Assembly: GCA_963681505.1 (NCBI GenBank)
Contig: OY811972.1
Span: 6,285,350-6,349,349 of the forward strand
DNA: 64,000 nucleotides
Direction of reading: 5' to 3'
DNA from: Eunapius fragilis
Lineage: Eukaryota > Porifera > Demospongiae > Spongillida > Spongillidae
In this document: positions 1-64,000 of the stretch, in pieces
Position numbering within the stretch: position 1 is the first letter of the stretch
Layout of the letters: each line of letters begins with the position of its first letter
Made by a program: the position numbers and the translations under genes
The notes under the pieces: model-generated
Databases searched by the model: none
What the model was told of the DNA's origin: nothing
What the model saw: only the letters and a program-made list of their open reading frames with translations

Positions 1-1090
1 TATGATAACCTATCAACGTAAAAAATTAGTTAATTTAATATGCCATATCAGTGCATGGACAGGTCATTAGATCAGGTTGTGCACTGCAGATATAAGCATA
101 ATGCACTCTTACACCCAGATAGGTCATATAAACCATGAGTGCATGGATACATACATGTTGATAATGTTATTTAACAGTTGTTATACATGCATTAATTGTT
201 CAAATGCACAACTATTCATTGTAGATTATCTAAACACTGACATCCATTGTACGGTGCACAATAGTAGTGAATATCATGGATTATCAAAAACCTGTGTTAC
301 CACAAAAGTCAATCACCTAGTTCTTTATCTGATTACCAGCTGTAAGCGTCTAAAGTCGCGCAGCGGGTTATGTTGGACTGAAATGATTTTAAGTGATGAG
401 GCAGTGCTATTATGATTTAAAATTTGCCAAAATTAGGGACTACGGGCCCCAGGGCTACATAGTCCTTCTGGGCCCCATTTAGTTAATGGTCCCCATTGGG
501 ATGGGTTTGGTAGATATAGAATACCATACAGGGGGGAAATATATAGCTTTTGTGTATTGGGTTGTTAGTTCATGTGGCGATATATTGTGATTGATATAAT
601 ATATTATAGTATATGGGATCGTTTCTGGTCCGCGAGAAAAGGGACCTAACGCATATTATTTTTTTAAGTTATAAAAATGGTATTACGTTTGAATTGTTAT
701 ATAAATTTTTTATAATATGCACTTTTCTCAGAAACAATCCCATATATTATACAATGTATATGTATATTATTCTTCAAACTACTGCATTGTGCACATGCAC
801 AACTAGTCATTAATCTCTCACACAATGACAGAATTTAGACAGTAAACATACATGCTTTATGCGCTTTACTGCCTGCAAAACGTTCAAAACAGCATCCAAA
901 TTTGTAGTCTTAGCTAGATGTGCCTCTACTGCCAAAACTCCCAAGCTTGTCAGTCTACATTTTCAATCTTAGTACATTCTTAACTCATGTCAATGTACTA
1001 AATGAGCATTCCGCCTGTGCTACAGAAACTGGAAGTGTGCAGAAAGTTCATAGGACAACCATTATATTCAGAAAAAAAGCATCAAGTCTC
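1..1090. other. Gene-free stretch
   Basis: AT-rich DNA in which I see no supported gene; the open frames are short and of biased composition. A GC-rich island at about 440-510 carries two GGGCCCC blocks and resembles transposon-end sequence, but I could not pair it with a partner end. Confidence 0.5.
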
Positions 1091-1094
1091 ATCT

Positions 1095-2945
1095 CGTGGA
1101 GACTGTTTAACAAATCAAGGGGAGATAGACTCTTTTCACCGATTGGCTGTGTGGATAGCTTTCAATTGTAACATCTCAGTTACAAAATCCTCTGACATGT
1201 CTGCACAGTACTTCTCAAACATAGCTCCAGCTTTGCTTCGTAACTCCTCATCCATAATCTGATAGGCCCATACAAATCGAAACAGAGCAACTAACTCTTT
1301 GACGGCCTCATAACTGGTCGTCAAATTTCCTATAACGCAGTCCAGAAGGGTGTAAAAATATTATGCTTGAAATGATTCTCTGGATCAAACTCTATATCGT
1401 CTTCCTGTGTATCATCAGGAAGCCTTTTCTTCACTGCGCCTTTTTTCAGCCGTTATCAGTGACATCCTCACACTCATACCTCCTGCAACAAGCTTGCTCT
1501 CAGCTAAAATTGTATCCCAGCTGTCTCTTAAATGTTTGAGATCTTGAATGAGACTTTGTATGTTATCCAATTCCTCATCAAGCGTCGCATTTCTGGCTTG
1601 TAGAACTGTGCTTTTAAAGTTTATTGCAGTGAGTACCATAAACCAGATTGAAGCCATTAGAATACTATCAAATGAATCCGAGTTACTGCTGTCAGATTTA
1701 ATTCTTGTATTAGTACAATTGCTTCCTTTAACCCAGGCAAGTGAGATGCAAAAGGCCTAACACTATCAACATGAGCAGACCAACGAGTATCTGAAAAATT
1801 GAGGATAGAATAACCAATGCTTTTTGTTAAGATCTCCCATCTTTGGGAACTAGAGCTGAAGTAATATAATATTATATAGTTTCTGAACCACTCCAAAGAA
1901 AGTTATTACATCTGGACAACATTCTGCAGCATGAACACCACAAAGATTCAAACTGTGGCAGGCGCAAGGGGCAAATTTAGCTAGTGGGTTAATCAATATG
2001 AGCTTCAGCATCTTTGTACGAGCCACTCATATTGCTTCCGTTGTCATATCATTGTCCACGACAGTCTGCAATTGGTATGTTGTGCTTGGTAAGTGTATCA
2101 AGGATCAATTTTGCCATTGCCTCTCCAGTTTTTTTGTTGCAGTCTACAAATTCCAAGAACCTTTGCAAAACCAAGTTATTTGTCACCTTCAGTATTCAAG
2201 TGGACATAGTGCAAAAAAAAAACAGTTTGTTCTATGTGAAAAGAATCAGGAGTAGCATAAACAATTATTGAATAGTACTTTGCAGTTTCCCTTTCTTTTA
2301 GAATGCATTCAGTAACTTTATCAGCACAGCACTTTATAAATTCATTTTGACATCAGGAGAGAGGTAATGGACTTGCAATTGACATTTGGAATTTTGACTT
2401 GTCTTGACCTTGTTTAAGTGTTCTTCAAGGATGGAATCATAGTGGCTGATCAATTCCAATATACCAAGGAAATTATCATTTCTTATCATGAGGAAAATGT
2501 ATTGGAAAGTTGTCAGAGCCACGCTGAACTGCTTCTCTCACTTGAGCTGTGTTAGCACTTTATTCTCTATTAACCCTACATCATAATCATGAAGTCTCAC
2601 ATGCTGTATCTTCTCAGCTACAGCATGGTGCTCAACTATTGCTATTGGCTGAGCCAATAAGGTGGGTACACGTCCAGGTCTGGGATGTGCTTCATTACTA
2701 TGTGCATTAACAGCTTCAGCTAGAAGAGTGGTGTTCTGCAATTTCATGCTTGGCACTGGAATCGTTATGTAGGTCACGATCGTCCCAAGCTATGTTGGTG
2801 ACATCGTTCCTAGCTATGTTGGTGACATCGTTCCTAGCTATGTTGGTGAAGGTGTTCGTGACAAGGTCTAAGCATTTCAATGTTTTTTGTCTTTTTGTAG
2901 GTTCTCTTCTCTTACTACCCTTTCCTTTCTTTTCTGCCACCCGGA
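1095..2945 (-). mobile_element. Decayed hAT transposase (ZMYM1-like group)
   Basis: Minus-strand pieces in several frames together cover most of a hAT-superfamily transposase of the ZMYM1-like type. Recognisable parts, N to C: a basic KRR-rich segment (about 2720-2940), a segment ending NFLGILELISHYD (about 2450-2500), a CHSLNLCGVHAAECCPD stretch (about 1900-1970) that matches the family's 'C.HSLNL' catalytic-region motif, an SDTRWSAHVDSV motif (about 1770-1800), and a C-terminal part with FEKYCADMSEDFV and LKAIH (about 1150-1220). The product would be a cut-and-paste DDE transposase. At least four frame changes or stops separate the pieces, so it is not functional. Family assignment rests on these motifs; ends of the element were not located. 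Confidence 0.7.
2787..2852. repeat. 24-bp tandem repeat, about 2.7 copies
   Basis: The unit (t/a)agctatgttggtgacatcg plus ttcc recurs at 2787, 2811 and 2835. On the minus strand each unit encodes NIARNDVT in the N-terminal part of the decayed hAT transposase, so this is an in-frame coding minisatellite. Confidence 0.85.
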
Positions 2946-3036
2946 CTTGTGCTTGTACATGTTAGATAATGAATACAACGAAAATGCATGTATACGATAC
3001 ATGAATAATGCATCCTATTCCGCACGATAACCGCTG

Positions 3037-3754
3037 CTATCAAAACTGTGATTTGATTTTTAGATCATGTGCAAACGTTAATTAAAATTTGAATGCCGAC
3101 CAAATCTGCTGCGATCCTTTGACGAGCCATTGGCGCAGTGTTTATACGTACCTTCGAGTAGTATCACCTACAGTAATTGCAGAGCATCTATCTCTCTCGT
3201 TTCAAAGCGAAGATCTTGCATGCTGCAATTGTCTCAATTTGTTTGAGATCACTGCGTAAGTGCAATCCTGAAGTATCCTATAACGATCAAAGGTTGTGCA
3301 GGTCCTAGTAGCCTTTCCCAACAATGCACCAGCCCTTGTACACCATGCTCAGATGCAGGTGATGCCACGAATTCTTCACCAAGCACACTAGCTAATGATG
3401 TGCATTCTTATGACAGCAATGAGGACAATGCATTAGCAAGTTCAGAGCTATTCAAAGTTAATGAAATGTTTGCCTTACAAGGAATCAGAAATCGAAATAT
3501 GAGTACTGAAGCTATCTTGAACAGAATAGCTTTGAGTACTCATAAGATAGCTTTGAGTACTTATCCATCTCTCTGCTTCGTAATGACAGAGATGGATGCT
3601 CTGCAATTACCGTAGGTGATACTACTCGAAGGTACATATAAACACTGCGCCAATAGTTCTTAAAAGGATCGCAGCAGAAACAATCGGCAATTTTTATTAA
3701 CACATGCGCATGATCTACAATACATCATAAAAAACCTCATAGCAGTTTTGATAT
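3037..3754. mobile_element. Nonautonomous DNA transposon with ~155-bp inverted ends
   Basis: The left arm (3037-3190) and right arm (3590-3754) are inverted copies of each other. Shared landmarks are tagatcatg(t/c)gca, ctgctgcgatcctt, ttggcgcagtgttta, cgagtagtatcacctac and aattgcagagcat(c). The roughly 400-bp core holds no convincing gene. Size and long terminal inverted repeats mark a MITE-like derivative; the superfamily is not clear because I cannot define a target-site duplication. Confidence 0.75.
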
Positions 3755-3759
3755 CAGGT

Positions 3760-4560
3760 TTGTTACTTTGTTTTATACATCCATGGACTATAGCTTCATT
3801 GCTACATTGCCGTCAAAACATTGATTTTTCATTCTATAAACCGTACGCTAGTGTTACAATTTTGTCCAATGAAGCTTACATGTGTCACCAACCTAACTAT
3901 GAAAAAGTGATAATTCTTCAAACCTTTTTGGAAATGCATAGACGCCGTTGTAATCTTTTGTATAGAGTGAATAAAGTTGTTCGTTCGAATATGCATTTTA
4001 CTCCAATTAGTGCTGGTATTTTTTAGATTCTATACGAGTGTTTATGGGCGCAAGCAGGGCCACCAAGAGGTGGGGAGCCATGGGGGCTGCTGACCCCGGG
4101 GCTCATGGTTAAACATGGGGCCTGGGTCGCCAGGCTGGTCTTTTATTTTATTTTTAATGTGTGATTGATGTTTTGTTGGATTATTGCGCAGGTGCAATAA
4201 AATTGTATATGTTCCTCAGATGTAATGCCATATCTAGCTATCTACACAACACCTCAAAAACATGACGCCCTCAGGTTTAAATGAGTGTGGTCCTCAGAGC
4301 TTACCCATTACTCGTACGTTTTATTTGGGGAAAAACACCAAGAAAAACGATGCCCTCCGTTGTGTAAAAAAAGTAAAATTAGTTTTAACTGGCTACTGTA
4401 TCAAATTTTACAATCTGCATATTTAATGGTCAACCCTCTTTTAACTGGCACCTGAAAATGGCATTTGTTAGATGTACTGAAAATGAGCTTCATCCAGATA
4501 CCAACTACTCACCTGTGCTGGCAATAACAGGCAAAGATATGATCCTGCAGTGACAATTAT
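3760..4560. other. Gene-free stretch with a hAT-end-like GC island
   Basis: No supported gene. At 4064-4140 the sequence turns GC-rich beginning cagggccaccaagaggtg, which resembles the CAGGG-type termini of hAT elements and may be the far end of the decayed hAT at 1.1-2.9 kb or of another copy; no matching partner was found. Confidence 0.3.
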
Positions 4561-4564
4561 CAGA

Positions 4565-5115
4565 GGGAAATCAAATATTCATAATGCTGTATTTCAGTAA
4601 CCATTGAATACCAAATTGGGTACAAGTCACATGCAAATGGATAAGTGAAGTTGCATCAACATTTGAACATGTGATGTGAAAACTCATGCCCACTTGTTTA
4701 GGAATGACCGTGCGGTTGTAGGGAAAAAAAGGATACTGCCCATCCTCGTACATAGCCATAGAACATGGTCTCCTCCTAGGCAACACATAACTCTGGATAG
4801 GAACACATTTAAACAGTGAAAATTTCACCAATAACTTCAGAATAGGCTGGAAGAGCCGCTTTCATATATAATAGCCGATGTTATATTTTGGTAGACAATC
4901 GACTATATGGTTTATGTATGACGCTTTAAATAGCATGTTAGGTATCTTTTTAAATAAAAGTAAAAATGGCTGTATCAAAACACTAACCGTCCGAGGGGTA
5001 TCAAGAAGACCCAGAAAAGAAACTTTTCGCTGGGAGAGTCCTGATTCTGCTCGCTTGGCAATGAGAGTGCAGTATGGCTTCCGAAGGCTAAGGATTTGAA
5101 GGCAATAGTGGAATC
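4565..5115. repeat. Dispersed repeat family, copy 1
   Basis: This stretch is related to 19640-20060 and in part to 23990-24080. Shared landmarks: ttctgaag..attggtg, ataggctg(g/a)aagagccgctttcat, gacaatcgactata, and ggagagtcctga. On the minus strand an open frame of about 73 codons follows a good acceptor (ttcctatccag, ~4785); it encodes an FPYNRTVIPKQ segment with two cysteines, so the repeat may carry, or derive from, a protein-coding exon. I do not recognise the product. Confidence 0.55.
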
Positions 5116-5241
5116 AACAAGGGTTAAATCACTGTAACTTGATTGGTCTGATGCAATTCCCTTTTTGTACAAATTATTCATGATTGTAAGAGTTATGATA
5201 TGGTGGGTTAAAAAAATATATATCGTTTCCATCCATAAACA

Positions 5242-5256
5242 CCCCCCCCCCCCCCC
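5242..5256. repeat. Poly-C run
   Basis: About 15 consecutive C. One of several long C or G runs in the window (also near 12.2, 13.8, 22.8 and 40.4 kb). Confidence 0.9.
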
Positions 5257-5329
5257 TCTAAATCTGAAATTTCATTGTGCTCTATGTAAAAATGTTTTAT
5301 TGTAAAACTACTACATTTTTCTTATGCAG

Positions 5330-5374
5330 CGGGGATAGTACTGATGATCAGTCGCCAATGAGAAAAAAAAGAAG
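5330..5374 (+). CDS. Candidate small orphan exon (basic, NLS-like)
   Basis: A 45-nt segment is bracketed by a good acceptor (cttatgcag) and donor (gtaatc) and reads GDSTDDQSPMRKKRR in one frame: acidic-serine residues followed by a basic cluster like a nuclear localisation signal. It would enter and leave in phase 2. No neighbouring exon on the plus strand could be recognised, so this may be an internal exon of a gene with long introns or chance. Function is unknown. Confidence 0.25.
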
Positions 5375-5749
5375 GTAATCAGTAAACTTTAAACTTAACA
5401 GTGCATTAGAAATTTCAACTGCTATATATTTTTATTTATCTGTTATCGAAAAGTAGCACAACAACCACTGCTCATTTCATCATGGAATTTCCGTAGAATC
5501 AAAGATATCTGTTTGAATACAGCAAACGTGTGATCTTTTTTGCTCATATTCCATGTATGATTTTGCGTGTTTTTCGTGCAAACTGTAATATTTTCAAAAC
5601 ATTAATGCACGCTTAATTTATTAATGCACGCTTAATTTAACTATTTGAGAAAATGAAATGATTCTTGCAGCTTTCTAAATAGTATGAATTAAAATTATGA
5701 ACTATCCATCCATAAGAAGAAAAGAGGCTCGTGAGGGCTGAAACTAGGG

Positions 5750-5905
5750 TAATAAAGAAGACGAAGGCGGTAGCAAGTACTGCTGTAACACCGTTCACCT
5801 CCAGAGACGTCGCTCCACGTGCGCGGTTCTCCCAGCGAAGATTGGCCCCTGCTTCAGCTGCGGGGAGCTCGGAAATTTAAGCCGATATTGTCCAAAGTCG
5901 GCCAC
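5750..5905 (+). pseudogene. Gag-like zinc-knuckle remnant (LTR-retroelement fossil)
   Basis: A plus-strand segment near 5840-5900 carries a CxxC....... C knuckle-like pattern (CFSCGELG..) following a basic stretch, as in Gag nucleocapsid regions of Ty3/gypsy-like retroelements. It is short, isolated and broken. Age appears old; no LTRs were identified. Confidence 0.3.
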
Positions 5906-6246
5906 AGCGAGGAGTTAGGTGGCAGCTGATAATGTGTTCAGTTGTGTACAGTGTAATTTCGTTGTGACAATTATGAATAGTTATCTGGAAAAAAAAGGGC
6001 ACCGGACGAGGCTGCGATAATGCTCGAATGGTAAGGAACAAGCAGGTGTATGGTATGTTGTAATCCAGGGGCAAGACCAGATGACGAGCTACATGTAGGT
6101 TAGGCAGTGTTAGGGGGGTGCATTCAGGTAAGCAATTGTGTTGAAATGCTTAGGTGGAGGTGGCCGCATATTGGCATGTTAGTAGCCGAGTAGATTGCCG
6201 TGTGTTGGCATGTTTCCATATAGGAATCCTGCAGTCATTTACAAAG

Positions 6247-6905
6247 TCACCCTAGCGGAACGGCCAAGACACCTAATGCAGGTGAATTTCTGCCAGAAGA
6301 TGGAGTTGAATGTGATTCATTGGTGGCTGATGGTGACTGAAGTCTTCTTGAAGGTGAACAGGACAATGACTTGTACACTTTAATATGAACTTTAATATGA
6401 ACATGCAATATGGCTAACTCTTGGAATTGTGGTGACAGGACCTTTTCCACATGATTGTGCTCATAAAAACCTTTTTGTAGACTCTTTGTGATCAAATAAG
6501 GTCTTTCTGAAGTATTTTTTCAGGACTAGTGTACCTAATTTACACTGTAAAAGATTGCCTTACTAAGTTTCTTATCATACAGCTTCTTCTGAGCAGAAAT
6601 AACGTTTTTCTGCACTCCCTCCAGTATAGCTGTGTACTGTGACTCTGCTGAATTTCGGTTTTCTGAGAACATATGGTAACTCTTCAGCTTCAGCTTAATT
6701 GCATGGCCCTTGATGTACACTAGCATCAAGCTCAAGAGGAAGAATGGCTCTGCGACCAAACATAATCTGAGTAAATTTTCATGTTTTGAAGTGTTGTAAG
6801 TACATGAGGAAGTGTCAAAATAATCATCCCATTTCTGTTTCTTTTCTTGTATGTACTTGCGGAGCATTTTTTGTACAGACTGATTTGTCTCTCAACTAAG
6901 CCATT
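6247..6905 (-). mobile_element. Integrase C-terminal fossil (Ty3/gypsy- or Ginger-like)
   Basis: Minus strand carries the C-terminal portion of a retroviral-type integrase: the family's QSNGLVER segment, a YNTSKHE motif, and a following KGFYE-type segment resembling the GPY/F module. The fragment is isolated, broken in a few places and without visible LTRs, so it is an old copy. Integrase families from gypsy retrotransposons and from Ginger DNA transposons look alike at this length, so I leave the class open. Confidence 0.6.
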
Positions 6906-6909
6906 GCTC

Positions 6910-7505
6910 TGTAGACAGGAAGCAGTTTAGCATAGTTATAAATTTAACTACTGAGGTGTTTCATAAGTGAAGGAAAAATTTACTGTAATAAGCAGTTTAA
7001 CGTATACTTGCTGATAAACATTCTACAATTGTGCATGCCCAAAAAAACAAAGTTTACATGTGTCTACAGCAATTATTAATATCTAACAAATTAAAAATAA
7101 TTAACAGCAATTAATACTTCCTGACATCATATTAGATTACTGAATTATATAACTATTATAAGCTTCATAGTGCTCATTTAATTGCAATCTATATACACAG
7201 TCATCTAATAAGTTCAAACAATTAGTAATCAACATTTGAAATCATGATTTCATTTATTTAGGAGGTGTTTTTGAGGTTTGAATCAATTTTTACAATTTCA
7301 GTCAATAAACCTTTTGCCCAGTCAAATTCTTTTTGGTTTTTTTTGTAGAAGGCTTCACCATCTCTCAAAGTAAGTGTTACAGCCTTCTTCTGATGACTCT
7401 TTTTTCGTTGCTGGTACTACCCTCAGGATACCTCCCATCGAACAAGTAAAGACATGCCTTTTCGATCAGATCTTCGCATGCACCATTTCTCTAACAGTTT
7501 CTGAT
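6910..7505. other. Gene-free stretch
   Basis: Very AT-rich sequence with no supported gene or repeat structure. Confidence 0.5.
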
Positions 7506-7509
7506 GCAG

Positions 7510-7654
7510 TAAAGGCCGACATACACGGGGCGACTCCCTGCCGATTATCGCCTTCAACTTACGGGTGAAAGTTCAGTAGTTTTTACGCATATTCATATGA
7601 GTTGCAGGCGATTAGTCGGCATGCAGGAAGTCGACCCGTGTATGTCGGCCTTTA
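7510..7654. mobile_element. 145-bp palindromic MITE
   Basis: Terminal inverted repeats of about 40 bp begin TAAAGGCCGACATACACGGG and end in its complement (cccgtgtatgtcggcctttA). The spacer is short and holds no gene. Ends are compatible with a TA target site (TA then AAGGCC at the left, GGCCTT then TA at the right), but the superfamily is undetermined. Confidence 0.8.
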
Positions 7655-7669
7655 CATGTGCTTTCACAC

Positions 7670-8160
7670 TTCTAAACGCATGCGCGCTTCGAGTAGGACC
7701 GTTTGTGGCGGCGGAGGACCAAATATATATGCTGACATATTTTGTCCGGCTGGACCAAATTTTGTCCCGGACCGAATATTTTGTGACAGACCACAAAAGC
7801 TTCCTCACTTCGCGCGGGTTGGGCGACACACCCTCCCGCACCCTCACCCCATTGATTACTCATATCCGACACCCCATAGAATTCCTGTATCCGCCGTGTG
7901 ATAATGACATTGAACCCACCTCAAAAGCACCCCAAGCTGGACCTGGTGTCTCTGATGGGAAACATGTCTGCAATGCACTCGTGTCCGCAGCTGAGCCATT
8001 AATCTCCAGTGAATAATGACCGAAAAGTGGTCCGGTTAAAACTTTGCAACCGGGTCGGCGGGGACAGCCCTGCTGAGCGCTGGTAGAAGAATTGCCCACC
8101 CCCTTGCACATTTTACAGCGGCGACGGAACCGTGGCCGCGGAACCGCCATGGCGGCTCCA
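7670..8160. other. GC-rich island without a supported gene
   Basis: The base composition is clearly higher in G+C than the surroundings, and open frames exist on both strands, but none shows a recognisable domain. The right edge (about 8112-8150, cagcggcgacggaaccg) resembles a hAT-type terminus. Possibly a nonautonomous element body; unresolved. Confidence 0.3.
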
Positions 8161-8215
8161 CTTTTTATACCGGTGATTAGTTATTCATGATGTTATTAAG
8201 TATTCATAGCAGTTA

Positions 8216-8410
8216 CAGTGCCGGTTCGGTCATAGAGAAAATTCGCAGCTCGATCATAGAGAAAATAAAGCGTATACATTGGTAACTAAGAAACCATTAG
8301 TGGTCATAGCAACCGCTATGAAAACTAATAGTTGGCTTAGTACCAATGAATGCGCTTTATTTTCTCAATGTTCGAGCTTGCGAAATTTCTCTACGACCCA
8401 GCCGGTACTG
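8216..8410. mobile_element. 195-bp Tc1/mariner-like MITE with TA target site
   Basis: Foldback element: left arm begins CAGTGCCGGTTCGGTCATAG, right arm ends in the near complement (cgacccagccggtactg). It is flanked by TA on both sides (8214-8215 and 8411-8412), the Tc1/mariner target duplication. Arms are about 90 bp, leaving almost no spacer. The CAGT(G/A)CCGG terminus resembles that of the larger element at 38479-39559. Confidence 0.85.
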
Positions 8411-8430
8411 TATATCGCTGTGAGCAGGAG

Positions 8431-8494
8431 CATAGATAATAGAGTAATTATAGTTTTCTGCCTGTTTCCTCTTGTATCTACTCTATTATCTATG
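8431..8494. repeat. Hairpin with 16-bp perfect arms
   Basis: catagataatagagta (8431-8446) is followed after 32 nt by its exact complement (8479-8494). It lies just outside the preceding MITE. Confidence 0.85.
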
Positions 8495-9012
8495 GCAGAA
8501 GGCATCACTGTGAGTGATAATCATTTCAACTTTTAGCTGCTATACTGTATACATGCTGCTCTCCACGTGATTTGTGTTTCTAAAGAAAGTATCTTCACGT
8601 TACTAGGTGGACCACCAATGCGGAGTGCCTTGGAAGGATTTTGTCTAATTATAAAGTGTTGTTTAAATATGGGGAGGAATCGCTGCATACTTTAAAGAAA
8701 CAGAGGTGAAATATAGAATAATAGGCGTAAAAGCATGTATGGAATCGTTTGATTTCCTGTTTGGTTTGATGTTATAGGTCAAACTGTACAGTGACAATCT
8801 AAGTTAGACACTCGATCCAGCAGCAAATGTGCAAGTATGCACCGTCGTATATTTTCTTTGAAGCACTACTGAGACGTGATAATTATAACCTGTGGTATTT
8901 AATTATTTCATAATGGTAGGTATCTTAAAACATTATGACTACAACAGTACCTACACTGTATAAATACGTGTTACCTCACAATGTCAATTTCATACAATAC
9001 ATTTGCGATCTC

Positions 9013-11757
9013 TCATAAGAAGTAACCTTTGAGATGAAGCCAGTATCGTTTCAGCTGTCTAAATGGTATAACATAGAGAAAGCATACTATGGGATGAATG
9101 CCCAATAGAATGTAGGCGAGAGCAGACATGGCCGCATTATTCAGGGATTGATAAGCTTTCTTTTCACCCTCACAATCTCGAGTCAAATCATTTCCAGCTG
9201 CTTCACATGCAAAGTATTTTATAACAGCTGAGATCCATGGATCAATTGATTTAACATTTAGCGTAAATCCTAAAAGGCACTCTGATCCAAGTAAGATGCA
9301 GTAGCTGAAGATAATCAGTAGCCTTTTCTCCGCTGAACCAAAATGGATTTTAGTTCTGCATTTTTGACCTGCAGTAGTAGCTGTGCTTTGATGCTAATAT
9401 GAAGAGTGGCTATAAGAGTACCAGTATTGTTAGTAGTGATAAATGAAGTTACCTTGATTATTATGATGAGTACCATGACCAGTAGTGATGTACCAGTAGC
9501 CAAAATAATACTGGAAGGAAGAACAATGGTGTAGTAGGCAGCCTCTCTGCTTTTTGACACACAAAGACGAGGAGGGTAATTGCTGGTAACGAAACCCCCA
9601 GTTGAGAAACTAGCAATGACAGGAATGGTAGGCACAAAGAGTGCCAGCAGCACAACCAGCAGGTGGATCATTCTGCTTTTTTCAAATTGTTTTGCATAAA
9701 ATGGAAACTTTATTTTCCAGAATAGTGCTGTCATATGACATAACCACCATATGGCCACTTGGAGAATAGCATAGTAGTACACAGACCTTGTAATGTGTGA
9801 TGAGATAAATTGTTCAATCAGCAAAAGGAATAAGACTAATGCTGGACAACCTACAATATAAAAATAATTAATGATAGCAGTCCTGTTAATTAGTATATGC
9901 ATTCGTTTTTTTTTGCTATTTGCAATTCATTTAATGATGATGATGAAGCAGAAACAATACTCTCATTAGCCATAGTTTACAATTTAGTACTCAGTGACAC
10001 ACTGATGGCAATGTAATGTACAGCTATCATTAAAGGTGCCTGTGGAAAATCTGGGCTTTTTCCTATGTACATGAGGTTTATCTTTCTTCGATTGTTTGGT
10101 TCATTTGTCATGTCATGATTTCATAAGGGCAGTGAGTCATGAAATTTATTAACCACCATTTACACTGATCCATCATTAATCTTGTTGACAGTTTAAAAAT
10201 TAGCCAATATTATGTTACTCCTAATAAGGATGGCTAAAATGGTCCTTTATCGTTACCTTTTGGAGATCTGAATATGCAGTTTTACATATTGAATTGAAAA
10301 AAGTATTTTGGTAATACAACTGATAAGCTTATAATTTTAGAATGGTCTGTTCATTTTCAGATGCTAACAAGGATTTTTTTCTTTGTCAATGTACTGGAAG
10401 ATGCAAGCATCAAATCAATGACAACAGTTTAGCACAGGTATTAAAGGGCACTGCCTTATTTAGGAGTATGTTTTCATTAATTCACCTTGCTTACCGCAAA
10501 ATGAACAAAACACAGTTGAATTTTCCACTGCTTCAATCAAATTCTTCGAACTGCAGTATAGTGTTGTCCGGTCAGTAAATGATACAAGAACATTACCATC
10601 TGGATCAATTGTATGAACAAACACCAAATAACTGCACTGCAAATTAAATATTGAAACGATTGCATTAATCAATACAAGGCTCATTACATTACATATTTTG
10701 GCTATCCTGCCCAGCTGATCACTGGTTACCTTGCACTAGATCAGCATTTGTCATTTAGCTAATCGTGTAGAACAATAACTACTACTCATTCTCTATTTTG
10801 CAATGTAACCCTATGGATATACCTATTATTTGATGTGTTCCCTACTTGAAGTCTTAGGTTACTTTATTACTTTGCTTTTGCTCTTGCAGAGAAAAAAACT
10901 AAGCAAAATTTATTAACTCACTTAGAATGAATATGGCAACATTCATGTAAACTATAAGGACTGTGGGAAATGCAAACCTGAAAACAAAATAAGGTGCTTT
11001 AAAATAGGAAACAGAAAGCATTGTGCAACATTACATTCTTTCCCGCCATATGCACGAAAACATCAGAACAAGGATTCCAAATCCAAAGCCTACAATACTT
11101 GATAGAAGAAAAATAGTATCCACAGCTAATGATGTTTTATCATCGTACTGCTTCCATTTACCACACTGTGGTGGACAGGTTCCATTACTGAGGAAGAATT
11201 GGTCGTTGCAGATTTTTTGTGTTGAATTAGCTGGTAGAACAATCTCCCTATCAACCTCTAAGGAAGTGCATGGTCCAGAATGATTTAGTAAAAAAGCTAG
11301 CAATAAATTCTCTTGTGCAAGACTATATAATAATATTACCTCTGCAGATACTTTCATTCGTCATGGTCGTCATGGCGAGGCTTTCACAGTTAGGAAGTAT
11401 CTTCTTAATATTTGGAAAGATATTTTGTACCTTTTGCCACTCATCATTGCATACCACTGTGCTGATCTCTATACACTGATCTCTGCTAGGTCTGAAATTT
11501 GTTCCATTACCATCACACAGAGGGAATAGGTACAGACACATGAATGGCACAAGTGAGGAGATTCACTCCTTTTTTGCACCCAGAATGAGGAAGCCATTCA
11601 AAATGAGCTGGGCTGTACGTTCACTGGCTTCCTGGTCAACGTTTTCTGTGATTGCCACATTGTTGTTGGTCAGTTGGGTTCCGGGAAGGCATGCCTTGGC
11701 CTCAATTAATGCCTGCTGGCATGTTGATTTTGAGTAGTTAGCACAACCTATTGAAGT
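9013..11757 (-). CDS. Frizzled-like Wnt receptor, six exons, in-frame TGA in the CRD
   Basis: Seven-pass receptor of the Frizzled class, expected to bind Wnt ligands at the plasma membrane. Exons read from phase and splice sites: 11757-11340 (CRD), 11296-11035 (ectodomain linker, TM1), 10977 to about 10918/10922 (TM2, MFAFPTVLIVY), about 10631/10636-10495 (loop, VENSTVFCSFC), 9850-9422 (TM3-TM5; VAIWWLCHM matches the family's WW in TM3), 9368-9013 (TM6-TM7, stop TGA). Clear introns are 43 nt (11297-11339), 57 nt (10978-11034) and 53 nt (9369-9421). The CRD has FMC.Y.FPLC and FRPSRDQC. A TGA at 11563-11565 is in frame and replaces the cysteine expected nine residues before FMC. The tail ends RQLKRYWLHLKGYFL: the Dishevelled-binding KTxxxW is not conserved. 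The TM2/loop junction is ambiguous and the signal-peptide exon was not fixed (candidates at 11.88-12.06 kb). Confidence 0.85.
11563..11565 (-). other. In-frame TGA at a conserved CRD cysteine
   Basis: The reading frame is identical on both sides (upstream ..NGFLILGAKKE, downstream ISSLVPFMCLYLFPLC). Residue spacing TGA-8 aa-C-6 aa-C equals the C-x8-C-x6-C spacing of Frizzled CRDs, so one base change from TGT/TGC explains it. A frameshift is excluded because the frame does not change. Confidence 0.8.
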
Positions 11758-12188
11758 CTATTGAGAAGAGTGAATTTATGAAACGGATTTAGACATCATT
11801 AAACCATGGTTATGTTTCTAAAGAATATTTTATGTTAATCACAGGACAAATCATACTCCTTAAATAAATGCATATATAGATCCATAAGCACAGATCAAAT
11901 ACGTACATGCAATATAATCGATAAAATCATCGTGCTTGAGATAAGGAAAAGAGATCGCTACAGTTAATGAAATACATGTAATAGCAATAAAAAAAGTACC
12001 GCATCGATAGATGTAGAAAAACGGAATTTTATCCCATACGGCGCATCATATATCGGTGCTCAAAACCTGTTGATAATTGAAGAATAGATTTTTGACTCAT
12101 TTGTGCATGCAGATTGCTTTTTGTCTGAACCCAAAATCCTCGTATTCTTATTTCACAAAACCGCCCATTTGTTAACAGTATATTGTAA

Positions 12189-12205
12189 CCCCCCCCCCCC
12201 CCCCC
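12189..12205. repeat. Poly-C run
   Basis: Seventeen consecutive C. Confidence 0.9.
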
Positions 12206-13815
12206 TGAATTGTACTGTGCTCGCTCGCGACCTCCTGAGCCACTGAGTTACTCTAAACTCATTCATTCGTTACGCAGCGTGCATGAAATGAAAGCCACTT
12301 TCCAATCCTGGAATCTTTATATCCATGCATATAATGTGTCCCCCATTGCATTAAGTTAGGAAACTAGTCTGCATTCAGATTGTGCATGTCAATGAACGGC
12401 TCGCGCATCGTGGAACGCAATGCAATAGTTGTGGCACCAAACTAGGTACAGAAGGCAGAGCCCTGAAAATAACTCTACTACATGTATATATGTCACTTTA
12501 CAATTCTACAGCTGGTCAACCAGTAAAGATCATCTTCCTGTCCGGCTGGGTCATTTGTATATTCATGCAATGGAGCTACGTGCAGCCTAATGTACGTGAT
12601 CATTTTCAGTGAGAGAACAACGAAAGAATGATAGCCATCGAACGCCTTAGTTACATGCAGGAGTCATTAAAAAATGCAGCTATTTGACGTTACAGTGTAG
12701 CCAAAAACGTGTGTACTTTAACCTTCCTTAGCTCGACCGATAAATCGCGCGGAACATAATGGATAGGTTCACTTGCACGCCTTGTTTTACGGTTTCAAAA
12801 GGATTTAGGGCTTAGTTATATCGGCTCGATCCATCCTTAAACGACTTGTGCCGTAGCATTTAGTGTACTAGATCACTAAATACCAAACAGCAAAACGTTA
12901 TTTTCTGTGCATGCACCCAGTTGTGATATTCAGAGCAATAGACATAAAATATAGATCGCGTTTACTTTGCATCTAGGGTGACATATGTAACCATGATTTT
13001 GAAAAATGAAAATCGATTATTTTGACTATGAAAAAACAAAAGTCTTATCCACTTTTCATGTTTGCAAATCTGTTATGTTGGTGATTATATCCTAAGTTGT
13101 CCGATTTTTAACATTGGCATGAACGATAAATCACTGTAACAGTTCCTCAAGTCGATATATTGCCAGAACTTTTGTCGTTATTTCTTCTAGCTTATTCCGT
13201 TATAAATCATTAAAACAACACGCGTGCTATAGTTGTAATTCATTGTTTTAACCACATGCCCCTCAGAAATTCTAAAAACCAACAATTAAGTGGCAGAAAC
13301 AAACTTTAAACCTCACGGACATACGTGGAAGAATGCCGCTTCACTTCACGACATGTAAGATTATTCAGGATGTCAAGATAGTAATCAAACGCTCTACGTA
13401 CTCTTAGCACCAGCTAATTATAAGTGTTCTAGTGCTTTCCAAGGTGTCCCTATATACTTTGGTGCACGCGTTTCCAGACATTCACCAAGTACTGCGGTAA
13501 AGTCATACAAATGTCATAAATTGCCACCAGATATTTTAGTATTGATTAGACTGGGAAGCCGACGGATGGTTACCTTGACTCCGGTTCCCGGACTAAGTGT
13601 TGATTACGTAAAATTTCTCATCGTTCCGTTTAGTTAACCTATGTTAATATTTGAAGTCATTGTCAGGTAGGTAGGAAGGGCACGCAAAAGGAAGGGAACG
13701 ATTATCAACAAATGAAACTAAGAAACTGAAAACAGAATCGTTTATATCGACAAAAGAAAATTGGTTACTCTGTGCTAAATTAGTGCTAAATTGGTAAACG
13801 CAAATAGTCGAATAA

Positions 13816-13833
13816 CCCCCCCCCCCCCCCCCC
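13816..13833. repeat. Poly-C run
   Basis: Eighteen consecutive C, followed by tcccaccc. Confidence 0.9.
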
Positions 13834-14763
13834 TCCCACCCAAAAAAATAACCGTTACACACCAACTTACATGTATATCAGTTGGATTAATGCATAAGTA
13901 AGCATTAACATGGATTTGGGGAAATCTGGGTACAGGTATGTAGGCTTCGGCCACGTTCATACTGTACAAATCGGTTTTAGAAGGCCTGCGCCGAATCTCC
14001 ATGCTTCAACGCGTAATTTTCACGAATTGAGATACCACGGTGTCGTGCGGAACCATGGCCGTCTGCGACCATTAAAGTTGGCCTAATATCGAAATGATAA
14101 CGTCATTCACTAGCAACGAGCCTTGACAACCACAGACCTGTGAAACTTGAGGCTACATGAGTTCAGTTACCATTCTACAAGCCATATCAATAACAAATGA
14201 GTGAAATTGAACAATGCAATTTACTATACACAACTATGATTAAATATAAAATGAAAGTGAAAAGGCATCGTGTGGCTATTGTTATTAACGATTGTATTGA
14301 CCCCAGTACTAATAATTTTGTAAACAGAATTTCTTCCAAGGCGGGCAACGCATGGATCATACCAAAATTGCTGTATTGCTATCTAAATAGCAAGAAATTA
14401 CGCCTTTTGGCCGCGTCAGTTTATAAGTGCGGGAAATAGTTACTATTTTATTAGTACAGTATTGTATTTGTACTGTAGAAGTGCGTCTTTTGCTACTACA
14501 TACTAACGCTGAAATGTTTGTTTTTGAATCATCAGATGTTAGTTATATCGCTCTTCCGAGGCTATTGTTTCTACTTTACCATTCAAAAATCAAACGCCTG
14601 ATCACCATCACCATTCTGCAATTACATTTTTTAAATGAAGAATAAAAATAAATAAATAAATCCAATGGTCTGGGTACGATACTAACGGTTTTCATATATC
14701 TACGACCACGCAATTTAATAAGCATCGTAAGAGACACAACCATCAGCCCTGTGAATTGGGCTA

Positions 14764-15100
14764 TTAATAGGACAATAGTGCCTTTTCATTAATAAAGATA
14801 ATCACAGCAGAAAACATCATTGAGCACGCAAGTGTGATGTGTTCCATGGACTGTAATGTGATGTATTCTGGGTATGAGACTAGTTTGTCTGACAAAGCAG
14901 CCTTCCTGGAAGTCAAAAGCATGGAACTTCGGACCTTTCCTTCAGGGCCCGCACTAGTAATGCTCCGACTAAGCACCATCTCTCCTGAAGCAGAGACTGG
15001 GGAAAGTGCCAGTCATTCACCATCAGGCAGCAGTCTAGTATCAGTTCGAATCCAACCTCCAGTTTCCACTATCATGCTCCAACTATACACCAGCACTGAG
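14764..15100 (-). pseudogene. Possible fragment of a membrane-protein exon
   Basis: Minus strand reads GGWIRTDTRLLPDGE, a stop, then (same frame) a serine-rich segment (SRSITSAGPEGKVRSSM) and a hydrophobic stretch (ITLACSMMFSAVIIFI) followed by a short tail and stop. The layout resembles the end of a type I membrane protein, but the frame is interrupted near 15053 and no splice pair is convincing. I do not recognise the protein. Confidence 0.25.
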
Positions 15101-15650
15101 ACTTATGATTCCGCAGAGTAACTGTCAGTTGTGCATGTGCATGATTTATATTAATAAGCCTCCCAAAGCAAGGTTTTATAAATGACTAAGGCCATGACAA
15201 TACCGTTGAAAGCCGCTATACCTTGGGAAGAACCACATTTAACTTTTAAGCGCTTGGTACAAGACGGAAAAATTTCTGTCGGCAGCCTGAAACAGACTAC
15301 TAATGACGAGAGAAGGTACTTACAAATAGATACTTTGCAATAGTGATTGAGCAGTGTACTAGACACGCTTGAAATAGTGTGCAAATGTACATGTATTGGA
15401 ATCACGGCGGTACAATTACATTTTTTTGCTTGCTTGACCCGGGTAGGAACAGCTGCCATATTCTGAGATGTAATAGGAGATTTTGGTCATTCACTTGTCA
15501 CGCATTGACTGGTAGGTTCTTTAACCCTGCATGGATAGACTCTGCTCCTTGGTCCAGAAGGAGGCCAAAACCACCAGCAACTGTTGAACTGGATTAATAC
15601 CCACCAAATTCACTGGCCTCTCTTCCTTCAATGAACATTTGGTCAAAAAT

Positions 15651-15877
15651 AAGGGGCGGATTCAGGATTTTCAAAACGAGGGGGTTGATTACAGTATTTA
15701 ATTGCTTCAGTTCAGGCCCGTTATGAAAATGTGGCAAAGGGGGATGCTGTCTGCTGAAGGCCCGAAATGTGGGTGTTGTCCACTGTGACCAAATACAAAA
15801 TGAGGGTGGGGGGGGGGACCTTTTTGTAAGAGGGGGTTTGCGCAACCCCCAACCTCCCTCCTCTATATCCACCCCTG
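15651..15877. mobile_element. hAT-type MITE, ~227 bp
   Basis: Left end aaggggcggattcaggatttt and right end tatatccacccctg are imperfect inverted copies of the G-rich termini typical of nonautonomous hAT elements, with inner G/C runs (gaggggg... / ccccc). No clear 8-bp target duplication. It interrupts a minus-strand open frame (15594-16067) that I do not recognise. Confidence 0.55.
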
Positions 15878-16069
15878 TATATGTTGTAAGTTGAGAGAAT
15901 GATGTACTTATTTTCAATGTTTTCTCAGTTACAGTTGTAGCTGCACACTCCTCTTGTGCTACTTCATTGAATTGCAATGCGTTTGTGTTTGATTTGTAGT
16001 GCTCTGTCCAATACTTGAGCAAACGTTCCTTCATAATCCTTCTCCACCACTTGTTTGTCATATGCAAGA

Positions 16070-17235
16070 GCTATTTCTCTCTCCTCAATGTGTCACAGTG
16101 GATAGCAGTTTGACTATCTTGTTTCACAAGCATATGTTTTCCCTCTGTAATCCTGGGCCTCTGCAGACATCACCTACTGTGTCTATAGCTTTTGCAGGTC
16201 TGCATAAGCTGAGAAACTTGAGGCGCTAACTTATAAATGCCAATTGCATGTGGTAAGACCAAATAATGTCCAGCCAATATAAGCATCCCTACAAATTATA
16301 TGGCGTAATGTGTATTTCTGTGGTTATGTAAATGCTTATTTGGGATACACAAATAGTAAAAACTGGCTCTGAAATGCAATTTGAATTAAGCATAGCGCCT
16401 GTGTGTGTATTCCTTCATCAGTCAGAAAGAATGTATAGTTTGCTACGATTGTTTACAAGCATTTGTCAGGGAAACATCCCCACGCAGTGTGTGGTATTCT
16501 TCGGCTTTTACACCCCATTTTCGGGGTATGCTGTGGACCATTATGTCCTTCAGCATGGTTGTGATTATTTGAGGTGCTGGCTTAAATTCTGCTGACTCTA
16601 GCTGTGTGTATCAGCATGGACACTTCACCACTGTACACTTCAGTGAATTCCATAAACCGTTTCCGCACTGTGCACGTGGTACATACAGTGCATGGGTCGG
16701 GAGAGGATCACCAAGCAGATTGCATTGCAGCTGGCATGGCCCAACATGGGTTATTTATTGTTGCAAGTGGAACATCTTGTGGTGAGTGCACGGTGTGGTG
16801 GCACAATTAGTTTAGTCAAGGCATTAGTCAAATTACAGCAGCAATTGTAGATGTAGAGAGCTCTTCTCTTTTTGGATGGCAGATCTACGGGAGTCCATCA
16901 TGGATATTCTTTTAGGTATGTATGCATATACACTTTCCTACTATCATGCATCCCTCTCCTGCATGCATGTGATATCCAATAAAAGATAACGTGGGAGCAG
17001 GAAGGTGTTTTAGAGTTTACAGATATTCCTTTTTTGCGTGAATATAGCAACATGATGAGGATGGGCGCATGGGACATCATTACTTATTTTACTAATAATA
17101 ACATACAGAGATATGCTGTGCAGCAAACAAAGAGCAATATTGAAAAAACAAAGCGCTCTTTTCCTTCTCCCTGTAACTACCAACAGGTTCCCTGCAGCGC
17201 TTTTGAATCACATGAGTTTATGCATTGAACCAACG
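16070..17235. other. Gene-free stretch
   Basis: No supported gene; the open frames on both strands are short and without recognisable domains. Confidence 0.45.
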
Positions 17236-17254
17236 TATCAGAGCTAGCACTGTG

Positions 17255-17365
17255 TATGCGGCTGGAAACGTATTCATAATTAGAAAATTACGGTACCTAT
17301 CTAAATATTGGTGGAGAAACATTGCAGATGCGTATGTTTTAAAGCGCACAACTTCTCAGAAGAGA
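17255..17365. repeat. Dispersed repeat, copy 1
   Basis: Shares tgtat(g/a)cggctg, ttacggtacc.atctaaat, gtgg..ataaacatt and cacaacttctcagaagag in the same order and direction with 18155-18275. The terminal cttctcagaag is itself palindromic. Confidence 0.65.
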
Positions 17366-18154
17366 GTTTTGGTATTTTATGGAACTGGCTTGCACACATA
17401 AGAACATGTTGCAAATATTTGGCCAGGCTAACATCAACATCTTTGTGGATGTGATGGAGCTATCTCATTGTGGCATAATCGTAAATTAATGTGGGGTGAC
17501 TGCCAGGGATAATGTGACTTATCATGTGACCATTTGCATAATGAATTGCAGGTGATAACAATTATTGTCATCAATGAGTTACCGGTTACTCCTGACTTCA
17601 AGGGATCAGTTGAAAACTGAACTATACTGTTATGGCAAAACGCGAAAAGGAGTGCTTGTTGATAGTTAATGGTTAATGCGAGTGATGATTTTGAGTGTTC
17701 GCTATACATATAGGGTATACTACACAAAAATATGTAGCGTTATTGTTTAGTTCTATAAACATTTCCGGCCATAAATTGTAATACTTTGTTTTAATACGCA
17801 ATACGTAGTTCAATTGTTGTACTGCTTTGTTTGGCATTTGGGCTTTCCTGGTACTGAAGCCAGCGTTGCATGTTTTTTTCTTTTCTTATAATTTAAATGA
17901 ATTTACGCGACGTTACTGGCCCGCAGCAGGGCAATCGAATCGCTGTGATAACTGACCTTTTTATTGTTCGTTTTCTGTATCAATTTTTCTGTGGATATAC
18001 TGAACAATGGTTTTATTTTGTTGGCCGGGATAGATTAAAAATTACTTGTCGGTAACAACGCGATCGAGGAATTAAGCTTTATTCCTTTTTTGGTGTGCAG
18101 TTGCGTGCTCCAGGTTTCTAGACCACATCATATCAGCTGTGGGTAATCCAAGCA

Positions 18155-18275
18155 TGGTGTATACGGCTGCATGGAAACCTGCTTGCATTACGGTACCGAT
18201 CTAAATAGTGGCAGATAAACATTATTTGAGATACCAATGTTTAAAAGCTCACAACTTCTCAGAAGAGAAGTTAAC
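18155..18275. repeat. Dispersed repeat, copy 2
   Basis: Second copy of the repeat at 17255-17365, about 900 bp downstream in the same orientation. Confidence 0.65.
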
Positions 18276-18299
18276 CCAAAGGTATCAGGTAGTAGTTCC

Positions 18300-19450
18300 T
18301 TTATAGGAATTGACCAGGGACGTGAATATCATTTTTAAAACGCGACCCATGACAAAATTTAATACTAAACCCGCTTCTATCTCAATCTATCTCAAACTTT
18401 TTATTGGTTGATGAGTGCTCGCGTGCTATAGGAGTACACGGCGCTAATACATATATTTAAATCATCGTTTGTTTTTAGACAACCAAGTACTGTTTTATGA
18501 AAACAGTTCCTAGAGCAATCGCTGGCATCTCAGCATTCGTAAATGACACCGCAAAAATACACTTTGGGTTACATCAAAACAGGTACATGCATGAGGTATA
18601 TAACGTTTTGCGCTTCGTGTTATACGCGAGTTTAACTCACGATTCTATGATGATAAAACATTTAAAAAGACCTCCTTACGAAATGATCTCAGTAAACTGA
18701 GAAAGCATAGTGAAAGTTAATGACCAGTTTTTAAACTAGGGTAGTTCAGAAAAAGACAACGCAAAAATTCCAACGCGTCTATAGTGCAAAGCAACACTAC
18801 ACCTTCCAAAATGAGGATGAGAAATGCCTAATCATGATTGTACTACGTTTTGAACACTCAACCCGAATTCATGAAAGGTGTGATTAGCGCGATCGTGTAG
18901 AGTACTATATAACGCGCGAACAAATTCTATGGCTCACATGATGCCCTTCCAGCCTCCATCTATGAAGTATCAGTAGTGTTCTGTACTAACTACTATGCAC
19001 ACCCCATTTTGTGTCCGCATTAACGTACCAGTTTCAAATTTGGTGTCCCAAGCTCACTCTGAGGTAGGAAATAGAAGATCGATGGTAGCGACAGCAGTCC
19101 CCAGACGATTGCGATCATTGCCGTGGTCATTAAGATCTCTACCCAATATTTCCACCGGCTGAAAGCTGGCGCATCTGTCCGAATAGTCAATTGGTCGGCC
19201 CGTGTGTACTGAATTTAGTAAAAGGAACTAGGTTTTGTATTTTTTATACGAAATCATCAATAAAACGCGAACCGCTTCCTTTTTGAGCGTCATAAGCAAT
19301 TTCAATTGATATCGTCAATACTTGTTTTTCCACGTTCGAAACAAGAATAGCTTCCTGGTCATTTATTGAGAGTTACGTTATTCTCATATAAGATTTGACC
19401 CCGATTATGAATGTCATTTAAAAAACGCGACCCGCTTCTAATAAGACTCC
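18300..19450. repeat. Short dispersed repeat 'aaaacgcgacc' family
   Basis: Related segments occur at about 18312-18355, 19240-19275, 19405-19440 and again at 23695-23740: g(a/t)(a/t)(a/g)tcatt.a(a)aaacgcg(a)(c)cc. On the minus strand they read GSRF(L/K)NDIH in two copies, so they could be diverged copies of one coding exon or simply a DNA repeat. Confidence 0.4.
19029..19208 (-). CDS. Transmembrane exon of an unrecognised membrane protein
   Basis: A 180-nt segment is open in phase 0 from a strong acceptor (ttttactaaattcag) to a consensus donor (gtacgt). It encodes 60 residues: a polar start (YTRADQLTIRTDAPAFSRW), one hydrophobic helix (ILMTTAMIAIVWGLLSLPSI) and a polar tail (PQSELGTPNLKL). 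This is probably the last membrane span and juxtamembrane part of a single- or multi-pass protein. A terminal exon may follow at about 18950-18990 (acceptor tacttcatag then MEAGRASCEP and stop, or acceptor ttagtacag then NTTDTS and stop). Upstream exons were not identified. Length divisible by three with clean splice sites argues for a real gene; identity is unknown. Confidence 0.6.
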
Positions 19451-19639
19451 TGACGAGCGGATGGCTTACCCTGTCGTCATCGTACAAGAAGGCAACAACA
19501 AGCAGTTTCATTTTTTTTTTGATGTCATAAAACCGCGTGATTGTATTAGACAAAACTATTTTCCAAACCCGTACCCAGTCCCACGTATTTCTCGTTTTTC
19601 TTCCTCTTCTCCTCCTCCTTCTTCTTGACCAAGCATACT

Positions 19640-20060
19640 CAGGATAGGAACACTTTTAAGAAATGAAAATCACACCAATGGCTTCAGAATTTGTTAGCAT
19701 TCTCGCTTCTGTGGTCAAAACGTCTCGAGGCTACATGACATATATCGGTGGTTTTTGTTAGCAATTCACGTATGAAAATTTCGCCATTAGCTTCAGAATA
19801 GGCTGAAAGAGCCGCTTTCATATAAAATAGTCGATGGTATGTTTTGGTAAACAATCGACTATACGGTACATGTAAGACGCATAATTAGATAACTTGAAAG
19901 ACGTCAGACCCAAAAATAGAAACGGTCCGCTGAACGCGAGCGATATCAAGAAGACAAACGGTCCGCTAAAAGGCAACGTTATTGGGAGAGTCCTGAACTG
20001 CTCGCTTGCGAAGAGAGTGCGGTACGGGAAGGCTAAGCGTACCCTGCAAAACCAAACGAG
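19640..20060. repeat. Dispersed repeat family, copy 2
   Basis: Counterpart of 4565-5115 in the same orientation, sharing ataggctgaaagagccgctttcata, aacaatcgactata and ggagagtcctga. The ttctgaag..attggtg motif occurs twice here (about 19682 and 19792). Confidence 0.6.
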
Positions 20061-20240
20061 GTATCGAAAGAGTAAACCGATGAAGTTATTCAAAGGTATG
20101 TAAATGTAGCTACCTACTCCTACTAAGCTTGGTTTACAATATGACATTGGTGGCTGAACATTACGGATCAATTACGGATCAATAACGATAATCAATAACG
20201 ATAATCAACTACATATATTACGCAATTTTATGTGCATGAA

Positions 20241-20527
20241 AGTAAATAAAAAACCTTCTCAATGAGAAAGTTGGTGGGATAAAGGATTTGAAGGCAATGG
20301 TGGTGTAAAAAGCAAGGAAACCAGTGTCTGTAATAGTAAGGAAGAATGTCATAGTCCTATTTTAAGCACATGAGCATAGTATATGCTACAAACGGGCCGC
20401 TAAATATAGGACTAGGACATTTTCCCTAACTATTACAGACCCCAGTTTCCTTGCTTTTTACACCACGATTGCCTTCAAACCCTATATCCCACCAACTTTC
20501 TCATTGAGAAGGTTTGTTAAATTTACT
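20241..20527. mobile_element. Foldback MITE, ~287 bp
   Basis: Near-perfect palindrome: left arm agtaaat...accttctcaatgagaaagttggtgggat...gaaggcaat.gtggtgtaaaaagcaaggaaac; the right arm (20400-20527) is its complement. The loop is near 20365-20395. No gene. The same arm sequence in diverged form makes the foldback at 57396-57650, so this is a family. Confidence 0.85.
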
Positions 20528-20953
20528 TGTAAGTATATAGGTTTATGAACTACATGGAATATTCTAATGGAATATATGGGTATTGTAGATTTATATATTT
20601 ACTAGCGTGTCCCCGTGAAAAATCACGGGCTGATTATTCGTCTCGCTATTCATTTACCAGATGAACAGTTGGTCTACCACCTAGATCCTCTTTTTGTACT
20701 GTCTTACCCAATGTTGCATATATAATCTGCCATCTACGGTTACTACGTAACCTCTATAACATGCCCGCGCAATAAAAATATTATGTCAGATAGTAACTAC
20801 ATGTTCTCGGCCTGTACGATCGATGAGACGTGAGAGTGAACCACAATAGCGTTGCTTTTATTCTTTCTGCATGTGATGACATTATTACCTGTACAGGCAG
20901 GCATGGTCGCTAAGTACGCGTTGCTCTGTACTTTTGTGTGGGAGGTGGTCGTT

Positions 20954-20997
20954 CCTATTGGTTGCTAGGTACGCGTACATACCTAGCAACCAATAGG
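20954..20997. repeat. Perfect hairpin, 18-bp arms, 8-nt loop
   Basis: cctattggttgctaggta and its exact complement (20980-20997) flank cgcgtaca. It is followed at 21020-21055 by a run of cgtacg/ggacgtac palindromic units. Confidence 0.9.
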
Positions 20998-21197
20998 CGC
21001 TAGGCCGAGTTCGTTATGCGGACGGACGTACGTACGGACGTACATACGTACGTTGGAAATTACAGTATTAGATATATGACATGACAAGCATATCATGCAA
21101 AATATCTTCCGAAATATTAAAGTTAACGCTATCGGGTTCCTCTTATGAAACTAACATACTACACCGTTACTATATGTGGAAATCCTTACACAAGCGG

Positions 21198-21650
21198 GGT
21201 AACGACGTTACAAGGTCCGATACCCCATAGGGTTCAAATAAGCCACACTTCAGATAGGAGCGCCAAAATCGCATCAAATTAGGTGCGCACGTAGAAGGGT
21301 CCTATCGTTATTGATTTGTTCTTTTCGTTAATTTTAGCAACATCCGTTAAGGAGACATAGCTGTGCAAAGCGAGTGCACGCGGATTCCCGTTCGATTGGC
21401 GCCAATGATTTAGGAACTTGTCTCCCATACAATAAATGTCTAATTCACTGGCGCGAATCCAGCGGAAAACCGTGCATATACTCTTTGCACAGCTATCTCC
21501 GTAACGGATAAAGTAGAAATTATCGAACAGAACAAATCCCTAGTGACAGGAACCTTCTACGTTCGCATCGAATTTGAACCGATTGGGACGCTTCTGCCTG
21601 AAGATGTGGTCGTTGAACCATATGGGGTATCGGACCTAGTAACGTCGGCC
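21198..21650. mobile_element. Large foldback element, copy A (~450 bp)
   Basis: Inverted repeat with arms of about 200 bp: left begins acgacgttacaaggtccgat, right ends atcggacctagtaacgtcgg. Inner landmarks on both arms are cttcag(g)(a/t)aggagcg, atagctgtgcaaag and the (a)atctccgtaacgg motif. No gene. Copy B lies at 31464-31850. The flanks (ctatcggg..cc, atatgtgga, tagatattagagtagaag) recur inverted at 23440-23595 without the foldback. Confidence 0.8.
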
Positions 21651-22792
21651 AAAATTGATTCATAGATATTAGAGTAGAAGGGTAGGAAACAAATCACGTG
21701 AGCCATACTCTACTGTAGATTTTACGGCGCGTAGTCCGCATAGTTGTTAATTGAGTGTGAAACGCTACTCCCCCAAAACGACGACTAGAGTTTGAAGAGA
21801 TAGAGACCGTTTGTGCTATTATTCTGATAGAGCTGCTGACGCTGATCACGGTGATATAAATATTATCAGTGGCACATACCTGCAACGGTAGATACGCGCG
21901 TTTGTAGTAATTACATATATATGTGAAGTGAGGCGTACTGAATGCAAACCGATATGTTTAAATCGTATTGGAAGGTTTTTTCGTGTAGCTTTCGTGAAAC
22001 TACACAGCATGGTGTGTGTTTTCCCTATGCTAGATTGATTTTGTACGTGTGAGGGCCAAAAAACTACTTCCTGATATGAGGTCAAACTGCGGCGTGTAGC
22101 GTGCGTATTTTGAGGCTGTTCAGGGCCATATGCAATATGCATGTTGGAAAATGTATTCTATACAGCTACGCATTTTGGTTTTGGTAAAATAAGCTTCTTA
22201 CGGGGAGAAAACAAGGTGCCGTTTCATGTCTGCATAGACCTGATGAATCGGACTGGGCACTCCAAGTTTAGGCTGAACTGCAGAACAAAGAGGCTCCTAT
22301 ATCATGCACATTCCCTTCCCCCATGACATTTCACATATTTGGTTGCGTCATCTGTTGTGCACGCCACTGTCATCAACTCAACCCTCTAGTTACAACACAT
22401 AGCACATACATAACTTCCCTACAGCTGTTCGTAACACACACACAGAGCGGGGGCCAACACACATGTTAATTTAGCAGGGTGGGCCCACACACCTGCATGG
22501 AAAAAACCTCTGTGGGCAAACCCATTGGGAAAATCCACACAGTAGGAAAAAGACCAATCATTATCCGCTCACACACAACCTAAACACACAAATAAGTCCC
22601 AATGTTCCATCGACAACACTCTCCAATACTGCTCCGCTTCCTGGGATAGTAAGTCTTCGCGCTTAGACTGAACTGCCTTGCCCTTGCCACATGAATATCT
22701 GCATGCCTCCTCCAGAATGCTGTCCTCCCATGCAGTGAAGTGCCAATTTTCTCCGCACATCCTTAACCAACAATTAGGAGAGAAGCAGAGGG

Positions 22793-22793
<1 letters not shown>

Positions 22794-22825
<32 letters not shown>
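22794..22825. repeat. Poly-G run, 32 nt
   Basis: Thirty-two consecutive G, the longest homopolymer in the window. Its length is likely polymorphic or uncertain. Confidence 0.9.
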
Positions 22826-22826
<1 letters not shown>

Positions 22827-23246
22827 GCACAGCAGCGACGCACACTTGCACAGACGCCTAGATTGAACCCAACTGAACTGACAGACAATATATACCACAC
22901 TACACGTGGCCAAAATATGCGTACGCATCTCACTCATCACCTACTTAACAGCTGAACACATGGCTATTGCACCATCCCTCACCTAGCACCTATACTCAAT
23001 AGCTAAGCACATGACTATTGCACCACCTCCCCCTCCCTCACTCCACACTATCCAATTATAACCAATGGGTCATTACACTTTGCTACATTCATATAGGAGC
23101 TTATTTTCTGTCTAATTCGTTCCTCAAACGACAGAAAAGTGTATAAGACGCTACCAGTGCACATCCCCTTAGATAAAGTCAGCTTGTTTCCTGTCTCGTC
23201 TGTTATGGGAGCAAAAAACTTTCATCTAACAAGATGTCGTCTAAAG

Positions 23247-23268
23247 CATAGATATTATAATATCTATG
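23247..23268. repeat. 22-bp perfect palindrome
   Basis: catagatatta and its complement with no spacer, flanked on both sides by gtctaaagc (direct). Confidence 0.85.
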
Positions 23269-23439
23269 TCTAAAGCGGCAATAAAATCTCCTACAAAAAA
23301 ACCAAATCAACGTTTCTTTACGTGCATGATGCGCGCATACAAGCATGTTCTTACCTACGAAAGTGGCTTTGAAATGGCTGTTTTCTACGAAACTGTTGAA
23401 GAAGACTTGACATCGAGCCATGATGGTGGCATGGGTACG

Positions 23440-23595
23440 AGAACTATGCGGACTGCAGGTGTTAGGTCGTGTTAATTGGCTGCGTTTCCTATCCTTCTAC
23501 TCTAATATCTATGATTGATTCCACATATAGGAATGCTGAAATAGGATCCGATAGCGGTAATGTTTCGGAAGACATATCCATTTGATTGTTATGCT
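23440..23595. repeat. Inverted copy of the foldback-element flanks (no foldback)
   Basis: Read on the minus strand this segment runs cttccgaaacatta.cgctatcgg..cct..atatgtgga then directly tagatattagagtagaagg..aggaaac..gcagtccgcatagtt. The same two halves flank the ~450-bp foldback at 21198-21650, so this is an 'empty' version. Confidence 0.65.
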
Positions 23596-24329
23596 ATGTA
23601 TGTAAATCCACCAGATCCATTTACCCATGGAACGTTCCATATTGCATTTTATCAGGAACTACGTTAAAAGTTCCTACATGCATGTAATATAGGAATTGAC
23701 TCGGGTCGTGAAATCATTAAAAACCGGCCCTCTCGTATAACTGGCGTACCAAGAAACTGATAGTTTAGGTCTTCGTTGCTATCGAACCTGATGGCAAAGC
23801 CAGTCATTTAAATGTTTAGCCGTGAACATGAGTAACATCTAATAGGAATAAATTTTCAAAGTGGTGTGATGAATTCATTGGCAACGTTAAACACATTCTT
23901 GACACAGATACGCGTATCTCGGCGGTAATCGGTTAAGAGAAAAAAAGCTACTGTTTTTTTCTCGTGCCCATGCCAATTCTTCTCGTTGTCGTATTCTAAT
24001 TCGTCTTCTCGGGTGAGTATAATTCGGGATAAAAACGGTTTTAAGACTATACCAATCGCTTTAGAATCTAATGGAAGGACATCTTCAGATATCAGATAAA
24101 GGAATAAAGCACGATACTGATATACGTTATCATTCAATAATGCTATTTAAGCTTTGCCATGGCGATATTCACATATATTTAGAATTGTGCGCAGCCATTT
24201 CAGATTTGTTACCAGGCGCTCAAAAAACGAACAAAGACGGATAGAAAAACGGCGCTTATGCAGTTTTCTCCCACTTGAATTAACGGTATCATAACATTTA
24301 CGGTATCATGAATACAATACGTACGAATA

Positions 24330-24722
24330 AACCTGCCCTAACATCTGCTACACAGTCATGAAAAATCATTGTTCCCTATGTGTCCCGTATCGCTGTTTAT
24401 GTTACTGCTTAGCTTTTTGCCATACGCTCTCTATGTGATTAGTGCATGCTCCTGTGTTGGATCTAAACCTGAAATAAAATCCCTTGTTTTTGTCCGCATC
24501 TCTTTCCCTCAATGCAGTTGGACTACCACAAAAAGCGCATGTATTGTCTTTAGCTATGAGGCCGTTGTTCTGGCACCATGCATGCAATTGCACTATCTCG
24601 TCTTCTGTAGCCTTGAAGAGGTCAGAATACTTGAAGTCGTGGAGATCCGTAGTGAGAATCACAGCTGGAGCCAGAACGGGAACAGGTAATGCAGCCATCG
24701 TAGTAAAAAAAGGCGGTAGCAA
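24330..24722 (-). mobile_element. Merlin-like (IS1595/ISXO2-type) transposase remnant
   Basis: The minus-strand ORF has an N-terminal part typical of ISXO2-like transposases: DEIVQLHAWCQNNGLIAK then CAFCG (half of a zinc-ribbon) and a GFYFRF step. It jumps directly to the family's C-terminal TNHIESVWQKAK motif, followed shortly in another frame by GTHRE. The central DDE core (about 100-150 aa) is missing, so this is an internally deleted, dead copy. Metazoan elements with this transposase belong to the Merlin superfamily. Terminal repeats were not located. Confidence 0.6.
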
Positions 24723-25479
24723 TGACAGCTGGTTTTCACTATAGATTTAAACATTATTTGAACATTTAACACCGGTTCCGTGAGAATCGAATGTTTTTTG
24801 GGGCTTTTTTTTTGTCGAACTCAAGTTTTAAAAAATTAGTCGGACGACGTTTTTTAGTCACAAAAGCATAAGAGCCTAGTAGTGCAACTCTCTGCATGAG
24901 GGTTTGCACTATTTCTAGCGTCATATGTACTTCCTGTCGTAACCAGCATTCGTTTTTAGTCAAACGGTTGGAAACCAGCACGTCTTATGTCGATCTTTGT
25001 AGCCGTGTTCCCATGCAGATCGATGTATTATTCCGCGGGTGTCGACCTTTGGTTGATATATGTCTTTTTCATATACAGTCATATATACTAGAGTTCATAG
25101 TACACATCAGTATATATATATATGTCATCACTGCTGCTAAACAGAAGCTGCTTCTGTCTGTTACTCGCTCTGGCTTATTTCGATGTAGTGGTGGCTTCAG
25201 AGATATATACCTGTACCTCCAGTTCCACTTGGAGAGATCTTTTTCCATATCCAAATGCTCAAAGCTTATCCTTGACTTCTTTTGCCTTCCAGAGCTCCCT
25301 TCAACACTTTGATGCTATAGCCTCATGCAGATTTCCTATACACACTGCTGGCAGTGGAACATTGCGGCTCAAATGTTTGAGAATTCTATTTCTCGCTATA
25401 CATCCATGCGCGGGTTCTGCCTCGACACTTTCTTATGCTTTTCTTATTAAATCACGTGCACAATAATTTCATATAACAG

Positions 25480-27430
25480 TAATGACGATAAAGAGTTTTG
25501 ACGCTCCCCAACTTCTGTCACCACTGTCTGCATGGAGTTTGTCCAATGTTAGTTTTGCACTGCTCGCACTCTTCTACAGACACATCTTGATAGACCCAAT
25601 TAACCTCTCATAGAAACCGCCTCGCCTTTGCAGGAGTACGTCTTCGACTTGCAATACGTCTGAAATACCGGAGGAAGGCATTCGTAGTCTTATCTGGTAT
25701 TAGCTCCAAATAGGTCAAGCATAGTCCACTCCAACACTGGAGAATGGTGGACATTCCCTCACACAATGGTGTGGAAATGGAGTGGTTTCTGGAGCATTAT
25801 AAGGTCATCAATTGAATCTGTTACATACTAGTGCAATAGCTTCATTACTAAGCTTCTTCCTTTGACATTCCACAATCGTGTCCTGAGTTCCATCACTGTG
25901 TTCTTAACACCTCCATGCATGGCACGTTGATGACAGTCTAGCTAGTATCAGTAAGATCATAAAATGATGTCCACTTGGAAGCAGCATAGGGCGTTTGGTG
26001 TCTTCAGGCAGTTCTGCACATCCTAGTCTTACCTTGCATCTCCATATTCCTGCATCATCCATGTCAAGTCCAAATTGTGTCTTTCACTGCTCAAAATTTG
26101 CATCTTCGACCAATGCTCTCTGGCAGGCCTTTATCCAATACAGCTTGGGGCGTTGATGTCATTGCGATTCAACTCTATATTGACAGTCCCTTGCATCCTC
26201 CACGTTTTGATGTTCACAATTTGGATGAACTTCAATACATATGCTGTTGTCCGGAAGAGCTTTTGCAGGCAGCTAAAGTTTTCCCAAATGATTACTGTTT
26301 CTATATCACTTGTGACAAGTAAACTGTGAACCTCTTCAAATTTTACCCTGTCACACATCTTAATACTGATACACATTCCTTAAGTGTGGCTTCTTCCAAA
26401 ATTGCATGGGTTTATCATCATCAATAGGCCCGTCAAATAAGAAGCTAGGCCCCTTAGCTATAGAGGGTAATTTGAAATTTCAGTTCCCCTAGATGGTAAA
26501 TCTGCCGGGTTTTTCTTCCTAGCACAGTGCTTCCATATACTTGGATTGGTGTCAACTGTCGGATTTCTCGAACGCGGTTCTCAACAAATTGACGCCATTC
26601 CTTATCATAACCCTGTATCCAAAATAGTGCAACCTTGGAATCAGTGAAACAGATGGGTAGATTCATATGAGTTCACTGCTGAGTGTAGAGGTGACACTAG
26701 TGAACAATTTGGACAGCAGGAGTGTACCAAATAGTTCCATCGAGGAATGGTTTGCTCTTAGTGCAACTCTCGTCTTAGCGCAAAAAACATTGTATAACAT
26801 CCACTGGCCATCTGAACTTGAAAGTACACAACAGGAGCATACGCCTGACGAGAAACATCACAAAACCCTACCACATAACGGCCTCTTCTCCAACAGCAAA
26901 ATAACAACGGGAAATTGTAATGGCATGAGATCGTTTTAGAGTGGTCACTAATCCTTTCCATTCCGGTAGTAGTTCATCTGTGAGAGGCTCGTCCCCGTCA
27001 ACCCTTTTGACACACAGTTTCTGGAAGAATACCTTGAAGCATATTGTTAGCGGTGCAGAACTCCGAGAGGATCGAAGAACTTGCCAATAACATTTCGCTT
27101 GGTGGGATCCCAAGTTCAGCTGTATTGCTTATGTGATGGATGTAAAATAACAATTGGTCCAAACTGCTATCCCATTGAACTCCTAGAACCTCCATTCCAC
27201 TCCGACTGTCATGGTAGCGTCCTAGCCTGTCGTTTACATAAGATAAATATTCCTCAACTGTGCTCTGTCCATCAGCAACTGAAAAGTCGCATTATTCTTA
27301 TGGGCATCTATCTGTTGTTGTAGTTCGCGACAGTTGGTGTGGAACTTGTGGATATTAAATTCTCCTTCAGCCAACCATTCCTTAGCCTTCTTGTACTGTC
27401 ACGCGGTACATTTTTTGTCGAAAAATTGGA
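25480..27430 (-). mobile_element. BEL/Pao retrotransposon pol fossil
   Basis: Minus strand carries pol pieces in BEL/Pao order: late reverse transcriptase (about 26870-27200, LGVQWDSS-type motif and a KCYWQVL step), RNase H (about 26760-26900, GFCDVSRQAYAPVVY; about 26500-26660, CFTDSKVALFWIQGYDKEW) and integrase-side segments (about 25560-26400, including a LFRTTAYVLKFI motif and a VGVDYA motif). It is heavily broken (more than ten interruptions) and no LTRs were recognised, so it is an old copy. Confidence 0.75.
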
Positions 27431-27929
27431 CCGCCCAGTTCAACTTCGGTTGGGGAAACAGTACAGCCCTTGCCAAAAATGTACCGGGTTGTATAATATA
27501 CCGTTCTTAACAAAAATTCACATCATGCACGCATCCTCTTGTACTTCGTCCAGAGTGAATTATTATCCTCGAATAAATGAGATGAAAGCTTACATACGCA
27601 CATAATTAGCACATCAAGCCACGGGGTTTAAAAGTTTGAAAAAGAGAAATGGAGGATAGTGCCGCAATGATAGAGCAAACGACGATTCAGTAACAGAGAA
27701 ATGATGGATGTGGTCTTTCTCTACCTCAAGAGTCTAGCTATCCTATCGGATACAGATATGTGATAGAAAGGGCAATAAGAAGAAAGGCGGCAATGTTTTC
27801 CTCGCGATGGTGTATTGCATTATCCAAAAAGATCTAGTCGGGGCAGAAAATACACAATTATACCTAATTTGAAATGTAGTGTAGTTGCAATGCAGGTTAG
27901 TACTAGAGTTTCATGAGGTTTGTAAAAAC

Positions 27930-28120
27930 ACGTGAAGAGCAAATAAAGATCTTAGCAGTCTGCAATAGCAATCCAACGGCTGGATAAATGGGTGAAAAGC
28001 GAACCATCGCCAGAATCACTGAACGCTATATGTGGAGTGGAATAGTCAGAGATGTGATAGAAATGGTGTCTATCGCTTTGTCTCCTTACCAAATGGTCAA
28101 TGACATGTATGTATTCATCT
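27930..28120 (+). mobile_element. Integrase zinc-binding-domain scrap (retroelement fossil)
   Basis: A plus-strand segment reads KRTIARITERYMWSGIVRDV, matching the H2C2 region upstream of gypsy/Ginger-type integrase cores. Isolated and broken; old. Confidence 0.45.
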
Positions 28121-28489
28121 ACTATAATCATGCGCGAAAGGTTCTTTTTTTTCTTCTTTCAACGTTCGGAAGAACATATTTTCTAATATCAGCATCACAT
28201 CTGGACACATTTTGCAAATGGGCGTCAGTATGGCAAAAGAAAAATTTTCTCCTGCTAACAAAACTTCATCATCTACATGCTAGTGGATTGTTATGAAGAG
28301 TCTAGATATTTTTTAAACACATCGAAGCAAGTAGATAACACTGCTATGAGAGCTATAACATTCCATACTGGCCTGTGTGTGTGAGGCTTGGCAGAAAAAG
28401 TATATGTCAGTTACACTGTAAAAATGGGATAAGTATCGTCAGGGGCAATGTTAGTCACACGCAAGTACATTGTAATTATAGCATCAATC

Positions 28490-28790
28490 ATTTTTTTCTG
28501 CTATCATGCACTGGAAGAATTCAAACACTGGAAGCTGCAGTATGAGAAGATGCCTGAAGACAAAAAAGCCAGTATCTGTAGCAACTACCATCAAAGAATA
28601 CCTTGCGGTAACCTCATGTGGGTGTGAGCGAAGTGCCAGCACACTAAGACATCTTCACAACTACATGCCTGCATCAATGGGCCAAGGACGAATTAATGAC
28701 AGCTTTGGTACTTATTCTTATCCATACTGATAGCGTTGTGACGCTCAGCCTCAGCGAGTCTTTCATAACCGTAAAAGTGCCTTATACGTT
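28490..28790 (+). mobile_element. hAT transposase C-terminal fragment
   Basis: Plus strand encodes the hAT dimerisation end: CGCERSASTLRHLHNYMPAS (family pattern CExERSaS.LRrL..ym) followed by a LVLIHTD step in the neighbouring frame. Upstream, TTIKEYLA and an EEFKHWK segment fit the same region. Only the last ~90 residues remain; the copy is dead. Confidence 0.65.
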
Positions 28791-28799
28791 TTGTATAGG

Positions 28800-29455
28800 A
28801 TGGCCTTCAACTTGTTTGTTGACAGTGTGTTGGAGAAGATTGTTTCTTTTTGGGCTATGCTGAAAGAATAGGCTGCATGCAGTTCTTGAGCTTGTCAAGC
28901 ATATTACGCACTTTTAGTATGGTGCAGGAATGACTTATCACATGCAAATTAAATGCAATGCCCACTGCAGTGAATGTAGGTGGCCAGTGGAGATTTATCT
29001 CTTATACCTGTTTGTACACCGACAGGTTCAGAGGACATATTACTTGCCTCATCATGATCTTGTCCACACTGGGATGTCAAATTTCTCTAACACATCAACA
29101 CTCAATGGACAATCGTTTCGTTTAATCCAATTCTTCCCATCTATGCTTTATCGATAAGCGTACAAAGTCACACATAGGCTTTTAGTAAAGTATAACCGGC
29201 ATACAGCTGGACGCAAATCTGAGTCTATAGCGTTTAACGTAACCTATTATTATGTCGCAAATTTGCATCTTCCGCGTTTTTATTTAATCCTATCGAGAAG
29301 TTTGGTCATTGAAGAAAACGTATGGAGACAGCTATTACAACACAAGAAACACATCAAGGAATATTAAATGCAAACATATACATTCAGATAATCTATCAAC
29401 ATTTTTAAGATGTCTGAACATGATGTATAATGAACTACACAGATAGTTCTGATGC
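28800..29455. other. Gene-free stretch
   Basis: No supported gene; may hold the 3' untranslated region of the secreted-protein gene that ends at 29464 on the minus strand. Confidence 0.4.
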
Positions 29456-29463
29456 TACAATAT

Positions 29464-30003
29464 TCATACCATCCTAACTGAACACGCCGGATCGGCCTCA
29501 CTTAGATTACACGGACCGACGACTTTTCCGTTGGAATCAAATGCGATGAAACAACTTCTATCTCCATCTTTACTCCTCAAACTATCAGCCAACCCTGCAT
29601 TCTCCCATTTATATTGGCTTGTTTCGGAGGGCTCTCCTATCACCAGAGCATACTGGAGACTATCACCAGCATTCGATGGGAGTAAAACTGTATTATTTCT
29701 GCCAGTCTCTGATGATTGGTTGACTCTCTGCACCATTAGAAACATCCCGGGCTTGTTTTTGACTTCCAGTTGAATTGTTGAATCGGTAAGGTACGTTACA
29801 AAAACGGTAGCAGTATTTTTGCTTGAATTAGCAACGATGATGACGTTGTTCTCATATGCTCGAACGTAGCGTCCTGATTGCGTGCTCAGCAGCTTCACCT
29901 CTTGAGCTGCACCTGGTCCTGCTACCGGTAAGGCATTCCCAATGTTCCAAAGCATATTAACAAGGATGAATAAAGTGGCGGCGAGAACACGATAATATTC
30001 CAT
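29464..30003 (-). CDS. Secreted protein, putative beta-trefoil / FGF-like
   Basis: Intronless 179-aa ORF. Residues 1 to about 25 form a signal peptide (LAATLFILVNMLWNIGNALP). The mature part has short beta-prone segments with glycine turns: VKLLSTQSGRYVRAY, IQLEVKNKPGMFLMVQ, and a C-terminal W...CFIAFDSNGKVVGPC that resembles the last strands of FGF beta-trefoils (W.....(F/Y)VAL...G...G). Three cysteines lie near the C-terminus and at least four N-x-S/T sites are present. A signal peptide plus glycosylation sites indicate secretion. A TATA box sits about 60 bp upstream of the ATG. The FGF relation is an inference from strand pattern and residue spacing; another beta-trefoil family, or an unrelated secreted protein, is possible. 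The ATG is the first in the frame and starts the signal peptide. Confidence 0.75.
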   Translation of the reverse strand: MEYYRVLAATLFILVNMLWNIGNALPVAGPGAAQEVKLLSTQSGRYVRAYENNVIIVANSSKNTATVFVTYLTDSTIQLEVKNKPGMFLMVQRVNQSSETGRNNTVLLPSNAGDSLQYALVIGEPSETSQYKWENAGLADSLRSKDGDRSCFIAFDSNGKVVGPCNLSEADPACSVRMV

Positions 30004-30058
30004 CCTGAATTGGATGTTATATTCGATGTAATGATGAGTAGTAAGGTAAGTGCTGCTT

Positions 30059-30067
30059 CTTTATATA
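30059..30067 (-). promoter_or_regulatory. TATA box of the secreted-protein gene
   Basis: TATATAAAG on the minus strand, 56-64 bp before the ATG at 30003. That spacing leaves room for a transcription start about 30 bp downstream and a short 5' leader. Confidence 0.5.
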
Positions 30068-30069
30068 TG

Positions 30070-31440
30070 AGCACATGGCTTCAACGTTACTGCTTATCGA
30101 CACAGGATGTATGTGTAGACATTTTGAACTACTGAGGAGATACCAATAAGGAAATTTTAAATGTCTGATCAACACCACAGATAGCAATTAACGCTTTTGG
30201 TCGCACGTTAATAGGCTTCCATAGTACACCAAATAAGGAATGATCACTTTTGTAACGCCTTCACACTCTACACTCTGGGGATGATTACATCACTGCTAGA
30301 CGATGTAATCCATCCGCAGCTGCGGTAAGAGGGTCTGGGTACGAGACTATTCGCACTCATATGACATGCTGCTCATGCTACAAGTTGATTTTTGGATGCA
30401 CTTTTAATGTATGCCTATGGTTATTGGCTATGACTTAAGGCGCATTGGACGCGGTTTGAAATATCCCTGCGTAAGGAAGCCCCCAAGTGTATATATCCCT
30501 GTACTGTGTAAAGTTGTCGAGGAAATGTGGGAAATTACATGTTTTTTTCACGATCAAAACATAATACTATAGAATTATTCTAACAACGACAATGCTTCAC
30601 ATACCATATACTATAGTAGTGGCAAATATGGGGTAACTACTGCTGCTTATGTGTGCATGTGTGTGTTTGTACGCGTGATTTTTGTGTGTATGTGGTGTGT
30701 ATGCGTTTGTGGGTCGCCATGGTACAAGTATTTAGTTTTACGGCATAGCGCTAATGCAGCACATCAGAGCCATGCGATAAAGTGTTAGAAACATGTTTAA
30801 AAAATAGCTGGGCTGAAACGCAACAAGGGGTAATTTTTTTGGATTTGAGTACTGCCAGATTATCCATACTCAGCTTTTTTATCTCCTCATGCTACCAACC
30901 CTCTTGCAACAACATGAAAACACACAGAGGCATGCTTGCATGCATGCACACACGCACACGAACATGCATTGTACACTAAGATAAAACCTCTCTAGCCTCA
31001 GACCGTCTCTAGCGCTTGTCGCGCATGAATTGGCTTCCATTGTTTATGACATCATGTGGGCGTACTCGTTTTTGTTGCTTGTTTTAAACGAACGGAACTG
31101 TTATAATCATGAGAGTTGGAAGGTGTTAAATATGTGATAATTCCGTATTTGGTGTAGAATAACCGAATTTGTTTACAAGTCATAACAGTATATAGAAGCC
31201 AATTAATGAGTGCTACCAAGCAGCCAGCATTATATATTTTGCACCTGTCATCATCAGACATGAAATACAAGTATCTAGCAGTTCACGTTAAAAAGCATGC
31301 AACGCCTCTGTCACGGTAAAGCCTTCCTGCGAGCAGGTATAATTATAATATAGCATAAAAAGCAAATCGGTATATCTTCCTAAATATAAACTCTATCAGG
31401 TTCCGATTGTTACACAACACACCGCACGATATATGAATAT
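30070..31440. other. Gene-free stretch
   Basis: No supported gene. Contains a GT-rich segment (about 30645-30710) and a CA-rich segment (30920-30965). Confidence 0.45.
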
Positions 31441-31463
31441 TTTGGTGTCTTACTAATGCAGAG

Positions 31464-31850
31464 TACCGACGTTACAAGGTCCGATACCACATACATTCAA
31501 AACGGCCACACCTTCAGGTAGGAGCGTCCAAATCGGTTCAAACTTGGTACATACGTACAAGGATCCTGTCGTTTGTTCTGTTCTAAATTTGTACTTCGTC
31601 CGTTACGGAGATATAGCTGTGCAAAGTGCGTGCACTCGATTCGCGCCAATGATCTAGGCACTCGCCTCCCTGTCCAATTCACTGGCGTGAATCGAGCGGG
31701 AACCTGTGACGCACTTTGAACAGCTATATCTCCGTAATGGATAAAGTAAAATTAACGAACAGATTAAATCAATAGCGACCGGTCACTTCTACGTACGTAT
31801 TGAATTTGAACCGATTTTGGACGTTCCCACCTGAAGATGTGGTCGTTTTG
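31464..31850. mobile_element. Large foldback element, copy B
   Basis: Same family as 21198-21650, same orientation: accgacgttacaaggtccgat, cttcaggtaggagcgtcc, gttacggagatatagctgtg, then the inverted arm. The last ~30 bp of the right arm are absent, so the copy is truncated or the arm has been replaced. Confidence 0.8.
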
Positions 31851-31867
31851 ATCCCTAAATATGTTAT

Positions 31868-31957
31868 GCGCGATCGCGAAGCATGGATTTGCGCAATCCA
31901 AGGATTGCCCTGCACAAACCCTAGATCCATGGTTTGTTTGCGCAATCTCGAGATTGC
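31868..31957. repeat. Cluster of short palindromes
   Basis: gcgcgatcgcg (from 31868), gcaatccaaggattgc (31893-31908) and gcaatctcgagattgc (31942-31957) follow each other within 90 bp, directly after foldback copy B. Confidence 0.6.
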
Positions 31958-31989
31958 ACTGACGTATATTAACGCAATCAGTTGCATTT

Positions 31990-34680
31990 CGAATTAAAGA
32001 ACTGAAGCGATTACGAGGTCACACTTGTATCGACTACGCCAGAACCGTACCGTTCAGAGTACACATAGATAACCTCTCTGTCTTGGTCTCCAAACTTGTT
32101 TGGGCTTTTCCAAGACAATAGGTTGTGTACAGTTGCTTGGTCAACCAGCTGATATTTGGGACTAGGCGTTATTATGAGCGGATCGTTTTATGCGATGGAT
32201 GATTAAAAAAAAAAAAAAACACTATCCAGAAGTTTTAGGTGGATGCATTTTTGTCAGGAAAGAAATCAGGGAGTAAAGTGATAGCAAGAGCAAAGGGCAC
32301 CAAGATCGTTGATCTTTTAAAAGGGACTTTAACGATAGTGATCCCAATTTGAAGTTTTGGGTAAAGTCACGCAAATTTTCACTAATGTCGTATCCTGCGC
32401 TTGGTCTATCGGATGTACTCTGTTCAGTAGCCTGCCAAGAAAAAGTTGGAGTATTAGAAAAATGTGATAAGTATTTATTACTTGTTTTGTCTTTTTTCAC
32501 CGTACAGTATTCTAGTGACACCACCGTGCTTAGTCATGTTAGGAGAGTGGCTTATGTAGAAGGTTTATGTGACAAACTTCACAGCGTGCATTGAATTGTC
32601 AAGAATGACTCATGCAGAAATCGGCGGTCACCAGGAAAGTGAGGATGTTCAAAAAGACATCCTATAGCATGTGTTCCGTTGCTAGTACATAGGGGTAGTG
32701 TAATTTGAATTTGTGCTGAATTTATAAGTACTAATGGTTCGGATTTATTTAAAACTAAGTTAGACGTACACCTATTTATATCTAAGAAAAATGGCCTCTC
32801 TTGAATTTTATTAACTAACCGCAAGTTATAATACATTTGCCATCTCATTTCGATGTGTAGAAAGGTTGCAAGATGCAAATATTTATATACCATTACATTG
32901 AAGATTTCAGTTCGGGAAAGCAAAACATAGCTTCCGATAGACATGTACACAAAATCAATGTTTTCTGACCTATTCCACTGTTTATTATAAATTGAATCCT
33001 AACGAAAAATTGAGTTGCCAGCCTTTATTAAGATTTGCACCACATTGGTACACGTTTTCATGCCATTTATTTTTTTCCATTACATAGACTTTTCTGGTTC
33101 TTTTAACAATGTTTGGTTACTGGCGCCGCCATCTTGAATAAATGCCTGTCATAACAGAATCACGGCTGGCTGCATGTATGTAAAAGTACATGTAACTCAC
33201 AAAATAATTCTAGTTAGGTTTATTAACTCAAAAATGTTAAAGAACTATTACTGGCCACATCCCCGCTTGGTAGGGGCAGATCCAGCATTTGGTAAGGTCC
33301 AATTTTATGACCTGATAAAATTAGCCCTGGTTGAGTATGAAAACGAGGTTGGGGGTGGGGAGGAATTCGAAATGAGACGCGATTCGCCGAACTGGCGCTC
33401 CGATTTTAATTTTCTGCCGCAAACATCGCTTCATAACCGTTCAATTTGTCCAACCCCACGGGTCCGCTTGGGTAACACAGAGATCTATATATTATCTCTG
33501 GGTAACATGTCACTTATGCGAGCAGTCTGCTTTGCGAACAGCTAATTATAAACGGCTGTCGAAATTTGTTACCACGCCAGCTAGCGTGTACAGTCAGAGA
33601 TAGTATACCGGTAAGGGAAAGGTCGTAGATTTATTAACAAGGTAGAACGACTAATTAGATAGCAATGTTTAGATTAGTCTTAGTCTAGAAGTTGTATATT
33701 GAAGTTTATACGACTAGAGGTAAAAAGCTAATTCATCGTTGATTCATATCGCAGGCATGCAAATTGTCTGTTCATATACGCTCGTGGTCAAGGCACATAT
33801 ACGAGGGACTAGGTTTGTATGGCGGCGATGCTCCGCTTTTTTATTTGAAAGATTTAGAACGTTCTTAGGCTGATCCAGTTCGATTATTAATCGATGTTCG
33901 ATTATTTATATATACCTGTTTACTCGCGTTGATCGCTCACATTTCCTGCATGCAATACATACTCGCAGATCACCTTTGCACGACCATTAGGCCGGTTTAT
34001 TGACAGTGTCACTTTAAACCTGGAGTCATCAATTTATTCAACCATGCGTATTGGATCATAAATAAGCAACTAATCTTTGTCTTCTTGGCTCTAGAAGGAA
34101 ATGGAGGAGAGTGATGGACATTAATGATGGAGCTGGGCTCCCCAGTGCATGGACTAAGTTGTGCAACCTGTTTTATGTTTTCTTTATATACTTATGGTTC
34201 TTATTCTTGTATGTATCTAGTACAGTGATCCATAAGGATAGTATGTTTAAGAGTTTTAGATTTTATAGACTAGCATGTTCATGGTTTATGATAAACTACG
34301 TTAAATAAACTGAACATTTATACCACTACATCCGTTATGTACATATATGAATTTTGAAGGACGAAAGACTATAGTGGTAGTAAACAGATGCCAATATCTG
34401 ACCGTTGTTATTGTCATAACCAGTATGGTTGCAAGGAAACAATGCCTGCATAATATCTGCTGCACTCTGCATTGTATCAATATACCATGCACGGAATGCC
34501 TGCACCTTTATAATTATACAAATATATCAGTAGGTGCACCTGCACAAATTATGCAGGCCTATGACAGCGAATGCAGATGCATCCATGCATCAGTTCAATT
34601 GGTAGACCTGCACGGGCAGCAAGTTAGTTCTAATCTCTTAATTCATCATGCATTTTCCATGCATGCAATTGAGAGCTGCA
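31990..34680. other. Gene-poor stretch
   Basis: Several open frames exist (for example 32222-32524 and 32579-32950, minus; 33174-33545, plus), but none shows a domain I recognise or convincing splice context. At 33272-33370 a segment beginning taggggcagatccagcattt resembles a hAT-type terminus. Confidence 0.35.
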
Positions 34681-35257
34681 TGGTTTGACTTTCTTCGCGT
34701 ATATGGGTAAATCGCACTTCAAAGCATTCATTAGCAGCTGTGCAGTCATGTTATCTTGCACCGTACATGTATTATCTTGCACAATGCACAATCTTAATTA
34801 ATCGCATGCAGACTATATGACGGCATAATTGGATCACCATATACCGCATGCATGTATCGCAATGCATGCATGCAAGAATAATGCTCGTAACTAGTAAAAT
34901 GAACAAGAAAAGCGTGGAAATTGTAACCGAGCGTGTCCGAGGTTACCAGGCTGCATGCATGGCAATAGAGTCCTATATAAAATTCGGCTAGCATTTTCAT
35001 GTATTCGTATAAGCGTTGAAACAGACAACCACTTTGAAAGTAATGCCGTGAGTGCTACTGACAAAGAGAATGACATGAGGCACATCCCACGTGGCACGAC
35101 ACATCAAGTGTTATAAATCAACTGGGTTCGAGCAAGGTTTGTAATTGTGAATAATCATTGGTTCGAGTTACTAGCTGGTTCAAGTAGATAACATGTTGTG
35201 TGCATGCATGATTTCTGAATGTTTGGTCAATACTCTAGCAACCAGAAGTCCCAGAGC
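34681..35257. repeat. Tandem duplication, unit A (577 bp)
   Basis: Aligns end to end with the next unit (35258-35727): tttgactttc.tcg.gtatatgggtaaa, cattcattagcagc.gtgcagtcatg, cttaattaatcgca, gtcctatataa, cagacaaccactt(t/c)gaaagtaatgccg, gaatgacatgaggca, tttctgaatgtttggt. Unit A is longer because of extra segments (for example about 35088-35120). A TATA-like gtcctatataaaa occurs at about 34970. No coding frame is conserved between the units. Confidence 0.85.
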
Positions 35258-35727
35258 TGGTTTGACTTTCGTCGTGTATATGGGTAAACTGCACTTCAAA
35301 GCATTCATTAGCAGCGGTGCAGTCATGTTATCTTGCACCGTATTGTCTTGCATAATGCACAATCTTAATTAATCGCAGACTATGACTGCATAATTGGATC
35401 ACAATCGACCGCATGCATGCACGGATATTGAGTAAAATGAACAGGAAAAGCATGGAAATTGTAACTGAGCGTTGTCCGAGGTTACTAGGCTGTCAATAGA
35501 GTCCTATATAAGCGTTGAAACAGACAACCACTTCGAAAGTAATGCCGCAAGTGCTACTGACAAAGAGAATGACATGAGGCAAATCAACTGGGTTCGAGCA
35601 AGTAATAATTAATAATCCTTGGTTCGAGCTACTAGCTGATTCAAGTAGACAACATACTGCATGTGTGCACGCATGATTTCTGAATGTTTGGTTCTGCATA
35701 TTCTAGCACGCAGAAGTCCCTACAGCA
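35258..35727. repeat. Tandem duplication, unit B (470 bp)
   Basis: Second unit of the duplication, with the matching TATA-like gtcctatataagcg at about 35502-35515. Shorter than unit A through several deletions. Confidence 0.85.
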
Positions 35728-35729
35728 TG

Positions 35730-36400
35730 CGTTGCATTATTTATTTATCAACTGGCTTTTCAATCCATGCACATAAACTTTTTGCGTGGGGCGTACCGCA
35801 TGCAGTAGTATCGTAGTGCCACAACCCTCCTGACGCTGTATTATAAATGTACACTTAAGTCATTTTACTGTTAAATTAAATCAGTTACATGTGCACATGA
35901 GCAAATGTTTCGTCGTAGACGTCGTGAATTATTAAAAAGGTAATATATATGATATTTATAATATCTTGCGTCATCTTTTAAATACATATATGAATAAATT
36001 ATGCGTGGTTGAAATTAATTTATTTGTCTTGATTTTAGTAAAAAGGTGCTTAATATTTATGCACAGTTTATAATCAAATCGATTTTTAGAGTATATTAAA
36101 CATCTTGGAAATTCAATGTGGAAAAAAAAAAAACAGGATGACCGCGTATGTATGGGCCATTTCTGGATATGGAGCTCGATTGAGATCACGTAGGTTACAA
36201 AAAAACTCTATCAGAGGTATACTGATAGAAATTGTTTCATAAACATCGCATATGGTTTTTATAATTGTAGATTTCAGCATGCTATGAATGTCTTCCAGGG
36301 TTGACTGTGCAGAAGTTTGTGAGCCTGCGACCTCTTTGCAAGTTCTCAAAAAAATGCGCCCGAGACTGGCTTGACATTGTACTGCAGAACCGCGGTCACG
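35730..36400. other. Gene-free stretch with one unexplained ORF
   Basis: AT-rich. The minus-strand frame at 36113-36349 (RTCKEVAGSQTSAQSTLEDI then hydrophobic residues) has ordinary protein composition but no recognised domain; I do not call it a gene. Confidence 0.35.
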
Positions 36401-36410
36401 AAATAAATTA

Positions 36411-36550
36411 TCCCCCGTAATAAATTATCCTCCGGATAATCTATTCTGGAATAGTTTATCCCCCGTAATAAATTATCCTCCGGATAATCTATTCTGGAAT
36501 AGTTTATCCCCCGGATAAATTATTCCGGAGTACGGAATAGTTTATTCTCC
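36411..36550. repeat. 48-bp tandem repeat, ~2.9 copies
   Basis: Unit tcccccgtaataaattatcc plus tccggataatctattctggaatagttta repeats at 36411 and 36459; a third, diverged unit begins at 36507. Each unit contains internal inverted segments (ggataat / attatcc). Confidence 0.85.
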
Positions 36551-36602
36551 CTTCATCTCTCTTTCCTCTCTCACTCTCCCTCTCTCTTTTCCCCTTCGTC
36601 TC

Positions 36603-36801
<199 letters not shown>

Positions 36802-37489
36802 CCTTCGTCTCTCTATCATTTCTCTCTCTCCCTTTCTCTCCTTTCGTCTCTCTTTCCTCTCTCTCTCCCTTCATCTCTCTTTCCACTCTCTCTCCCTTCG
36901 TTTCTCTTTCCTCTCTCTCCCTTCGTCTCTCTTTCCTCTCTCTCTCCCTTCGTCCCTCCTTCTACTCTCTCCCTTCGTCTCTCTTTCCTCTCTCTCCCTT
37001 CGTCTCTCTTTCCTCTCTCTCTCTCTCATGAACGTATATGTACATGCGTGTGTATACTGGGTATGCAATACTTGTGTACCACTGATATCAGAAGTAAAAC
37101 ATAATCTGGAGGCAACATGGACTCTTATTTTGAATTGATCTATCACACTATTCCATTAACACGTTTATTACGGCTCAGCTATATATAGTGCACTGCTGGT
37201 GGATTGTACTTTGCTACATGTGTGAGTTAAAGTTCTCCACATAATTTTTTGCTTGCTGCTGATGTGCATGTGATAATTAATGGCTTTGTGCATGGAATTA
37301 CTGCATATTATTCAAGGTTCACTAATAATCCAAGCGTTCAGTTCAAAAGGTTGTCCACATAATATAATTCTGCTTCTTCATAATTCATTTCTTTGCTCTT
37401 GGAAATAATTGAAATCATCAGCTATAAGTGACAGAAACATTAAATTTAAAGCATTATGTATAATTAACATCTGAATAGATTACCTCTGG

Positions 37490-39683
37490 GTACAGAACAT
37501 CCCAGGCAAGGATGTTTGCTATGTTGCCTCCATATCCCTCATCAATGGCAATTCCATATAAAAAGTGCTGAACTGCATCAATCTTCATAAAGAATTTAAC
37601 AGTTTGTAATTGATAAATGCATGAAGTCCTGCCATCCTAACTGCACTATTATGATAGAACAGAAACAATGACTGTACAGTTTCTTTGAACCTTTTCAAAT
37701 ATGGTATGTTGTCAGCTGCATGAGCTGCAGCTAGGGCAAGTCTATGATTGATGCAATGGACTGACACAAGACGTGGCTGACGTACCTTCAGTCGCGATGC
37801 TACTCCACTCACCCTTCCTACCATAACTGCACAGCCATCACTTCCAAATGAGCGCAGCTTGTTGATGTTAAGTCCATTTGTCTCCATAAAAGCAACTATA
37901 GCACCCTCAATTGTTTCCTCTGTACCATCAGCAACGTCACCTATATGAAGAAATGACATTTTACCGGATGGAAGGATGTATTTCGTTACAATAACTAGCT
38001 GCTTCAATACAGATATGTCAGTTGATTCATCTGTCATTAGGGAAAAGAATGGACTGCACGTTAAGTTATCCAGTTTCTCACTTTCTATGACTGATGAAAG
38101 GCACTGCAAAAACTCTGCAACGATCCTTTTACTGGTGTAAGTGGCATTTCTTCCTATAGAAAGATCATTTAAGTATGAGCATTCAAGACTGTTCACCAAA
38201 TTGACTAAAGATTCATATTTAGTTGTGATAGCAATGTCCTTTGCCAACCAGTTGACAATCTTCAATGCACCTATGAGTGCATATCTATGAACTAGCGGTC
38301 CTTCTGTGCTTTGAGTCACAGCAATTTTAGAAGCTGCTGAAAGATGCACCTTTGATTGTGTCACTCAATGCAATCCTTGCGGAGGGACGTGCATGGTACA
38401 GTTGTCCAGATACCAGAACTGCTGCTCTCCTGGCATTTGCATATTTCGCACAGAAGTCCTGTCACGATGCCAGCTGTACAGTACCGGTCAAAATAAACTT
38501 TACGTAATTTATTGCGGCGTCGCGGTAGAACGTTGGATATTAATAACGGTACGCTATTAGACTCGCAGTCCAATTGGACTGTACGGTTACGCCGTTATCT
38601 TCGCGATAATTGGACGGCGTAATAACGGCGTAATCGTAGTTTTCAACGAACGTAATCACGGTATCGGAGCACGTTCTAACTCACCTCGAAATCGACGAAG
38701 AGCGTAATGAGTTCGTTGAAAACGGCACTGACTAATTCACAATACGCGCTACCTCGGAAAGTCCATCCAATTGATCCTGTAGCCTCATACCGCTTAATAA
38801 ACCCATGAATACCTTGCCGCGTTGCAACTAATCCTTCTTGCAACGAGCGCTTCTCTATTCGGGTGCCTTAATGAATAAGTACCTAACGCTAGGTAAACCT
38901 AGCGATCTTTGTGGGTAGATTAATCCACAGCCCTTGCTATTTTATTGTCTGAAATGGCGTCTTCTCGTGTGTGTGGAAGCAGGCTTTCACCGCCTCCAAA
39001 TGGGGGTTTGAATAGTATAGTTTTACAGAACTAGGTGCAAAGGTAGCAGTTAAAGGTCAGAGGTTGCGATTGAAGGATGCATTGATGCGCGCGTATGGCA
39101 TATGGGATGGAAGGATGTAGAAATACAGGGAGAGGTAGTTTCAAAAACCTAAAAAGAATACTAGACGGGTGAATTGGCATTCAACCATCAAAAAACGCTA
39201 GGTTAACCTCGCGTTTTCGCTAGGTACACCTAGCGTTATTTTAGGAACTTATAGTTTCAAGCGAAAAAAATTATTCTAAGCTTCTTGTAGTACCAGTACA
39301 CGATTTTCGACGTTTCAACGTTAAACAGGTGGCAACGTTTTTACGGCATCACCTCTGGCATCACATTGGTGTGTGCCGTTTATTTTAAAACGGTGTCATC
39401 GTAATTGATTAATCATACCGTACCGTTCATTGTAACGGCGGCGTATAATTTTACTGTACGTTTACGTTACGGCCACAACGTAGAACTACACGGTAACGGT
39501 CGCACCGTAGAACTGAGACGCCGTAAAAAATTACGTAAACTTTATTTTGACCGGTACTGTATCTTCGGTTGGAACTAGCCAGGGATAGCCTTCTTCCCAC
39601 GATGAACAGTACCCTATTTTATGACCTCCTTTGCATTTTTTACGTACAGTTGAAATCTCTACTTTGCTTGACCTCGTTGCCAT
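37490..39683 (-). mobile_element. hAT transposase (KIAA1586-like), split by a mariner-like insertion
   Basis: The transposase starts at an ATG at 39683 (MATRSSKVEISTVRKK), then a GYCSSWEEGYPWLVP motif typical of the N-terminal TTF/BED-like region. The frame is interrupted at 39560 by a 1.08-kb insertion and resumes at 38476 (GIVTGLLCEICKCQ, Cys pair; PCTSLRKDC). After a one-base frame change near 38362 it continues for 259 codons: KVHLSAASKIAV, FFSLMTDESTDISVLKQLVI (catalytic-domain hallmark), GLNINKLRSFGSDGCAVMVG, SVHCINHRLALAA. The C-terminal dimerisation part is missing or decayed below 37585. Apart from the insertion, one frame change and the lost end, the copy is well preserved, so it is younger than most elements here. 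Confidence 0.8.
38479..39559. mobile_element. 1.08-kb nonautonomous Tc1/mariner-like element
   Basis: Terminal inverted repeats of about 45 bp begin CAGTACCGGTCAAAATAAAC and end in the complement (ttattttgaccggtactg). TA flanks both ends (38477-38478, 39560-39561), the Tc1/mariner target. The TIR continues tttacgtaatttattgcggc / gacgccgtaaaaaattacgt. No transposase frame inside; it carries several foldbacks such as cgctaggtaaacctagcg (about 38888) and cgctaggtacacctagcg (about 39213). Inserted in the hAT transposase frame above. Confidence 0.9.
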
Positions 39684-39689
39684 TGCTAT

Positions 39690-40215
39690 AACGCCTGAGC
39701 TATTATTATAAATTAAAATTTAAAGAAACCACAGGTGACAAAGCAACCAAGTGCTAATTAAATTCATAGCCCACACATTTATCACCTGGAATGCTCCACG
39801 CTATAGCATGGCGCTGGGGGAAACACTGAGGTATTGTTTCCTTGGTTACGATCTGCTTGGCCCTGCTGTTGTATATGTGTATGTGGACCAAAGCACATCT
39901 TGATTTTCAGTGGACCTGCGCATTCAACTTTATACTTTTCGTACATTTACAGTTTAGTTCCTTCCACATAGAATGTTTTCACAATGTGCTTAGCATTACT
40001 ACATCCTTGCGGTGGTATGGGAGGGGGGTCTTCATGTTACCATCTTTACCTTTCTAATTTCTGCATTGATTACATCTGCTGTACCTGTGAACTTGTAATC
40101 CAGCCCTGCACATGTTTAAGATGATTAGAGCCTGTAGTGTTTATCGCATGAATATGTCACCACGCATGTTAGAAGGCTAAAGCATCCTCTTGGGGTCTTG
40201 GCTTGTATTTTATAA
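39690..40215. other. Gene-free stretch
   Basis: No supported gene seen. Confidence 0.4.
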
Positions 40216-40217
40216 AA

Positions 40218-40492
40218 TGTCTAATGTACCGGGCATCCTCCCGGGGGTACATAAGGTGAAACTATTCGATCAAGATGCACGTGGTTACTATATTTCTGCT
40301 CTAGCTTGGGACCAGATAAAAAGAATTAGAGCTTAGTAATGTTGGTATAACAAACATGCACTGTGAAACATAAAAGGGATGTTAAACTGGCTGAACATCA
40401 ATAAATTTATTTTCTGCACACTGCGGTAGACAAATGTACCACCCCCCCCCCCCCCCCCCCCCCCTCCTGGAGGATGCCTGGTACAATAGACA
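40218..40492. mobile_element. 275-bp MITE with a poly-C run in one arm
   Basis: The left end tgtctaatgtaccgggcatcctcc pairs with the right end ggaggatgcctggtacaatagaca. In the right arm the inner part of the terminal repeat has become a run of 23 C (40442-40464), where the left arm has cccgggggtacat. No gene inside. Confidence 0.75.
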
Positions 40493-40820
40493 TTAAAGCA
40501 ACATTCATACAATAATTAAATACTTTGTGGGTTTCATGTAGTCTACAGCCCCAGACCAGATGTCGTAGTGTTTAGCGTGTTCCATACGTTTTCTCATTTT
40601 CCCAAAAATATGGTACTGGTACATGTAGGTGTTATCCTGCAACATACTGTATGTACAAGTTCGATGATTTGGAGTGAGGCTATAGGGTTTATTTGGTGCT
40701 GCTACAAATACATGTACATGTATGTGTACCTGATGGTAGCAAACAACAGTGCAAAAAATACAGAACTACATGCACGTGTGTACATGTACGGTGTGTAATA
40801 AAACATAATTCTTTTGCCAG

Positions 40821-40980
40821 GAATGCAGCCATGCAGAAGCTGTCACCTGATGCACTGATTGCAGAGCTTAAGTCTTCACTGGAGTGGAGTGATGGAGGGC
40901 TGGCTATTGTGCAACATGTGTGGAAGGATAGGGGCCAAGCACTATGTGATAAACCTAAGGAAGTTCTCTCAGTGGGACAA
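40821..40980 (+). CDS. Orphan internal exon, possibly COMM-domain-protein-like
   Basis: A 160-nt frame lies between a good acceptor (cttttgccag) and a consensus donor (gtaagcc). It enters with one extra base and leaves in phase 0. It encodes a helical, soluble segment: MQKLSPDALIAELKSSLEW, IVQHVWKDRGQALCDKP, then EVLSVGQ. The VGQ ending and preceding helices recall the linker that leads into the COMM domain (L.vG.L.d..W) of COMMD proteins, a set of cytosolic endosomal-trafficking factors, but no following COMM exon is visible: the next 400 bp are AT-rich and then a transposase remnant begins. Host gene truncated by rearrangement, or long intron, are both possible. Confidence 0.45.
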
Positions 40981-41404
40981 GTAAGCCATATTAGTGCACG
41001 TGATTTTTTTTGTTTTTGTGCCTTCTTTTGTACCTTTTTTGATCTAATTATGCGTAACTGATGTGATGCAATATTCAAATCTGTGAGAATCAGTTAAAGA
41101 ACCAAAGCTAATCAGTATAATGAACAATTTAAAAAATATTTAGAGGATCCGCCTAAGCATTATTACACAGGGTTTTGTTTTTTATACTTCTGGCCTATTT
41201 GAAATTAATTAATAACCATGATTTTCTCTTTGTATATTCTATATAGCGAAGTAGGTAAAAATGGAAAGTGGGTTTTTTTGTACTAGGCATAGTAGTAACT
41301 GTTTTTTTAAATTGACAATGATATTTTTGATTTAATATACAGAATAACATTAAAACTGAGTTTACATGTTAACTGTAATCTTTCTATGTGATTTATACAC
41401 TTTT

Positions 41405-42470
41405 ATTGTTCTCCCCAAGTCTGGGCCAGCCACGTGGCATCTAAGTACCCAAACATATTGCCTCTTGCCTTTCTGAAGTAATTTCGTATGTTCTGGGTGC
41501 TAGCAGAGTTAAGCCTTTGGTATAATCTTGTGCAGATTCAGTAGGATATAATTTGTATGTGCTCTTGTATACCTCTTGGCCTTGGTCCAGTATCCTTCTG
41601 AAGGATTTAGCTCGCAATGGAACTTGGGTAACATTATGCACACATGCCCACAATCATTGAGAAATGATTGCAGCTGTGTTTTCTCATTTAGAAAGTCAGG
41701 TTTGATAGATATCTGTTTTCTCATACCTTCAATTTATATTTTCTGTACCACCCCTCTCTTTTAATACTTGTACAGCCCTTTAGGAACACCAGAATCTGTT
41801 ACCATTGTTTTTACTCTACCTTTCCATACTGTGTCCCTCAACACATGTTGCTTACCTCCTGGTTTGGCATTCATGTTGGAGGCAACTAAAGTCTTATCTG
41901 CACAGGTATTGTGCCAGCTGCTGTACAAATATAATAACCTTCTTTGGGATACTTTGCTTCAGCAACTTTTGCATCATTTTCTATTACAATACTTCCCTTG
42001 CAATGAGTCTGGAAAGGAGTTTTTGTTTACAAGAATGGTTGCTTTCCTAAATGTCTCTACTCTAAATGTCTGTTTCCTAATTTCAAGGGTGTCACCAATT
42101 ACGCGTGCTGCATCTTAGCTTGAGCTTCAGTTGTCTCATGAATATGTCATGAAGCAGAAGGGACAATGATATCCTGTTGTTGCGTGTAAGAACCTCCCCC
42201 CCCCCAATCTAGAGTGTCTTGCTAAATTGCTAAGTTTTCTGACGGCAGCATTGCATCATCAACAACATCAGACATACTTTCAACACAGCCATCAACTTTT
42301 ATTTGCTTGTGGGGCTTGAGCCAGTTGAGACATCCTCTTATGCTTGGCATTCACAGGATCGTGTATTTGCTCAAGCAATTCTATAGTAATATCAACCTTG
42401 TGCTGTTCTGTTTCAGTATACTTCTGAGATACTGCGCAATATAAGCTCAGCTTAAACACAATGCAAGAAT
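41405..42470 (-). mobile_element. DDE-superfamily transposase remnant
   Basis: Minus strand carries the C-terminal catalytic part: LQSFLNDCGHVCIMLPKFHC followed by ELNPSEGYWTKAKRYTRAH (the family pattern LPKFHCELNPIE.vW...K), then NIRNYFRKARGNMFGYLD in another frame. Upstream (about 41770-42460) shorter pieces of the same protein recur in changing frames. This type of DDE transposase is common in invertebrate and fungal genomes. Many breaks; dead copy. Confidence 0.65.
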
Positions 42471-42479
42471 AGGGTCCGT

Positions 42480-43190
42480 TCTTTCATGAATGGGTTGCGT
42501 GTTCCAGTGTGCGTAACTAAATTAATTTTTATTTGATGCATAACAGATCATTTTCATTGGACAGTCCGTAACAACAATCAGATTACGTCATTGAAAAAAA
42601 ATTCCTATTGCATTAGAGGCATGATAAAAAGCTAGAAACATGGTTGCTGAGCATAAGATGAATATCTGATTTACTAAATTACACTATATTTTGGCAATTT
42701 ATGCCTTGTTGCATTCTACTGTAGTTGCATCTATTGACTTTGTTTGAATGTGTAATCTTTCCATAAAATTAAATCTTGAGTCTGGTGTATAATTCATATG
42801 TGTATTGTTGTGGTTAGGATTACGGTATTGAGGACTTTGATAAAAATTGTGTATAAAGGGGATCAAGCGGCTCGTTTATAAGGTAATTAGCACAATAGCT
42901 TTTCAGGAAAATTAATTACATTCACCTGGAACTGTAGACACCGTGCTGCATGTGATCTGTAGGGGCAAATAAGCAGTGAATTTCATTAGGTTAGAGTGGG
43001 TTTAAAACCAACCGCTCATTGAGAGCCACTGCCATGTTGGTTATTGAACGAATGGGGCGTCACAGTATTGATAACATTCGCTCATACAAGTACCACTGAT
43101 TGCCAGCGTGAGAATGTTTCTAAATTGTAGTACATCAAAACGAGTATGCTCAGTGCCCGTGCTATTGCATCACAGATTGATAGGTTTGCT
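42480..43190. other. Gene-free stretch
   Basis: No supported gene or repeat seen. Confidence 0.4.
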
Positions 43191-43213
43191 ATTATTAACC
43201 ATACATTGATCAA

Positions 43214-43251
43214 TGATAACCCCAGTTATCGTACGATAACCGGGGTTATCA
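43214..43251. repeat. 38-bp palindrome at the piggyBac-like left end
   Basis: tgataaccccagttatcg and its complement meet at gtac with one mismatched pair. A related gataactggagttatc lies at the right end (44459-44474). Position suggests a transposase-binding subterminal repeat. Confidence 0.8.
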
Positions 43252-43432
43252 ATTTTAGTTTTCGATTTGTCTTTCGTGGAGCTAGAGTGGTTTGCATTAA
43301 AAACCTATTGGCATTGATCTTTAGCGTACTAATGATCGTATTCAGGAGGTGTTTTTCCAATTTCATTACCTGGAGTTGGGGTGTGAATAAAAATAGGGCA
43401 GCAGTTATACTGAAAATTTACGCTTCGGTACA

Positions 43433-43852
43433 ATGAAAGCGCCAAAGGTTGGGGACAGAGTACAGCCAACTGCAGCAGCGGCGATGGGCAAAAAGCTAGC
43501 TACACAACGCTACGGGGCTAATGCAAAGGCCAAAAAGCTTTCAGGTGAAGTTATAGCTTCAGAGGGTAGTGGACGTGGGTGCAAATGGAGGGTACACTGG
43601 GACGATGTCAAAATCGGCGAATCCGCTCACAGTTCTAAGGTACTGGTGAATGCGGGGACTGTTGAGGAGATCGAAGATGATGTAGTCATGGCTGAACATG
43701 ATTCAGACGAAGAGCTGCCGGCAGAAGAGCTAGCGGAGGCGGAACCAGAAATGGGAAAAGGCGGGGAACCACCATCAATCGACCCGTTAGTTGTCAAAGG
43801 CATCAAATGGACCATAGTCGATAATAGATGTAGAGGAATCATTGGCTCATGA
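43433..43852 (+). CDS. N-terminal part of the element's protein, SH3/chromo-like segment
   Basis: 139-codon frame inside the piggyBac-like element. The N-terminus is lysine/alanine-rich (MKAPKVGDRVQPTAAAAMGK), followed by a small beta-barrel-like pattern GEVIASEGSGRGCKWRVHWD (the G.V....G....W.V.W layout of SH3- or chromo-like modules), an acidic linker (EHDSDEELPAEELAEAEPE) and a stop. A second frame (43842-44132) may continue the protein after a frame change. The catalytic piggyBac domain is not visible. Likely the DNA- or chromatin-contacting front end of a truncated transposase. Confidence 0.5.
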   Translation: MKAPKVGDRVQPTAAAAMGKKLATQRYGANAKAKKLSGEVIASEGSGRGCKWRVHWDDVKIGESAHSSKVLVNAGTVEEIEDDVVMAEHDSDEELPAEELAEAEPEMGKGGEPPSIDPLVVKGIKWTIVDNRCRGIIGS

Positions 43853-44499
43853 TATTGTTCTGCTTGCTGAACACCCCAAGTATGTTAGAAGTAAGAAGAC
43901 ACCAGTGGCGGCAAGAAGGCCTTATTTAGATGTCATGCATGCAGGAATATGGCTGCGATGTACTGCAAAACATGAACACTGTGTATACCACACAACACCA
44001 ACGAATGGTGATTGCTGTGTGCAGCACCACATCTGCACGCAAGTCAAGGTGCATCAATTATCACCATGCATGGAGCAAGTATGTAATGCTTGTGCCAAGG
44101 GAATTGACACGTACATGTACCCAGACCAATAAATGGTTCCTTTCAATATTGCTTTCTGCTGTATCATTGATCACCCTGACGAAAATACTCTTAGAAAAGA
44201 CATAATATAGGTGTAATACAAGTATAGTAACATGAATATTGTGCACAATGAGGCTAAGATTGCATTGCTTTTTTCTAGCTGTACCTAAGAGGTAACCACA
44301 ATAAGGTCGTTGTGAATGTGCATGCATCAATCATAATTCTCATAAGGTAATTACAACTAATGACTATTTATATTTCATAAGATCATGGATACACCTTTTA
44401 GTGCAATTGTAATTATTAGATCTAGCTCTGAAGACTCAGAAAGTAGTGCTGAAGTTTGATAACTGGAGTTATCAAATCTTGATCAATCTATGATTAACG

Positions 44500-46020
44500 A
44501 CCACTGTAGTGTTCATGAATATAATGGATCAGTAATAGATGATGCTACGTGTACGTGTAGATTAGTTGATGTTATTGTGATTAGACATCACATTGTCCTT
44601 TAGCAATTTTTTCCCCTACATACAGTGTATATAGCACAACTAAAGGAAGTGGCCAACACACTGAACACTATGTCATGATCATAACAGTACATGACTACTA
44701 TTGATCGTTTTGTTTATTACCCAAGATTGTCTGTATAAAAAATAAGTTTGAAAAAAAAACAGAACTAGTGTACAGAACGGTAAAATCATAATAATAAGTA
44801 TAGAATACATAATACATTTAGACATACATGTATGGGGCAAAAACAATAATAATATTACACATTAAATAAAAATGATAATGACAAGAACTATTTAAGCATG
44901 ACGTTCAGGCAGAGATACTAGGTAACCCTGCTCCATCATCCATTCCAAATGCACTCCTCCAGATTGTCTGTATTTGTGTTTTCATTGATGTTTAATTTTG
45001 TTATAAATTTCGAATGATATTAATTTGGGTATAAAAAATCATGCATGGAATTCAAATACTTTCAGTATGAGTTGATTGGTTGTAATATAGTATAGGAGCA
45101 TGTGCAGAGGTGGATCTTGGATTCCAGGGGGGGGGGGGGAGTAAATTGAGTGGTTATGGCTACAAAGACCCGTTAGAGAGTATGGGATCATGGTCCCCAG
45201 CTCCCATGGACCATGCTTAACGCACATAAACTATCTGTGGAGAGCAGGAACTATATTAACTAACCCTTAGTACTGCATGGCACATATCTGCCACTCCAGT
45301 AACAATAATTAATATATGCCATTCTGCATTGGTACCTTGACACAGATAACTCACCTTATATTAACATTTACATAATAAGAGTTGTTTTATAACTTCTATC
45401 ACAGGTAACTATGATATTCAATATTACACTTATGGCTTTAACTGTTGTTTTTATTATAAAACCTATACATGTAGGGCCAGCTAGGACAGTTGGTAAACTC
45501 CATCTTGTGTTGTCAGCAAGGGTGGATCTGCATCAATTAATGCATAATATATATTTTAAAATTGTCTTGATTTTGTACAATAATGCGTGATTAATTGGAT
45601 TAATTTTATAGTGCAGTGAAAAAGACAACTCTAATTCGGAGTACTTTTTTGTACATTCTAGGATTCAATCAGAAAATATATATATACAAAATGACCACTG
45701 CAATTTCTACACGGTTATAATTATGCTGAAATATTCAAACGTTAAATGATATCTGTTCACAGATGCATGGGCAATTATTACACAAGAACTCAGAACCTAC
45801 AGTAAATGTATTGCAAAAATAGATTTGCGAACTCAAAGAAGGAAACGAGCGCATGATGTGTTATTATTGAAAGCAGGGTGGGAAGGAATAACAGCTTTTT
45901 GCCATGCATTGTAGAATACAAGCAAGTGGATGTGTAAAGAAGTTATTAAGGTTGTTGCCAGACAAAGTAATCAGAACAGTACACACTACACCATGCATAT
46001 GGGTAACTAGTACCTATATA
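44500..46020. other. Gene-free stretch
   Basis: AT-rich. At 45103-45135 the segment cagaggtggatcttggattc followed by a G run resembles a hAT-type terminus without a visible partner. Confidence 0.4.
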
Positions 46021-46024
46021 GGCA

Positions 46025-46330
46025 TTAGGTTATGAGATACAGAGGGAGTAGAGGTGCGTAGACGTGGTATGGTAAGTACTTGTTGGTACTGTCCAATAAT
46101 CGAATGTAATGTTCACGCATGTGCATACACTTAAATAACAGCAAACAGTATACTCCCACACCCCAGACCAGTTGGGAATAAACCGTTTGGGTAATTGTGG
46201 AACTTGCATGAGTTCTGAGCCTACGTGCCATCAACAGCTCTGCTGGACTATACCCACACCAGGGCATAGCAGTGGTTCTATAACTCAGCAGACTTAAATT
46301 TTCCCTCGGGTAGTTTCTTTAGTTGAGGAA
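46025..46330 (-). mobile_element. Gypsy-type integrase scrap
   Basis: Minus strand carries PWCGYSPAELLMARRLRT, the conserved segment near the end of the Ty3/gypsy integrase core. Short and isolated; an old retroelement fossil. Confidence 0.6.
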
Positions 46331-46339
46331 AAGGTTCAC

Positions 46340-47245
46340 CACATTCTCAGGAATATCAAATTAGAGGCAAGAATGAGTCTCTCTTGCTCTTGAACTGCAC
46401 CCTGGCAATGAGAATTAGGGGAGCAGCTCAACCAAATAACATTACTCGGGCATTGAGGGCCCGTGGTCTCCTACTGCTTGTAGTTTAGCCATCTTGGTCT
46501 TCTGCACCTTCATAGGGGCATCTCAACTAAATTAAGGCTGGGTACATTCATTTTACGCGCACGCCGCGTAGCACCCTGGAAACATAATTATGCAGCGCAC
46601 GTGCGCTAGAATCCTGTGACAAAATTATACCGCCATTTCTAGCTAGATCGATTCTATGCATAGCCAGAGCTTGTTATAGTCTGCGCTGGAGCCAGGTGAA
46701 CCTTTATACCGATTGAGTAAGCTTCATGATGGAAAATAACTTCTCTGCAGCTGGTTGCACGGACTCCGAAGATACAATCATCTCCACGAAGCAATCTGCA
46801 TGCGTACCGGGGGTATAGCCATATCAGACAATCTTATTCGGGATCTACTGTACAGACTATAGAAACGACTACACTACCCGAACATGGGAAGGAAATCACT
46901 TACTTGGAAAAAATAAGGTGATTACTTGCGTGTGGGCGGTAGGCATTTTGTTTAAGCGGGTGATCGAAGTGGCACTTTAAAAGCTGCAATTGTTTCTTTG
47001 ATGATTTAGCCAGCAACTAGGTATTAGAAACTAAGAAAGCCATTGTCGTTTGTATATTTCCCGTGGTTGCTTACTTTTTACAATAAACTCTCCTTTGTTA
47101 TGAAGGTGCCGGGTGTCTAACGCGTGTGTCTTCTATATTAAATAGCAAAGTGGTAGATTCATGCAATAGCCCACCATTTGACATAAAGTCTGTGCTTGGA
47201 GGCCCCAATGTATTACTGTCATGTAATATCTTACTGTATGTACAC
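46340..47245. other. Gene-free stretch
   Basis: No supported gene; possible further decay products of the retroelement at the left edge. Confidence 0.35.
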
Positions 47246-47252
47246 TTTGTTG

Positions 47253-47616
47253 TGCCTTTCATTTGGCCTACATGCAATGGACATGTTCTTCCTTGTTACC
47301 TGTGATGCATGTGTGTGTTGTGGAAGTACCAGTGCAAGAATGATAGAACTAGGGGTATTTAGGTGGGAGTACTGTGTCTGCTTGTGATAACCAGTTTGTG
47401 TATAACACAATGGATTTGCACAGCTTTATTTCAAAAGTACATGTGATAGAATCAATTGTATTAAAAACTATTTCATCTTCTTCCTCTATCATGACCTTTT
47501 TATGCTTCATAATCATCACCAGGCTCTGCAAGTGCAAGTGTGGGAGGAATGGCATCAACGCTGCATTCTTTATCACCAGCAATCCGCTCCTGTGCTGCCA
47601 CACACTGAACCTTCTG
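47253..47616 (-). pseudogene. Partial duplicate of the end of the 504-aa ORF
   Basis: Segment 47256-47395 matches 47716-47895 (gcctttcat.t.gcctacatgcaat, gttacctgtgat, gtaccagtg, ttaggtgggagtactgtg, ataaccagtttgt), and 47435-47610 matches 48258-48430 inside the large ORF (MKHKKVMIE.ED on the minus strand). The stretch between these, about 340 bp of the C-terminal coding region, is deleted. A tandem, internally deleted copy of the gene's 3' end. Confidence 0.75.
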
Positions 47617-47633
47617 TAGTGAGCGGCTGCACC

Positions 47634-47712
47634 ACACTTGCACACAACACCCCACTCACACACAACACCTCACTCGCACACAACACTCCCACTTGCAGAA
47701 ACACCCCCACTT
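47634..47712. repeat. Short tandem repeat (cacacaacacc.cact)
   Basis: Units cacacaacacc(c/t)cact(c/t) recur about four times between the partial duplicate and the downstream gene copy. Confidence 0.7.
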
Positions 47713-47930
47713 TGGTGTGCCTTTCATTTTGCCTACATGCAATAGAGGCATGTTCTGCCTTGTTACCTGTGATACATGTCTTACCTGTGATAAATGTGTG
47801 AGTTGTGCAAGTACCAGTGGAAAAATTATAGAACTATACGAGCAATTAGGTGGGAGTACTGTGACTGTGCTTGTGTGTGGAAGTAATAACCAGTTTGTAT
47901 TCTCAGTTCAAACACATATCATCATAACAC

Positions 47931-49445
47931 TCACATATCATCTTTCCATGTCTGTATCAGTTTAATAGCATATTTCTTCTTCTGAACCAAATCAGTCCAT
48001 GCTTCACAGTTATCATTTGTAGTAGGTGTATGTCCATGTTTAATATAAAAGTGCTTTTCAAAGTCAAATAGCTCATTTGTATAAAATCTTAATAACTTTA
48101 CCACTGTGATTTTGATTTGTTTTTGTAACATTTTGTACTTCTGTACATTTGTGTCATGTGGGGCATGCTTTTTTGTTTTCAGAAGTTTTCTTAAATGGTC
48201 GAACTCTTTGACCTGTTTTGTTTCCCCCGTACATTTTATGATGGCCTGGCACAGTTTTGTTTCAACAGTACATGTGATAGTATCCATTGTGGTAACATCT
48301 TCATCCTCTATCATGACCTTTTTATGCTTCATAGATGATGCCTCATCACCAGGCTCTGCAAGTGCAAGTGTGGAAGGAATGGCATCAACGCTGCTTTCTT
48401 TATCACCAACAATCTGCTCCTGTACTGCCACACATTGAACTTCTTCATTCAGAAATATATCCGGCGTTGTACAAGAGCCTTCTACAGTTCCAATGCAGTC
48501 CCCAGTTTGTGAGTAAACTTTTATTGATGATGCAGGTACTTCAATTTTTTCCTCCACTATCTTCATCCAGCATTGTTTTTGACGATCATGAACATCCTTT
48601 GTGGAAGAGTTGCGAAAATGCAGAAGGTGGGGGCCTTCTGGATGACATGGTGGATCAGAAAAGCCATCCTTGAAGACATATCCTCTTTCATCCACTATCC
48701 ACCAGACATTACCACATACTACAAAATGGCTGATTTTTTCTAGGTGGGCCTGCCAGCTATCAGCATATTTGATGGCAAACTCAAATGGAATAACAGTGCC
48801 ATCAAAATGAGGTAGGTCAAGTGCAGCCCTACTAACGATAGTTTCTTCATTCTGAAGTTTATGCTTGCTGTCGTTGTATTTTGCTTGCATACGAAGCATC
48901 ACCTGCTGAATAACATTGTCGGGGTGCCGATTTGTTGTATTTTCGGCAATTCGACGACACTGACCAAACATACGCTCTTGGTTTTCAGCATTGATAGAGC
49001 GAAGGCAAAGTAACTCATACTGTTCAGCTGCATGTTTACTGAGAGAATGAATATGCAATCCGAACAGTGTGTTACGCGATAGTGTAGGTGACTGAAATAA
49101 GTCGTAACATAACTGATGGTGTAGCCATGCATTGTTATATAGTTGTAGTAATAACTTTGCACATCTTTCCTTGTCAAAGGCATACATGACCTCCGAAATT
49201 CTTATCATTGATTGTAGAAGGACAGAAACTTTCCAGTTAATGTCCTTTGCATTGTGGACTATGATAAACACTTTAATCAAGGTACTTCTACAAATAGCAG
49301 CACTTTTTTTTTCTTTTTTTAAGCACATGTCTATGCACTCTGAGCATGCATTTTTTACTGCAGGTGGCAAGATCGCTGGCAATTCTTGAAAAAGGTTAAG
49401 CAAATTAATAAGCGGAATGCATTCTAGGGTAGTTCGCAAGTTCAA
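47931..49445 (-). CDS. 504-aa protein of unrecognised family, probably transposon-derived
   Basis: Longest intact frame in the window, intronless. The N-terminal half is helical (LINLLNLFQELPAILPP, KVSVLLQSMIRISEVMYAFD). Residues about 125-185 read FGLHIHSLSKHAAEQYELLC then INAENQERMFGQ and TTNRHPDNVI. This order (H..SL.kH...y.......EnqERmFg) recalls the last helix of RNase H-fold DDE transposases, where a Glu follows the conserved region; the middle (VCGNVWWIVDERGYVFKDG) and the Lys/Glu-rich C-terminus look like accessory domains. I cannot name the family. The intact frame, lack of introns and a decayed tandem copy of its 3' end just downstream suggest a recently active or selected element. 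The start is uncertain: the M given lies near 49445 and an N-terminal part in upstream exons could exist. Confidence 0.65.
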   Translation of the reverse strand: MNLRTTLECIPLINLLNLFQELPAILPPAVKNACSECIDMCLKKEKKSAAICRSTLIKVFIIVHNAKDINWKVSVLLQSMIRISEVMYAFDKERCAKLLLQLYNNAWLHHQLCYDLFQSPTLSRNTLFGLHIHSLSKHAAEQYELLCLRSINAENQERMFGQCRRIAENTTNRHPDNVIQQVMLRMQAKYNDSKHKLQNEETIVSRAALDLPHFDGTVIPFEFAIKYADSWQAHLEKISHFVVCGNVWWIVDERGYVFKDGFSDPPCHPEGPHLLHFRNSSTKDVHDRQKQCWMKIVEEKIEVPASSIKVYSQTGDCIGTVEGSCTTPDIFLNEEVQCVAVQEQIVGDKESSVDAIPSTLALAEPGDEASSMKHKKVMIEDEDVTTMDTITCTVETKLCQAIIKCTGETKQVKEFDHLRKLLKTKKHAPHDTNVQKYKMLQKQIKITVVKLLRFYTNELFDFEKHFYIKHGHTPTTNDNCEAWTDLVQKKKYAIKLIQTWKDDM

Positions 49446-49449
49446 CTAC

Positions 49450-50155
49450 ACATTGACATAGCACAATGCCATGTTACACACCGACCAAGTTTCCGCCTCA
49501 AGCGATTTTCCCTTGCCAAACATGGCTGAGCTCAAACTTCGGAATAGCTTTAACGCAACGTCCATTAAAACGTTGGAGTGGATATTAAGAATCCTCAGTT
49601 TGCCTTCTTTTTTTACATGTACAATTTAGTTGCTTTCATTGAAGTAATCTGAAAGAAAAAAAGACAAGCGTAACATGCATTTTCAAACTAATTTTAATTA
49701 CGTTACGGGGGGGGTCACGACCTTAATTGTGTTGAGATTGGGAGTTTGGCCTCAAGTAGAAGAGAGGCTTCTTGCCAGCTCTCGTTCTACCTCCCTTGCT
49801 TTAACCATGCCATCAGGTTCTATGGATGGGACAGTCATTTATCTGATTGATTTTAGTAGTTGTCTTACCGATAATTCTCTTTTTTGAGGGCTGATTGCTC
49901 TCTCCTTCATTGTCTGACATAATGTCAGCCCAGTAGAAGTACGCACAAGCGTACAAGGGGGCCAGCACATAGCAAAGCTCTAAATCACAGAGGAAAAAGG
50001 TCCTTGCACACACAAATACCTGTCCACACAAAGTCAGTACGGCCCAGTAGCCAGATAAAAATCGACAAAAAGGAAGTATCCATCTAGACCCTTCGATGGT
50101 GTTGGGCTTCCAGTGAATGGAATTAGTTAACACCTCGACTCAACCTTGCTTATTT
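49450..50155. other. No firmly supported gene
   Basis: The minus-strand frame around 49810-49925 reads MSDNEGESNQPSKKRIIGK, which could be the acidic-basic start of a protein (perhaps an upstream exon of the 504-aa ORF), but splice connections are not clear. Confidence 0.25.
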
Positions 50156-50159
50156 ACAA

Positions 50160-50830
50160 GGAGGACTGGTTCCCATGCAGTCCTTCACATTTGTTCCTCC
50201 TTTAGCAGCATGTTCAGTTGCTGCGTCTTCACCCCATGGCATCCTCGATAAACCATCTGCATTCCCATTTTTAGGTCCTTTGCTGTGTGTGACCGTAAAA
50301 TCAAAAGGCTGTAATGACAGACTCTAACAAGTTAGCCTTGAATTGCTGCCCTTCATCCATAGCAGTGCCCGGTGATTAGTCTCAACGGTGAACTGGCAGC
50401 CCATCAGATAGGATCGGAAGTGGGACATTGACACTTTAATAGCGAGGTACTCCTTTTCGATAGTAGAGTACCTCTCCTCTCGTTTTAGCAACTTTCTGCT
50501 ATAGTAGGCGACCAGATTATCACTGCTACTGTTTGTCTCTTTGGCTCAGCACAGCGTCCAATCCACGATCCAAAGCATTCATTTGTACATTGTACATTCT
50601 TCAGGTCCTCAAACGCCTGGTTGCACTTGTCAATCCATTACACTTGCATCAGAGCAGACTTCTTCGTCAAGTCTATTAATGGAGCGGCCAGTGATGCGAA
50701 GTTTGGAATGAAGTGCCAATTGTAGCCAGTTAGTCCCAAGAATGCATGCACGTGTGTCTTAGTAGCTGGAATGGGAAAGGTCAGCACAGCCTGCACCTTT
50801 GACGGTTCTGGGCGACAAGCCCACTACCAA
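50160..50830 (-). mobile_element. Ty3/gypsy pol fossil (RT end and RNase H)
   Basis: Minus strand carries pieces of a gypsy-type polymerase: the FLGLTGYNWHFIPNFASLAA-type segment after the RT domain and following RNase H region segments. Broken in several places; no LTRs seen. It abuts the pogo fragment at about 50880. Confidence 0.65.
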
Positions 50831-50884
50831 CCACATGGCCCAAATATGCACATGTCCCAAAACAACAATTTGACAGCTTTGCTG

Positions 50885-51420
50885 TCAGCCCCGCCCCCTT
50901 AAGTCTTTCCAACAGAGTTCTATTATGGCTAGTATGCTCCTCCCACAACTTGCTGGGTATAATTCTCTTAAGGCAGCTGAGAGGACCTTAGCAAAAATAG
51001 GTCTTTCAGCACCCACTTGTTTGTTTTCTACCCATTTAGCAGCGAGAGTTAGGCTATTTGCTATAGCCAACTGATAGGCAAGTTACGTATTTCCTTAGGT
51101 GAAAGGCCTTGATACATGCTAGAAGCTGTTAATATATATTCGACTAACTCCTGCATTCGGAAAAACTTGCCGACCGCTTTTATACCCAACAGTAAATAAA
51201 GACTCACCATTTTCTTCTAAAGCGTCTTCTCAGGTTAGTCGTTTACAATATTGCGACAAAGTTTGGTAGTTAATACCACACATCTTAGAAGCACTTCTGA
51301 TGGATGCATCGTTCTTTTTAACAAGGTCAATGGCTCTTACAATGTCTTCTTTAGAGTATGAACCTCTATCAGTCTTTCGAGTATAAGTTCGCACGATGGA
51401 AATATTTTCAAGCAGCTTCG
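50885..51420 (-). mobile_element. Pogo/Tigger transposase N-terminal fragment
   Basis: Minus strand carries the psq-type helix-turn-helix of pogo elements: RTYTRKTDRGSYSKEDIVRA then SIRSASKMCGINYQTLSQY (51240-51400). Further on come ELVEYILTASSMYQGLSPKE and NSLTLAAKWVENKQVG (the CENP-B/pogo second DNA-binding module). The frame changes at least once near 51070-51230, and the DDE core is absent because a retroelement fossil adjoins at 50.88 kb. Dead copy. Confidence 0.75.
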
Positions 51421-51834
51421 AAACAAATGGACATTCGGTCTGTGGTTTGTGCCTAATTACCCCAAGCCATCTTGTGTCAACTATCTCCTCTAAGGCCCAG
51501 AACACATAACTTTTTATAAAGGCTATTAAAAATACAATCTTGACATTGATCAATGGGAAGTTTAATCCATGCACATAACTTTGTACTAACTTATTTCATA
51601 TATTCTCTGTACCTAATTTTTGAAATTAGGTACATAGCCAATGGAAAAATTTTACTCAGAGGTATAATAAACACAAATTCAAATACAACGTCCGATAGAT
51701 GTGAGCAGCATTTCCACAAATTCATAGGTAGTCACTAAACTATAATACCTACATTTGACCTGTACATGTCCAATTGATGCTGTCACCCGCTACCAAGATA
51801 TAAATGCTTGACAACTAACCCGTGTGACTTTTAG

Positions 51835-52260
51835 CCCCGGTCTCCCCTACTACTGTGTTCGTTGGTCCATTTCTCTACAACACACTCCAACTGTTTCTCC
51901 CACTTTGGGGAATGATTAAAATATATAGTCAAATGTGTCATTTGAGTCAGCACCATTTGTATATTATTCTCTTTGTATGCTGATACATTTGAGAAGTTCA
52001 GAATGTGGGAAGCACAATGTGAATATACAGCCTTAGGATTTCCCTCAAGAATGCTCCCAGCTAAGCCTTTTTAAAAATTCCCCTCATATTTGATGTTCCA
52101 TCATAACATGGGCCACTTAAATCCATAAGATCAAGGTTACTTCTTTTGTAGAATTTCCCTATAGTATCAAACATCAAACAAAACTTCTCCTGTTATCCTG
52201 TTCACATCAATAAATCCCTGCTTAATGCAAACTCACCTTCATTGAAATGCAAACTTGAGG
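51835..52260 (-). mobile_element. hAT (ZMYM1-like) transposase fragment
   Basis: Minus strand shows DLSGPCYDGTSNMRGIFK, matching the family's C.GQ(G/C)YDGASNMSG motif, and then CFPHSELLKC corresponding to 'C.AHSLNL'. Other flanking residues fit in changing frames. Only ~130 codons remain. Confidence 0.65.
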
Positions 52261-52349
52261 GCTGTAAAGAGAAAAGAATGTAAAGTTAAAATTTAAAAAG
52301 ATATCTGTCTTTTGCTTACATGAAATCATCTTCATCAGCAGAGTAGGAG

Positions 52350-54355
52350 AAATTAGCAGCAACCTGTTCTCCATAAACGCAGCAGGTGGGAGGAATACAG
52401 TTGGTCTTTAAGAACAGAATTTGTTGTATTTAACAGTTTTGCATCTTGTCTTACTTGCTTTCTATGAGCATGTTCATCATCAAATAATTCAATACTTTTC
52501 TCATTCAATATTACATTTTCATCCCTGCTGCCCAATACCAGTTTTTCATCCAGGTTTCGACTTGAACCATTGCAATACTCTGTTTTTCTCTCATGAAAAG
52601 GTTGCAGTCTGCTTTCATTAATCTTGTTTGCAAGTTGTTTTCCATCACTCAATTTTCTGAGCCTGTGCAATCCTTTCTCATGATTGTTTACAATTGCATA
52701 AGGCCCTATCCACCGTTCATCTGTTTTACCTCCTGCCCTGCTTAAATTCCGCATGATTTTCACAAGCACAGGATCCCCTATCTGATATTTTTCAGGTGTT
52801 CATCGCTCATCATATAATTCTTTTTGCTTGTTCTGTGCTTTTTTAATGTTCACATCAACTTTAGAAAATAATTCTTCCTTAATCTTCTCAAGTTGCGTAG
52901 CATATGACTGCACTGTGTCATTCTCCACATGCAATTCATCTACTACTGATCCATCTTGATTGTGGTCAATCAGTTGAAGTTGCACAGGAAGCACTGCTTC
53001 TCTGCCATACATCAAATAAAATGGTGTAAACTTAGTTGAAGCATGGACACTGGTGCGATAGGAGAACAATATAGATTCAATGTGCTCATCCCAATCATCC
53101 TGTTCAGTATTGATATACTTTACTATAGCTTTGGTTAAGGTTTGATTCATTCTTTCATCCAGTCCATTCGTTTGGGGGTGATAGGCACTAGATACCTGGT
53201 GTTCAACACCTGCTATTTCAAAAAGCTTTTCGTTGAGGGAATAAACAAATTCACGGCCTTGGTCTGAAATGCAAACATGAAAGCAACCAAGCCGTGTAAT
53301 AAGAGACAGAAGAAAGTGTGCTACATCTTCAGCTGATTTTGTTGAAAGGGCTTGAACCTCTGGCCACTTGGAAAAATAGTCAACGCATGTAGCAAGATAT
53401 CTAATAATAAAATCAGGTCATGACTTGTAATATAAATTATGCCATTTAAGTACCTGAATTTGTATATGAAGCATTATTAAAATGCTATTATTAACAACAG
53501 CTTAGACTATTTCTGCAATGGCAAAGGTATTGTCACTGATGTAGCATTGGCATAACAGTAAAAGACACTAACTTATTGTGGTCTTTGTGTCTGAAGAAGA
53601 AACATATTTGGGTGTCTTGTGCTATTCTTGTATACTCATGAATGAACTGGTTTTACTCAGCAGGCACAGTGGCAATAATAGCTGCAAACGTGGTTTGGGT
53701 GAAGCTATCAAGCATGCATAACAGTATTTTGTACACAAACAACCTACTAGTAGCTGAATGCACGAAATAAATAGAGCATACCTATTTTCTCTGCTTTTAA
53801 GTTTAAGAGGGCCTACAAGATCGATCCCAATTTGATGCCAGACTTCGGTCTTAACGGGAATTGGATGTAGCACAGCGGTCTCCTTAAACATCTTAGGAGG
53901 GTCTTTGGCACTGTTCACACATGTTAACATACACCTTAATATGCTTGGTCATATCGCGCCAATAAAACCGCGAACAGCTAGATTTTCTGAAGAGTCTTGT
54001 TGTGTCCAAAATGTCCACCGCCTTTTAGGAACATGTGAAACCGGTAAAAATAAGTCGCGACTGTTAAACCCAAAAGAGTAAAAATCAATAGCATCGTGAC
54101 TCACCTAACTTCTGATCGTGACATGACGTGATCACCTTCATTTGACTCTCTTTATCTACGATCCACTGCTTTGGTGTTGAGTCTGCCGATCTTCAGTAAA
54201 ATAGAGCAAGCCGTCTCTTAACACAAAACTGCATGCTCTCCTGCGAATTGCTCGCTTGTCATTTTTGGTAGCATTTGGACTATACTTGCTGTCCTTGAGA
54301 TATCTGTAGATATCGTTGTACAATTGAATCTCTTTCTGCTCTGTCATTCGCACTT
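52350..54355 (-). mobile_element. Integrase-bearing element 1 (KRBA2/Ginger- or gypsy-like)
   Basis: Minus strand, N to C: an N-terminal helical region (54160-54350, LYNDIYRYLKDSKYSP, KRAIRRRACSFVLRDGLLYF), the entry to the catalytic core (53760-53930, EVWHQIGIDLVGPL), core segments (about 53220-53400), the late core (52800-53150, FSYRTSVHASTKFTPFYLMY) and a GPY/F-like module (52640-52770, DERWIGPYAIV). The blocks are separated by short gaps, some with GT-AG borders, so the family may use introns, as KRBA2-like sponge genes do. A few breaks are present. No LTRs were recognised, so I cannot decide between an LTR retroelement and a Ginger-type DNA transposon; treated here as a fossil. Confidence 0.65.
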
Positions 54356-54359
54356 AGAA

Positions 54360-55080
54360 TTTGTCAAACGCTGTTCATCCATGAGAGAAATGAGGTGTTA
54401 TACGGTATACTAATACAAAGAAATCTTAGAACCGCCAAGTGTTTGCGTCTTGCAGTCGAGTCGGTTGGTGAGATCTAGCATCCTAAAGCAGCGCGTGTCT
54501 AACCCACTAATGATGAAACATCTATACGAGGGGGGACACGCTATCCTAAAGGTGGACAACGTATATAGGATAGGGTGTCCGCAGAGGGACAGCCTATCCG
54601 GGGGGACAAGCTATGCTGTTACACCGGCTCGGAATAGTAGAAAGTAACACCTCGGAACTGTAGACTTTTATTTAGGTGGATGTCCCATAATTCGGTAACG
54701 CGGGCTGCAGAGTGGCAACCGCTTAAGTTAACTGTCAGGATTCTGATTAAGAGAGCAGTGTAAACTTCGTAAAATTGTTTATTTTCCGATACCTCAGCTC
54801 AGCTATTAATAATATTATTGTAAATCGTTAATAAAGGCCCAGCTGTTTACGGTAGCATGGAACGCATACAGGCACTATCCCCAAGTTCCTCTCAGTCTCT
54901 GCTTAACGTTGATGCGGTAGGTAAACAGATTTATGTGTGCTCACAGTGTAGTATGATAGTAGTTGTTACATGTAGTGTGAACTTAATGTGGCGCTGCAGG
55001 TGCGTGCGTCTATAGTATGCCGCTTGTAGATCTTCAAACATTCAAACCTGCGCTAGAAGTACAGATTGGTCTTACCTCTG
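54360..55080. other. Gene-free stretch with G-rich inverted units
   Basis: At 54525-54615 the units ggggacacgctatcct, tataggatagggtgtcc and ggacagcctatcc recur in both orientations, suggesting the end of a small foldback element. No gene. Confidence 0.35.
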
Positions 55081-55132
55081 TGTGTGTGCGTGTGTGTTCG
55101 TGTGCATGCGTGTGTGTGTGTGTGTGTGTGTG
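55080..55132. repeat. (TG)n microsatellite, interrupted
   Basis: TG/GT dinucleotides with a few substitutions; the longest pure run is at about 55109-55132. Confidence 0.9.
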
Positions 55133-55208
55133 CCTGCTCACGCGGGCATATCAGCACGTATATTTGTGTTGTCACTGCAAGAAAAGTATGGTTATTCTAA
55201 GTTATCTA

Positions 55209-55369
55209 GGCTTGAGAAACTTGGGATAAACTCACAAAAGTTACCCTAAATCTTGTATAACTGCACAACTACAGTTATCTGATCTATGAATGTGATTTTG
55301 TGGTAGTTGTGCAGAGTTATACTGGATTTAGGGTAACTTTTGTGAGTTTATCCCAAGTTTCTCCAGCCA
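55209..55369. mobile_element. 161-bp foldback MITE
   Basis: gagaaacttgggataaactc, acaaaagttaccctaaat and ataactgcacaact in the left arm are mirrored by the right arm (agttgtgcagagttatac to aagtttctc). The loop is about 30 bp. No gene. Confidence 0.85.
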
Positions 55370-55370
55370 T

Positions 55371-55900
55371 GTCCTCAATTGAGGACCACACCTGCAACAT
55401 GCACTTCTCCGACAATTTCAGTTATTTTGTAACTGCACTATGCACATCAAGTTTATTGCATAAGTTTATTCCCTGCTGGCAGTCGTAAGCTGCAAAGCAA
55501 TCACGATCTTTCATCCCACTGCAAAGCGGCAGTATTTCATTTGGAGGTTTTGAGCATTGAAATTTTTTTTTCTGTTAACATTCCCGATGATGCTGCTAAT
55601 GATTCCCTTTGCACCAAAGTTCACTTTGCACTTACTCTGAACTTTGTCGCCAATCTTGAGTTGCGTGCTCCTGCTCATTGCGGTTCGCTCGCGCGGGAGA
55701 TGCTAATTAATTGCCTTTCACTTGACGAATGTGACCATAGGCTTGAGAGGCAAGAATGTATAACACGAGCAAACTTTATACACTAGTCACCACTATGGGT
55801 TAAAAGGCACGTGATACGCGAACGTATTTGCTACATGACCTTTTATTGGATTTGGTCCTCAATTGAGGACCGTCGTCCTCAATTGAGTACCAAAGGGTGA
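55371..55900. repeat. Recurrent GTCCTCAATTGAGGAC palindrome
   Basis: The perfect 16-bp palindrome occurs at about 55371-55387 and 55857-55873; a near copy follows at 55877-55892. The last two make a larger inverted repeat from tttggtcctc to gagtaccaaa. Intervening DNA has no supported gene. Confidence 0.7.
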
Positions 55901-56094
55901 TAGAGGTTAAAGATATTTGTGTACCAAAATACATTCCTTTACTTACATCAAGCTTTACATCTTCCTCTGCTCTATAGCACAATCTATCTGCCCCTGATAG
56001 CAGAAAGCGCAAAAATGTGGTGGATACAGAAGTAAATGTTCATTGTATTGCAATGCTTCTCGACAGTGCCTATCACCACTCTGCCCTATATCAT

Positions 56095-56260
56095 GAAATG
56101 GCTCTTCATCATCTGCATCACCATTTGTACCTTTTTGCATAAGTTCAACTTGACCACATGAGCAGGAACCATCATCAATATCACCATTATCTTCACCGAC
56201 ATCATCACAATTACAATCATCACCATCACCAATGTCATCATTATCATCATCATTATCTGG
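56095..56260. repeat. Imperfect ATC/ATT trinucleotide repeat
   Basis: (atc)n with interruptions, giving Asp runs in the frame of element 2 and Met/Val runs in another frame. Confidence 0.7.
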
Positions 56261-57395
56261 AAAAAACAATGTATTAACCTTATGTGTGTTGCATCTGCAA
56301 TACGACGTATAATTACCCTACACATTGACTCATTGATTTCCTGTGCTCCATCCAAAATTTGGGGGAATTGGTGAAAATCATTGCTATTTTATAGAGCATG
56401 CTTAAAGGCATATAATCAGTATACGGAAAAAGTAATCTAAATGAGCTACATGTACATATACCAAACTCAAGTGGTTGAAGATATTCCTTAAGAAACCTAT
56501 TATAAGTTTTTTTCAAAATGGAACCATGTGATGATTTCAATCTGTAACGTCCTTTGCTTAAGCTTTCAACAACTTCATAAGGACCTAGCCACTTTTTGTC
56601 CAGTTTTCCTCCTATTCAATGTGAGTTTTACATGTTCTTCAACATTACCATCGTACCAGAGCTAAAACTCTAAGTAGGATTTCAAAACTTTACACACACA
56701 ATACCATTATTACATGGAGAGTGCCACGTTTTGCATTGTATTGTGCCTTTTGTCATTGCTGAGCTTGTTCAATGTTTTTAAGGACCCTCTGATGGTATTT
56801 CTCCTGGATTGCTAGTATATTCTTCCATATCATATGTACATGTGTTCTCGCCTGTGACGTTAGTGGTTGCCTTGCAGTTGAATTTATGATCAATTGCCAT
56901 ACAAGGGTTATGATTGTACATAATGGAGAAGGGGCTAAACTGTGAAGAATCTGCTTTGATATGCGATAAGCATACAAGGCTGCATCTATATTTTCATCTC
57001 AGTTTTCTTTAGCCTCTGAAAATTTGATCAAAGCCCTTAGTGCGCTCATCCAAACCATTAGTTTGAGGGTGATAGGGACTGCTAATCCTGTGCTCAATCC
57101 CTGCATGTCAGCTTAAACAAACAGCAGAAAAGGATAATAAATAATGGTTTAAATGCATGAAACCTATTGAAAATTACCTTGAAAGTTGATTTACAAATAC
57201 CTTTCCCTGATCTGATATGATGATGTCAGGCCAGCCATGATGACAAAACACTGTAAATAAGAAATCAGCAACACCAACTGCTGTCTTATCTTTAAGTGGA
57301 GCACCTTCTGGCCACTTTGAGAAGTAATCTGTTACTGTCACAATATATTTATTTTTCCTACACGTTTCAGGTAATGGACCTACAAATATGAGAAT

Positions 57396-57650
57396 AAAAA
57401 AGTTCTCTAGAGAGCATTGGTGGTGTATAGGATTCATAGGCAATGATGGTTTTAGAAAATAAGGAAGCAAGGGTCTAATCAGTAATACATTTATATGTTG
57501 CACACATGCAACATATCCTACAAATGTGCTAAAAATAGGATTATTACATTTTCTCATATTACTGATAAGACCCTTGTTTCCTTACCTTTTACACAATCAT
57601 TGCCTAGGAATCCTATACACCACCAAAGTTCACTTAGAGAATTTTCTTGT
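57396..57650. mobile_element. Foldback MITE inserted in an intron of element 2
   Basis: Arms gagagcattggtggtgtata...caggcaatgatg...gaaataaggaagcaagggtc and the complement on the right; loop around 57500-57545. Same family as 20241-20527 (shared gttggtgg.ata, gaaggcaat.gtgg, aagcaagg). It lies between a donor (gatag|gtatg, about 57668) and an acceptor (tttgtag|gtcc, about 57380) of the integrase element. Confidence 0.8.
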
Positions 57651-58599
57651 TTGTTAACTTGTTAAATATACATACCTATCAGATCAATGCCTATTTGACT
57701 CCATACTTTGCTTGGAACTGGAATGGGGTGAAGTTCAGCATTCTTCCCTTCAAGTTTTGCATTGACACGCTGACATACATCACATCATCTGCAGTACTGG
57801 TCTAGATCTCTGTTAAGTTCTTTCCACCAGTAAGTTTGTCCGATCTGCAACAACATCAGAAACACAATAGTAAATGAACTATACATTTTAAAGTAATTTA
57901 AGGCCATGCCTACTTCTGGTGCATACTGTATATGGCAATGTAACACCATAATACATTACATGGGTATCTAGCAACATATGTGTTATAAGGTGGTGTAATA
58001 GACAAAAGTCTACCAGACATGCATGTTCGATGCACTAAATGTTTGGTCTTTTTCACAAGTATGTCCTCCATTTGTAAGGCATTCTATACTAGTACTCTGT
58101 TGCACGTCAATTTGGGGCATGCTTGTACAAGACCATTTTTTGCACCACTTGATACGCTTAGAGAAATTAAATAAGAGCTAGATCACCGAAGTGGACTCCT
58201 TACATTATTTTGCGACATTCAGTCACTCAGTCACTTACCTTAGCTCGCGTTTTTTCCTGCCTTAGTGGCAACCATCAACGCCATAATGGCAGGCACGAAT
58301 AATCTTGGTTATCTCCTTTGAGTTTGCAATCATCCGTTTGAGACATATCTCATTCACTGCATCTGTTGCTCGGTAATGCAGCAATCGTTCTTTCAGCACA
58401 AACATAGCAGCTTGCTGGCGCATTCTCCATTTCTCGTTTGCTGTAGCGCCAACAGAATACACACGTGAATCCCAAAGGTCACCCTCTTTACACTAAGTGA
58501 GATAGTCAACCAACGCGCTATACCGTCTCTGCAAAGACATTTTCAAGCCGAACAAACAACATGTGTTATGGCGGATAAAGTATCCTAGGGTACACAGCC

Positions 58600-58800
58600 T
58601 AATAGTATTTTATGATACAGATATGTAACATAAATTGTTACATATATGTTACAGAATATGTGACAGCTATGTCAGCACAAAATGTTACATACCCTGTTGA
58701 CAAATTGTATGTAACAACTATGTACTTAAGTTTGGGATATAATATTCATACATATTTGTAGCTCATGTATGTAAACATATATGTGTCATAAAATAATTAG
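58600..58800. repeat. Cluster of TATGTAACA / TGTTACATA motifs
   Basis: At least six direct or inverted copies of (t)atgtaaca or near variants within 200 bp (58623, 58636, 58648, 58688, 58709 and further). The cluster lies just beyond the 3' end of the CACTA-like transposase, where subterminal transposase-binding repeats of such elements are expected. Confidence 0.55.
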
Positions 58801-58899
58801 ACCATATAAGGAAATGTTTATCCACTCAGTCTTTATAAATGAATTTCACTGTATTAATATACACAAAATACATTGTAGCAATAAAAAGGATTGTTAAAG

Positions 58900-61800
58900 T
58901 TATGACAATGCACCAATTCATTGCACAGTGTCTTGTCTTTCTACTCTTTGCACACACCCTGCATTCTTAAAATTGCATAACTCTGTGCACTCGTGAACCA
59001 GCGAAACTGGTCTCAAGACGCTGGTACTTGATATGCAGAAGACTGCCTTGCTCAGTTTAACAAGGGACAGTCGTATTCATTGAGTAATGGCTGACCATCC
59101 AAGGATTCACAAGAGTGGTAGCCCTGAACAAGACAATGCATGGTGCCAGAAGTGGTGTTGAAAGTTGCTAGAAGAAGTCCATACTGCATATACAAGTATG
59201 ATGCAACAAGTCAGCTCCATCAGTATTGGTGCAGAGCTCTGCTGCATGTACCTGGTCATGATGGGTCACTAGTTTGATGAACTCTTTTAGATTCACAAGA
59301 GTTGAATCCTTGGAAATGACAGCCTTGAACTCCTGCACTGTATCACTGGTGCTGCATGTAGTCCTCTCGTCAAGCCTGATGTCAAATTGGGAATCATTCT
59401 GAAGAGCACCAAGTGTTGTACTTTGATTTCCTGTTGTTTTTAGTGGCAATGTTGACAGTGTGTACTTGTGTCGTGATGCCTAAAAAATATCATGTTGTCA
59501 TGAAATGCTTTACTAATACAATAACATGCCTTTCGAGGTGCTCTGACATTGTATATAGCACAGCCTTGATGCAGTTCTATCATTGGTATGCCGCACATTA
59601 CATGTTGCATACAAGGTGAAAAAAATAACTCCTTTGTGCCATCTCTGCATCTAGAATAAATACAAGAATATTAAAAATTCAGAAATACATGCAGGTTTTG
59701 TACCTTTCGGTACTGTGTGCGTCATCATTACAAATATAGCGCAGATGCTGTAAGGTCAAGAAACGCACTGTCTTGGGGCTAGCCTGTTACCAAAGATATT
59801 GTAGCCTCGAACCATTGAGTTGAAAGATTCGATCAAACCTATATGTACACCAGCAATAACTGCATGTTATAATTGCACAGTACTGTTCAGCAGAGAAAGC
59901 AGAGCATGGTCCATAATCACGAATGGACACAGGAAGGTGGAGAATTATGTGGGTCTTTGGTTTCTTTAACAGTGCTGGCACGTGCTCCTTTATGTCATCA
60001 ACAAAACTTTGACATAGCTGCTGCCACTCATTGTACAGGGAGGTGGAAAGGAATTGACAGTAAGCTATTTGAAAAACCTATCAAAAATAATGATTATGAC
60101 ATGAAGTCAACAATGGTTGCTTACATTGGATAATGACAAATTTACTTTCTTCTGTCCTTCTGTTAGATATGGTCCCAAAATGAATATTGCCATCTGGGTC
60201 CATCCTTTAAAAAATCCCTTCCAACGAATGACTTGGAGTGCCGGCAAACATTTTTGTTTTAAACCCAGAGATGTTAAAATACTTGACCCTTGCTAGAATT
60301 TCAATTTTTGGCCTTCTTGACAGCCCTGACATTATTTCCTTTAGTACGTACTTACAAGTACCTATCAGTTTAGTGTGCAACACTTCAGCAGACAAATACC
60401 TAATGTTGTGCAACAGACAAGCTGATTAGAGGATCCCAACTGTCAATTCTTACCTATATAAATCTGCTGGGATTGAAAAAAAAGGATTTTCAATCTCCCT
60501 CAACCCATACTGCTTACACATCTCTGTTTTGGCCTCTTCAGTTGACTGCGCCATGATCTCTGCAACTTGTTGCAAAACTTTGGCCTTCGTGCGCCTCTCA
60601 CAGATCATATGAGGATTCAGAGTTCTGTCAACCTAAACATGAAATATTAAGTAGCAGCAGACCAACACATAATATGTCACCTTACCATGCAGATGCAGCA
60701 ATACTTTATAGCCGAACTACCCAAGTGGTTCAGAAGCTCTGAAGCCCTTGGGTTGTCACAAACAATACATATCAACGGAGCTATGACATGGACCATCTGT
60801 TGAAGGAATCCATCATACACCGCTACTCCTTCCTGCTCTAGTGCTGTTAACTGTTCAGCAATAGGACTGCTCATTGACAAATCCAGTGGGGCCACATAGT
60901 CCGAGCAACAATGTTAATGTTTTGCAATCTGGTGTGTAGACAACGTGGAAGTCCAGCAAGAGACAGGTACCATGCATCAAATTTGTGCCATTTCTTGCTT
61001 TTTTTACCACTCAAATCATCCGAGAATAAAATGAATGGCAACATTACAATTGGCTTGCCCGCTGCCTTAACTTTAAATGGATGAGGAGTGAAATATGCAG
61101 CAGTTTCCTACAAATAAATAACAGTGTTCTAAAATTTTAAATTACATTGTACACCACACCTGCAGATCCATTCTTGATAACTGAGACGATGCCCAACGAA
61201 CAATAATCTGAGGACAAGCAGTGACGCCGAGAACTGAAGATACAGGAACCTCAATGAAGTCGTACAGAATTAGGCTCTATCTCTGATTCCGGTACCGTCT
61301 GCCTAAACTGTGGACAATCGAGGAGAATCTCAATTCCAGCAAACACTCCATCACAGCCTGACTGATCAGTGATGAGCACCATAAGTACTAGCATACAGAA
61401 ACATTTGCATCCAACCTTAGGGAAAAACTTCACTATAATGCCTTTTGTAGTACCAAGATTTGAGTGGTAAAAGTTGACACAGTCTCTTACAAACACAGAT
61501 GTTCTATTAACCAATGTAGCCATGGGTGATGCGAAACGTGAGTCATTACACCAGTACATTCCATGAAACATCTCTCTAATCAGGAGATAAAACAACTGAA
61601 ACTTAAGAAATTACATTGTTTTTCAGATTACGTCAATCTCTCTTCATAAAAAACAGGGTATCTCAACAGAGAACTGGCAATATCATATCTACCAAGGCAT
61701 TGGCGTATGATGGAAGTTAATGGAATTGAATAAAATGATGTTCCACTGGAATCAGTATGCTAAAAAGGAAAGGAGCTGGTAAAAGCTTAACTTCATAACA

Positions 61801-62190
61801 GTGCAACTTACTATCTGAAGTAATTCCATGTTCGAAAACTTAAATCTTTTGACACAAGCTGCTTCAAGTTAAACCAAAAAAAGGAGAGATTTCTGTCACC
61901 CTGATAGAAATGATATATAGTTCAATAATGCAGCACATTTGAGAAGGTAGGCTACAAACCACAGGATGAGGGCTGTTGACAAGGAAGAAAAACAAAGCAA
62001 ATATTATTTTTGATAGAAATGGATAGTAGTTGGACTGCCGAAGTTCCTCAAACGTTTCAATGATTTCATTGTAGTCATAGACATCACCATCGCTGTCCTC
62101 TTCATAGCTGTTTCCATCGTCGCCCGTCGGCTCAGAATTGTCGTAGTAGTTGTCAGCTTGACTTTGATGATCCATGTCCTTTTCCTGATC
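58900..62190 (-). mobile_element. CACTA/Tnp2-like transposase gene with short introns
   Basis: Minus-strand, multi-exon. Exon 1 starts with an acidic region (62175, MDHQSQADNYYDNSEPTG) and ends at about 61960. Later landmarks: FYLLIREMFHGMYWCNDSRF (61.5 kb), MLPFILFSDDLSGKKSKKW then HKFDAWYLSLAGLPR (61.0 kb), PLICIVCDNPRASELLNHLG (60.75 kb), FFSIPADLYR and YLSAEVLHTKLIGTCKYVLK (60.4 kb), FKGWTQMAIFILGPYLTEGQ (60.2 kb), KTHIILHLPVSIRDYGPCSAF (59.95 kb), NSMVRGYNIFGNRLAPRQ (59.8 kb). Introns with GT-AG ends at 60633-60685 (53 nt), 60400-60453 (54 nt) and 60078-60124 (47 nt) join the frame correctly. Breaks: a frame change near 60900 and others near 59750-59900; the C-terminal part is decayed. 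Family: EnSpm/CACTA-like (Tnp2-type) DDE transposase. Confidence 0.7.
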
Positions 62191-62199
62191 TCATGAATA

Positions 62200-62541
62200 C
62201 GGGTCAAATTAATATGATATGCTTTCTACGTTACTTCTTCGGCGTGTTCTTCAAACTTGCTGCAAGAGTCAAGAAAATGCACTCGCTCGACAAAGATTTG
62301 ATGGGAACGGATGCGCAGATGTCACGTGTATAGACATTTGCATCGAAAGGTTTCAGCACAAGGCTCACAACAAAAGCATGCTGTGAGCAGAATTTCAACT
62401 TATTAACACTCCTTAACAAGCATAGTAGTAATCACTTACGCGTCGTCATCTTTTGCATAACGTGTCACGTGCTCCTACACGTTCTACATTTGTAAACATG
62501 CATGTCATTGATAAAGTTTCATCCGTATTCATCTACTGCTA
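62200..62541. other. Gene-free junction between two transposons
   Basis: Upstream flank of the CACTA-like transposase (probable promoter side) and the 3' boundary of the next hAT element. No further structure recognised. Confidence 0.35.
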
Positions 62542-64000
62542 CAGGGGCGGCGGAAGCTAAATGAGGGGGCCGGCAATATCGGCTAATTATATTCATTATA
62601 GTTTTAATTAAACACATACATGTACACATACATGTACACATACATTACTGTCATATCAAGTACACTTGTTAGTTGTTCAAAATTTGCCAAAGTATCTCAT
62701 TCGTTCGTCGTTTGTTGCAATTAACTCTCGCGCTATCTCTTCTACATTCAGGGTTTCTGTCAGCTCTTTGTGAACATTCAACAAGAAACATTGGTTCAAT
62801 CTTTTCTCACTCATGCTCGATCTAAGTAAAAAGTCATCTTAGCACTGAAAAACTCCTTTCTGAAGTGCTTGATGTTATTGCGAATGTGAGGTACAGTCGA
62901 AGTAGCAAATGCACCTCAGATAAAAGATCCTTGTTTACATGCTGTGCCATGGCATCACAAATGGTTCTAATGCTGGTAACTTTCTTAACTTTGGGTAGTT
63001 CCACACGAATCACAACTACTAGAATTCTTAACTGGTTCTCTAGCTTATCTATACAAACGTCGGTGCTAAAAATGGATTCTTTCATATCTGAAAGTTCCTC
63101 ACGCAACTATCTCCATTGCAGACTTCAATAACAGTGACTCCAAGGTAATGATTGGTTTAACATCGCGTTGAAAAAACTGATCCTTTAATTCTTGAACTAA
63201 AAGGTCACAGGATTCAAAATACTTCTGACGGTAAAAGGATCGAGGATCACTAAAGGTATATTGAGGAGATCCATCGTCATATTGACGGGGAGCCCTTCTG
63301 TACCTGGGCAGCACGGGTTCTCCTATTTGCAGATCTTGAGCTTTTTTCACAACTGATTCATAGAATTTATTGGAAGCATCGTCTTGCCTTTGTCATTGAT
63401 AAAATGACCTTGTGACGTTCACTGTAGAAAATGCCTTCTGAACAGAGATATTTTTTCTCTGCAATACTATAGATTTATTCTCTGCAGCTCCAAAGAGGAG
63501 ATGGCCAAGTTGTTGACCAAAAAACTTGTCAAACTTTTCCAGCGCTGTTACAATTCCACCTGCCTTCAGCCCGTACTCGTCCTTTGTGGTAGAATGTACT
63601 TCATCTAGTGTTTCAATTATGATGGTGTACTGCTTGGTGACTGCATCAATAGCCTCCGCCCTTACAGTCCATCGTGTTGGACACAAAGGTTTTAAACCAC
63701 TACTATTACAGGAAACACTATGATCATGAAGCATCTCAGAAAAGAAAGTTTTGCGCTTAGGTGAATAATTGATTAGCTTAATGATGTCACAAACGGTGTC
63801 CAGGGCATCTCTGAGCAAAGGAATCTGTCTTCCTGCATCTTGAAGACATAAGTTTAAGGAATAAGCAAAATAGTGCACAGGAAAGGCTTGAGGAACGTCA
63901 TGCCTAATCCTCGTAGCAACTCCACTTTTGATCCCTTGCATCACAGAAGCTCCATCGTAAGCTTGCCCCAACATAACTTCAATGATAAATCGCAACGCAA
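62542..64000 (-). mobile_element. hAT element, 3' half (continues beyond the window)
   Basis: The left terminus CAGGGGCGGCGGAAGC (62542) has the form of a hAT terminal inverted repeat. Inward, on the minus strand, lies the hAT transposase C-terminal half: QAYDGASVMQGIKSGVA and HYFAYSLNLCLQDA (63.85-63.98 kb), LKPLCPTRWTVRAEAIDAV (63.6 kb), RYRRAPRQYDDGSP (63.3 kb), and the dimerisation end TSSTSERSFSVLR (62835) followed in another frame by MSEKRLNQCFLLNVHKE and a short tail to about 62680. Two or three frame changes separate these blocks (about 63370, 63105, 62833). ZMYM1/'52-kDa repressor'-like family. The N-terminal half and right terminus lie outside the window. Confidence 0.8.

Follow-up and report, generated by a model that had tools for sequence, protein, structure and literature searches.

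Duplicated (unprocessed) pseudogenes are known in large receptor gene families, such as the olfactory receptors of vertebrates. In sponges, three full-length Frizzleds and eight or nine Frizzled-like sequences are reported for Amphimedon in the available part of PMC4302439, and 22 selenoproteins are tabulated for Amphimedon in the available part of PMC3473315. A limited look at the literature (available parts of PMC4302439, PMC12716839, and PMC10280926) returned no report of a sponge Frizzled expansion as large as the one described here, and the entries listed by a literature search included no description of a selenocysteine Frizzled.

The window analyzed here is the whole 64,000-nucleotide stretch (C2:6285350-6349349) of a genome of 219 Mb in 24 contigs. 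The first-pass annotation had placed an in-frame TGA, with open frame on both sides, at a conserved cysteine of a Frizzled CRD and had read the surrounding spacing as C-x8-C-x6-C. Indeed, we found a TGA at 11565-11563 of the minus strand within an otherwise open Fz-CRD exon (11748-11340), where it takes the position of the first cysteine so that the spacing reads stop-x8-C-x6-C. The TGA is the sole stop in the exon frame, which runs from GCANYSKSTC through GAKKE, the stop, and ISSLVPFMCLYLFPLC to ESICR; around the TGA the translation reads LILNGFLILGAKKE, the stop, and ISSLVPFMCLYLFPLCDGNG. Exon models were made with a purpose-written protein-to-genome spliced aligner, using as reference a relative on contig C14 (2,873,036) in which all six exons connect without a break in the frame. 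The features of the gene are as follows (copies B to F are paralogs listed further below):

11340..11748, minus strand: Fz-CRD exon with the TGA; upstream end placed from homology
11563..11565, minus strand: in-frame TGA at the first cysteine of C-x8-C-x6-C; TGT in copies B, C, and D, TGC in copies E and F
11035..11296, minus strand: exon 2, from spliced alignment; upstream end uncertain
10922..10977, minus strand: exon 3
10495..10636, minus strand: exon 4; its join to exon 3, solely via a 5-base exon, is uncertain
9788..9789, minus strand: splice acceptor for the main 7TM exon (AA here, AG in copies B to F); probable second lesion
9453..9787, minus strand: main 7TM exon (exon 5)
9013..9355, minus strand: last exon, closing with the TGA stop (9015-9013); the alignment connects it to exon 5 only with a frameshift

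We searched the whole genome with the Pfam Fz domain (PF01392) and found 65 matches, 43 of which were marked above the family cut-off. The TGA-bearing exon (C2:6296723-6297016, E 4.6e-4) is among the weaker matches, with 27.9 bits against a curated cut-off of 32.1, and is the only one of the 65 with a stop inside the match. When the exon was split, the second half alone matched at E 3.2e-5 while the first half gave no match. At E up to 1 the main 7TM exon of the window drew no Pfam match, and neither it nor the last exon gave more than chance-level matches. The Frizzled/Smoothened membrane region (PF01534) was matched by two of seven aligned relatives (best E 9.4e-11). A profile of these seven relatives, some of them partial, was compared with the PDB at E up to 1 and matched ROR2 (E 6e-7) and Smoothened (E 0.2), both through the CRD, as well as two caspase-4 sequences (E 0.5). 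By these matches the CRD is an Fz domain, and the gene family is probably a divergent branch of the Frizzled-like receptors. The Frizzled-like family is large in this genome, with 65 Fz-domain matches and 63 matches to the main 7TM exon of the window, many of them clustered on C14.

Five close copies of the CRD exon lie on the same chromosome, C2, and are 88-99% identical to it over the exon. Each of them has a cysteine codon at the site:

Copy B, C2 6.098 Mb: 99% identity over the exon, TGT at the site
Copy C, C2 5.978 Mb: 98% identity over the exon, TGT at the site
Copy D, C2 5.863 Mb: 98% identity over the exon, TGT at the site
Copy E, C2 6.128 Mb: 93% identity over the exon, TGC at the site
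Copy F, C2 6.693 Mb: 88% identity over the exon, TGC at the site
6000..15500 of the window, no strand: duplicated block, with four more occurrences on this contig (C2 5.86-6.14 Mb)

The duplication extends well beyond the exon. A block of approximately 9.5 kb or larger is repeated several times within approximately 0.45 Mb of one chromosome; the flank at 6000-8900 is 93-98% identical at four other places (one without the first 316 bases of the query), and the flank at 13500-15500 is 96-97% identical at four other places (two of them partial). Comparison with the C2 copies shows that at this locus the introns were kept and the flanks were duplicated along with the gene. The duplicated 3' flank also holds a dispersed repeat at 6270-7309, with many copies of 76-83% identity on other contigs, and a second one at 8214-8415 that matches both strands, as a palindromic element would.

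Beyond the close copies, a scan for C-x8-C-x6-C with the first residue left free found the motif at 30 distinct places, of which this locus alone has TGA and the other 29 have TGT or TGC, counted by coordinates over 68 of the 91 fetched loci; the count leaves out loci whose other Fz matches lack the motif, and about half of the 65 Fz matches lie outside the scan. A further copy at C14:2.316 Mb is one residue off the motif and has a cysteine at the site as well. Stops elsewhere in the exon were found among the relatives, namely a TAA in copy E, a TAA in a copy on C22, and a TGA and a TAG in a piece on C18, and the stop-bearing family members at C18:1885352 and C22:2711549 hint at more decayed copies. 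Three other loci (C20:37821, C14:2811708, and C14:2794180) have the same match score to the CRD exon of the window, as would be expected if they were copied very recently or if the assembly duplicated one of them; the copy at C20:37821 is followed by a run of N.

We asked how surprising it is that a stop should fall on a conserved cysteine. In copy B, cysteine codons provide 26 of the 199 single-base routes to a stop, nine of these 26 falling in the CRD, and 26 of the 72 single-base routes to TGA. Approximately one in eight random nonsense changes would thus strike a cysteine, which makes the coincidence mild. The TGA lies on a conserved cysteine because the protein is cysteine-rich and every cysteine codon is one base away from TGA. 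As an event, a TGA at this cysteine requires no special cause.

The TGA is probably not the only disabling change private to this copy. In all five close paralogs the main 7TM exon is preceded by an AG acceptor, whereas the corresponding bases here, 9789-9788, read AA; the context is ACATTACAG followed by GGTCTG in copies B, C, D, E, and F and ACATTACAAGGTCTG in this copy, which differs at base 9788. Using the next AG, a single base further along, would shift the frame. By our count by eye, an alternative AG at 9852-9851 would keep the frame and add 21 codons, and a frame that stays open if this AG serves as acceptor counts against a pseudogene. In both copy F and the C14 relative (2,873,036) a stop interrupts the added stretch in frame, and the main 7TM exon of that relative begins at the equivalent ACAG, so the stretch is probably intron and the loss of the acceptor is graded as a probable lesion. 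Copy F has a TAA in its 7TM region that was rejected as a lesion because it falls within an intron of the spliced alignment, which reports neither a stop nor a frameshift for this copy. The first-pass annotation, which may have used the AG at 9852-9851 as acceptor, had described the rest of the gene as intact; this part of its account is doubtful, given that the frame-keeping AG is probably intronic and that the acceptor is AA here and AG in five of five paralogs.

Two junctions are problematic across the C2 group and were kept out of the lesion counts. In each of the six C2 copies the aligner connected exons 3 and 4 only by way of a 5-base exon, and exons 5 and 6 join only with a frameshift in five of the six (this copy and copies B to E, not F); these may be shared old lesions, a missed exon, or a modelling fault. 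Lesions of their own are carried by three of the five paralogs, which supports a pseudogene here: in copy B, exon 2 lacks one base and exon 6 contains a TAA; copy D has a 5-base insertion in its last exon; and copy E has a 1-base deletion as well as a TAA. For copy D a TAG was also listed where exons 1 and 2 meet, but it lies in a poorly aligned stretch and was left uncounted. Junction problems aside, the spliced alignment gave no stop or frameshift private to copies C and F.

The pattern of divergence was also considered. Across 9013-13255, this copy and copy B show 12 differences in 1490 exon positions and 17 in the remaining 2751, which are similar rates. Ka is 0.008 and Ks 0.009 (Ka/Ks 0.89), with stops and codons near the exon 1/2, 3/4, and 5/6 joins left out; the ten codon-level differences (2.5 synonymous and 7.5 replacement) are not enough to establish neutrality. 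Apart from the TGA, five codons (six bases) are changed in this copy alone, and each of these changes replaces a residue; a sixth apparent change reflects how losing the acceptor alters the frame. Deeper comparisons, between other pairs of the C2 group, gave Ka/Ks of 0.39-0.66, and those between the C2 copies and relatives G, H, and I on C14 gave 0.33-0.42. Relative to copy F, indels are rarer in exons (2 in 1481 columns) than elsewhere (80 in 2520). The lower Ka/Ks at depth and the few exon indels imply that the group was constrained for a time. Thus the C2 group seems, from these substitution patterns, to have been constrained earlier and relaxed recently. The deeper C2 values, the few exon indels, and the absence of own lesions in copies C and F all count against a pseudogene.

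Taken together, the certain disabling change and the probable one, both private to this copy, make it most likely a pseudogene, and we hold with considerable confidence that it arose recently by duplication of a Frizzled-like receptor gene and still has its introns. The first-pass annotation had preferred a nonsense allele or pseudogene, and this preference is supported by the cysteine in five of five paralogs, the AA at the acceptor, and the lesions in sister copies. The similar divergence from copy B inside and outside exons, the residue-replacing private changes, the duplicated flanks, and the lack of a SECIS match in the stretches searched also favour this reading. Several copies of the block lie on C2. 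Comparison with these copies shows that a single T-to-A difference separates the TGA from a cysteine codon, presumably a change from cysteine to stop in this copy, and that a second change lies at the acceptor that relatives use for the main 7TM exon, which it would remove. An mRNA, if transcribed, would encode a peptide that stops inside the CRD and has no membrane part, and would probably be subject to nonsense-mediated decay. Other copies are decaying independently, and relatives with fully aligned frames persist elsewhere in the genome, so the loss was probably tolerated. To account for the TGA, nothing more is needed than a simple T-to-A nonsense mutation in a copy that is redundant; the TGA may also be a segregating allele.

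An error in the assembly, with a true cysteine codon and a gene copy intact at the site, is the improbable alternative that survives best. The site differs from its closest copies by a single base, as such an error would; the further private change that removes a splice acceptor 1.8 kb away and the lesions that copies B, D, and E carry of their own speak against it. Moreover, mis-polishing among copies would tend to copy the base of a sister and not to create a new one.

Still less probable is rescue by splicing, in which a 75-base intron (11566-11492) ending in TTTCAG removes the stop and keeps the frame. Of the 128 GT...AG pairs that span the TGA, 33 keep the exon frame open, this pair among them, but a fraction of 33 in 128 indicates that such pairs are common by chance, and the explanation was not favoured. 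The intron would also remove the site itself together with two further cysteines, so that the CRD would hardly fold, and the other lesion would remain. The TGA change itself turns GTGTAT into GTGAAT at 11566, in frame with the TTTCAG 75 bases on; GTGAAT is nearer the donor consensus than GTGTAT.

A UGA recoded as selenocysteine in the CRD, which the first-pass annotation had offered as its third option, was rejected as very improbable: no SECIS was found in the stretches searched, while the same kind of search succeeds on the control, the relatives examined have cysteine, and a second lesion is probable. The reading draws on a UGA at a position that is cysteine in relatives and on the capacity of the genome. 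A tRNA-Sec match reaches 73.7 bits against a cut-off of 47 (the same model also matches in all 14 control genomes, above cut-off in 5), and a glutathione peroxidase (GPx) match on C10 contains an in-frame TGA (frame VASEUGLT), so that the organism seems, from these matches, able to insert selenocysteine. As a positive control we used the 2 kb around this GPx, where Rfam SECIS_1 matched on the same strand, downstream of the GPx matches (24.3 bits, E 0.083). The region searched at the window's gene was:

7000..9015, minus strand: 3' region searched for SECIS; no match up to E 10

No SECIS was found in these 2,016 bases from the stop of the Frizzled-like gene onward at E up to 10, nor in the surrounding 10 kb (4000-14000) at E up to 5. 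The control score is below the Rfam gathering score of 35, and an unusual SECIS could therefore escape detection; we give almost no credence to selenocysteine insertion through a SECIS that the Rfam model missed or that lies outside the searched stretch. The UGA is present in one copy only, with cysteine at 29 of 29 other motif places in this genome, and the copy has a further probable lesion. The site would be that of a CRD disulfide cysteine and not a redox site; if true, the reading would place selenocysteine in a Wnt-receptor-type disulfide domain. A genome-wide SECIS search, which scored 134 of 3341 candidates, gave two matches below cut-off (C8, 33 bits, E 0.0088; C17, 27.2 bits, E 0.35); inspection of the surrounding frames by eye showed no selenoprotein, and neither was used as a control. 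The GPx SECIS was absent from the matches listed by that search, so its silence on the window says little. The Rdx family (PF10262) was of no use as a control, with three partial matches without stops.

Our data indicate that the case is ordinary and that the selenocysteine option can for now be set aside, a tempting reading having been tested against a positive control from the same genome. It illustrates how such signals arise, in that a single base change can produce TGA at many points of a young duplicate that is rich in cysteine. The more interesting lead is that one genome has dozens of Frizzled-like loci, among which copies are made and lost.

The locus resembles Frizzled receptors in having an Fz-domain exon followed by 7TM exons, and two of the seven aligned relatives match PF01534, whereas the 7TM exon of the window itself matches none of the Pfam families at that threshold of E up to 1. 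The Frizzleds of Amphimedon, as described in the available part of PMC4302439, comprise far fewer loci than this genome. Like selenoprotein genes with cysteine homologs, for example the GPx of this genome, the locus has a TGA where relatives have cysteine; unlike them, it has no SECIS found in the searched stretches, a UGA in no relative examined, and a further probable lesion. Although the family here is Frizzled-like, with a cysteine-rich domain, the putative pseudogene is like the olfactory receptor pseudogenes of vertebrates, which are young duplicates in a large family with introns kept and with copy-specific stops and frameshifts.
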